Part shown: positions 1 through 38,517 of the stretch, piece after piece | How the letters are laid out: every line of letters starts with the position of its first letter | Position numbering within the stretch: the first letter of the stretch is position 1 | Origin: Candidatus Peribacteraceae bacterium | GTDB lineage: Bacteria > Patescibacteriota > Gracilibacteria > JAHISY01 | Assembly: GCA_021734705.1 (NCBI GenBank) | Contig: JAIPIJ010000003.1 | Span: 1 to 38,517, forward strand | Reading direction: 5' to 3' | DNA: 38,517 bases | The notes under the pieces: model-generated | Database searches by the model: none | The model's input: only the letters and a program-made list of their open reading frames with translations | What the model was told of the DNA's origin: nothing | Translations under genes and position numbers: made by a program

Positions 1-2528
1 TAAGTCGTAATCCTTTTAAATATCTCCGCTTCCACAAATTCTCTATCGCGGCCGTATTTGAGGCGGGAGAGTTGGCGGATTGCCTCAGCCGCTTCTTCAT
101 CTTGACCGGAAGGATCGTAGATCGTCTCTAGTGTGAAACCGCGGCTGGTTGCGTTATTGATATTGAGCTTGATATAAGCTTTGAAGTTTGCGATGTTGAT
201 TAAATCTTGCTCGGAGAATACTGGAGCGAATTCTTTCGCCATCGTCTCGGCATCCTGGGCACCAATCTTGAAGCAGAGCATCGAACCGACATTGCCAAAA
301 ACTGCATCGCGAATTTCTGTGTCTTCATGCTTGCCCTTGCCGCCGCCTTGTGATTTTGTAATTTGTGAAATGTACTGGTGGGCAACGATTAAATTCAAAC
401 GATATTTTCGAGCTTCGGAAAGAATCGAAGCGAAGGAATCAGTCACGAAGTTTTGGAACTCATCGACGTAGAGGTAAAAATCCCGGCGCTCTTTCTCGGG
501 AACATTCACGCGGCTCATCGCGGCTTGCTGGATCTTCGCGACCAGGATCGAACCAATCAGCTGCGAGTTCAATTCGCCGGTCTTACCTTTCGAGAGATTA
601 CAGAGAATAATCTTGCCTTGATCCATCGCCTCGCGGATGTTGAAAGCTGATTTTGTTTGGCCAATGACATTGCGGATCAATCCGTTGGTGACGAAAGGGC
701 CGAATTTAGAGTTGAAGTAAGGAATAATTTCCTGTTTCTCACGCATGCCCGAGCTGGCCATCTCTTTCGTCCAAAAAGCGCGCACGACTGGATTTTTAAC
801 TTTCTCCACTTTGTAGCGCTGCCAAGCTTCGTCAGTGAAGAGCCGAGTCAGGTCAATCAAGGTTGCACCCTCCTCTTGATCTTCCATCAAGGTCAGACAG
901 CCGTTGCGGAAATAATGCTGTAGGCGTGGACCCATGATTTCCTCACCAAACATTTTGATGAAAATTGCTAAGGCTTCCTGCGCCATAAATTCACGTTCAT
1001 CCGCAGTTTTGCCTTCTAGGATATTGAGCCCCATCGGCCGCTCTAGATCACCCGGGTTGAAGTAAATCACATCGTCAGCCCGTGAACGGGGGATATAGGG
1101 CAGCACCGATTCAACCAAATCACCGTGTGGATCGACCAAGCAGAGGCCCTCACCGTTTTGCAAATCTTGCCTGACCATGTTTTCTAGCAGGGTCGACTTA
1201 CCTGTACCAGATTTACCGATGATATAGAAGTGGCGGCGGCGGTCATCCTGTTGGATACGAATATCTCTCTTAACTCCACGATAAGTGTTGTGGCCGAGCA
1301 GCAAGCCTTCTTTCGGGATGTTCTGTGGAGCAGGTTCAACTTTGAAATCCTGCCACTTAACTATCGTCGAAGGGTTGTAACGAATATCTGGAAAGTGAAA
1401 AATCGAAGCAATTTCTTCAGACCCCAAAATCATTTTGCGCTCGAAACGGCGCAGCATCTTCAACCAAGCAATCCAGCCGCGCTTAAAATTACGAAAAATG
1501 AAAGATTCAATTAGCTTACGATTTGAATGGTATTCTGTGTAATAGAATGAGTTGTGTCCTGGAGCGTTAAATTGCTCACAGCTGGCTCGGATAGACTGAA
1601 CAATAGATTTTACCCGGGGTAGGCTGGGAGCACTCGCAACTATACGTATTATGGAATCAAAACCGACGTGCTCAGATTTGTCAGCAATGAGCTTAACCAT
1701 ATCTTGCACATTCTGCGTAACCTGAGCTTTGATTGATCCGTCTTCACCACGCGAAGAAATATATTCGTTTTGCGGTCCACGAAAGAGAATACCTAGGATG
1801 TTGGCTAGGAATCCAAAGGGATGCCTAAAAAAAGCTTTTTTCTTACGAGTAAAAAGCTCATCAGCTAAACTGCGGCATTTCTTGCGCCAACCCGGTCGCA
1901 CTGGGCGCAGCATTATCTGAAAAGCCGCACCTTCGTCCAGATTGATTTTCGAGAAAGCATTGAGGATCGGATTAATTGTTTCACTTTCAAGCTTTTGGAA
2001 AGTCAGCAGGGGTTCGGCGTAGGTTTTTTGAAAAATTAAGTAAGTCCCAGCCGAACGATTACCTTTACGGAAAATGTTGTAATCGGGAACCTGATCAATG
2101 ACGGCATCTTTATAAAAACCTGTAATTTGCTTCTCAACTAACTCACGCACCGCACGCGGCACAACCACAAAAAAATTCAACTCTCCGTCAATCATCGCAT
2201 ACTCTAGGGAGAAAAAATTCTGGCCAATCAGCCGATTTTTAATTTTGCGCGAAAAAATAATCTGTAAATTCTCAAGCAAATGCACCATGATCCCCGTAAT
2301 CTTCTTAAATTCCTTACCGGTGCCAAACTGTTCGTGCTCAGCATCAGCCGACTTATCGTCTTTGGAATCTTTTTTTGGAATCAAAACACGCAAAAAAACC
2401 AGCTCCAGTGAACGCTTGAAGTTCATCCAGCGCGTCAGCATCAGAGCAAGCAGCCAGAGCGCAGCAATCCCGGCAGCGACCAGCCCCCCATAAAAGATCA
2501 CGTAATTCAAAAATTCAGCCGATGTCAT
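1..2528 (-). CDS. VirD4/TraD-like type IV secretion coupling ATPase (3' end beyond window)
   Basis: An open frame of 842 codons runs from ATG at 2528 off the left edge; the first two window bases would begin the next codon (TA-), so the stop may lie just outside. One N-terminal membrane helix (about residues 10-32) is followed by a cytoplasmic part. Walker A GKSGTGKS lies near residues 437-444 and a Walker B-like LYVDEFQNF near 685-692, with VDPHGDL in between. This arrangement matches the large membrane-anchored ATPases annotated in CPR genomes as type IV secretion DNA-binding or TraM-recognition proteins, which by analogy with VirD4/TraD couple substrate to a secretion channel or power pilus assembly. 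It has its own extended -10 promoter and sits downstream of the rsmH-ftsL pair. Its natural partners are the pilin-like genes at 8177-14885. Family call firm, exact role inferred. Confidence 0.85.
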   Translation of the reverse strand, partial: MTSAEFLNYVIFYGGLVAAGIAALWLLALMLTRWMNFKRSLELVFLRVLIPKKDSKDDKSADAEHEQFGTGKEFKKITGIMVHLLENLQIIFSRKIKNRLIGQNFFSLEYAMIDGELNFFVVVPRAVRELVEKQITGFYKDAVIDQVPDYNIFRKGNRSAGTYLIFQKTYAEPLLTFQKLESETINPILNAFSKINLDEGAAFQIMLRPVRPGWRKKCRSLADELFTRKKKAFFRHPFGFLANILGILFRGPQNEYISSRGEDGSIKAQVTQNVQDMVKLIADKSEHVGFDSIIRIVASAPSLPRVKSIVQSIRASCEQFNAPGHNSFYYTEYHSNRKLIESFIFRNFKRGWIAWLKMLRRFERKMILGSEEIASIFHFPDIRYNPSTIVKWQDFKVEPAPQNIPKEGLLLGHNTYRGVKRDIRIQQDDRRRHFYIIGKSGTGKSTLLENMVRQDLQNGEGLCLVDPHGDLVESVLPYIPRSRADDVIYFNPGDLERPMGLNILEGKTADEREFMAQEALAIFIKMFGEEIMGPRLQHYFRNGCLTLMEDQEEGATLIDLTRLFTDEAWQRYKVEKVKNPVVRAFWTKEMASSGMREKQEIIPYFNSKFGPFVTNGLIRNVIGQTKSAFNIREAMDQGKIILCNLSKGKTGELNSQLIGSILVAKIQQAAMSRVNVPEKERRDFYLYVDEFQNFVTDSFASILSEARKYRLNLIVAHQYISQITKSQGGGKGKHEDTEIRDAVFGNVGSMLCFKIGAQDAETMAKEFAPVFSEQDLINIANFKAYIKLNINNATSRGFTLETIYDPSGQDEEAAEAIRQLSRLKYGRDREFVEAEIFKRITT

Positions 2529-2546
2529 TTAGTTTTTTGATTTTAA

Positions 2547-2555
2547 ATTATAACA
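2547..2555 (-). promoter_or_regulatory. Extended -10 promoter of the coupling ATPase
   Basis: The minus strand reads TGTTATAAT, a perfect extended -10. Predicted transcription start is near 2540, leaving a leader of about 12 nt before ATG 2528. No convincing -35 at 17 bp spacing. Confidence 0.6.
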
Positions 2556-2571
2556 TAAAAATGTATTTTTA

Positions 2572-2931
2572 TCAATTAAGTTGTTCTGCAGAAGTTAAGC
2601 TGGCTTTTAAGTAAGTCGGGTCTTTGACGTCAACCATTTGCGACAAGATGCCTGATTTTTCTATCGCAGTAAGTGACCTAGCTTCACTCACGCGTTGCTC
2701 CCAAATCTCAGTCTGTGTGCGTAAATTATTCTTCTCAATCTCAAGGCTCTTGAGTACATAACCGCGTGTGGCCGTCCGATTCGCGTGGGCCAGATAAATC
2801 AAGGAAACTGCTAGGGCCAGCAAAACAGCAACTACCATCAGCGCAAACGTGCCCAATTCAACTTTCGACGAAAGGGTTCGCCGCCGGACACCGGGACGAG
2901 CTTCACGTGAATTTGAAAGAATTAGGTTCAT
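2572..2931 (-). CDS. ftsL: FtsL-like cell-division protein
   Basis: A 119-residue bitopic protein with a basic N-terminal tail (RRR near 16-18), one membrane helix (about 27-48) and a coiled-coil-prone extracytoplasmic segment (about 57-90). FtsL/DivIC-type proteins have this topology and size and act in the divisome as a complex with FtsB and FtsQ, linking to the septal peptidoglycan synthase. Sequence is poorly conserved in this family, so the call rests on topology and position: its ATG overlaps the rsmH stop (TAATG), the classic rsmH-ftsL pair of the dcw cluster. No ftsI follows; a secretion ATPase gene does, so the dcw cluster is broken up here. Confidence 0.7.
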   Translation of the reverse strand: MNLILSNSREARPGVRRRTLSSKVELGTFALMVVAVLLALAVSLIYLAHANRTATRGYVLKSLEIEKNNLRTQTEIWEQRVSEARSLTAIEKSGILSQMVDVKDPTYLKASLTSAEQLN

Positions 2932-3776
2932 TATTTTTTTAGTGCGGCGCGGAGCTTAGCGGAGCGGGCGCGAGGATTATTTTTAATCTCTTCAGGCGAG
3001 GGGATAACCGGCTTTTTTGTTAGCACTTCTAGTGTGCCAGATTTTTTCTGCTCGCGGAAAAAATTTTTGACGATCCGATCCTCTAAGGAGTGGAAAGAAA
3101 TCACCGCGATGCGTCCTCCCGATTTTAGAAGTTTCGGCGCGGAATTTAAAGCTCTTTCTAGGGCAGTAAGCTCATCGTTGACCGCGATCCGCAGAGCTTG
3201 AAAAACCTGGGGTAGCAGCCTCTTTGCCTCAATCAACTCGACTAGTTCATTTGTCCGAGCAAATTTCTTTTTCCAGCGTCGCCGGCAAATCTGCCGCGCC
3301 AACTTCTTCGAAATGCCAATCTCCCCAAATTCGCGCAGGATCAACGCAATCTCATTCTCCGGAAAGCTATTTAGAATTATCGCCGCAGTCAGCTCTTGGT
3401 TCTGGTCGAAGCGAAAATCCAGCGGCCCTTCGTTTTGAAAAGAAAAACCGCGACTCGCATCGTCGAGGTGGGGCGAGGAGAGGCCGAGGTCGAGCAAGAT
3501 TCCATCGACAGAATTCGGCTCCACGAGCTTTTCCAAATCGCGAAAGTTCGCGTGGCGCAACTCGATGTTCGGAAAACTTTTTAAATTCTCACGCGCAATT
3601 TCCAGATTCCGCTCATCGGCGTCTAAACCAATTAATTTACCGCGTGGTGAAATTTTTTCCAAGATTAAGCGCGCATGCCCGCCTAGACCCAGCGTGCCGT
3701 CAATAAAAACTTCGCCCTTCTTTGGGCCAAGTAATTCGAGTGTTTCGATGGGCAAGACAGATGCGTGAGATTCCAC
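2931..3776 (-). CDS. rsmH: 16S rRNA (cytosine1402-N4)-methyltransferase RsmH
   Basis: A 281-residue SAM-dependent methyltransferase, slightly shorter than the usual 300-315. The SAM-binding loop GTLGLGGHA is at about 27-35, followed by GLDADERN, the LLDLGLSSPHLDDASRGFSF segment broken by its usual spacing, and RIAVISFHSLEDRIVK near the C-terminus, all RsmH signatures. The enzyme N4-methylates C1402 in the 16S rRNA decoding centre. The start is GTG at 3776, only 6 nt after an extended -10, so the mRNA is probably leaderless. It overlaps ftsL by one base at the 3' end; no mraZ lies upstream, where a response regulator is found instead. Confidence 0.95.
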   Translation of the reverse strand: MESHASVLPIETLELLGPKKGEVFIDGTLGLGGHARLILEKISPRGKLIGLDADERNLEIARENLKSFPNIELRHANFRDLEKLVEPNSVDGILLDLGLSSPHLDDASRGFSFQNEGPLDFRFDQNQELTAAIILNSFPENEIALILREFGEIGISKKLARQICRRRWKKKFARTNELVELIEAKRLLPQVFQALRIAVNDELTALERALNSAPKLLKSGGRIAVISFHSLEDRIVKNFFREQKKSGTLEVLTKKPVIPSPEEIKNNPRARSAKLRAALKK

Positions 3777-3782
3777 GCGGGG

Positions 3783-3791
3783 ATTTTAACA
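3783..3791 (-). promoter_or_regulatory. Extended -10 promoter of rsmH, overlapping the upstream stop codon
   Basis: The minus strand reads TGTTAAAAT. The TAA inside it (3786-3788) is also the stop codon of the response regulator gene. The rsmH GTG lies 6 nt after the -10, where transcription would begin. Confidence 0.6.
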
Positions 3792-4196
3792 CCCAGCGGT
3801 CCTATCACCATTCCCTCCAAGGAGCTTTCCTACCACTTTTCTAAAATCTTCAAACCTAACTGGTTTATCTAAAAGTGCATCAATCTGAACCCCTTTTGCC
3901 GCTAATTCCTCTGACGCTTCTGCAGATGTGCCTGTAACCAAAACAGCTGGAAAATGAGACCTCGCTTCAACACGCATTAAGCTTAAAAGCTGAACCCCCG
4001 ACATTTTTGGCATTTTAAAATCTAGAACAGCAATAGCAACATTAGGATCAACCTTAAAATCTTTAAGAGCTGCTGAGGCGTCATTATATTTACCTAGCGG
4101 AAAATTATCACCGAGTGTTCTCCCTATAAACAATGAGAGTAACTCAAGAACTTGTGGGTCATCATCGACAACGATAGCTCTTTTAGCTGTTTCCAT
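3786..4196 (-). CDS. Single-domain response regulator (CheY-like receiver)
   Basis: A 136-residue protein that is only a receiver domain. The acidic pocket is DDD at 11-13, the phospho-acceptor is D59 (AVLDFKMPK), the switch Thr is T88 (VTGTS) and the conserved Lys is K111 (LDKPV), so all catalytic positions are intact. There is no output domain; signalling must be by protein contact. No histidine kinase gene is in the window. It has its own sigma70-type promoter and a GAGG ribosome-binding site about 7 nt before ATG 4196, unlike several leaderless neighbours. Confidence 0.9.
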   Translation of the reverse strand: METAKRAIVVDDDPQVLELLSLFIGRTLGDNFPLGKYNDASAALKDFKVDPNVAIAVLDFKMPKMSGVQLLSLMRVEARSHFPAVLVTGTSAEASEELAAKGVQIDALLDKPVRFEDFRKVVGKLLGGNGDRTAGC

Positions 4197-4240
4197 ATAA
4201 CCTCAAGATTTAGATTCTAGAAGCCAAAATAATTTCTAGC

Positions 4241-4268
4241 ATTCTATAAATTTTTTTCCTTTTGTCAA
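4241..4268 (-). promoter_or_regulatory. Sigma70-type promoter of the response regulator gene
   Basis: On the minus strand TTGACA (4263-4268) and TAGAAT (4241-4246) are separated by 16 bp. The predicted leader of about 38 nt carries the GAGG Shine-Dalgarno sequence. Confidence 0.55.
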
Positions 4269-4300
4269 CCCAAGCCTTAAAATTTTTAGAGCAATTTTTT

Positions 4301-4309
4301 TGTTAAAAT
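4301..4309 (+). promoter_or_regulatory. Extended -10 promoter of the small export protein gene
   Basis: TGTTAAAAT ends 7 nt before ATG 4317, so transcription is predicted to start at or beside the start codon (leaderless). Confidence 0.6.
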
Positions 4310-4316
4310 CTTCAAA

Positions 4317-4787
4317 ATGCTGCCGCCTGCAATCACGACTTTCCTCTTCGCAATGACTCCTATCTTTGAGCTGCGTGGAGCACTGCCGTGGGGGGCGACA
4401 ATCGGGGGACTTTCGCTTACAGAAGCTTTCTGTTATTCAGTCGTTGGCAATATTTTTATCGCTATTCTGTTAGTCTTGCTGCTGCCCAAATTCACAAACT
4501 TTACTAAAAAATACTGGCCCGGGTTGTTTCGAGTCCTACAAAAAATATTTACCCACACTCGGGCGAAACACTCCAAAAAGTTCGAGCGCTTCGCGGAGGT
4601 TGCACTCGTCATCCTCGTCGCCATCCCGCTACCCGGCTCGGGTGGCTGGACCGGCGCTATGGTTGCTTGGCTTTTTGGTTTTAAGAAAAAAACGGCAATA
4701 GCTTTAATTTCACTTGGCATAATTATCGCCGGACTGCTCGTCGCCGGGATTACGAGCGGCGCGCTAACACTTGCTCAACTTTTTTAA
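4317..4787 (+). CDS. Putative small multi-drug export protein (COG2426 family)
   Basis: A 156-residue integral membrane protein with about four to five hydrophobic segments. It carries the family's two conserved loops, TPIFELRGALPWG near residues 14-26 and IPLPGSGGWTGA near 101-112. The family is annotated as small multi-drug exporters, but the substrate is not established. The last 38 nt overlap the convergent tsaC gene. No Shine-Dalgarno sequence is seen, consistent with a leaderless transcript from the adjacent -10. Confidence 0.8.
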   Translation: MLPPAITTFLFAMTPIFELRGALPWGATIGGLSLTEAFCYSVVGNIFIAILLVLLLPKFTNFTKKYWPGLFRVLQKIFTHTRAKHSKKFERFAEVALVILVAIPLPGSGGWTGAMVAWLFGFKKKTAIALISLGIIIAGLLVAGITSGALTLAQLF

Positions 4788-5358
4788 AGTCTAGTTCTCC
4801 AGCCCGAATTAGTTGAACTTCCTTGTCGGAAACATCGACCAATGTCGAAGCTGCATTTTTAGAAATTGAGCCGTCATCCAGAATTAAATCTACTTTGGGA
4901 AAAATCTTAGCGACAGCCTGAGCGTCCCGAGCAAATTTCCTGCCGGAAATATTTGCTGAAGTCGTCACGAGCGGCGCACCGAATTTGCGAGCCAGCGCAT
5001 TTGGAATTTTGTGAGCGGGGAGACGTACTCCGACCTTCTCTGCGGGATTCTTTTTCGAACGAACGAGTAAGCCCAAACCACCCGGCCAAAATTCCTTGAT
5101 AAGCTTGTGGGCACGGCAAAGCTTGGTACCGACCCGATTCAGGTAGCTTTTTGATGGCAGACTCAACAGCATCGGTTTAGCGGGGTCGGATTTTTTTAGA
5201 GCGTGGATTTTGGCAATTGCCTGCTTATTCTCTGCATCGGCTGCCAAGCCCCAGACCGTATCAGTCGGATGAGCGACAACTCCACCCTGCCCGAAAACTT
5301 TAACCGCCATATCAATAGCTGCGGTGAAATTATCGGCATTCACTTTTATAACTTTCAT
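4750..5358 (-). CDS. tsaC: Threonylcarbamoyl-AMP synthase (TsaC/Sua5 family)
   Basis: A 202-residue YrdC-domain protein of normal length for the short TsaC form. PTDTVWGL at 31-38, KKSDPAKPM around 55-63 and TTSANISG around 132-139 are the nucleotide- and threonine-binding signatures. The enzyme makes threonylcarbamoyl-AMP from threonine, bicarbonate and ATP for the t6A37 modification of ANN-decoding tRNAs. It is last in the probable galU-TPR-tsaC unit, 27 nt after the TPR stop, and converges with the export gene, overlapping it by 38 nt. Confidence 0.93.
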   Translation of the reverse strand: MKVIKVNADNFTAAIDMAVKVFGQGGVVAHPTDTVWGLAADAENKQAIAKIHALKKSDPAKPMLLSLPSKSYLNRVGTKLCRAHKLIKEFWPGGLGLLVRSKKNPAEKVGVRLPAHKIPNALARKFGAPLVTTSANISGRKFARDAQAVAKIFPKVDLILDDGSISKNAASTLVDVSDKEVQLIRAGELDFKKVEQVLARRS

Positions 5359-5385
5359 AAGATCGCAAGGAACCTAAATAAGGTT

Positions 5386-5985
5386 TTACATTTTACGCTT
5401 TAAGCTTTTCGTTTTGTCGGCGTATTCCTCGACGATTACCAGACAGTCTCGCGCTTTCTGATTATCCGGATCGATCTCAAGCACGCGCCGAAAAATCGGC
5501 AAAGCCTTTTCGATATTTTTCGCATTCAGATAACACACGCCGAGATCAGTCAAAACGTAGACATCATCTGGTGCCAAAGCCCGCGCCCGCTCTAATAGAA
5601 TTACACCTTTGCCGCGTTCACCAGCCATCGCCAAACTCCAACCCAGGCAGCGTAAGATTTCAGGATGGTTGGGCTTGAGCTCATCGGCTTTTTCGAGGAA
5701 GTTAATTGACTCCTCCCATTCTCGCCGGCAGGAAAACAGAAATCCCAGCAAATAAGCCGCGTTAGCAGATTTAGGATCCAGCTCAATCGCTTTACTCAAA
5801 GCCTTCTCAGCCTTTTTTAAATTATTCAGCGAAATAAAGTTATCGCCAATTTCCTCCAAAGCCTCGGTGCACTCCGGCTCTTCCGCCAGGATTTCCTCAC
5901 AAACTTTGATCGCTTGCGCGTACTTCTGGTCCCGTTTCAACTCATCCGCCCGCTCAAGCAGTTCGTCAATTTTGTCATCATCCAC
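5386..5985 (-). CDS. Tetratricopeptide-repeat protein
   Basis: A 199-residue soluble protein made almost entirely of about five TPR units of 34 residues (starting near 7, 41, 75, 109 and 143), with the typical A/G-Y/F-P spacing. No signal peptide or membrane helix, so a cytoplasmic scaffold is likely. The start is GTG at 5985, 10 nt after galU stops, with no Shine-Dalgarno sequence; it is probably co-transcribed with galU. Partner unknown. Confidence 0.85.
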   Translation of the reverse strand: MDDDKIDELLERADELKRDQKYAQAIKVCEEILAEEPECTEALEEIGDNFISLNNLKKAEKALSKAIELDPKSANAAYLLGFLFSCRREWEESINFLEKADELKPNHPEILRCLGWSLAMAGERGKGVILLERARALAPDDVYVLTDLGVCYLNAKNIEKALPIFRRVLEIDPDNQKARDCLVIVEEYADKTKSLKRKM

Positions 5986-5995
5986 GGCGGCGAGT

Positions 5996-6823
5996 TTAAT
6001 TTTTTTTTAGAGCCTTAGCAATTTGCGGGTCGGCCTCGGCAGCGAAAAAATTAGCTGCTAACCAACCAGCAGCCTGACCACAATCAAAGCGCTTCCCGGT
6101 AAGCACTTTCCCAAAAACCTTTTCTGTTTGTGCGAGAATTGCCAGGGCATCAATTAAGCGAATCTCTCCGCTAGCACTTGGGTGTTGCTTGAGAATATTA
6201 AATATTTTTTGCGGCACAATGTATTTGCCTACGATGGCCAAGTCGCTCGGAGCCTCCTCAGGCTTTGGCTTCTCGACAAATTTCTGAATTGCAAAATCAG
6301 AATCCACTGCCACTACACCAAAATTTTCAAGCTCGGTAGGAGCAACTTTTTGTAAACCAACTACTGCTGATTGCTTAGCGTTAAAAACAGATAGGAGCTC
6401 TTTGCTTGGTTCCCCAAAAATCAGTTCATCGCCAAAGACTACTAGAAAATTATCATCTGTAACCTTAGTCTGGGCTTGTAGAATCGCATGGCCATCACCA
6501 AGCATTTCAACTTGTTCAACAAATTCGAAATCGGCTAGTTGGGAAATTTTTTGAATTTCGGTGAGAAGTTTTTGCTGGCCGCTGGCCGCTAGTTTTTTTT
6601 CTAACGCTGGAGCAGGGGAAAAATGATTACGGATAGCCTCTTTACCCGAGCTCACTACAAATACGATCTTGGTAATCCCCGCAGCAACAATCTCTTCGAC
6701 TAAAATTTGTAGCAGCGGTCTGTCGAGAATCGGCAACAGCTCCTTGGGGACCGATTTAGCTACCGGCAGGAAGCGTGTACCAAACCCAGCTACAGGAATT
6801 ACGGCCGTAGAAATCTTTGACAT
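5996..6823 (-). CDS. galU: UTP-glucose-1-phosphate uridylyltransferase
   Basis: A 275-residue nucleotidyltransferase. The N-terminal GFGTRFLPVAKSVPKELLPI signature (13-32) with K27 is the nucleotide-binding loop, and the later FGDELIFGE, VEKP and GKYIVP segments fit GalU. It makes UDP-glucose for glycan and envelope synthesis. An in-frame ATG at 6949 would add 42 residues unlike the family, so ATG 6823 is chosen; it sits 7 nt after a TGTTAAAAT promoter and is probably leaderless. The final codons contain a run of nine A on the coding strand, a slippage-prone end. A related RmlA-like specificity cannot be wholly excluded. Confidence 0.9.
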   Translation of the reverse strand: MSKISTAVIPVAGFGTRFLPVAKSVPKELLPILDRPLLQILVEEIVAAGITKIVFVVSSGKEAIRNHFSPAPALEKKLAASGQQKLLTEIQKISQLADFEFVEQVEMLGDGHAILQAQTKVTDDNFLVVFGDELIFGEPSKELLSVFNAKQSAVVGLQKVAPTELENFGVVAVDSDFAIQKFVEKPKPEEAPSDLAIVGKYIVPQKIFNILKQHPSASGEIRLIDALAILAQTEKVFGKVLTGKRFDCGQAAGWLAANFFAAEADPQIAKALKKN

Positions 6824-6830
6824 CAGGGGA

Positions 6831-6839
6831 ATTTTAACA
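6831..6839 (-). promoter_or_regulatory. Extended -10 promoter of galU
   Basis: The minus strand reads TGTTAAAAT, ending 7 nt before ATG 6823. This fixes the galU start and implies a leaderless mRNA. Confidence 0.6.
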
Positions 6840-6845
6840 AAGTCC

Positions 6846-6867
6846 AAAAATGAGTAAAAAAATGAGT
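6846..6867. repeat. Direct repeat upstream of galU, possible operator
   Basis: Two copies of AAAAATGAGT (6846-6855 and 6858-6867), 12 bp apart start to start, cover roughly -15 to -40 of the galU promoter. Spacing near one helical turn fits a repressor or activator site, but the regulator is unknown. Confidence 0.35.
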
Positions 6868-6933
6868 CAAGCGTGATTTGACAAAAATACTTTCTTTTGT
6901 GAAAATAACCAAGATTTAGCTTCAGAAAGCGAT

Positions 6934-6962
6934 TTGACGTTTTACGCAACTAAATTTAATAT
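6934..6962 (+). promoter_or_regulatory. Sigma70-type promoter of the sigma4-HARE gene
   Basis: TTGACG (6934-6939) and TAATAT (6957-6962) are 17 bp apart; the leader to ATG 6993 would be about 24 nt. Another TTGACA lies at 6878-6883 without a clear -10. Confidence 0.5.
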
Positions 6963-6992
6963 CTCCTCCGTTCAAAATTTAACTTTCTCAAA

Positions 6993-8096
6993 ATGAATGC
7001 TGTCAGCCCCTCGCTTGACCTTGCCGAAGTACTCGAAGAGTTCTTTATGGTTCTTTCCAAAAAAGAACAAGAAGTTGTCAAAAGACGCTTCGCACTAGCC
7101 GGAAGCTCGCGACAGACGCTCGAAAAAATCGGACAGCATTTTGATGTTACCCGTGAACGTATTCGCCAGATTGAATCGATTGCTCTCCAAAAACTTCGTC
7201 GCACAATCGCTAATACCAAGTTCCAACAGATTAATGAAATCGCCAAACAAGTGCTTGATAAAAACGGTGGCGTCTATCTAGAAGAAAAACTGATCTCAGA
7301 GGTGCTTGGCTTGATTCACTCAGTCAGTGAAGTCGATGGCAATATCATCCGACTCTCACTTGCTGTCGACGAAGAAGTCGAGCAGGAACGCACCAGCACG
7401 CTGAAACCTTTTTGGCATCTCAAGAAAATCTCTGTCAGTGATATCACCACCATTGCTGACAAGGCCGTGAGCGTACTAGGTAAACAAAAAGACCTAGTGG
7501 ATGAGGAAAGGCTAGTTAATATGGTTCGCGCAGCTCTTGCTAATTCTGGTAAGAATTTCAAAGCTGAAGCGATCGCAGCGACTCTCGCTCTCGAACCGCG
7601 CCTCAAAAAAACGGAGGAGGGCTGGGGGCTGATGAGTTGGCGGCATATCAATCCACGCAGCCTTAGAGATAAGGCTTTGATCATTATGCGTGAGATTGAG
7701 AAGCCAATTCACTTCGTTGAAATTGCCAATAAAATCGCCGAGCATGGTTTCGACAAGAAGGTTGTTACCGTTCAGGCAGTGCACAATGAATTAATTCGGG
7801 ATGACAAGTTTGTTTTGATCGGCCGCGGCCTCTACGCTCTCCGGGAGTGGGGCTACTCCGAAGGAACGGTTGCTGACATTATCGAAGACTTGCTCGCTAA
7901 AAAATCTCCACTCTCCAAAGAAGAAATTATCCGTGGAGTTTTGAAACAGCGGCAGGTCAAGAAGGGGACTATCTCACTTAATCTCCAGAAGACACCTTGG
8001 TTCGAAAGGGTTGGTCGAGCGCTCTACAAACTTAATCTTTCTAAAAAGAAGGGTGAGGAGGCGACTCGCAAGCGCCGCGGTGGACGCAAGAACTAG
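6993..8096 (+). CDS. Sigma-factor region-4-like protein fused to HARE-HTH winged helices
   Basis: A 367-residue putative transcription regulator. Residues about 21-70 match sigma70 region 4, including the helix-turn-helix and the RERIRQIE recognition motif (55-61). Regions 2 and 3 are absent, so it cannot be a complete sigma factor. Residues about 222-288 resemble the HARE-HTH domain of RNA polymerase delta and ASXL proteins, and about 290-350 look like a further winged helix; the tail is very basic (RKRRGGRKN). It probably binds -35 DNA or RNA polymerase to modulate transcription. Such fusions are seen in CPR genomes. It ends at an intrinsic terminator and is followed by the pilin cluster, which it could control. 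Confidence 0.75.
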   Translation: MNAVSPSLDLAEVLEEFFMVLSKKEQEVVKRRFALAGSSRQTLEKIGQHFDVTRERIRQIESIALQKLRRTIANTKFQQINEIAKQVLDKNGGVYLEEKLISEVLGLIHSVSEVDGNIIRLSLAVDEEVEQERTSTLKPFWHLKKISVSDITTIADKAVSVLGKQKDLVDEERLVNMVRAALANSGKNFKAEAIAATLALEPRLKKTEEGWGLMSWRHINPRSLRDKALIIMREIEKPIHFVEIANKIAEHGFDKKVVTVQAVHNELIRDDKFVLIGRGLYALREWGYSEGTVADIIEDLLAKKSPLSKEEIIRGVLKQRQVKKGTISLNLQKTPWFERVGRALYKLNLSKKKGEEATRKRRGGRKN

Positions 8097-8114
8097 ATTT
8101 TCAGTGCTTTAAAC

Positions 8115-8146
8115 AAGCCTAAGGATTGCTTTTTAGGCTTTTTTTT
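8115..8146 (+). terminator. Intrinsic terminator after the sigma4-HARE gene
   Basis: AAGCCTAA (8115-8122) pairs with TTAGGCTT (8133-8140), followed by a T tract to 8146. The next promoter starts in the last T, so the pilin cluster is transcribed separately. Confidence 0.85.
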
Positions 8147-8154
8147 GCTAAAAT
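8146..8154 (+). promoter_or_regulatory. Extended -10 promoter of the pilin cluster
   Basis: TGCTAAAAT begins at the end of the terminator. The segment 8146-8170 is identical at 24 of 25 positions to 11073-11097, the promoter inside the cluster. Confidence 0.65.
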
Positions 8155-8176
8155 GATGGGATTTAAAAACTAAAAA

Positions 8177-9562
8177 TTGGGGAAAATAAAAGCTAAAATC
8201 CACGCTCTTTTCTCGCGAAATATCCATCATATTCAGGAGCTTCTTTTTGCGGTAGCCTTGATTTTTATTGTCGGCGGCTTCATCTTCGCCAATGCTGGTG
8301 AAGGTGGCGCCCAACTAAAAGCCCTAATTTTGGATGAGTTTCAGCCAAGGACTGAGCTGCTTTCGGCTGATTCAACTCTTTTTCTGCCAAAAGAAGAAGA
8401 CGCGCCTGAAAATGCCGTTAAGTTTTCTGAAGGTGATATAGGTAAATGGTCCGATAATGACAAATTGCTTGAAAATATTTTCCAAAAGACCTTGGTAGCT
8501 CGAATCTTAGAAATTGCTAAATATATTCTTGGAGGAATCTTTATGCTTTTTTTAGGTTTATACGTGTTGAATTTCTTAATGTCAGGCGATAAACAAAAGG
8601 CTTCAGAAGAATTTAACGACCAAATACTTTGGGCCTTTATTGGATTTTTGATACTAGCAATTGCGGAACCATTTTCTCAGGCTTTCACACTGTTGCGTGA
8701 CGGCGGTCAGGTAGATTTGCTTACCGATCCGGAAGCCGCGCTAGCATCGGCCAATATCGTCGGCTTCACTTACCGTTCCGCGGCCCACCTGATTGAGTAT
8801 GTCCTTGGCGGAATTGCCTTACTGACAATGGGCGCCTCTGTGTTCCAAATGATAACTGCTGGCGGTGATGAAGAAGAAGTCAGCAGCGCACGTAAATCAT
8901 TAGCTTGGAGCGCAATAGCCCTAATCATTGTCGGCGGAGCAGCGCTTTTCGTAGATAAAGTTTTGGCCCCACCAGAAACTATTACCAAGCAGCTTGAAGG
9001 AGGACTCGATCCTGGACTTCAGTTGATGGAAATACTCAAATCCGGCCAATCGCAAGCACGCATAGTAATTTTGAATTACGTGAAATATTTCCAAACCTTC
9101 ATCGGAGCTGGAGCTGTACTGATGCTTTTCTTAGCAGGATTCAAGATGGTCTCAGCCTCGGGTGAAGAGGATGTTATCACCAAGCAGCGCAAAATGATTA
9201 CCTGGATTTTTATGGGACTGGCAATTATTTTGATTGCTGAAGCCTTTGTGAATGTTTTTATGCCCGACGTAGGAGGAGAAATCCAGTTCAGTTCGGCAAC
9301 AGCGATCCAAAGTTTTTCGGCTCAGATGGGCGGCTTCACAAATTTCTTGCTCACCTTCACTGCAGCAGTGGCGGTCCTAGCTTTGATCGTCGGAGCACTC
9401 TATACGACTACGGCCTTCGCTAATCCGGAACAAGCTGAAAAGGGTAAGAAAATTATCTTGGCAGCTGCGCTAGGACTCATCGTAACAATCTCGGCCTACG
9501 CTATCGTCAACACCATCCTCTCCAGTGGCAGCGCTGGAGCAGGCATCTCAATTTCAATCTAA
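8177..9562 (+). CDS. Four-unit tandem pilin-like (TrbC/VirB2-type) membrane protein
   Basis: A 461-residue membrane protein with an N-terminal hydrophobic segment (about 22-40) and four two-helix units at about 107-170, 202-265, 300-362 and 388-450, spaced roughly 95 residues. Each unit has a helix, a short polar loop (ITAGGDEEE, VSASGEEDV, AFANPEQAEKGKK) and a second helix. The last ends AYAIVNTIL like the single-unit pilins downstream, and all share a Gly/Ser tail (GAGISISI). TrbC/VirB2-type proteins normally hold one such unit. Start: TAA at 8171-8173 blocks upstream starts, leaving TTG at 8177 without Shine-Dalgarno sequence. Stop is 2 nt before the next gene. Role as pilus or channel subunit inferred. 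Confidence 0.8.
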   Translation: MGKIKAKIHALFSRNIHHIQELLFAVALIFIVGGFIFANAGEGGAQLKALILDEFQPRTELLSADSTLFLPKEEDAPENAVKFSEGDIGKWSDNDKLLENIFQKTLVARILEIAKYILGGIFMLFLGLYVLNFLMSGDKQKASEEFNDQILWAFIGFLILAIAEPFSQAFTLLRDGGQVDLLTDPEAALASANIVGFTYRSAAHLIEYVLGGIALLTMGASVFQMITAGGDEEEVSSARKSLAWSAIALIIVGGAALFVDKVLAPPETITKQLEGGLDPGLQLMEILKSGQSQARIVILNYVKYFQTFIGAGAVLMLFLAGFKMVSASGEEDVITKQRKMITWIFMGLAIILIAEAFVNVFMPDVGGEIQFSSATAIQSFSAQMGGFTNFLLTFTAAVAVLALIVGALYTTTAFANPEQAEKGKKIILAAALGLIVTISAYAIVNTILSSGSAGAGISISI

Positions 9563-9564
9563 AA

Positions 9565-11031
9565 ATGGCCCAAGCAAAAAACAGAGCGCCTTTCATCATC
9601 CGACGAATTGCCAATCGTAATCCGCGCCTGCCGCGGCTTTATCGCAATTCGCGACAAAAACTTTTTCGCTTTGCGTTAGTACTCTTCTTGGCCTTGGTGG
9701 GAGTGGCAAGCCTGTTCTTCTTTGAAAGCAATGTTTCCAACCAGCTCAACTCAAGCCTGCTTACTGCTGACGCTACTGACATCCTTGGAAATGGATTCGA
9801 AGATATCAGCGGCTTCAGCGACACTGCTGAAAATAAATCTGTCGACCAAAAACCCGATGGTTTTAAGGAAGAGGGAATTCAAACAATCAATGCAGTTGTC
9901 TACAACATCAAAGATTATTTTAAATATATCGCTGGCAGTGTAGCGGTGCTCTATATAATCATTTCGGCGTTGCATATAATCCTCGCTCAGGAAAATGAAG
10001 GCATCGAAAAGGGCAAGAAGAATCTCAAGTGGAGCATTTTTGCTCTGGTTGTTGTTTTCGTAATCGACATCATGGTGGTCGCCTTTTATGAGGGCGGCGG
10101 TGGCACGCCAGGGCAAAGCCTAGTAAGTGTTTCAAATGGGACACCTACAGAAACTATGAGTCTATTTAAAAACATCTCACTCTATTTCAAGATCAATGCT
10201 CGCACAATTTTCAGCTATCTGAAAACTATTGTTGGTGCCTTCGCGATCCTGTTTATCTTTTTTGCTGGCGCTCAGATGGTAATGGCTGGCGGTAGTGACG
10301 AAAAGATTGAAAAAGAGAAGAAATACCTGATGCATGTTATTACAGCTTTCGTGAGCATCCTGATGCTCGACACGATGATTTTCGGTTTCATATATCCTGA
10401 GGCCAGCGACGGAACCAATAATCCTGAGTGCATCGAGTTTATGCAGGCCGTCGCAGAAGGCGGCGATCTCACTGCTGCTCCGGCCGGCTGCCGCTCCGCT
10501 GCCGAGCTCGGTCTAGCTGGCTCAGATCAAATCCTCGGGGTTGTACGCTTTTTTGAAACACTGGTCGGAGCGATTGCAATCTTTTTTATTGTTTATTCTG
10601 GTATCGCTATCATCGCTTCAATGGGTGAAGAGGACATTCTTAAAAAACACAAAACAACACTTCTGTGGAGCTTAGCCGGTCTGGTAATTGTCATACTTTC
10701 CAACACGCTGGTTTCGAACTTTTTCTTCGTAGTCGATCCAACGACAGGAGACGCTGGCGTAGAAATTTTAACAGGACTCCACACCATCGCTGGTGTGACT
10801 AATTTTATTGCCGGGTTCGTAGGTATATTCGCAGTAATCTCAATCATAATCGCGGGCTTAACATGGGTGGCTAACTTTGGTAACGACGAACTTGCTAATA
10901 AGTCAAAAAAAGTCATCTTGGGTGCCATAGTCGGCGTGATTCTCTCTGTTTCGGCCTACGCCATAGTCAACACTATCACGAATGCTAACTCTCAGGGCGG
11001 CAGTGGAACTAGTATCGGAATATCAATCTGA
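9565..11031 (+). CDS. Four-unit tandem pilin-like membrane protein with NPR-type N-terminus
   Basis: A 488-residue paralogue of the previous gene. The first 35 residues are strongly basic and carry RRIANRNPR (13-21), shared with two neighbouring proteins; a membrane helix follows (about 36-53). Four two-helix units lie at about 116-175, 215-277, 326-388 and 411-473, with loops such as MAGGSDEKIEKEKK, and the last ends AYAIVNTI followed by GGSGTSIGISI, nearly the same tail as other cluster members. Two Cys (289, 309) lie between units 2 and 3. It starts 2 nt after the preceding stop, so the two are probably coupled. TGA stop. Structural subunit of a secretion or pilus complex inferred. Confidence 0.8.
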   Translation: MAQAKNRAPFIIRRIANRNPRLPRLYRNSRQKLFRFALVLFLALVGVASLFFFESNVSNQLNSSLLTADATDILGNGFEDISGFSDTAENKSVDQKPDGFKEEGIQTINAVVYNIKDYFKYIAGSVAVLYIIISALHIILAQENEGIEKGKKNLKWSIFALVVVFVIDIMVVAFYEGGGGTPGQSLVSVSNGTPTETMSLFKNISLYFKINARTIFSYLKTIVGAFAILFIFFAGAQMVMAGGSDEKIEKEKKYLMHVITAFVSILMLDTMIFGFIYPEASDGTNNPECIEFMQAVAEGGDLTAAPAGCRSAAELGLAGSDQILGVVRFFETLVGAIAIFFIVYSGIAIIASMGEEDILKKHKTTLLWSLAGLVIVILSNTLVSNFFFVVDPTTGDAGVEILTGLHTIAGVTNFIAGFVGIFAVISIIIAGLTWVANFGNDELANKSKKVILGAIVGVILSVSAYAIVNTITNANSQGGSGTSIGISI

Positions 11032-11072
11032 ACACCAGTCAAGGATCCTTGTTTGATTAATAAGGGCAAAAA

Positions 11073-11081
11073 TGCTAAAAT
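11073..11081 (+). promoter_or_regulatory. Internal extended -10 promoter in the pilin cluster
   Basis: TGCTAAAAT with downstream sequence matching the 8146 promoter at 24 of 25 positions. It would drive the 43-residue gene and possibly the genes after it. Confidence 0.6.
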
Positions 11082-11130
11082 GATCGGATTTAAAAACAAA
11101 AATTTAAATCAAAAATCTAACCCCCTTAAA

Positions 11131-11262
11131 ATGGCCAAAACAAAAAAGGCTCGCGCGACAAAACGCGCACACTTCTCGGTTCGTGCGATTCGCAACGCTA
11201 ACCCGCGCCAATTTCGCGCTCACCGTGCAGGCAGCGTGCTTGCCCGCATCTTCTCGTTTTAA
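11131..11262 (+). CDS. 43-residue basic protein sharing the NPR motif of its neighbours
   Basis: A very small, highly basic protein starting at ATG 11131. An upstream in-frame start at 11053 lies before the promoter and is rejected. It contains FSVRAIRNANPRQFRAHR, matching RRIANxNPR plus following basic residues at the N-termini of the 9565 and 11301 proteins, then a short hydrophobic end (VLARIFSF). It thus looks like that N-terminal motif alone, without the following domains. It has its own promoter and ends in a hairpin. Function unknown; it could be a regulator, an assembly factor or a decayed gene. Reality supported by motif conservation and promoter. Confidence 0.6.
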   Translation: MAKTKKARATKRAHFSVRAIRNANPRQFRAHRAGSVLARIFSF

Positions 11263-11275
11263 TTTAAAACGGGAG
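11253..11275 (+). other. Hairpin spanning the stop codon of the 43-residue gene
   Basis: CTCGTTTT (11253-11260) pairs with AAAACGGGAG (11266-11275), with a small bulge. There is no T tract, so it is more likely a stability or attenuation element than a full terminator. Confidence 0.4.
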
Positions 11276-11300
11276 GTCGGACGGTTAACTTATTAGCCCA

Positions 11301-12539
11301 ATGCCTCCGAAAACAAAAATTAAAATTCGACGCTCGCGACCGGCGGTGCGTTTCACGGTCCGCCGGATTGCGAATAAAAATCCGCGCAATGCGCGTAGTT
11401 TTCGGCAATTTCGCCAGAAGCTCTCGCGCTTGACAGCGGGACTACTAGCTTTTGGACTACTCGTAAGTGGGATGTTCTTGGGTGGTGGAGATTCTGTCAG
11501 AAGTGAGTTGGCTGCTGTCAACGAGACCGACGTCTACACTTGCACGGCAGGCGCACTTACCGAGGATTTTGAGGATCTGACCACGCGGCTGGCAAATCTT
11601 TCGCGTCAGTTCCCAGAATTAATTGATAATCTTGATTTCTGCGGCGAAGGTGGCTGTGCGGCAGAGGATCAGATTTACGATGACGAAAACCAAATTTGGC
11701 AGATCGAACAAGATCTGACCACGTTAAAAATTGAGATTCAAAGAGCTCAAGGCGAATTTACTGAAATAATCGGGGAGCAAGAGGATCAGGTTCTTTTTTG
11801 TGAGAACGATTCACGCTGCGAATCAGCAGAAGCTGAGTTACGTGAAGCTCGCACTTGCGAAAAAGAGTTTTCTAATCTGTCTGCGCTCATAGATATCCGC
11901 GAAATGGCAGAGAACGAATACTCACTGATCAACCAAAAAGGAGAGAGTAAGCCTGCTGCGAATTATGTAAAAAAGCTAATGGAAGACGTATTTAAAAATC
12001 GCGAGCGGGCTGCCGAAAATCTAAAATTTTACGAACAGTGTGTTGCCACAAGTGACGCCAGTGTTTGCCAAAAATACGTAGCAAAAGTCGATGAAGCTAA
12101 TACTAAAGTGGCCACGGCAATAGCTGAGCTCAGTGACACTCAATTGAGCATCAACAATATTCTCGAAAAACTTGAAGCCGATATCGTAGCGCTAGAAATT
12201 GGCCGCAAAGATGAACAGAACCTTGAAGAAAACATTGGCCTGGGTTGGTGCAAGCAAGAGCTGAAAAATAAAAAATCAGCCCTGTTCAGCAAAATTACAG
12301 CAGCCATTTCTGAAAAAACGGCTTACGACAACGCTTTAGCTGACCTAAAAGCAAAAAAGGAGGCGCTACAAGCTAGCCTGCAGGCAGAGCTAGAAGCGGC
12401 GGCGGCTCAAGCCGCGGCAGAGAAGGCTGCCGCAGAAGAGGCTGTCGCCCATGCTGCTGCTGAGAAAGCTGCTGCTGAGAAAAGGGCCCAAGCTGAAATA
12501 ATCTTTGGAATTTGGAGCTCTATTCGTAACGGTTTCTAA
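11301..12539 (+). CDS. Membrane-anchored or secreted Cys-containing coiled-coil protein with NPR-type N-terminus
   Basis: A 412-residue protein. The basic head has RRIANKNPR (21-29), then a hydrophobic segment (about 44-62) that could be an anchor or long signal peptide. The rest is largely charged and helical with coiled-coil character and about nine Cys (for example CGEGGC near 113-118), suggesting disulfides outside the cytoplasm. Residues about 370-405 form an Ala/Glu/Lys-rich helix (repeated AAAEKAAAE). No pilin unit is present. It lies 3 nt before the next gene, which also starts with coiled coils, so the two may form a stalk or scaffold together. No known family recognised. Confidence 0.65.
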   Translation: MPPKTKIKIRRSRPAVRFTVRRIANKNPRNARSFRQFRQKLSRLTAGLLAFGLLVSGMFLGGGDSVRSELAAVNETDVYTCTAGALTEDFEDLTTRLANLSRQFPELIDNLDFCGEGGCAAEDQIYDDENQIWQIEQDLTTLKIEIQRAQGEFTEIIGEQEDQVLFCENDSRCESAEAELREARTCEKEFSNLSALIDIREMAENEYSLINQKGESKPAANYVKKLMEDVFKNRERAAENLKFYEQCVATSDASVCQKYVAKVDEANTKVATAIAELSDTQLSINNILEKLEADIVALEIGRKDEQNLEENIGLGWCKQELKNKKSALFSKITAAISEKTAYDNALADLKAKKEALQASLQAELEAAAAQAAAEKAAAEEAVAHAAAEKAAAEKRAQAEIIFGIWSSIRNGF

Positions 12540-12542
12540 AAA

Positions 12543-14363
12543 ATGAAATCTAAAAGAATTAATTTTCTCGAAAATAAAAAAGTGCAGTTCGCTGCCATTT
12601 TGGCTATTGTCCTGACCTTAGTCATAGTTGGTGCTCGGCTACAGAGTCGTGAACTTGCAAGTGATGTCGCACTAAACACTAGCGCCATCGCTACAATTCA
12701 AGCTGAGGCCAATAAAGTTAAGTCTGCTCGCGATGAGTATTTTGCTGCTATTGGTAAAGGTGATGGCGGCGCTTACGATGAATATAGTGAAGCCTCAGAT
12801 TGCCCAGCCTATCTCGACACCAGGCTCACCACACTAAAAAACTTGCGCAACGACCTACAGCGCCTGAGTGGTGAGATTGTTATGCGTGAGCGGGAAAACG
12901 AAACTGAGCTACCACGAGGCACTATTGAGCGCGAACTCAATGAGATTGAAAAAGAAATTCGGCCAGCCTTAATCCTCAACCAACTTGAAAGTCTCGAGCT
13001 TGAATTACAAAAAATCGAAACTGCGATAGCTGAGGAAAAAGACAGCGATTACGCCGCACAGATCGCAGACAGCATTGATGCCATCCGTGCGATTTTGGAA
13101 GAAACTGTTACGACTGATGGTATTTCCGAACAACTTGACCTGATCGAATCAAAATCTCCTTACATATCAGTAACTGCTAGTGAAATCACTAGAACTAGTG
13201 TTGCAAATATTCGTGAAATAATTACCGCTAGTGAAGAAAGCACGATTATTCGACAAATCACTCAGGTCATCAGCCAAATTGCCGAAGGCGACAAAGATAT
13301 GGAAGCAATTGAGATCAATCTGCAAAGAATTGAAAGCCGAATCCCAAATCTACCGCAAAGCCAACAAACAGTAGTCCAAAAAAGTGTCGATACTATACGG
13401 AAGCTCTTGGGCCGCAAAAGCTTAGCCGAGGTCCGCGAAAATGAAATAGCCGATTTAGAAAATCAAATCCAGGAGATAACGGATGAAATCTTTTCCCCTG
13501 CGGAGCTTGAGAGAATCAACGCCGAAGAGCAATCTAAGCGTATCGAACTGCAGGAAGCCACGGCTACTTTAGAAAATTGTATGGCTGCAAAGCAGGATTT
13601 GGAGAAGTGCGAAGGCGAGCTGCGAGTTTGGGTTACCAAAAAAGAAAGCTACGCAGCCTTTATCACTAATCTCGAAAATACCATTTCGGCCAAAAACATC
13701 GAACTTGAATCTAAGCTTACGCCGCTACAAAAAGAGCTCAATGAGCTGAAAGCTGAAGAAAATGGATTAAATTTCAGCCCAGATTTGAGCGCCTTAATGC
13801 AAAGCATAGAGCCAAGCATGCTCAAGGCTGATGTAGCGAGTTCCTTCGCTTCTGGATACCAATCAGGCAGCAGTGCTGTTTCAGGATTTTCGGGAGCTTT
13901 AGCTAGCGCCAACGGTTATATCCAAGGCGCTGTCGGTTCTGTAGCAAGCGCGCTGGGTATGTCTGCTAGTACGGTTGGCGGCTTAACATCTTCGGCTGTT
14001 GTCTTTGATGGACCCGGGGCACTTACTGGATTGCAAACTTTCAAAGCAAATTACAAGGGTAATTCTTATGGCAGTGCGATTGGGACAATCACTGGCTGGA
14101 CTAACTTCGTTTTACCGTTCGTGGGGGTAATCGCTATCGCGGCGATTATCTACGCCGGATTCCTTTATCTCACCGCTGCTGGTAACGAAGAGCAAACCAA
14201 GAAGGCTAAGAACATCATCATGTGGGTTGTGATCGGCATCATCCTGATCTTCTCGGCTTACGCTATCGTCAACTCACTCCTCTCAACCAATAGTAGTAGT
14301 GGCGGCAGCGGTACAAGTGTCGGCATCAATATTGGTGGAATCGGCGTTAACTATAGTGATTAA
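12543..14363 (+). CDS. Coiled-coil protein ending in a single pilin-like unit
   Basis: A 606-residue protein with an N-terminal membrane helix (about 14-31), a long extracytoplasmic coiled-coil region (about 45-420), a Ser/Gly/Ala-rich linker (about 430-500) and one C-terminal pilin-like unit (514-580). That unit has GWTNF, YLTAAGNEEQTKKAKN and a second helix ending AYAIVNSLL, followed by a Gly/Ser tail GGSGTSVGINI. The C-terminal unit is very similar to the next, single-pilin gene. The architecture suggests a long stalk tethered to a pilin-like base or a minor tip subunit. Spacing of 3 nt on both sides supports one operon. Confidence 0.75.
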   Translation: MKSKRINFLENKKVQFAAILAIVLTLVIVGARLQSRELASDVALNTSAIATIQAEANKVKSARDEYFAAIGKGDGGAYDEYSEASDCPAYLDTRLTTLKNLRNDLQRLSGEIVMRERENETELPRGTIERELNEIEKEIRPALILNQLESLELELQKIETAIAEEKDSDYAAQIADSIDAIRAILEETVTTDGISEQLDLIESKSPYISVTASEITRTSVANIREIITASEESTIIRQITQVISQIAEGDKDMEAIEINLQRIESRIPNLPQSQQTVVQKSVDTIRKLLGRKSLAEVRENEIADLENQIQEITDEIFSPAELERINAEEQSKRIELQEATATLENCMAAKQDLEKCEGELRVWVTKKESYAAFITNLENTISAKNIELESKLTPLQKELNELKAEENGLNFSPDLSALMQSIEPSMLKADVASSFASGYQSGSSAVSGFSGALASANGYIQGAVGSVASALGMSASTVGGLTSSAVVFDGPGALTGLQTFKANYKGNSYGSAIGTITGWTNFVLPFVGVIAIAAIIYAGFLYLTAAGNEEQTKKAKNIIMWVVIGIILIFSAYAIVNSLLSTNSSSGGSGTSVGINIGGIGVNYSD

Positions 14364-14366
14364 AAA

Positions 14367-14885
14367 ATGCAGACCAAAACTAAATCTCGCGATATACGCT
14401 TGGTAATTGGAGTCATACTCACAACCTTCGTGGTCGCAGTTTCTTTTTTTGGAAGAGTGTTTGGCGAAGATTTGAAAGCTGCTGTAGGTGTAAATCTTGG
14501 CAGCAGTGGACTTGGTGTGGATGTTTCAACTGGAGGATTTAGTTTCAGCACGGGCGGTGGTTCCGCTGTCCAGCCTGGCTGCGGCGGCGGAAATTGTTTA
14601 GTTGCGCCCGATGCCGGAGCTTATTCGGGAATTGTCGCAGCAACTTCGATTCGCGAAGCGATCATCAACTGGACAAACTTCTTTCTAGGCTTTCTGGCAC
14701 TGATCGCGATGATTATTTTGATCTTCGCTGGATTTATGTATATCACTGCTGCCGGTAATGATGAACAAGCTAAAAAGGCTAAGAATACAATTATGTGGGT
14801 CGTGGTAGGCATCATCGTCATCCTGATTGCCTATGCTCTTGTAAATACCCTCATAACCACCGGACCTTCCGGTCGAGATTATTAA
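14367..14885 (+). CDS. Single-unit TrbC/VirB2-like pilin
   Basis: A 172-residue protein with a signal-like hydrophobic segment (about 11-33), a Gly/Ser-rich middle with two Cys (72, 77), and one two-helix unit at 97-162. The signature runs NWTNFF, then AGFMYITAAGNDEQAKKAKN, then IMWVVVGII and AYALVN. This is the form commonly annotated in CPR as TrbC/VirB2 or Mbov_0395 pilin-like conjugal transfer protein. It is the simplest member of the cluster and probably represents the ancestral unit of the tandem proteins. It lies 9 nt before the PKD gene and 3 nt after the coiled-coil pilin gene. Confidence 0.85.
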   Translation: MQTKTKSRDIRLVIGVILTTFVVAVSFFGRVFGEDLKAAVGVNLGSSGLGVDVSTGGFSFSTGGGSAVQPGCGGGNCLVAPDAGAYSGIVAATSIREAIINWTNFFLGFLALIAMIILIFAGFMYITAAGNDEQAKKAKNTIMWVVVGIIVILIAYALVNTLITTGPSGRDY

Positions 14886-14894
14886 TAATTTAAA

Positions 14895-17084
14895 ATGGAT
14901 AATCAAAACCTCTCCGACTTCGACGAAGTAGCTGCTCCAAAATCAAGCGAGGAGACCATCGGCTCGATGGCAGACGAGTCAAAAGATAAACCTGCCCACA
15001 AACCCTTGAATGGCAGAAAAATGGCTTTTGGCTGTTTGTTTCTGTTCCTATCAGTTTTTCTGATTCTCCTCCTAGCGATGGCATTCGGGTTAAACGCCAA
15101 GGAGGAAACCATCCTTAGTCTTGGGCTCAATCCGGTCAGCCTAAAAAACTGGTCTATCGGCATGGTGAACTTCCTATTCGGAGCAATCGCCCTAACTAGC
15201 ATAATTATCTTAGTCTCGAGCTTAGCTCGCAGATTACTTTCCAAACAAGATGACCGCGTTGGAAAATCACAGGCCAGCAAACGCTCTTTTGCCAGTCTTG
15301 CTATTTTTGCCGTTACTATAGGCCTGTGGTTTGTAACTTACGATTATTTCAGCCAGTTTGAGATGAAGGAGCCTGAACTGCCAATTGAGATTATTACTAA
15401 GCCTACCGACACGCTTAACCTAACTTCACCAATCCGCGTGGAGTTTTCAGCAGAGCGGATTACTGCTAAGTTTGAAGGTGATGGGAAATACGACGTTATC
15501 AGTTATGAGTGGGATAAAGAAAGTGACGGTGGCGTAGATGCGACCGGACCAAAAGTAACGATTTACTTCGTTGACGGCGGAAAAAATAACGGCGTCTTTA
15601 ATGTGAATCTACTAGTTAAACTAAAACCCAAGAGTGGTGGTGAAATCGAAACACGGGAATATCAGAAGGAGGTTTCTATCCCTAATCAGGAAATCTACGG
15701 AGAAATTACAACCGACAAAAGTTCGGGGGAAGCTCCGCTGACCGTACGTTTTGATGCTAGTAATATTCAAGATCCAAGCTTAGCGAAAATTACCAACTTT
15801 AGTTGGGATCTCGATGGCGACGGTCGTCCGGATCGTGATGGATCATCTTATGGCACGACTGAGTGGACTTTTGAGACTATCGGTGAGCACACGGTCACCC
15901 TCACAGTAACCTCAGAAGATTTTAATGCGGACGGAACCCACGAAACAAAAACCTTCGAAAAGAAGATTACTGTCCGCGAAGCAGCTGGCACAGTCAAATC
16001 TGAAGTTTGGATTGAAGCCACTCCGCAACGCGGCTTTTCACCGCTATCAGTTACCTTGATAGCCAACCAGAAATCAGTAGATACCCAGCTTCCCAGAATT
16101 GATAAATACGAATGGCGTATTGGTGATGGTCTGGCAACTTTATGGGGCCAACGCACACGCTACACCTTCGAAAAACCGGGTAATTATCCAGTTTTGTTGG
16201 TAGTAACTTTCGCCAATGGGCAAACCAGCGAAGCAACTGAGGAAATTATTGTCAACGACGAAAGCTTCACGCCGACTGCCAAAATTAATACCGATCCAGA
16301 GATTAACCGCAGCAAAAAGGCCGTTACTGGCCCGGCTCCGCTATCAGTAGAGTTTGACGCTACAAGCTCAGTGGATCCTGATGATAATATCGTTAAATAC
16401 GAATGGGATTTTGATGGTGACGGCCTTTGGGATGATGAAGGCAGCTCGACTACATATGAGTTTCGTGACGCCGGCGAATACGAAAGTGTGCTGCGTGTTA
16501 CTGATGCCGACGGCAACGAATCCCGATCCGAAATTACTATTTCTGTAGATGAAGAAAATGCAATTGTTAATTTCGGTGCAGATAAACTATCGGGTGCTGC
16601 TCCAGTAACAGTTAATTTCGACGCATCCGGATCACGAGTACCAACTGGTAAAAAAATCATCTCTTATGAATGGAATTTTGATTTAGAAAATCGCGCTCAG
16701 AAACAAAATTTCATTTATGAACGTGCCCAAACTTCTCATATATTTGAGACAGTCGGTGAATACATCGTCGAATTAACTTTGCATACCGATGATGGAGGGG
16801 AATATTCAGACAGCATAAAAATAGTGGCTTCTTACGCTTCTCTGTCAGCTAATTTCAGCATGTCGCGCACTAGTGGAAATGCACCTCTGGCAGTATCCTT
16901 TGACGCAACAGCCTCAAGCGGTAATGTCGATCGAGTAGAATGGGATTTCGATGATGGATCGGCTAGTACAATCGAAAAACCAACTCATGTTTTCGAAAAT
17001 CCTGGTAAATACGAAATCATCCTGAAAGTCTATGATGCTTTCGGAAACGTTTCCCAGACTAGTAAAAATGTTACCGTAAATTAA
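14895..17084 (+). CDS. Membrane-anchored multi-PKD-domain surface protein
   Basis: A 729-residue protein with a polar N-terminus, three membrane helices (about 44-64, 88-110 and 132-150) and an extracytoplasmic region of about five or six PKD-like beta-sandwich domains. The repeated PKD signatures are visible: APLTVRFDAS, YEWDFDGDG, HVFENPGKYEIILKVYDAFG and similar at roughly 90-residue spacing from about 272 to 729. PKD domains mediate protein or glycan contacts on surface structures. Its place directly after the pilin genes suggests an adhesin or outer part of the same apparatus. Asp-rich loops (DLDGDGRPDRDG) may bind calcium. Confidence 0.85.
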   Translation: MDNQNLSDFDEVAAPKSSEETIGSMADESKDKPAHKPLNGRKMAFGCLFLFLSVFLILLLAMAFGLNAKEETILSLGLNPVSLKNWSIGMVNFLFGAIALTSIIILVSSLARRLLSKQDDRVGKSQASKRSFASLAIFAVTIGLWFVTYDYFSQFEMKEPELPIEIITKPTDTLNLTSPIRVEFSAERITAKFEGDGKYDVISYEWDKESDGGVDATGPKVTIYFVDGGKNNGVFNVNLLVKLKPKSGGEIETREYQKEVSIPNQEIYGEITTDKSSGEAPLTVRFDASNIQDPSLAKITNFSWDLDGDGRPDRDGSSYGTTEWTFETIGEHTVTLTVTSEDFNADGTHETKTFEKKITVREAAGTVKSEVWIEATPQRGFSPLSVTLIANQKSVDTQLPRIDKYEWRIGDGLATLWGQRTRYTFEKPGNYPVLLVVTFANGQTSEATEEIIVNDESFTPTAKINTDPEINRSKKAVTGPAPLSVEFDATSSVDPDDNIVKYEWDFDGDGLWDDEGSSTTYEFRDAGEYESVLRVTDADGNESRSEITISVDEENAIVNFGADKLSGAAPVTVNFDASGSRVPTGKKIISYEWNFDLENRAQKQNFIYERAQTSHIFETVGEYIVELTLHTDDGGEYSDSIKIVASYASLSANFSMSRTSGNAPLAVSFDATASSGNVDRVEWDFDDGSASTIEKPTHVFENPGKYEIILKVYDAFGNVSQTSKNVTVN

Positions 17085-17094
17085 ACCTAAAGGG

Positions 17095-18048
17095 ATGCAT
17101 CCCAAAATCTATTTTTTCGAGACGGAAAAATCCGATCGAAAGAAAATTTTCGAAAAATATCCGCACGCCAAAATCTTTGCCGAACCTTTTTCAAAAAAAA
17201 TTCTAAAAAAATGCCTCGATGCGGAAATCGTCTGTGGAATGGTGCACTCGAATTTTTCAAGTGAGCTTTTGAGCAAACTTCCTAAGCTAAAGCTGCTAGT
17301 TACGCGCACAGCCGGATACGATCATCTTGATTTAAAATTTCTCGACCAGCAAAAAATCCCGGCCGCTTTCGTACCGGAATACGGCTCTCACGCAATTGCT
17401 GAACACGTCTTCGCACTGTTACTTTCCAGCTGTCGCAATATCTTGGAAGGTGAGGAGCGCACCGCACACGACAACTTCTCTTGGTGTGGACTACGCGGAG
17501 TGACGCTCAAGGGTAAAACTCTCGGCGTCATTGGAACTGGCCGAATTGGTGCACAGGTTTGCCGAATTGGCAGCGAGGGTTTTCTGATGAACGTTTTAGC
17601 TTTCGATAAATTCAAAAATCCCGAACTAAAAAAATTAAAAAGCTCTAAATATACAAGCCTTGAAAATTTACTCAAAAAATCAGATTTTATTTCCTTGCAT
17701 CTACCCTTACTGCCCGAAACCCATCATTTGATCAACGGTAAAACTATCGCCCAAATGAAAAAAGGCGTGGTTCTGATCAACACGGCGCGCGGAGGGCTAA
17801 TCAATACTCGCGCACTTGTCAGTGCAATTAAAACAGGAAAGTTTTGTCGGGTTGCACTTGATGTAGTCGAACATGAAAACAACCTGCGCGAAGATCGGGA
17901 GTTGCTCCATCTTCCGCATGTTGTAATTACTCCGCATATCGCTTTCTATACCGAGGAAACTAACGAAAAAATGTACACTGAGGCGTTTCGCTCGATAGAT
18001 GAATTTATGAAAAATAAGAAAATCACCCATCAAATTCACGGACTCTAA
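17095..18048 (+). CDS. D-isomer-specific 2-hydroxyacid dehydrogenase
   Basis: A 317-residue NAD-dependent dehydrogenase of normal length. The Rossmann loop GTGRIGAQV starts at 147, catalytic Arg is R232 (NTARGG), catalytic Glu E259 (DVVEHE) and catalytic His H281 (TPHIAF), so the R-E-H triad is intact. The likely substrate is pyruvate (D-lactate dehydrogenase), which would regenerate NAD in a fermentative cell, but glyoxylate or hydroxypyruvate is possible. It follows the PKD gene by 10 nt and precedes the LOG gene by 10 nt, so read-through from the surface cluster is possible. Confidence 0.9.
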   Translation: MHPKIYFFETEKSDRKKIFEKYPHAKIFAEPFSKKILKKCLDAEIVCGMVHSNFSSELLSKLPKLKLLVTRTAGYDHLDLKFLDQQKIPAAFVPEYGSHAIAEHVFALLLSSCRNILEGEERTAHDNFSWCGLRGVTLKGKTLGVIGTGRIGAQVCRIGSEGFLMNVLAFDKFKNPELKKLKSSKYTSLENLLKKSDFISLHLPLLPETHHLINGKTIAQMKKGVVLINTARGGLINTRALVSAIKTGKFCRVALDVVEHENNLREDRELLHLPHVVITPHIAFYTEETNEKMYTEAFRSIDEFMKNKKITHQIHGL

Positions 18049-18058
18049 GCTCCACTTT

Positions 18059-18856
18059 ATGTCAGGCTACCGCCTAAATTCCGTTGCTAAATTCAAAAGT
18101 GGAAAAGTGATCCAGCTTTCCCGCTCGGATGGCAAAGCTGTGGAAGAAAAACTTGATAAAGCCCAGCAGAATTATGAACGCTTGCTCGAGAAGAGTTTTC
18201 CTTACCACTTTTTCGAAAGTTACCGAATTACGATTTTCGGCAGTAGCGCGATCGAAGATGAGAACTCTCCGGAATTTAAATTCGTCGAACAGCTTGCTGA
18301 AAAATTGGGCGAGGCGATGCAGGTCGATATCGTCACCGGTGGCGGGGGAGGCTTAATGCTAGCCGCCAATGAAGGCTTGGAGAATGCCAAAAAAGTTTTT
18401 ATCAAAAATCATAAGAAAGTCACTTTCCGTAATTACGGTATCCGCGTATCACTACCGAATGAAATCGGCCGCAATGACCGCCTAGACGTAATTGAAGACT
18501 TTGAGAATTTCTCAACTCGACTGGAAGAATTCGTACGCACTTCTAACGCTGTCTATCTGGCTCCCGGTGGTTTCGGCACAGACCTTGAAGCAGCTATGTT
18601 CGTCCAGCTCAAACAGCGCTGGAAAATCGAAGCTGATTTTCCGATCATTGCTCATCCATTTTGGAAAAGAGTTTATGAAAAAGAAAATAAAATGATGTTC
18701 GACGGCCGTGTAAAAAACGGCTGCGCTCCGCTAATCGACGCTGCCGATAAGAAGCTCATCCAATATTCAAAAAGCATTCCCGAAATTGTCCGCATATTCA
18801 AAAAACACCATCACGCTTGGCAAAAGCTGCGCAAGAAAGTGAAGTGGGTGAAGTAG
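18059..18856 (+). CDS. LOG-family nucleotide-binding protein
   Basis: A 265-residue Rossmann-like protein. GGGGGLM (94-100) and PGGFGTDLE (169-177) are the two phosphate/ribose-binding motifs of the LOG family. Family members hydrolyse nucleoside 5'-monophosphates to base and ribose 5-phosphate (PpnN, or cytokinin-activating LOG); older annotation as lysine decarboxylase is misleading. In this nucleotide-scavenging type of organism a salvage role is plausible. The stop codon lies inside the first unit of a heptamer repeat array. Confidence 0.88.
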   Translation: MSGYRLNSVAKFKSGKVIQLSRSDGKAVEEKLDKAQQNYERLLEKSFPYHFFESYRITIFGSSAIEDENSPEFKFVEQLAEKLGEAMQVDIVTGGGGGLMLAANEGLENAKKVFIKNHKKVTFRNYGIRVSLPNEIGRNDRLDVIEDFENFSTRLEEFVRTSNAVYLAPGGFGTDLEAAMFVQLKQRWKIEADFPIIAHPFWKRVYEKENKMMFDGRVKNGCAPLIDAADKKLIQYSKSIPEIVRIFKKHHHAWQKLRKKVKWVK

Positions 18857-18908
18857 TTACTAGTTACTAGTTACTGGTCACTAGTTGCTAGTTGCTAGTT
18901 GCTAGCCA
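18853..18908. repeat. Heptamer tandem array (CTAGTTA/CTAGTTG)
   Basis: Eight consecutive 7-bp units: GTAGTTA, CTAGTTA twice, CTGGTCA, CTAGTTG three times, CTAGCCA. The first unit includes the TAG stop of the LOG gene. Confidence 0.85.
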
Positions 18909-18944
18909 AGGATTTTCATAATGAGATTCTTCGTGGAAAGTTTT

Positions 18945-18953
18945 TGCTAAAAT
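18945..18953 (+). promoter_or_regulatory. Extended -10 promoter of tRNA-Trp
   Basis: TGCTAAAAT ends 12 nt before the tRNA 5' end, giving a predicted start about 5 nt upstream of the mature tRNA. Confidence 0.6.
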
Positions 18954-18965
18954 GGCGCGGCGCAT

Positions 18966-19041
18966 AGGCCCATAGTGTCAGTGGTTAGCACGCCGGTCTC
19001 CAAAACCGGAAGCGAGGGTTCAAATCCTTCTGGGCCTGCCA
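18966..19041 (+). tRNA. trnW: tRNA-Trp (CCA anticodon), CCA tail encoded
   Basis: Acceptor AGGCCCA pairs with TGGGCCT, followed by G and encoded CCA (19039-19041). The anticodon stem CCGGT/ACCGG encloses CTCCAAA, giving anticodon CCA for UGG. The T arm carries GGTTCAAAT. With UGA used as stop, a CCA-only Trp tRNA is consistent. A palindrome begins at the last base of the CCA. Confidence 0.95.
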
Positions 19042-19060
19042 CGTCGTTCGCGAACGACGT
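19041..19060. repeat. Perfect palindrome abutting the tRNA-Trp CCA end
   Basis: A 20-bp perfect inverted repeat, ACGTCGTTCG followed by CGAACGACGT. It starts on the final A of the tRNA and runs into the first tandem repeat unit. It could form a hairpin just after the tRNA and affect 3' processing. Confidence 0.8.
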
Positions 19061-19144
19061 GGCCTGCCACCCTCCTTGGCGACGTGGCCTGCCACCCTCC
19101 TTGGCGACGTGGCCTGCCACCCTCCTTGGCGACGTGGCCTGCCA
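19056..19144. repeat. 25-bp tandem repeat, 3.6 copies, containing a copy of the tRNA-Trp 3' end
   Basis: Identical units at 19056-19080, 19081-19105 and 19106-19130 plus a partial one to 19144. Each unit contains GGCCTGCCA, the same nine bases that end tRNA-Trp, and the hairpin-like CC-TCCTTGG segment. There are no unique spacers, so it is not a CRISPR. Confidence 0.9.
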
Positions 19145-19151
19145 ATCCCTC

Positions 19152-19160
19152 TGATAAAAT
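19152..19160 (+). promoter_or_regulatory. Extended -10 promoter of the first GIY-YIG gene
   Basis: TGATAAAAT fits the window-wide TGNTAAAAT pattern; the leader to ATG 19206 would be about 39 nt. Confidence 0.45.
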
Positions 19161-19205
19161 AAGCAGTTCGCCGTTCACCGTTTTTTTAACCTTTAAATAA
19201 TCGTT

Positions 19206-19475
19206 ATGTGGTACTTTTATGTTCTTCAGAGCGCGAAAGAGGGGAATTATTTTTACAAAGGCTCAACCAATAATCTAAAAAAGAGATTCCAAGAACATAA
19301 TAACGGTGAGGTTACATCTACTCGACTTCGTAAACCTTGGAAGCTTGTTTATTATGAGGCTTACGTTTCTGAAAAATCAGCTCGAGAACGAGAATCTTCA
19401 GTGAAAAATAGTGGCTCGGTTTCAGTGCCGCTTCTTAAGCGGGTTAAGCAAAGTCTTGAGAACCAAAAGTATTAA
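19206..19475 (+). CDS. Small GIY-YIG superfamily protein (UPF0213-like)
   Basis: An 89-residue single-domain protein. YFYVLQS (3-9) is the GIY part and YFYKGSTNN (about 15-23) the YIG part, here Y-K-G rather than Y-I-G. The conserved Arg is in KKRFQEHN and the metal-binding Glu in ARERESSVK. Short stand-alone GIY-YIG proteins are widespread; nuclease activity is presumed from the fold but rarely shown. It lies directly after tRNA-Trp and its repeats, and a relative at 36474 lies between tRNA-Pro relics. The C-terminal part (GSVSVPLLKR) deviates from the usual KNWRRxWK-like ending. Confidence 0.8.
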   Translation: MWYFYVLQSAKEGNYFYKGSTNNLKKRFQEHNNGEVTSTRLRKPWKLVYYEAYVSEKSARERESSVKNSGSVSVPLLKRVKQSLENQKY

Positions 19476-19586
19476 AATCCAAGGAACTCTTATTTTTATC
19501 GTCTTTTTGGCTTAGGAGAAAGACTTATTGAATTTAGCCATTATTCGCAATGCACTGCCTAATACTTAACCCCCTAAACCTGCCTG

Positions 19587-19606
19587 CCCTGAGCTAAGCC
19601 GAAGGG
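19587..19606. repeat. Dispersed imperfect palindrome (CCCTGAGC...GAAGGG family)
   Basis: CCCTGAGCTAAGCCGAAGGG resembles the element inside rnpB at 31444-31462 (CCCTGAGCTTGTCGAAGGG on the minus strand). The rest of 19476-19641 shows GC-rich short inverted repeats and no gene. Confidence 0.55.
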
Positions 19607-19641
19607 ACAAGGGGAGGTGACCCGCTTTGCGGGGCGGAGGG

Positions 19642-20547
19642 TTAATTGACCAAAAAATACGCGATTCCGAGAATTAGAAAACTACCGAGCGAAGTGATAA
19701 CTACAAAATTAGCTACTGTCTCAACGTGGAAGTTATAGCGTTTAGCGAAAACAGCTAACGAGACGGCTGCTGGAATACCGGACTGCAGAAAAAGAAATTC
19801 ACGCAAATTCCCTTCGGGAAGCAACCAAAAATTCAAAATCAAAAAAGTTACTACTGGTAAAGCCAGTAAGCGGAAAAGTGCAAACCAAACTGAATTCTTA
19901 AATTCTTTAAAAGAAAGGTTCTCGTACAAAAATGTTCCTAAAGCAAAAATTGCTAACGGTCCGGCGGTTTGTCCGATCAAAGCGACACCATCCAGCAAAG
20001 GTTCAAATCGAATATTGAGCAGCGAGAAAATAACCCCAGCCAAGATCGAAAGAATTAAGGGATTACGAAAAATCTTGCCACAGAAACACCAACCCTTACC
20101 GTGATTAGTTGCGTATTCAAATATATAAATCGTCAGGAAAATTCCAACTGGGCCGAGAATTGAGGAAGTGATCACAGCAAAATCCAAACCGGTCTCGCCA
20201 GCCAAGGCTTCGAAGAAGGTAATTCCAAAAAAAGCGTTTGAGCCAAATACAATCGTAAGCGCTAGCAGGGCGAAATTTTCTTTTGAAAAAACTTTAATAG
20301 CCCTTAGCAGCATTAATAAAGCCAGTAAAGCAAAGATTGGGGCCAAGGATCCGGCGACAAGTTTGGGGTCAATTGTGGTGAGATCGGTCTGGGCAAGTTT
20401 TGAGAAAAATAAGGCTGGCAGAGCAAAGTAATAAATATAAGAGCTCATTCCGCGAGTGTGCTCAGAGGAGAGGACTTTGAGTCTGCGGGCCAACCAACCC
20501 AGAAAAACGACTACTGCCAGTGTGCCGAGTGCAAAAAAAATTGGCAT
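19642..20547 (-). CDS. AEC-family (auxin efflux carrier-like) transporter
   Basis: A 301-residue integral membrane protein with about ten hydrophobic helices, matching the length of AEC/MdcF-type carriers. FALPALFFSKLA near 42-53 and the C-terminal half segment with SGIPAAVSLAVFAKRY near 258-273 fit the inverted-repeat fold of the family. Bacterial members export or import organic acids such as malonate or malate; the substrate here is unknown. It diverges from the aldolase gene. Confidence 0.85.
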   Translation of the reverse strand: MPIFFALGTLAVVVFLGWLARRLKVLSSEHTRGMSSYIYYFALPALFFSKLAQTDLTTIDPKLVAGSLAPIFALLALLMLLRAIKVFSKENFALLALTIVFGSNAFFGITFFEALAGETGLDFAVITSSILGPVGIFLTIYIFEYATNHGKGWCFCGKIFRNPLILSILAGVIFSLLNIRFEPLLDGVALIGQTAGPLAIFALGTFLYENLSFKEFKNSVWFALFRLLALPVVTFLILNFWLLPEGNLREFLFLQSGIPAAVSLAVFAKRYNFHVETVANFVVITSLGSFLILGIAYFLVN

Positions 20548-20612
20548 TTCTTGAAGGAAAATTTTTGAAGTAAAATGATTTTAAATCAATTTTGCATTCT
20601 TAACTTTTATTC

Positions 20613-21542
20613 ATGCTGACCACCTCAACCGAACTCTTTGCAAAAGCACTCGCGGAAAAATACGCGCTGGGTGCGTTCAACGTTAATAACCTCGAAATTA
20701 TTCAGGGAATTATGGAAGGCTGCCGTGCCAAGAACGCACCGGTAATTTTGCAGGTGTCAGCCGGAGCTAGGCAGTATGCTGGACCGGTTTTTTTGCGGAA
20801 GCTGATCGAGGGAGCGGCTGAAATTTATCCGGAAATACCAGTCGTCTTCCATCTCGACCACGGTGAAGATTTCGAAATCTGCAAAGATTGTATCGACAAC
20901 GGCTTCACTAGCGTAATGATTGACGGATCCAAACATCCGTTTGAAGAGAATATCGAACTAACCAAAAAGGTCGTTGACTACGCCCACGCAAAAGGTGTCG
21001 TCGTCGAAGGCGAGCTTGGTAAGCTGGAAGGAATTGAAGACGACGTGAAAGTAGCGTCAGGCGAGGGGAGCTACACCGACCCCGACCAAGCTGCCGAGTT
21101 TGTCGAAAAAACCGGAGTTGATTCGCTGGCGGTTGCAATCGGCACTAGCCACGGCGCCTATAAGTTTCCGCCGGAGGTCGAAGCGAAACTTGATTTTGAA
21201 CGCTGCCAAAAGATTTCCGAGCTTGTTAAAATCCCGCTCGTGCTTCACGGTGCCAGCTCGGTCTTGCAAGATTTTGTCGCGGAAATTAACGAGTTTGGAG
21301 GTAAAGTGGAAAATTCCAAAGGCGTGCCCGAAGAGGCCATCACCGAAGCCAGCAAGTATGGCGTTGCTAAAGTTAACATCGATACTGATATTCGCTTGGG
21401 AATGACCGCAGCCATGCGTAAAAACCTTGCCGAAATGCCTGATAATTTCGACGTACGCAAACCACTCGGAGCTGCTAGAGATGCAGTCCAAAAGATGGTC
21501 GAGCACAAAATCGATATCTTGGGTTGCGCTGGCAAAATTTAA
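20613..21542 (+). CDS. fba: Class II fructose-bisphosphate aldolase
   Basis: A 309-residue zinc aldolase of normal length. HLDHGE at 80-85 gives catalytic D82 and zinc ligand H83; E134 (VEGELG), H180 (TSHG) and H212 (VLHGAS) complete the metal and substrate site; NIDTD at 255-259 is the phosphate-binding loop. It cleaves fructose 1,6-bisphosphate in glycolysis or runs in reverse; tagatose-bisphosphate specificity cannot be excluded. A TAAAAT -10 at 20571-20576 gives a leader of about 30 nt with no Shine-Dalgarno sequence. Its TAA stop overlaps the convergent glycoside hydrolase stop within the palindrome ATTTAAAT. Confidence 0.93.
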   Translation: MLTTSTELFAKALAEKYALGAFNVNNLEIIQGIMEGCRAKNAPVILQVSAGARQYAGPVFLRKLIEGAAEIYPEIPVVFHLDHGEDFEICKDCIDNGFTSVMIDGSKHPFEENIELTKKVVDYAHAKGVVVEGELGKLEGIEDDVKVASGEGSYTDPDQAAEFVEKTGVDSLAVAIGTSHGAYKFPPEVEAKLDFERCQKISELVKIPLVLHGASSVLQDFVAEINEFGGKVENSKGVPEEAITEASKYGVAKVNIDTDIRLGMTAAMRKNLAEMPDNFDVRKPLGAARDAVQKMVEHKIDILGCAGKI

Positions 21543-22813
21543 ATCGGACAGCCGTCAGGAATCTTAAGCTCACTAAGAATCTCATAAGCTTCGGAATAGT
21601 CGTTTTGAATGTCCCAAACTGTGAAGCCACAGATGCCAGCATCAAAGACCGCTTCGATTTGATCACGCACCTGTTCAATATCAACATAATAACCCTGAAT
21701 CCACGGCCGCAATTTCTTAGTATTTTTACCCAAAACATCCTTATATTTTTCTAAAGTTAAAAAAACTGTGGAATATTCGTGGCTTTTGCCTTTTAAAACA
21801 TACTGCGGATTATCACGGGAAAAAGTCGCCGGATAGAGCATCGGCGCAATTATGTCGGCATATCCTACTAAGGCATTAATGTCCTGGCCTAGTGCAGCCT
21901 CACTACGTCCAAAGTCCCAGACGAGAATAGCGAAAGTATCCACACTCAAAACAGCGTCCATTTTTTGGGAATCAATCGCCTCGCGGGCCATTTTTACAAA
22001 ATTCAAAATATTGTCAGTTTTCTCCTGTCCGGTCAGACCGAGAAAAGCGCTGGTAAATTTATCAGGGTAGCGCATAAAATCGAGATTAATTTCATCGACT
22101 CCTGCCACAACAATTTCGGAAATTATCTCTCGGTTGTAAGCCAAAACTTCCGCGTCAGCCGGATCAACCCACTCCGGTACTGGCTGTCCCGTCCAGGGGC
22201 TAGTCAGCCAAGCTTGCGGGTTCTGGATAGCAAACTGAGGATCTTTCGCAGCAATTACGCGTGCAATCGTATAAATCCCGGCAGATTCAAATTGCTCTAC
22301 AATCTTCGGCAGATCATAAAGCGGCTTCACTAACCCAAACTTCTTAGCAATTTCTGAATCTGAAGAGAAATAAACAAAACTGCCTTTGACATCAAATACT
22401 ACTGCTGAGTTGTCTAGGTTTTTCAGTCTCGCAATCTCGCGCTCGACAAATTGATCGTTCGCAACGTTATTCATATGAATGTAGACACCAATTTTTTGAT
22501 TGGCTTCGCGCCGAGCGATCGGACTAGGCAGCAGCTCAACTTCTGGCAAAGCATCAAAAGCCATACGCATTACGGTTGTTTCCGCTTCATTGGAAAAAGA
22601 TGCATAAATTTCTTCGTACACCTTGGGCGGGGGAGTGAAGAAAATATTTTCCACAGTTCCCGCCTCGACAGCTATGGTGTAGTTCAAGAAAATATTGCCC
22701 CCAGCTAGAGTCGTTGTAAGTAGGCAAAAAAATGAAAAGAGGCTAAAAAACCTCAACGCTCGGCGCGCTTGTCTGGTGAAGTCCGCTCTCAATAAGTTTT
22801 CCCGAACAGGCAT
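21539..22813 (-). CDS. Putative secreted glycoside hydrolase (DUF4015 family)
   Basis: A 424-residue protein with an N-terminal hydrophobic anchor or signal (about 22-42) and a TIM-barrel-like domain. KIGVYIHMNN, VVFDVKGSFVYFSS, DEINLDFMRYP and YADIIAPMLYP followed by a late WIQGYYVD and GFTVWDIQN are the pattern of DUF4015 putative glycoside hydrolases, whose acidic residues in the DxxxDFMRYP-type strand are the presumed catalytic site. The substrate is not known; cell-surface glycan is likely given the signal. ATG 22813 lies 7 nt after its -10, so the mRNA is probably leaderless. Confidence 0.85.
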   Translation of the reverse strand: MPVRENLLRADFTRQARRALRFFSLFSFFCLLTTTLAGGNIFLNYTIAVEAGTVENIFFTPPPKVYEEIYASFSNEAETTVMRMAFDALPEVELLPSPIARREANQKIGVYIHMNNVANDQFVEREIARLKNLDNSAVVFDVKGSFVYFSSDSEIAKKFGLVKPLYDLPKIVEQFESAGIYTIARVIAAKDPQFAIQNPQAWLTSPWTGQPVPEWVDPADAEVLAYNREIISEIVVAGVDEINLDFMRYPDKFTSAFLGLTGQEKTDNILNFVKMAREAIDSQKMDAVLSVDTFAILVWDFGRSEAALGQDINALVGYADIIAPMLYPATFSRDNPQYVLKGKSHEYSTVFLTLEKYKDVLGKNTKKLRPWIQGYYVDIEQVRDQIEAVFDAGICGFTVWDIQNDYSEAYEILSELKIPDGCPI

Positions 22814-22820
22814 TTTCTTA

Positions 22821-22849
22821 AATTTAAAATATATTTGCTAAAATGTCAA
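22821..22849 (-). promoter_or_regulatory. Promoter of the glycoside hydrolase gene
   Basis: On the minus strand TTGACA (22844-22849) and TAAATT (22821-22826) are 17 bp apart, ending 7 nt before ATG 22813. The -35 shares a base with the extended -10 element on the other strand at 22836-22844, and the spacer contains the rest of it. Confidence 0.6.
22836..22844 (+). promoter_or_regulatory. Upstream extended -10 element of mscS
   Basis: TGCTAAAAT on the plus strand, embedded in the divergent hydrolase promoter. Simultaneous polymerase binding on both strands is unlikely. Confidence 0.4.
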
Positions 22850-22878
22850 GTTTATATCAAATTACTATAAGGTAATTT

Positions 22879-22887
22879 TGTTAAAAT
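22879..22887 (+). promoter_or_regulatory. Proximal extended -10 promoter of mscS
   Basis: TGTTAAAAT gives a predicted start near 22894 and a leader of about 15 nt before ATG 22909. Confidence 0.55.
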
Positions 22888-22908
22888 CAATGAAATTAAA
22901 TATCAGCG

Positions 22909-23991
22909 ATGCAAGCACTCGAATTCATCAAGCCCTATCTCGCACAGCTAAACGAAATCACTATCTGGGGGCTAAGCGCGGAAAAAATCTTAATCGCAGC
23001 CGCAATTTTTATTTTTGGTGGAGTCTTCTTCAAATTTTGGAAAACGAAGGTCCTCCATAATTTAAAGAAACTAGCGCGGCGCACAAAAACTGACCTCGAC
23101 GACACATTGATTGATGTTTTGGATGAGATTCCAAACTACTTTTATTGGGCTGTCGCCGCTTTCGCCGCGTTTTATTTTTTGGGTGTCGAAAACGAGACTG
23201 CCCAGAAGATTGTCAACGGAATTTTCATTGTTTTTGTGATCTTCCGCTTGATCGCCGTCATCCAAAAATTTACGAACTACACCTTCACCAAGATGTGGGG
23301 GCGGGATGGTAAGATCGCCGAAGAGAAAGAAACCGCCCTGCATGGTATCAAAATCGTCGCCAATATTCTGCTGTGGTCAATCGGACTATTACTAATCCTT
23401 TCGAATTTAGGCTTTGAGATCGGGACGCTGGCTGCGAGTTTGGGAATTGGCGGTGTGGCAATCGCTTTTGCCCTACAAAATATCTTGGGAGATTTGTTTT
23501 CCAGTTTTGCCATCTACTTTGACAAACCTTTCCAGATCGGGGACTTCGTAGTGATTGGTGATGATAGCGGCACAGTCAAAAAAATTGGCTTAAAGACGAC
23601 TCGGATCACGACGCTCCAAGGCGAAGAATTGGTAGTCTCCAATGCCGAACTTACTTCGACGCGCGTCAAGAATTTCAAAAGAATGCGAACTCGCCGGGCA
23701 CTTTTTACTTTCGGGGTCGTTTATTCGACGCCGTTGAAGAAACTGAAGAAAATTCCGGAAATTGTCACAACAATCATTGACGAAGTTAAGCTGGCGGAAA
23801 TTGATCGAGTTCATTTCCGTGAATTTGGTGATTCCAGCCTAAATTTCGAAGTCGTCTACTATGTCCAGACGCGCGAATACATCGACTATATGAACACCCA
23901 GCAGGAAATTAATTTCGCGATCAAAGAGGCCTTTGAAAAAGAAAATATCGAAATGGCTTTCCCGACGCGGACAATCTACCTTCAAAAATAG
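22909..23991 (+). CDS. mscS: MscS-family mechanosensitive channel
   Basis: A 360-residue channel with about four N-terminal helices (26-43, 76-92, 101-118, 147-165) before the pore helix. The pore-lining segment (about 170-200) has the small-residue pattern ASLGIGGVAIAFALQ followed by NILGDLFSS, then the beta domain (GDFVVIGDDSGTVKKIGLKTT broken across 211-231, VSNAELTS) and the alpha/beta C-terminal domain. It opens under membrane tension to release solutes during osmotic downshock. It has one or two more helices than E. coli MscS, like YbdG/YnaI-type members. Confidence 0.92.
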   Translation: MQALEFIKPYLAQLNEITIWGLSAEKILIAAAIFIFGGVFFKFWKTKVLHNLKKLARRTKTDLDDTLIDVLDEIPNYFYWAVAAFAAFYFLGVENETAQKIVNGIFIVFVIFRLIAVIQKFTNYTFTKMWGRDGKIAEEKETALHGIKIVANILLWSIGLLLILSNLGFEIGTLAASLGIGGVAIAFALQNILGDLFSSFAIYFDKPFQIGDFVVIGDDSGTVKKIGLKTTRITTLQGEELVVSNAELTSTRVKNFKRMRTRRALFTFGVVYSTPLKKLKKIPEIVTTIIDEVKLAEIDRVHFREFGDSSLNFEVVYYVQTREYIDYMNTQQEINFAIKEAFEKENIEMAFPTRTIYLQK

Positions 23992-23996
23992 AATTA

Positions 23997-24317
23997 TTAT
24001 AGATCCATCCATCCACAATCCTCGTCGGCAGCTCTTCGAAGTGCTGCTCGAATAGCATCCTTGGTCGATTTTTTAAGTTGCTTCAGTTGAATATCCTTCC
24101 CGGAAATTTCCTCCCCAGAATCGAAAATGAATGTAATTTTTTCGCGCCAGTGTGGAACTGATAGAAAATTATCGGCAATTTCTTTAGGTGATAAATTGGG
24201 ATTTTGTCTAATGATATACCGAAAGACTTTATCATCTTCATCACTATATCCGGATAATCTAGCTTCTGGAATATCGATTATGAGTTGACCAACCCCCGGA
24301 ATCTCTATTTTTCTCAT
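23997..24317 (-). CDS. Hypothetical protein
   Basis: A 106-residue soluble acidic protein with no recognised family. It starts MRKIEIPGVGQLIIDIPEA, has a central helical segment NPNLSPKEIADNFLSVPHW, and ends with Lys-rich then acidic sequence (DEDCGWMDL). ATG 24317 follows a TTAAAAT -10-like element by about 20 nt. It is convergent with mscS (5 nt gap) and on the same strand as the operon of 24370-29115 but transcribed after it. Only the open frame and promoter-like element support it. Confidence 0.55.
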   Translation of the reverse strand: MRKIEIPGVGQLIIDIPEARLSGYSDEDDKVFRYIIRQNPNLSPKEIADNFLSVPHWREKITFIFDSGEEISGKDIQLKQLKKSTKDAIRAALRRAADEDCGWMDL

Positions 24318-24369
24318 TTCAGTAAGATTAAAAGGTTTGCCATTTTAACCTATTACAAATTAATTGCAA

Positions 24370-25275
24370 CTATCGTGTGAGCTTTACAATAAACGATCCA
24401 CCAGGAAGCGTGTCGCCAACAATCCAAGGGTTCAGCTCTTTAATAGCGCGCAACGTTGTGCCGTTATTTAACGCAAACTCAGCTAAGTCCAACGGGCCAA
24501 TAACCGTTTTTAGCTCATAATCTGGCCAAGCGAAATAATCCTCGGAATCAAGTTCGTAGCCGTATTTCTCCGGGTCTGACATAATCTCTTTGATAGCCAG
24601 GATGCGGAAAAGATAACGGCTGGTTTCGTTGTTGAGATACAAGTCGTAATAGCCATCGACCAGCTGATCATCAATCCGGCGCGCCAAGCCGTTCTCGCCG
24701 GAATTATAAGCTGCTGCTGCTAAAGTCCAAGAATTAAATTTAGCGTGTAGAAATTCAAGGTAATTCAGTGCTGCTGGAGTCGAACGTTCAAAATTATTCC
24801 GTTCATCAATCAGGTCATCTACGCGCAAGCCATAATCGCGGGCTGTCGACGCAATAAACTGCCAAAGACCAACCGCGCCAGCCGAACTCAAAACATCTTC
24901 CCGCAGGGCTGATTCCGCTACAGCAATATATTTCAAATCATCCGGCAAGCCTCGCTTTTCCAGCTCACTTTCAATTGTTGGAAAATATTTCGGTGCCCTT
25001 TTGAGGTACAAAACATTCTGGTAGTCACTAGCTAGCAAAACTAGAAATTCTTTTTCCCAGGCTTCCCGGACGTAAAAATCATCTAAGGGAACCGGCTCGC
25101 CACAGAATTCTAAATCTGTCGGCCAGTCAACAGTCAGGAGCTTGGTCTTGGAAAGTAAAATTTTCTCTCCACCCCCAAGCACAATCTTAAAAAATAAAAA
25201 TACCGCTAAAACTAATACACCCCAAAAAATTAAAGGCAGGCGTGAACGGCGTGTAAGGGTTGAATGGAACTTCAA
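24370..25275 (-). CDS. Membrane-anchored lytic transglycosylase (SLT domain)
   Basis: A 301-residue protein with an N-terminal membrane anchor (about 13-34). The SLT lysozyme-like domain has catalytic Glu E121 (AVAESALRE), GAVGLWQF (133-140) and AYNSG (189-193); the C-terminal 45 residues (VIGPLDLAEFALNNGTTL) look LysM-like. It cleaves the MurNAc-GlcNAc bond to 1,6-anhydro products, as in MltD, for wall remodelling or for making room for envelope machines. The start is TTG at 25275, overlapping the ATPase stop by 4 nt (TTGA), so it is probably translationally coupled. Confidence 0.9.
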   Translation of the reverse strand: MKFHSTLTRRSRLPLIFWGVLVLAVFLFFKIVLGGGEKILLSKTKLLTVDWPTDLEFCGEPVPLDDFYVREAWEKEFLVLLASDYQNVLYLKRAPKYFPTIESELEKRGLPDDLKYIAVAESALREDVLSSAGAVGLWQFIASTARDYGLRVDDLIDERNNFERSTPAALNYLEFLHAKFNSWTLAAAAYNSGENGLARRIDDQLVDGYYDLYLNNETSRYLFRILAIKEIMSDPEKYGYELDSEDYFAWPDYELKTVIGPLDLAEFALNNGTTLRAIKELNPWIVGDTLPGGSFIVKLTR

Positions 25276-27911
25276 GTGCGCAAGATTAACAACCGGGCAA
25301 ATATTTTACGAATTTCTTCAAAAAACAAAATGCTCGCCCCAACCACAAGCACAGACACCCACTCAAAAAGCGATAGGGGAGCGGTCGCAAACAACCTTTG
25401 GGCGAAAGGCACCTGCACAACAAAGAGCACCAGGAGTACTGAAATAAAAATCGCAAACCAAAGAAAAAGATTTTTTTGCAATTGGCGTGAAAAAGCCGAG
25501 AGCAGCATAGAGCGGAAGTTGAAAATATTAAAAAGCTGAATTACGACTAAAGCCGCAAAAGCGAAGGAACTAGCCCGCAGATGAATGGGGGAATCAGCAG
25601 CCAGAACCGAGCCGAATTGCCAACCGTCGTAGAGCAAGATTCCGAAATAACTGCCCAGTACGAGAGCACCAATAACAATACCCATCCAGAGAAAATGGAA
25701 GACAAAACGGCCCTGCAAGATACGTGAATTTGGATCACGCGGTGGACTGCGCATAGCCAACGGATTAGCCGGATCGATACCTAGGGCGAGTGTCGGTAAT
25801 AAGTCTGTGCCAAGATCAACCAGTAGGATCAGGATTGCTGTAAGCGGCAAAGGCAATCCGAATAAAATCGCGGCCACAACCACGAAAAGCTCTCCGATAT
25901 TGCAAGAAAAAATATAACCAATGAATTTTTTCATATTGCCATAAATCCTACGACCCTCTGAAACCGCGTCAACAATTGTCGCAAAAGAATCATCGGTCAA
26001 TACTACGCTAGCGGCCTCTTTGGCAACATCAGCTCCGCAACGGCCCATCGCCACGCCAATATCAGCACGCTTCAAGGCTGGTGCATCATTCACTCCGTCA
26101 CCAGTCACGGCGACAACCTCATTTAATTTTTTGTACATTTCCACAATGCGTAATTTATCCGCCGGCTTGACCCGAGCGAAGATAATATTTTCCTTTTTTC
26201 TTAAGACCTGCATGAGCTTACGATCAGATAATCTCTTCAGTTGTTCTCCAGATATAACAGGAGTTTTTTTATCGGCAATTTTCAATTCGCGCGCAATCGC
26301 CAGTGCAGTAGCACCAAAATCTCCGGTTATGATCGTGATTCGAATTCCGGCCAGCTTACAGGCTTCCACGGCCGCGGAGACTTCTCGGCGCGGAGAATCA
26401 TACATTCCGAGTAGTCCAACAAAAATCAACTTCTTTTCGGCCGTAGTATTAGTGAGCTGCTCGCGTTTTTTAACTTTACGAAATGCCGCTCCCAATACAC
26501 GCAGAGCGTCGTCAGCAAAGAATTCGGCGTGTTTCAATATTCTGCTTTTAGTTTTGACATCAAGCTTCTTGACTCTACCGTTTTCCAAAAAATGCGTACA
26601 GCAAGCCAGTAGTTTTTCCGGTGCGCCTTTCACCAAGATGTCTGATCCTGTAACGACACTCATCAGCTTGCGGTCTGAATCAAAGTGAAAAGTTTTCTGA
26701 CGTTTCCATTTTTTGAGAATACCGAATTTATGGGCAGCCACCTTGAGGGCAATTTCGGTCGGGTCTCCGAGAGCTTTCCAGCTGCGGCCTTTCTGCTGCA
26801 GCTCAGCATCATTCACCACATCGACTATCTCAAAAAGTTTACGTGCGTCCAGATTTTTACGGACAATTCCCACAGATCCGTTCTTAGGATTGTAGCCACT
26901 ACCAGTCACAGCAAACTCACCATGACCAGCCAGCCAACCGCGCCGGACGACCATTTCGTTGCGCGTGAGCGTGCCGGTTTTGTCTGAGCAAATCACCGTA
27001 GTCGCACCGAGAGTCTCGACCGACTTCAACTCACGCACAAGCGCCTTCTTGTCAGCCAGGCGGCGCATACCAAGAGCCAAGGCTGTCGTGATTGTTACCG
27101 GTAGACCTTCCGGTACGGCTGCTACCGCCACAGCAACTGCGAAGAGCAGGGCTTCGATAAAGGAAGCGCCTTGAAGACAATAACCAAACAAGAAAAGTAG
27201 CGTCGAGATAATGAGCGAGATTTTACCGACAAACACTCCGATATTTTGCATTTCCTTTGTGAGGGGGGAGTCAGACTTTTTAGTAGTCGTAGCTAGATCA
27301 GCTATTTTGCCGAACTCGGTTTCGGCGCCAACCGCTGTTACGACTGCTCGACCACCGCCACTCACCACGGTCGTACCCGAAAAAACCTTACCTGTTTGCT
27401 TGTTTTTCTTGCTAAGAAATTTATGCACAGCAAAAGATTCTCCGGTTAAAATCGATTCATCTACTTTGATCTCGTTAATCTCAAAAAGTTCAGCGTCGGC
27501 GGAGATTTTGACACCCTCTTCGAGAATCAAAATATCTCCAACAACGACCTCTTCGGCGGAGATAATTTGCATTTTGCCGTTGCGCAGCACTTTCGAGTTT
27601 AAGGCAACCAATTTTTGCAGCGCTTCTAGCATACGTTCCGTTTTGAATTCCTGGAAAAATCCGATCAAGGCATTCACCAACACAATCGCAAAGATCACTA
27701 GGGCGTCTGTCAGTTCTCCAAAGATCAAAGAAAGTCCGGCAGCAACTAGCAAAACTATTACCAGTAAATCAGTAAATTGGCGTAATAATTTCCACCACCA
27801 AGCTTCCGGTTTTTTGACCTCTAAAGCATTACTGCCAAATTTATTGCGGCTCGCTAAAACCTCCGCTGGCTTCAGTCCGGATTTTTTAAGATTATTCCGT
27901 TGTTGCATCAT
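25272..27911 (-). CDS. P2-type cation-transporting ATPase (Ca2+-ATPase-like)
   Basis: An 879-residue pump of normal length. TGES (156-159) is the actuator dephosphorylation loop, PEGLP (267-271) the ion-site kink in M4, DKTGTLT with phospho-acceptor D310, and TGDGVNDAPALK the hinge; about ten membrane helices, with the last six after the P domain. PEGLP and length fit P2A/P2B calcium or cation pumps rather than heavy-metal P1B types, which carry CPC. Two ATGs lie together (27911 and 27908). The gene overlaps the SLH gene by 20 nt and the transglycosylase by 4 nt. Confidence 0.92.
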   Translation of the reverse strand: MMQQRNNLKKSGLKPAEVLASRNKFGSNALEVKKPEAWWWKLLRQFTDLLVIVLLVAAGLSLIFGELTDALVIFAIVLVNALIGFFQEFKTERMLEALQKLVALNSKVLRNGKMQIISAEEVVVGDILILEEGVKISADAELFEINEIKVDESILTGESFAVHKFLSKKNKQTGKVFSGTTVVSGGGRAVVTAVGAETEFGKIADLATTTKKSDSPLTKEMQNIGVFVGKISLIISTLLFLFGYCLQGASFIEALLFAVAVAVAAVPEGLPVTITTALALGMRRLADKKALVRELKSVETLGATTVICSDKTGTLTRNEMVVRRGWLAGHGEFAVTGSGYNPKNGSVGIVRKNLDARKLFEIVDVVNDAELQQKGRSWKALGDPTEIALKVAAHKFGILKKWKRQKTFHFDSDRKLMSVVTGSDILVKGAPEKLLACCTHFLENGRVKKLDVKTKSRILKHAEFFADDALRVLGAAFRKVKKREQLTNTTAEKKLIFVGLLGMYDSPRREVSAAVEACKLAGIRITIITGDFGATALAIARELKIADKKTPVISGEQLKRLSDRKLMQVLRKKENIIFARVKPADKLRIVEMYKKLNEVVAVTGDGVNDAPALKRADIGVAMGRCGADVAKEAASVVLTDDSFATIVDAVSEGRRIYGNMKKFIGYIFSCNIGELFVVVAAILFGLPLPLTAILILLVDLGTDLLPTLALGIDPANPLAMRSPPRDPNSRILQGRFVFHFLWMGIVIGALVLGSYFGILLYDGWQFGSVLAADSPIHLRASSFAFAALVVIQLFNIFNFRSMLLSAFSRQLQKNLFLWFAIFISVLLVLFVVQVPFAQRLFATAPLSLFEWVSVLVVGASILFFEEIRKIFARLLILRT

Positions 27912-29115
27912 CTAAGCTTTCGAGATAATCAACTAGTTCGCCGCGCTCATACTTCAAGCCTCTCATCACAAGTTCAGCCATCTTTCCGCGCGTCAGTTTG
28001 TCATTCGCCTCCCCAAAATCACTAGGCAAGATGTCCAGTTTCTGCGCCTTTTCTATGAACGGTGCAAACCATTCTGCGGCAGAGTCTTCGTCAATCGAAA
28101 AATCAAAAGTATTAATCAAAATAGTCACAGCCTCGGCCAGGTTGACAGAATCGGCCGGACGAAAAGTACCATCACTATAACCCGAAATGATTCCGTTGGC
28201 TTTAGCAAAACAAACAAAAGGAGCATACCAGGCCTCTAGAGCTACATCCGAAAAGCAGCTCTCAGTCGGAGGCTCATATTGGCTCAGCTCATCAGCGAAG
28301 CGGGTCTGGGTTAGAATTTTTGTAAATTCAGCCCGATTAATCTCAGCCTCTGGCCGGAACTCACCATTATCGTAGCCGTTAGCTATATTTTCACTGGCGA
28401 CAAAATTAATCGCGAAGAAAAATGGTTGATCTGCTGTAACATCGTCGAATTGTTGTTCGCCTAGTTCAGCTGCCAATTTAGCCCGGGCCGCTTCTTGCTT
28501 AGCCTCAATTTCTTCAATAAAGGGCGCTAGGGCGGTCTCGTCTAGAAAAGAGATATAAGCGCCAAAGGTTTCAGTAAAAATCTTGTCAACGTTGGTATTC
28601 ACCACACCGTGAATTCTCACAACATCACCTTCGCGCGGGGAGTAGCCAAAAAGGATTTTTGAATTTTCGTCACGAAACTGTGTCGTCGGGCCAAAGAGCG
28701 TTTCGTATTTGCTGCCATCGACAGCCTCGAAGACAAAGCTGGATTCAGTCGGTTCACGCACCCAGCCGTAAAAATTCTGGTCGCAAAGCAGAAGATCCGT
28801 ATTTTGCGCCGCCACAATCACACCTTCAGCATCCACCAATACACGCACATCATCAGCCGCGAAAAACTCTTCTGCAGCAGCCGGTCCAGCACCATCACGA
28901 TATTTATAAATTGCCTCCATCCGTCCAGAAAAAGTCTCACCTGCGGAATTCTCGACAGACAAAACTTCAGTGCTAGCTTCAGTAACTACAGCATCAAAAA
29001 CTTGCTCACCTTCAGCTAAATTTTCGAAAGGATTAGGAATCGGGTCAGTCAGCGCAAAAACGCCAACTGTCGCTAGAGCTGCCGTAAAAAACGAGATTAA
29101 AACTTTGCGAATCAT
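27892..29115 (-). CDS. Secreted S-layer homology (SLH) domain protein
   Basis: A 407-residue protein with a signal peptide (about 1-22), an N-terminal beta-rich domain (about 35-190) and three C-terminal SLH domains at about 223-272, 288-337 and 345-390 (ENIANGYDNGEFRPEAEINRAEF split at 242-264, GIISGYSDGTFRP, then a degenerate third). SLH triplets anchor proteins to pyruvylated secondary cell-wall polymers. Cys 111, 287 and 302 could form a disulfide. ATG 29115 is 7 nt after TGCTAAAAT, implying a leaderless mRNA that would also carry the ATPase and transglycosylase. Confidence 0.9.
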   Translation of the reverse strand: MIRKVLISFFTAALATVGVFALTDPIPNPFENLAEGEQVFDAVVTEASTEVLSVENSAGETFSGRMEAIYKYRDGAGPAAAEEFFAADDVRVLVDAEGVIVAAQNTDLLLCDQNFYGWVREPTESSFVFEAVDGSKYETLFGPTTQFRDENSKILFGYSPREGDVVRIHGVVNTNVDKIFTETFGAYISFLDETALAPFIEEIEAKQEAARAKLAAELGEQQFDDVTADQPFFFAINFVASENIANGYDNGEFRPEAEINRAEFTKILTQTRFADELSQYEPPTESCFSDVALEAWYAPFVCFAKANGIISGYSDGTFRPADSVNLAEAVTILINTFDFSIDEDSAAEWFAPFIEKAQKLDILPSDFGEANDKLTRGKMAELVMRGLKYERGELVDYLESLDDATTE

Positions 29116-29122
29116 CGATCCT

Positions 29123-29131
29123 ATTTTAGCA
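29123..29131 (-). promoter_or_regulatory. Extended -10 promoter of the SLH-ATPase-transglycosylase operon
   Basis: The minus strand reads TGCTAAAAT, 7 nt before ATG 29115. Confidence 0.6.
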
Positions 29132-29147
29132 AAATCGAACTAAATTT

Positions 29148-30209
29148 TTACTCGGATTTAAGTTTTTCAGCAATCTCAGCCTCGGCCAATTTAGCAACTA
29201 TTTCGGCAAAATCACCTTCCATTATTTTAGGTAGATTGGAGAAATTCTGGCCAATCCGGTGGTCAGTTACGCGGTCTTGAGGGAAGTTATAAGTGCGAAT
29301 TTTTTCGCTGCGGTCTCCCGATCCGACCATGCCACTGCGCAGCTCACCGCGCTCGCGGGCCGCCTCTTCTTCGCGAAGAGCCAGCAGACGGCTGCGTAAA
29401 ACCCGCATAGCCTTAGCCTTGTTTTTAACTTGGGATTTCTCATCCTGTTGGCTGACAATCAGCCCTGTCGGCAGGTGAGTAATGCGCACGGCCGAATAAG
29501 TCGTATTAACCGACTGGCCCCCCGGACCGCTGGCACAAAAAGTATCAAGGCGAATCTCGTCCGGTTTGATTTCGACATCGACCTCCTCAGCCTCCGGAAG
29601 TACCGCTACTGTCACAGCTGAAGTATGGATCCGGCCCTTTGATTCCGTCGCCGGAATCCTCTGAACCCGGTGCGTACCAGCCTCAAATTTAAACTTTGAA
29701 TAGGCGCAAGCGCCTTCAACTCGAAAAACAATTTCTTTGGATCCACCAGCCTCTGCGTCAGACTTAGAAATAATTTCGATTTGTAACTTTTCTGATTCAG
29801 CAAAACGCATATAAGCGCGGGCAAGCTCAGCCGCAAAAAGCGCTGCCTCCTCTCCACCCGTACCAGCTCGAACTTCGACAATTACGCTTTTACCTTCATT
29901 TTTATCCTTTGGCAGTAAGGCAATTTTTAATTTTTCATCCAGCTCGGCCAAGCGTTTTTCGGCGGAGGTCTTTTGCTCCTCGGCAATCGTTTGCATCTCC
30001 GCATCACCGGAGGCGAGCATTTCCTTGGCGTCGTTTAGACTTTTAAAAACTTTCTCGTATTCACGCAAAAGTTCGATATCTTCACTGATTTGCGCGTAAC
30101 GAATTGAAAGTTCGCGGAATTTTTTCTGATCCGCGACATTTTCCGGAGAAGCGAGTTGCTCCTCCAAACCCTGAAATTCTTCGATAAGTTTTTGGACTTT
30201 TTTAATCAT
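29148..30209 (-). CDS. prfA: Peptide chain release factor 1
   Basis: A 353-residue RF1 of normal length. The stop-codon-reading PAT motif is at 186-188 (RIPATES) and the catalytic GGQ at 230-232 (GPGGQSVN). PAT identifies RF1 (UAA/UAG) rather than RF2 (SPF). UGA also terminates genes here, so an RF2 gene should exist elsewhere. It lies after prmC, whose product methylates the GGQ glutamine, on the same strand with a 104-nt gap holding AAGGATTATA-type inverted repeats. Confidence 0.96.
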   Translation of the reverse strand: MIKKVQKLIEEFQGLEEQLASPENVADQKKFRELSIRYAQISEDIELLREYEKVFKSLNDAKEMLASGDAEMQTIAEEQKTSAEKRLAELDEKLKIALLPKDKNEGKSVIVEVRAGTGGEEAALFAAELARAYMRFAESEKLQIEIISKSDAEAGGSKEIVFRVEGACAYSKFKFEAGTHRVQRIPATESKGRIHTSAVTVAVLPEAEEVDVEIKPDEIRLDTFCASGPGGQSVNTTYSAVRITHLPTGLIVSQQDEKSQVKNKAKAMRVLRSRLLALREEEAARERGELRSGMVGSGDRSEKIRTYNFPQDRVTDHRIGQNFSNLPKIMEGDFAEIVAKLAEAEIAEKLKSE

Positions 30210-30313
30210 TTGGAAAGATTCTAAAGAGTCTAAGGAGCCTTAAGGATTATAAAGATGTATGGGGTACTTTGGTAATTTTAATCCTTATCGCCCTTTAAAG
30301 CTCTTTACAATCG
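30210..30313. repeat. prmC-prfA gap with inverted AAGGATTATA motifs
   Basis: AAGGATTATA occurs at both ends of the gap in opposite orientation, and the part reading AAAGAGCTTTAAAGG on the minus strand resembles AAAGAGCTTTGAAG near 38440-38455 on the plus strand. Possible mRNA fold or dispersed repeat; no gene seen. Confidence 0.35.
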
Positions 30314-31114
30314 CTATAATCCTTCAATTTTTAGCATTCGCGGATGACTAGCAAGGTCGGTTTTGAATTCTATACGAGCATTAGGAAAAGTTTTCGTCAC
30401 AATTTCTCTAAGTAATCCTCGCTGCTGCTCACCTCCAAACTCCAGCAAAACGTGTTTCGGTTTATTCTGTAAACCCGCAATCTGTCCCAAGAGTTTACGA
30501 ATCAGGTCTAATCCGTCAGCTCCGGAAAAAAGTGCGGCATGTGGCTCAAAATCGGCGACTGATTTTTGAATTTCCGGCGAGTCTTCAGGAACATAGGGAA
30601 GGTTGGCAGCGATAAGCTCAAAATCTTCAGAAATGTTCTCCAATAAATCAGACTGGGTAAATGCAACTTTAGCTCCCAAGCGCTCTGAATTTTGGCGGGC
30701 AAGCTCCAAAGCTGGATTGGAAATATCAGATCCAACTACGCGGCAATCAGGTAAATTTTTCGCTACAGCTATGGCAATACAGCCCGATCCAGTGCCGACA
30801 TCTAATAAGCTGCGCGGTTTAATCTTCGATATCTCTTCGACTAGAAGCTCGGTCTCTGGACGCGGAATCAAAACATTCTGGTCAACCAAAAAATCCATTC
30901 CAAAAAACTCTTTCCGGCCGATAATTGCCGCTACTGATTTTCCTAGCAGGCGCATTTTTTCCAATTCGCGAAACTTTTTTAGCGCGCTTGTCGAAACTGC
31001 AAAGTCTGGATTGGTAAAAAGCCACTCTCTAGATTTACCCAAAATATACGCGAGTAAAAGCTCCACATCAAGCCGCGATAGGTTGGTCTGCGAGATAATA
31101 TTGGAAACTTGCAT
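30314..31114 (-). CDS. prmC: Release factor glutamine methyltransferase (PrmC/HemK)
   Basis: A 266-residue SAM-dependent methyltransferase with the N-terminal helical domain and IPRPETELL (83-91), the SAM loop DVGTGSGCIAIA (105-116) and acidic D130. It methylates the GGQ glutamine of release factors. The catalytic NPPY motif is here NLPY (171-174): the second residue is Leu instead of Pro. That form is also typical of some rRNA methyltransferases, but the N-terminal domain, PRPET motif and the adjacent prfA keep the PrmC call. Confidence 0.9.
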   Translation of the reverse strand: MQVSNIISQTNLSRLDVELLLAYILGKSREWLFTNPDFAVSTSALKKFRELEKMRLLGKSVAAIIGRKEFFGMDFLVDQNVLIPRPETELLVEEISKIKPRSLLDVGTGSGCIAIAVAKNLPDCRVVGSDISNPALELARQNSERLGAKVAFTQSDLLENISEDFELIAANLPYVPEDSPEIQKSVADFEPHAALFSGADGLDLIRKLLGQIAGLQNKPKHVLLEFGGEQQRGLLREIVTKTFPNARIEFKTDLASHPRMLKIEGL

Positions 31115-31130
31115 CTACACTAGAAAAAAC

Positions 31131-31161
31131 CTAGACCCTAGACCCTATAACCTAAAACCTA
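31131..31161. repeat. Heptamer tandem array (CTAGACC/CTATAAC)
   Basis: Units CTAGACC twice, CTATAAC, CTAAAAC, then CTA: same 7-bp period and CTA start as the array at 18853-18908, with different last four bases. Confidence 0.7.
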
Positions 31162-31162
31162 A

Positions 31163-31369
31163 TTATTCGTAATGCTTTTTGCGTTCGGCTTCCGCGCGAT
31201 ACTTTTCCCTAATTATAGCCCCGCGTTTTTTCTTAAGTGCAGAGCTTTTTTCATCCAAAAAACGCCCATTGCGCAGGCTCTTCACAAAACGGGTCGAGCG
31301 CCGATTGAAGCGCGTCAATAGTTGGTCGGAACTTTCGTTTTTCTTGCGGTTAACTTTGATAGCAGCCAT
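31163..31369 (-). CDS. rpsU: Ribosomal protein bS21
   Basis: A 68-residue, strongly basic protein. IKVNRKKNESSDQLLTRFNR at the N-terminus, then the conserved Phe/Arg region and a Lys/Arg-rich tail (KKKRGAIIREKY) match bS21, a small-subunit protein near the anti-Shine-Dalgarno end of 16S rRNA. ATG 31369 is preferred over an in-frame start 54 nt upstream because of the family start and the -10 at 31395-31400. Located between rnpB and prmC. Confidence 0.88.
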   Translation of the reverse strand: MAAIKVNRKKNESSDQLLTRFNRRSTRFVKSLRNGRFLDEKSSALKKKRGAIIREKYRAEAERKKHYE

Positions 31370-31394
31370 CCTAGGAGATTTAAAAAGCGGCGGG

Positions 31395-31400
31395 ATTTTA
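31395..31400 (-). promoter_or_regulatory. -10 element of rpsU
   Basis: The minus strand reads CGTTAAAAT; predicted leader about 19 nt. Lacks the TG of the extended element. Confidence 0.4.
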
Positions 31401-31412
31401 ACGAATAAAATT

Positions 31413-31806
31413 GGCTCAAGCAAACAGTAAGCCGAGTTCTGTCCCCTTCGACAAGCTCAGGGCTTGGAAGGATGGTAATCATTTTTCTGAGCGGCGGGAA
31501 GCGCGGAGCCTGCGCCAGACTATTTCCGAACTTCCAATCCCGCCTTGCAGCTGAGAGGGTTTACCACGCATCCGCCTCGCAGCGGAGCGAAGGGTGTAGC
31601 CAAATGACATTATGACACCACCCAACTTTTCACCTTTGGTCCTGTGCAATTCCGGTAAGGAATCTTGCAGGATTAGTATAGTCTCTGTGGCACTTTCCCT
31701 ATCCTCACGGACGGTCGCCGTTAGCGACTCTCGTTGACACACGCTGCTCGGACTTTCCTCCCTTCAAATCGAGATTTAAAGAGCGATTACCTTGTTTACT
31801 TGAGCC
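31413..31806 (-). ncRNA. rnpB: RNase P RNA
   Basis: The minus strand carries GAGGAAAGTCCGAGCAG near the 5' end and ACAGAACTCGGCTTAC near the 3' end, the universal RNase P core signatures. The 5' GGCTCAAGTAAACA pairs with the 3' TGTTTGCTTGAGCC over 14 positions with one wobble, giving P1 and both ends. Length about 394 nt. A dispersed imperfect palindrome (31444-31462) sits just before ACAGAA. The RNA is the catalytic part of the tRNA 5'-processing enzyme. Confidence 0.95.
31444..31462. repeat. Dispersed palindrome inside rnpB
   Basis: CCCTGAGCTTGTCGAAGGG on the minus strand, same family as 19587-19606. It replaces or extends a peripheral helix before the 3' core. Confidence 0.55.
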
Positions 31807-31812
31807 GTGCTG

Positions 31813-31841
31813 ATTCTACTAGAAATATAGCCTAAAGTCAA
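31813..31841 (-). promoter_or_regulatory. rnpB promoter
   Basis: Minus-strand TTGACT (31836-31841) and TAGAAT (31813-31818), 17 bp apart; the -10 ends 7 nt before the P1 5' end at 31806. Confidence 0.75.
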
Positions 31842-31848
31842 ACTACTA

Positions 31849-31877
31849 TTGACTTTTTATAAAAAATTTGATATAAT
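31849..31877 (+). promoter_or_regulatory. Near-consensus sigma70 promoter
   Basis: TTGACT (31849-31854), 17 bp, TATAAT (31872-31877): the best promoter in the window, back to back with that of rnpB. It drives the gene at 31917 with a leader of about 33 nt. Confidence 0.75.
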
Positions 31878-31916
31878 GTAGATATATAGTTACTAATCAT
31901 TTAACCCAAAATAAAA

Positions 31917-32360
31917 ATGCAAACCTATAATGAGCAAGCGTCGCTGTTCGCTTCGCAAATGTCAGCAGCTGAAGCAAGAGTGGTTTTTGGTGTCGGTGGC
32001 GGTGGCAGTGGTAACGGTCCGGAGGGACTTCCTGCAGGAGAATCAAACTACGGCGGCGGAATAGATGGAGGGGGTACTGGCGAAACTGTTGATATGCCTG
32101 ACAAGGGCAAAGATGGAATTAGTAATTTCCCGGATGCCGTTAGTAATTATCCGGGAGACGTTAGCAACTACCCTGATGGTTACGATCCTGGGAAGACTAC
32201 GGATAATCCTGAATCAGCACCAAAAGCAGGCCCTGAACAAGAACGCAAAAATGTTAAGCAGCAAGCAGCTGAAGCAGCTAAAAAACTGGAATCCGAAGTT
32301 GAAGCTGGCGTCAAGGCAGCAGGGCAAAGTGCTACCCCAGGTGAAGGAATTCCTTTGTAG
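31917..32360 (+). CDS. Gly-rich low-complexity hypothetical protein with heptapeptide repeats
   Basis: A 147-residue protein of unknown family. Residues 25-58 are Gly-rich, and three heptapeptides follow at 69-89: SNFPDAV, SNYPGDV, SNYPDGY. The C-terminal part (105-135) is a charged Ala/Lys/Glu helix, perhaps a coiled coil. No signal peptide or membrane helix is seen. It is driven by the strongest promoter in the window, so it may be abundant. Codon use looks ordinary. Converges with the MATE gene (14 nt gap). Confidence 0.7.
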   Translation: MQTYNEQASLFASQMSAAEARVVFGVGGGGSGNGPEGLPAGESNYGGGIDGGGTGETVDMPDKGKDGISNFPDAVSNYPGDVSNYPDGYDPGKTTDNPESAPKAGPEQERKNVKQQAAEAAKKLESEVEAGVKAAGQSATPGEGIPL

Positions 32361-32374
32361 CCGACATCCACTCT

Positions 32375-33730
32375 TTAGATTTTCATCTCTCGTCTCAGCC
32401 ACTTTTTCCTTAGGTAAAAGCTAAATGCTAAAGCTGCAGCAGCTAAGTTCGCAACCGGGTAGGCAATCCAGATTCCACGCTCAGCAAGACCACAATTAGT
32501 CGAGAGGAAATAGCCCAAAACAAATGTGACCATAACGTGAAACATGGCTACGAACATGGCATTTGTAGTCTGTCCGGCAGCTTTGAGTGTGCCTAGGATC
32601 ACCATCTGAATTCCAACCAAACCAAAAGTTGGTGCGATCAGGCGGATAAATTCTGCCGAATTCAATATCAGCTCGGTTTCACCGGGAACTAAAAAAGCTG
32701 CAATCGGCTTGGCAAAAATAAAAATAAAAGCACCCAGCAGGGTCAGGGAGCCGAAGGCGATTTTCATACCGGACTTTACAATTTGAACTACTCGATCAGT
32801 CTGCTTAGCTCCAAGGTTATTGCCAACAAGTGCAGTAGTGGCCATCGCGAAACCAAGCGAAGGTATAATCACAAACATTAAAATTCGCGTACCGATACCG
32901 AAGGATGCAACTGCTAATGTCCCGAACATTGCCACAAGTAGGGTCAATAAAACCATGCCTAGCGAACGTGATGACATTTCAATTGAGGAGGGAAATCCCA
33001 AACGCAAAATCTTAGTAAACCACTCCTTACGAATTCTAAAATCAGCTAGGCGCAAGCCGTAGTCAAATTTACGCGAAAATAGAATTGCCAAGCCAATAAT
33101 CGCAGAAAGTGCCTCGGTCACCAGAGTCGCCCAAGCTACACCAGCCACGCCAAGCGGGGGAATAAATTTCCAACCAAAAAGGAAAAGGGGGTCAAGGAAA
33201 AAGTTAAGTACGACCGTAGTAATCACGATTAGGAGAGGTAAGCGCACTTCGCCGACACCACGTAAGGTTGACTGAAAAATTATAAAGATAAACATCGCTG
33301 GCATAGCCAGAAAAGAAATCTTGAGATAATCGGCAGCCGGGAGCAGCACATTCGGATCACTAGTCAAAAAGCTCAGCGACCAATGTGCCAAAAGATAACC
33401 AACTACCGCAATTACACAGGCCAACAAAACAACAAGCGTGAGAGTTTGTCCGGTAGCAAGCGCCACCTTGCGTTTTTCCCCGCGTCCGTTGAATTGCGCT
33501 ACAAGGATCGATCCGGCCATCGTAAAACCAATTGCTAAAGAATGCAGTAGAAAAATAATTGGAAAGCTTAGTGAGACCGAAGCAACTGCATCAGCGCCTA
33601 GGCGCCCAACCCAAAAAGTATCGATCAGCTGGTAAACCGTCTGAATCGTATTTACTAGAATAATCGGAATCGCGAGCGTGAGAATTGATTTCACAATCGG
33701 CCCATCGAGAAGTTTTTGTCGGGCTATCAT
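32375..33730 (-). CDS. MATE-family efflux transporter
   Basis: A 451-residue integral membrane protein with about twelve helices, the normal MATE size, in two homologous halves. The N-terminal ILTLAIPIILVNTIQTVYQL region split at 17-36, DTFWVGRLGADAVASVSLS near 38-56 and the second-half GFPSSIEMSSRSLG region are NorM/DinF-like. MATE pumps expel organic cations or drugs using Na+ or H+. The start ATG 33730 is divergent to the hypothetical gene. Confidence 0.92.
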   Translation of the reverse strand: MIARQKLLDGPIVKSILTLAIPIILVNTIQTVYQLIDTFWVGRLGADAVASVSLSFPIIFLLHSLAIGFTMAGSILVAQFNGRGEKRKVALATGQTLTLVVLLACVIAVVGYLLAHWSLSFLTSDPNVLLPAADYLKISFLAMPAMFIFIIFQSTLRGVGEVRLPLLIVITTVVLNFFLDPLFLFGWKFIPPLGVAGVAWATLVTEALSAIIGLAILFSRKFDYGLRLADFRIRKEWFTKILRLGFPSSIEMSSRSLGMVLLTLLVAMFGTLAVASFGIGTRILMFVIIPSLGFAMATTALVGNNLGAKQTDRVVQIVKSGMKIAFGSLTLLGAFIFIFAKPIAAFLVPGETELILNSAEFIRLIAPTFGLVGIQMVILGTLKAAGQTTNAMFVAMFHVMVTFVLGYFLSTNCGLAERGIWIAYPVANLAAAALAFSFYLRKKWLRREMKI

Positions 33731-33786
33731 TTGAAAAACTGTCAGAGCTTAGCACTATTTGAGGCTTTGATAAGGACAAGTCTAGT

Positions 33787-33795
33787 TGGTAAAAT
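33787..33795 (+). promoter_or_regulatory. Extended -10 promoter of the 33815 gene
   Basis: TGGTAAAAT with predicted start near 33802; this supports ATG 33815 over a TTG start at 33716 that lies before the promoter. Confidence 0.5.
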
Positions 33796-33814
33796 AGACC
33801 ACTTAATTTTAGGG

Positions 33815-34342
33815 ATGTTTGAAAATTTAAGAACCAGCCTCGAGAAAGAACTGTACAGCCGACCTATGCTGGTCAATTGGTTAATCGCAAGACGCGAAGA
33901 ACTCAATAGGTGCAGCTTCAAATTCAAAGATCCAGAGCATTTATCAATTGCAATCGTGCGAGGTGAATTAACTGGATTCTTTGTCGGTAATACGCTCCCG
34001 CAGATAGAAACTAAGTGGAAGTGGGAAGACAACCCAAAAAATAAATTCAGTCAATTTATTTCCAAACTGATTGATATATTTAACGAACATGAACAAACTG
34101 TCGAAAGGATCGACAAGGAAATCAAAGCATTCAAAAATGATAACCCAAGCATTGAAAGAGATTTACCGGCAGGCATTAGCTTTCAATGTTTTCTTAAAAA
34201 TTTTTTAAAAATCTGGGAAGAGGTCAAAATCCGAGAAGGTGACAGTGCTTTAGGACCTTGTGTATATGCAAGACTGATTCGTCACAAAATTGCTAAAAGC
34301 GCGCTTGAACTCTGTAAAAATAATAATGATTTGAGCTACTGA
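33815..34342 (+). CDS. Hypothetical soluble protein
   Basis: A 175-residue protein of unknown family beginning MFENLRTSLEKELYSRPMLV. It is charged and mostly helical, with a Trp-rich stretch (ETKWKWEDNP) and no signal or membrane helix. Upstream in-frame codons extend the frame to a TTG at 33716 that would overlap the MATE gene, but the promoter lies between. AGGG sits directly before the ATG. No function can be assigned; the gene ends beside the tRNA-Pro repeat zone. Confidence 0.6.
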   Translation: MFENLRTSLEKELYSRPMLVNWLIARREELNRCSFKFKDPEHLSIAIVRGELTGFFVGNTLPQIETKWKWEDNPKNKFSQFISKLIDIFNEHEQTVERIDKEIKAFKNDNPSIERDLPAGISFQCFLKNFLKIWEEVKIREGDSALGPCVYARLIRHKIAKSALELCKNNNDLSY

Positions 34343-34365
34343 AACTGCTACCTTGATGAGACAAA

Positions 34366-34383
34366 TGGTCGGGGCAGCCGGAC
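34366..34383 (-). other. tRNA 3'-end fragment
   Basis: The minus strand reads GTCCGGCTGCCCCGACCA: the 3' side of a T stem, an acceptor strand and CCA, with no 5' part. It differs from tRNA-Pro in the acceptor (CTGCCCCG), so it is a relic of another or a diverged tRNA. The rest of 34384-34455 holds hairpin repeats also found at 36200-36272. Confidence 0.5.
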
Positions 34384-34455
34384 ACTTCACATCTTCAGGG
34401 CAAGCTTGAACATTATTATTAAGAATGGCTTGCCAGCCGTAGCCTTGGCGAAGGC

Positions 34456-34532
34456 TGGTCGGGGTGACAGGACTCGAACCTGCGACCTCACGCACCCCAT
34501 GCGTACGCGCTAGCCAACTGCGCTACACCCCG
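34456..34532 (-). tRNA. trnP: tRNA-Pro (GGG anticodon), CCA encoded
   Basis: Acceptor CGGGGTG pairs with CACCCCG, then ACCA. The D stem GCGC/GCGC, anticodon stem TACGC/GCGTG with loop ATGGGGT (anticodon GGG), and T arm CAGG-TTCGAGT-CCTG fold normally. Reads CCC/CCU. A relic of the same gene lies 20 nt upstream and a hairpin starts at its CCA. Confidence 0.93.
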
Positions 34533-34552
34533 ATTAATTTGAAGAATTTAAA

Positions 34553-34653
34553 GGACTTGCCCGCCGAAGGCGGGTCCGCCTTTGGCGGAAACCTCCGACC
34601 TTCCCGATGTCCATCGGGACGCGCTGCTCCGCCTAGGCGGACGCTACACCCCG
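34553..34653 (-). pseudogene. Broken tRNA-Pro relic A with hairpin inserts
   Basis: On the minus strand it keeps CGGGGTGTAGCG, AGCGCG, AGGTCGGAGGTT and CAAGTCC of tRNA-Pro. The D loop holds TCCGCCTAGGCGGA, the anticodon arm is replaced by TCCCGATGGACATCGGGA, and the T loop is split by TCCGCCAAAGGCGGA plus CCCGCCTTCGGCGGG. The 3' acceptor strand is absent. It lies between yibE/F and tRNA-Pro(GGG). Confidence 0.8.
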
Positions 34654-34664
34654 ATTCGCAGATT

Positions 34665-35690
34665 TTATTTCCTTTTTAGAAAGAATGCACCCAATCCACT
34701 CGCTAGCGGGGCGGCAAGCACCAGAGCTAATGAGCCAACTAAGGTGCGAACTATTTCCTCGGCGGCAAATTCAGAGTTGATCAGCGCCCAGAGCGGCTGA
34801 TTGGCATCTACGCTGAAGAGCAGAATCAAGGGTAAAGCCACGCCAGCATAAGCCAGCGCGAGGGTATTAACCATCGAGGCGATATGCTCCCGTCCGATCC
34901 GCAAAGTGCGTTTGAATATTTCTTTACGGGAAAGATTAGGATTGGCGCGAATCAATTCGTCGGCAGTCGTAACTTCAGCTACGGTGATGTCGTCCAAAAC
35001 ACCAAGTGCCCCCAATAAAATCCCGGCCAAAAGCAAACCGCGCAAATCTAGATTACCGAAAAGTGCACTGGTTAAATAAAAACTTTCTTCACTGCCAGTG
35101 CCAAACAGAGAGGCGAAATTTGTGAAAAAGACCGCCGACAAGGTTGCTAAGCCAAGCGTCAACATTGTAGCGATGAAAGCCAAGAGTGATCTGAAATTAA
35201 ATCCATGGGCAATAAAAATAGCAGCTCCGGCAATGCCAGCTCCGCCAACTAAAGCTACAGCCAGCGGGGGATAACCAGCAGCAAGCGCAGGAACAATGCC
35301 AAAAATAGTTCCTCCGATTGATACTGCAAGTCCAGCCAGGGCCGACAAGCCTCTCCAGCCACCGATCAAAATTAAAACTAAAATAAAAATCGCAAAAATT
35401 CCAAGCAGTGCCGCCAAGCGGTAGTGGTCATAAATTTGCCAAATTTTTCCTTCGCCAAACTCAAAACGGCCGACGACAAATTTATCGCCAACTATAGGAG
35501 CTTGGTTTTGTGTTGTAGCAAATTCGTCATTCCTTTCAACGGTAATTTCGCGCCCATCAATTAACTCGATAGTCGCCGTAGCTCCTTCGATACCCCTAAC
35601 TGTTCCCACCGCAAAATCAAAATCATTGGCAGCTTGAGTGGACTGAGCTGTAAGGATTAAAAATACGATACTGAAAAATACTTTTCGCAC
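34665..35690 (-). CDS. YibE/F-family membrane protein
   Basis: A 341-residue protein with a signal peptide (about 1-20), a small beta domain (about 25-85, GTVRGIEGATATIELIDGRE split by spacing) and about seven or eight membrane helices. LLGALGVLDDITVAEV (near 230-245) is the family's conserved polar segment. YibE/F proteins are of uncertain transport function. GTG start at 35690. Its stop lies 11 bp before relic A. Confidence 0.88.
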   Translation of the reverse strand: MRKVFFSIVFLILTAQSTQAANDFDFAVGTVRGIEGATATIELIDGREITVERNDEFATTQNQAPIVGDKFVVGRFEFGEGKIWQIYDHYRLAALLGIFAIFILVLILIGGWRGLSALAGLAVSIGGTIFGIVPALAAGYPPLAVALVGGAGIAGAAIFIAHGFNFRSLLAFIATMLTLGLATLSAVFFTNFASLFGTGSEESFYLTSALFGNLDLRGLLLAGILLGALGVLDDITVAEVTTADELIRANPNLSRKEIFKRTLRIGREHIASMVNTLALAYAGVALPLILLFSVDANQPLWALINSEFAAEEIVRTLVGSLALVLAAPLASGLGAFFLKRK

Positions 35691-35705
35691 TAAAGACTGA
35701 AACTG

Positions 35706-36047
35706 TTAGCTTTTATACCCGACTACCAAATAAAGCACTCCGATCGCCAAGGGTATCAGCATAGGACCTGCTGCTTCGCCATCTGTTATCAAGCCAAGGA
35801 TCGAAGCTATCACTATCGGTAAAACAATGAGATACCCGCCGACTTTAGGATATTTCCAGCCTACGCCAAGCCCGATGAACATTAATGGAAAGGTGCTCAA
35901 CCAAACGTTGTCCCAGACTGAATAATCCGGATTAATAAAAGGCAGGGGATTCCCATAGCCAAAATAAAAAGGTAATCCGAAAATTATAGCTGCCAGCGCG
36001 AGAATTCTGGTAGACCATTTCAGGATTTTCAAAAATTTTTTATTCAT
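35706..36047 (-). CDS. Small four-helix membrane protein, hypothetical
   Basis: A 113-residue protein with about three to four membrane helices (near 12-30, 50-65, 70-88 and 95-110) and an extracytoplasmic loop YGNPLPFINPDYSVWDN. No family recognised. It is 15 nt before yibE/F on the same strand, so co-transcription is likely. Confidence 0.6.
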   Translation of the reverse strand: MNKKFLKILKWSTRILALAAIIFGLPFYFGYGNPLPFINPDYSVWDNVWLSTFPLMFIGLGVGWKYPKVGGYLIVLPIVIASILGLITDGEAAGPMLIPLAIGVLYLVVGYKS

Positions 36048-36166
36048 GCCGGCAGATTAATTGTCACCATATTAGCAAAATTCCCAGCCCTAAAATCCTA
36101 GTACTGGCTTGCTATGACACTGGCTTACAGCGGGAATGGCTTGCCAGCCGTAGCCTTGGCGAAGGC

Positions 36167-36184
36167 TGGTCGGGGTGAGAGGAC
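36167..36184 (-). other. tRNA-Pro 3'-end fragment
   Basis: The minus strand reads GTCCTCTCACCCCGACCA, identical to the 3' end of tRNA-Pro(CGG), without a 5' part. It is preceded by an imperfect hairpin unit (36185-36217, TTCGC-CGTA-GCGAA) and followed by the same CCA-abutting hairpin as the intact tRNA. The rest of 36048-36166 shows no gene. Confidence 0.75.
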
Positions 36185-36272
36185 CCTTCATCATTCGCTA
36201 CGGCGAACTCTTCAGGGCAAGCTTGAACTTTATTATTAAGAACGGCTTGCCAGCCGTAGCCTTGGCGAAGGC

Positions 36273-36349
36273 TGGTCGGGGTGAGAGGACTTGAACCTCC
36301 GACCTCGTGAACCCGAATCACGCGCGCTAGCCAACTGCGCTACACCCCG
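36273..36349 (-). tRNA. trnP: tRNA-Pro (CGG anticodon), CCA encoded
   Basis: Acceptor CGGGGTG/CACCCCG plus ACCA, D stem GCGC/GCGC, anticodon stem CGTGA/TCACG with loop TTCGGGT (anticodon CGG), T arm GGAGG-TTCAAGT-CCTCT. Reads CCG. It shares acceptor, D arm and both flanks with tRNA-Pro(GGG) at 34456. Confidence 0.94.
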
Positions 36350-36369
36350 ATTAATTTGAAGAATTTAAA

Positions 36370-36470
36370 GGACTTGCCCGCCGAAGGCGGGTCCGCCTTT
36401 GGCGGAAACCTCCGACCTTCCCGATGCCCATCGGGACGCGCTGCTCCGCCTAGGCGGACGCTACACCCCG
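36370..36470 (-). pseudogene. Broken tRNA-Pro relic B with hairpin inserts
   Basis: Same as relic A except that the anticodon-arm hairpin is TCCCGATGGGCATCGGGA. It lies 20 nt upstream of tRNA-Pro(CGG) and its 5' end is 3 bp from the stop codon of the GIY-YIG gene. Confidence 0.8.
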
Positions 36471-36473
36471 ATT

Positions 36474-36740
36474 TTATACTGAGATTTTAATCTCTTTTTC
36501 TCTAATAATTCTTTCCAATATTTTTCTATTTTTCATTTTTTTAAGTTTCGCCTCAATTGCTCGCGCCTTCTGATTCGTCGAATATTTTTGCCGGAAAACT
36601 ATTTTCCATGGTCCTTTATTTTTTAGTGAAGTTGTTTTACCAGAATTATGTTCTGATAATCTTTTTTCAGGGTTTTGGCTTGACCCGATATAAAAGCGAT
36701 CACAATTTTCGCTTTCGAGAATATAAACAAAGCTGTCCAT
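36474..36740 (-). CDS. Small GIY-YIG superfamily protein between tRNA-Pro relics
   Basis: An 88-residue single-domain protein. FVYILES (4-10) and FYIGSSQN (16-23) are the GIY and YIG strands, the conserved Arg is in EKRLSEHN and the Glu in ARAIEAKLK, so the catalytic set is complete, unlike the Y-K-G paralogue at 19206. UPF0213-type proteins are predicted nucleases of unknown target. The gene is bounded by relic C (15 bp before the ATG) and relic B (3 bp after the stop). A TAGAAT lies just before the ATG. Confidence 0.85.
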   Translation of the reverse strand: MDSFVYILESENCDRFYIGSSQNPEKRLSEHNSGKTTSLKNKGPWKIVFRQKYSTNQKARAIEAKLKKMKNRKILERIIREKEIKISV

Positions 36741-36755
36741 TTATTCTAGTATTTA

Positions 36756-36819
36756 AACCTCCGACCTTCCCGATGCCCATCGGGACGCGCTGCTCCGCCT
36801 AGGCGGACGCTACACCCCG
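36756..36819 (-). pseudogene. Broken tRNA-Pro relic C, truncated in the T arm
   Basis: Keeps CGGGGTGTAGCG, the TCCGCCTAGGCGGA and TCCCGATGGGCATCGGGA inserts and GGAGGTT, then stops at the T loop, where the GIY-YIG gene leader begins. The remainder to 36927 contains short palindromes (GTCCCGAAGGGAC, CCCCTTGGGG) and no supported gene. Confidence 0.75.
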
Positions 36820-36927
36820 ATATTCAATTATTAATTTTCAATATGTCCCGAAGGGACCCCTTGGGGCAATGAAAATTAGCCGAGAGATTTTAGCCCAACA
36901 CATAAAACATTTCGAATATTGGAACAA

Positions 36928-37371
36928 CTACCGACGTAGCCGCTGCAATTCCTTTTGGAAACTCGCGACGTCTTTGAACTCACGGTAAACCGACGCGTAG
37001 CGGATATAGGCAACATCGTCGAGCTGCTTCAAAGCCTTCATCACGAGCTGGCCTAGCTTACGGGAATCAACCTCTTTTTCTCCACGCAAATCATCCTCAA
37101 TCGCGTTCAAAATTAATTCAATCTGATCCTGGCGAACCGGGCGCTTTTGGCAAGCAACCCACAGGCTCTTTTCTAACTTCTCCCGGGAAAATGGCTCACG
37201 CGTGCCGTCTTTTTTCACTACGACAAAATTCGCCGCATCCACGCGCTCGTAAGTCGTGAAGCGATAACCGCACTTCAGACATTCCCGGCGCCTGCGAATC
37301 GCGTTACCGTTGTCGGCCGCGCGGGAATCAATCACGCTCGTATCTTCGGCACCGCATTTTTGACAGATCAT
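36928..37371 (-). CDS. nrdR: Transcriptional repressor NrdR
   Basis: A 147-residue protein of normal length. The zinc ribbon uses C3, C6, C31 and C34, followed by RFTTYERV and the ATP-cone domain (VVKKDGTREPFSREKLEKS from about 52). NrdR represses ribonucleotide reductase genes when dATP is high. No nrd gene or NrdR box is in the window. It lies 10 nt after ruvB. Confidence 0.95.
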   Translation of the reverse strand: MICQKCGAEDTSVIDSRAADNGNAIRRRRECLKCGYRFTTYERVDAANFVVVKKDGTREPFSREKLEKSLWVACQKRPVRQDQIELILNAIEDDLRGEKEVDSRKLGQLVMKALKQLDDVAYIRYASVYREFKDVASFQKELQRLRR

Positions 37372-37381
37372 CGCTAAGATT

Positions 37382-38422
37382 TTAAATCAATTTCGGATTT
37401 TCCGGAATTTCAAGGCCCAGCAACTCGAAAGCCTGCGGAGTGGCGACACGTCCGCGAGACGTACGTTTGATAAGCCCAAGCTGTAACAAGAATGGCTCAA
37501 TGACGGTTTCAATAGTATCAGCTTCTTCCGAGGTGGCTGCAGCAAGTGTGGAAAGTCCCACCGGACCACCACTAAATTTCTTTACTAAAATCTCAAGAAT
37601 CCTGCGGTCATGCGCATCCAGACCAAATTCATCCACACCCAAATCCCGCAAACCCTCTTCGACTGACTTTAGGTGAATCGTGCCAGCGTGGTTAATTTCA
37701 GCGAAATCGCGCATGCGGCGCAATAGACGATTAGCGATTCGGGGAGTTGCTCGAGCACAATTAGCTAATTTTTTGCAGGCCGGATCTTCGATTGCGACTC
37801 CGAGAATCTTGGCGGAACGTCCCAGAATTTTTTCGATTTCAGAATTATCGTAGAAATCTAAGCGAAAAACTGAGCCAAAACGGTCACGTAGGGGAGCGGA
37901 AAGTCCGCTGAATTTCGTCGTTGCTCCGACTAGCGTGAAGCGCGGGACTTCCAGGCGCATTGTTTTAGCACTCGGACCTTTACCAAGCACCAGGTCAATC
38001 GCGAAATCTTCCATCGCTGAGTAGAGCACTTCCTCAACTATAGTCTTGAGTCGATGGATTTCGTCGATAAAGAGCAGGTCGTTCGGCTGTAAATTCGTCA
38101 GAATCGCGGCCAAGTCGCCGGCTTTTTCGAGCGCCGGTCCGGAAGTGATCCGCAAATTCACACCGAGTTCGTTCGCGAGTACTGTCGCCAGCGTAGTTTT
38201 ACCGAGTCCAGGCGGACCGTAGAATAAAGTGTGTTCCAAACTTTCCCCGCGCTTCTTCGCCGCCTCGAGAAAAACTTTCAAGTTCTTTTTCAAATTTTTT
38301 TGGCCGATATACTCGGCGAAATTTTGCGGGCGCAACGAAGCATCAAACTTAGAGTTCTCGTCCGAAGTCGCTTTTGAATCGACTTCGCGTTTTTTTCCGG
38401 AATTTTTCTCGCGTTCAATCAT
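37382..38422 (-). CDS. ruvB: Holliday junction branch-migration helicase RuvB
   Basis: A 346-residue AAA+ ATPase. Walker A GPPGLGKTT (69-77), Walker B FIDEIH (118-123), sensor GATT, Arg finger LRDRFG and the C-terminal winged helix with GGPVGLSTLAAATSEE (split near 290-306) are all intact. RuvB hexamers drive branch migration with RuvA. A 20-residue charged N-terminal extension is longer than usual. It is first of a ruvB-nrdR pair. Confidence 0.97.
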   Translation of the reverse strand: MIEREKNSGKKREVDSKATSDENSKFDASLRPQNFAEYIGQKNLKKNLKVFLEAAKKRGESLEHTLFYGPPGLGKTTLATVLANELGVNLRITSGPALEKAGDLAAILTNLQPNDLLFIDEIHRLKTIVEEVLYSAMEDFAIDLVLGKGPSAKTMRLEVPRFTLVGATTKFSGLSAPLRDRFGSVFRLDFYDNSEIEKILGRSAKILGVAIEDPACKKLANCARATPRIANRLLRRMRDFAEINHAGTIHLKSVEEGLRDLGVDEFGLDAHDRRILEILVKKFSGGPVGLSTLAAATSEEADTIETVIEPFLLQLGLIKRTSRGRVATPQAFELLGLEIPENPKLI

Positions 38423-38487
38423 TGGGAAGGATGATAAAGATCATAAAGAGCTTTGAAGATTAGTAAGGATTGGCTTGTCATGAGCGA

Positions 38488-38504
38488 ATCCGCCACAGGC
38501 GGAT
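38488..38504. repeat. TCCGCC/GGCGGA hairpin near the right edge
   Basis: ATCCGCC-ACA-GGCGGAT, same stem as the hairpins in the tRNA-Pro relics. The remainder 38423-38517 is repeat-like and shows no gene. Confidence 0.6.
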
Positions 38505-38517
38505 GAGTCGAATGGCG

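Follow-up and report, generated by a model that had tools for sequence, protein, structure and literature searches.

Two adjacent genes in the window, the 38,517-nucleotide stretch of DNA analysed here, each encode four tandem type IV secretion system (T4SS) pilin units in one polypeptide. We estimate at about 55% the probability that their products, A and B, stay uncut as multi-hairpin relatives of T4SS pilins and serve as a fixed membrane part in the T4SS or pilus machine of Patescibacteria. The source is a tiny parasite-like bacterium of the Gracilibacteria lineage of Patescibacteria, and the window is an entire contig of its 854 kb draft genome. The multi-unit design is class-wide and no private invention of this genome, and the 4+4 arrangement of the window is a local expansion of a 3+3 pair.

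Genes A and B lie on the same strand with a gap of two bases (Table 1). Against the curated Pfam cut-off of 26.6 bits for PF18895 (T4SS_pilin), the whole proteins scored 84.1 (A) and 100.1 bits (B), and seven of the eight units exceeded that cut-off singly in a six-frame search, the exception being unit 4 of B. The NCBIfam model NF045849 (Mbov_0395 pilin-like conjugal transfer protein) gave four above-cut-off stretches in each protein. The initial annotation had described four repeats per protein at a spacing of about 95 residues; eight PF18895-matching units and the NF045849 stretches bear this out, and successive units were measured to lie 90-96 aa apart in A and 84-110 aa apart in B. The last repeats end in ISAYAIVNTI and VSAYAIVNTI with a Gly/Ser tail and an -ISI terminus, and the likeness that had been seen to a single pilin downstream (14367-14885, ending IAYALVNTLI) also holds. 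What did not stand is the family: the units are pilin-like and mutually related, as had been claimed, but they match PF18895 and not TrbC/VirB2 (PF04956), a Pfam model that left A and B unmatched at E values up to 1 and that reached sub-threshold scores in D (23.5 bits) and E (26.6 bits; cut-off 27.9). Orthologs of gene A share 63-66% identity. Plasmid records contained no match.

Table 1 Features of the window, with their positions and the evidence for each.
Feature	Position	Strand	Evidence
T4CP, VirD4/TraD-like coupling ATPase, truncated by window edge	3..2528	-	PF10412 E 3.5e-10
Leader/promoter-like 24-mer GCTAAAATGATGGGATTTAAAAAC before gene A; second copy 11074-11097	8147..8170	+	two exact matches in the window, shuffles expect 0
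Gene A ('F' protein), 461 aa, TTG start: signal/TM at the N terminus, then a short ectodomain and four pilin hairpins	8177..9562	+	PF18895 E 7e-24, four stretches
A unit 1 (F-4; additional N-terminal unit, F-3-like)	8489..8677	+	PF18895 30.9 bits; held-out profile F-3 best in 5/5 family members
A unit 2 (F-3)	8777..8953	+	PF18895 32.3 bits
A unit 3 (F-2)	9065..9259	+	PF18895 28.1 bits
A unit 4 (F-1), nearest to canonical single pilins	9335..9517	+	PF18895 28.4 bits; F-1 profile best
Gene B ('S' protein), 488 aa: N-terminal Arg-rich leader + TM, four pilin hairpins	9565..11031	+	PF18895 E 7.2e-29, four stretches
B unit 1 (S-4)	9880..10086	+	PF18895 46.2 bits
B unit 2 (S-3)	10201..10386	+	PF18895 34.8 bits
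B unit 3 (S-2)	10531..10722	+	PF18895 30.8 bits
B unit 4 (S-1)	10783..10977	+	PF18895 25.4 bits, slightly below cut-off 26.6
Gene C: single N-terminal TM + largely helical/coiled-coil ectodomain; kept only within family	11301..12539	+	no Pfam family
Gene D, 606 aa: N-terminal TM, coiled-coil ectodomain, single C-terminal pilin hairpin	12543..14363	+	PF18895 E 1.8e-10, residues 513-577
Gene E: single pilin	14367..14885	+	PF18895 E 3.9e-11
Gene F: five-PKD membrane protein	14895..17084	+	PF18911 E 2.6e-59

To place the pair in its class we searched 40 relatives, read about 60 loci and examined ten further class genomes. An adjacent, same-strand pair of tandem pilin genes was present in about 31 of the 40 sampled genomes and in all ten further ones. 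Nearly all pairs are 3+3; the 4+4 composition was confined to the window's family (G000, G001, G003, G004 and G005, with the locus of G002 interrupted by a contig end). The claim that a pilin unit had been multiplied inside one gene is borne out. Families f10 and f13 and genome G027 yielded no tandem pair. In f10 (G014, G025 and G034) VirB4 is present and a tandem pilin undetectable, which means that a T4SS does not need the pair in every case, and this family offers a natural comparison for asking what need the pair serves. Outside the class, arrays of one-unit genes are the rule. The exceptions are four-unit open reading frames (ORFs) in family f30 (L115, L118 and L128) and two-unit ORFs in several other families, and because of these unit fusion probably occurred more than once.

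Against the idea of an unrelated polytopic transporter with a chance likeness to pilins, which the initial annotation had named among the outcomes that would overturn its reading, stand four independent pilin matches per protein, a second matching family in NF045849 and class-wide orthologs of the same layout. Its side of the balance holds weak, sub-cut-off, off-target Pfam matches (DUF350, Cyt_bd_oxida_II), and we regard it as hardly credible.

Several families also carry secondary pilin loci with a two-unit protein, at 1057-2498 of L072 (the source genome's own contig C15), 9477-11023 of L068 and 12123-13834 of L061; the latter two have the order single, double, single, and L068 has a VirB4 gene at a distance of about 6 kb. 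In G015 (L047/L146) the two tandem genes look split; this splitting was rejected, as every interrupting codon is TGA, consistent with a recoded TGA. The in-frame TGA codons occupy four junction or leader sites (452-454, 1057-1059, 1375-1377 and 1411-1413 of L146), which suggests that TGA is recoded and rarely used in this genome.

We asked whether the units are distinguishable by position. Designating the first gene of a pair F and the second S, and numbering units from the C terminus, we built one profile for each of six positions (F-3 to F-1 and S-3 to S-1) and scored each unit with its relatives held out. The correct gene and position were recovered for 129 of 156 units when close relatives were held out and for 107 of 156 when whole families were, against about 26 expected by chance; each hairpin thus retains an identity of its own. 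Eleven further class loci, ten of them from non-training genomes and some sharing families with the training set, gave the order F-3, F-2, F-1, S-3, S-2, S-1 with hardly an error. In the 4+4 family the additional first units scored best with F-3 (5/5) and S-3 (4/5) and therefore look like copies of the first units. F-1 and S-1 resemble each other and single pilins, and the N-terminal units are more divergent. An attempt to assign separate pilins of other classes to the six positions failed, nearly all of them scoring best against a single-pilin profile.

Such kept identities would fit parts with a fixed place and would be unexpected for interchangeable subunits. They bear on the alternative that the linked protomers enter the pilus filament directly, one chain filling three or four neighbouring subunit positions. 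The predicted topology would put the linkers on one face, as the N and C termini of VirB2-type pilins allow, and the C-terminal unit is like single pilins. The strict identity of each position and a gene pair that is always 1+1 nevertheless suit a structure of fixed composition better than a long filament, and other parts of the genome encode single pilins in abundance, so that we consider direct entry into the filament unlikely. The six-frame search placed further pilin loci on contigs C15, C16, C24, C37 and C44.

The density of Lys and Arg is 0.20 in the hairpin loops versus 0.06 in the linkers. Because K/R-rich segments are cytoplasmic under the positive-inside rule, the loops are predicted to face the cytoplasm and the linkers to lie outside, an arrangement shared with VirB2. 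Two Cys residues of B (~289 and ~309), in the linker that joins unit 2 to unit 3, are kept in all four aligned orthologs, and this external linker is otherwise variable in length; the pair possibly forms a disulphide.

If the chains were polyproteins, their linkers would be cut and the released pilins would assemble into a mixed pilus, with the economy that several pilins are made in a fixed ratio; cleavage into separate pilins had also been raised in the initial annotation. Like units do occur as separate genes in the arrays of other Patescibacteria, and a few arrays combine one-, two- and four-unit ORFs (L115, L118 and L128). The motif [AV]xA, however, followed the N-terminal hydrophobic core in 32 of 52 cases versus 11.7 by shuffling, an excess that serves as positive control for the internal junctions, where it occurred after 23 of 114 units versus 20.8 by shuffling. 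Cleavage is therefore unsupported: the AxA-type signal is clear at true signal peptides and at chance level inside the chain. Nor do the later units carry their own signal peptides, and linker length (mostly 16-50 aa) is kept, in A together with linker sequence. An internal cut by a different protease is possible, yet we think the polyprotein a doubtful candidate. The position-specific units conserved across the class and internal junctions free of a signal-peptidase signature instead uphold the earlier proposal of covalently linked units.

Structure prediction added little. AlphaFold2 models of A and B, with four orthologs each, had mean pLDDT values of 37.5 and 47.9, so low that only the helix-loop-helix pattern is usable from them. 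Foldseek with the poor model of B returned nothing below E 0.5 from the PDB, and a profile search of PDB sequences gave no match.

Two of the genes 3' of the pair, D and E, also bear pilin hairpins. In the window the order is C, D, E and then the five-PKD membrane protein encoded by gene F, homologs of which lie downstream of the pair in many class members. Gene C has homologs at the equivalent place in L042, L069, L070, L071 and L077. The pilin unit at the C terminus of D is an additional pilin that the initial annotation had overlooked. Elsewhere in the class, many members have behind the pair a protein of 1500-2080 aa that carries a pilin hairpin at its N terminus, with a PKD membrane protein next in line; in the window's family C, D and E occupy the place of this giant. 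Giants of 1600-2080 aa with one N-terminal pilin hairpin lie at L044:9004-14034, L055:9914-14845, L052:1862-8065 and L056:4279-10521, and PKD domains were confirmed in those of L044 and L055, the two scanned. Since these hairpins bear long external domains, the pilin hairpin appears to serve also as a standard membrane plug or anchor for surface parts. The NCBIfam model 'CPR_pilus_PamR' was rejected as an assignment for the PKD proteins, its scores being far under the cut-off and probably reflecting shared PKD-like folds.

The 24-base leader GCTAAAATGATSGGATTTAAAAAC stands at 8147-8170, preceding gene A, and at 11074-11097, in the region before gene C; it may be a promoter common to A-B and C-D-E-F through which the two groups are co-regulated. 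Between B and C a 43-aa ORF (11131-11262) has an Arg-rich N-terminal motif, R-x-I-x-N-x-NPR, with no TM helix before the stop. B (9565-9735) and C (11343-11465) have the same motif, and the small ORF could be a sorting signal or a gene remnant.

The link to a T4SS comes from gene content and neighbourhood. VirB4 was found in 39 of the 40 class genomes; that of the source genome is on contig C35 (PF19044, 1.7e-26), not adjacent to the pair. The T4CP gene lies 5.6 kb from the pair both in the window and in L069, and homologs of it adjoin the pair in families f3, f7 and f14 (L059, L062 and L080); in L080 the homolog lies immediately upstream in the same orientation, about 20 bp away. The sole Patescibacteria species tested genetically needs its T4SS to grow on the host (PMC10633639), and in Southlakia epibionticum the T4SS cluster contains an essential set of six pilins (PMC10633639, PMC12857230).

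One way to accommodate 8-9 predicted TM helices in each protein is that the pair substitutes for VirB6/TrbL, the polytopic inner-membrane subunit for pilin assembly in known T4SSs. The TrbL model PF04610 matched neither A nor B nor anything else in the source genome. It was found in 0 of 21 class genomes versus 55 of 220 other Patescibacteria (Fisher p 0.005), in keeping with the published absence of VirB6 from Gracilibacteria (PMC12102498). This contrast is only a lead, because the class is a single clade and amounts to one evolutionary event, sensitivity outside the class is only 25%, and a diverged VirB6 may escape detection. PF19590 (TrbL_3) matched nothing anywhere, controls included, and so is uninformative. 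Moreover, two-unit pilins occur alongside TrbL-like genes in G054, G072 and G089, and a substitution for VirB6 strikes us as rather improbable.

For A and B as an uncut, fixed membrane component, the following sequence of events would apply. A single N-terminal signal sequence would be removed or kept as an anchor, and the chain would cross the cytoplasmic membrane in the form of helix-loop-helix hairpins, four here and three elsewhere; as judged from charge, their loops would face the cytoplasm and the linkers the outside. Encoded back to back, A and B would probably pair to give eight (elsewhere six) covalently ordered hairpins. We infer this pairing, a role at the machine's base as a collar or platform that does not polymerise, and a T4SS function for both proteins. 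Single pilins may then join the collar, whether from gene E, the C terminus of D or the pilin-PKD giants of relatives. At its boldest, and quite unlikely in our judgement, the proposal would be that in Gracilibacteria two ancient position-specific concatemers form a fixed pseudo-hexameric or pseudo-octameric membrane ring that replaces VirB6 as the platform for T4SS pilus assembly or translocation.

A class-wide concatemer pair with a fixed unit order provides a defined part that can be tagged, deleted and imaged, and it bears, as evidence from nature, on the number of pilin positions that a T4SS base may need to hold fixed. Surveys of VirB2 in the class count such multi-unit proteins as single pilins. 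The literature searched, subscription papers and preprints apart, nowhere mentions multi-unit pilins; the tandem pilin pair is real, ancient within the class and apparently undescribed.

Among known systems, the closest are the PF18895 pilin arrays of Patescibacteria, which share the hairpin unit, the phylum and T4SS-bearing genomes (PMC12102498, PMC10633639, PMC12857230). These VirB2-like arrays of 2-11 genes (PMC12102498) consist of separate one-unit genes, whereas the tandem proteins of the class hold 3-4 units per polypeptide, in a constant pair of conserved unit order. NF045849 of mycoplasma ICEs shows an above-cut-off likeness, and its model of 80 residues covers one unit, presumably describing single-unit proteins. 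VirB2/TrbC (PF04956) likewise has two TM helices, a short charged cytoplasmic loop and an N-terminal signal, all predicted for A and B, but it has one unit and polymerises, whereas A and B have four. VirB6/TrbL, as a polytopic T4SS membrane protein, is a possible functional counterpart, to which A and B, made of pilin units, showed no sequence match in the Pfam scan.
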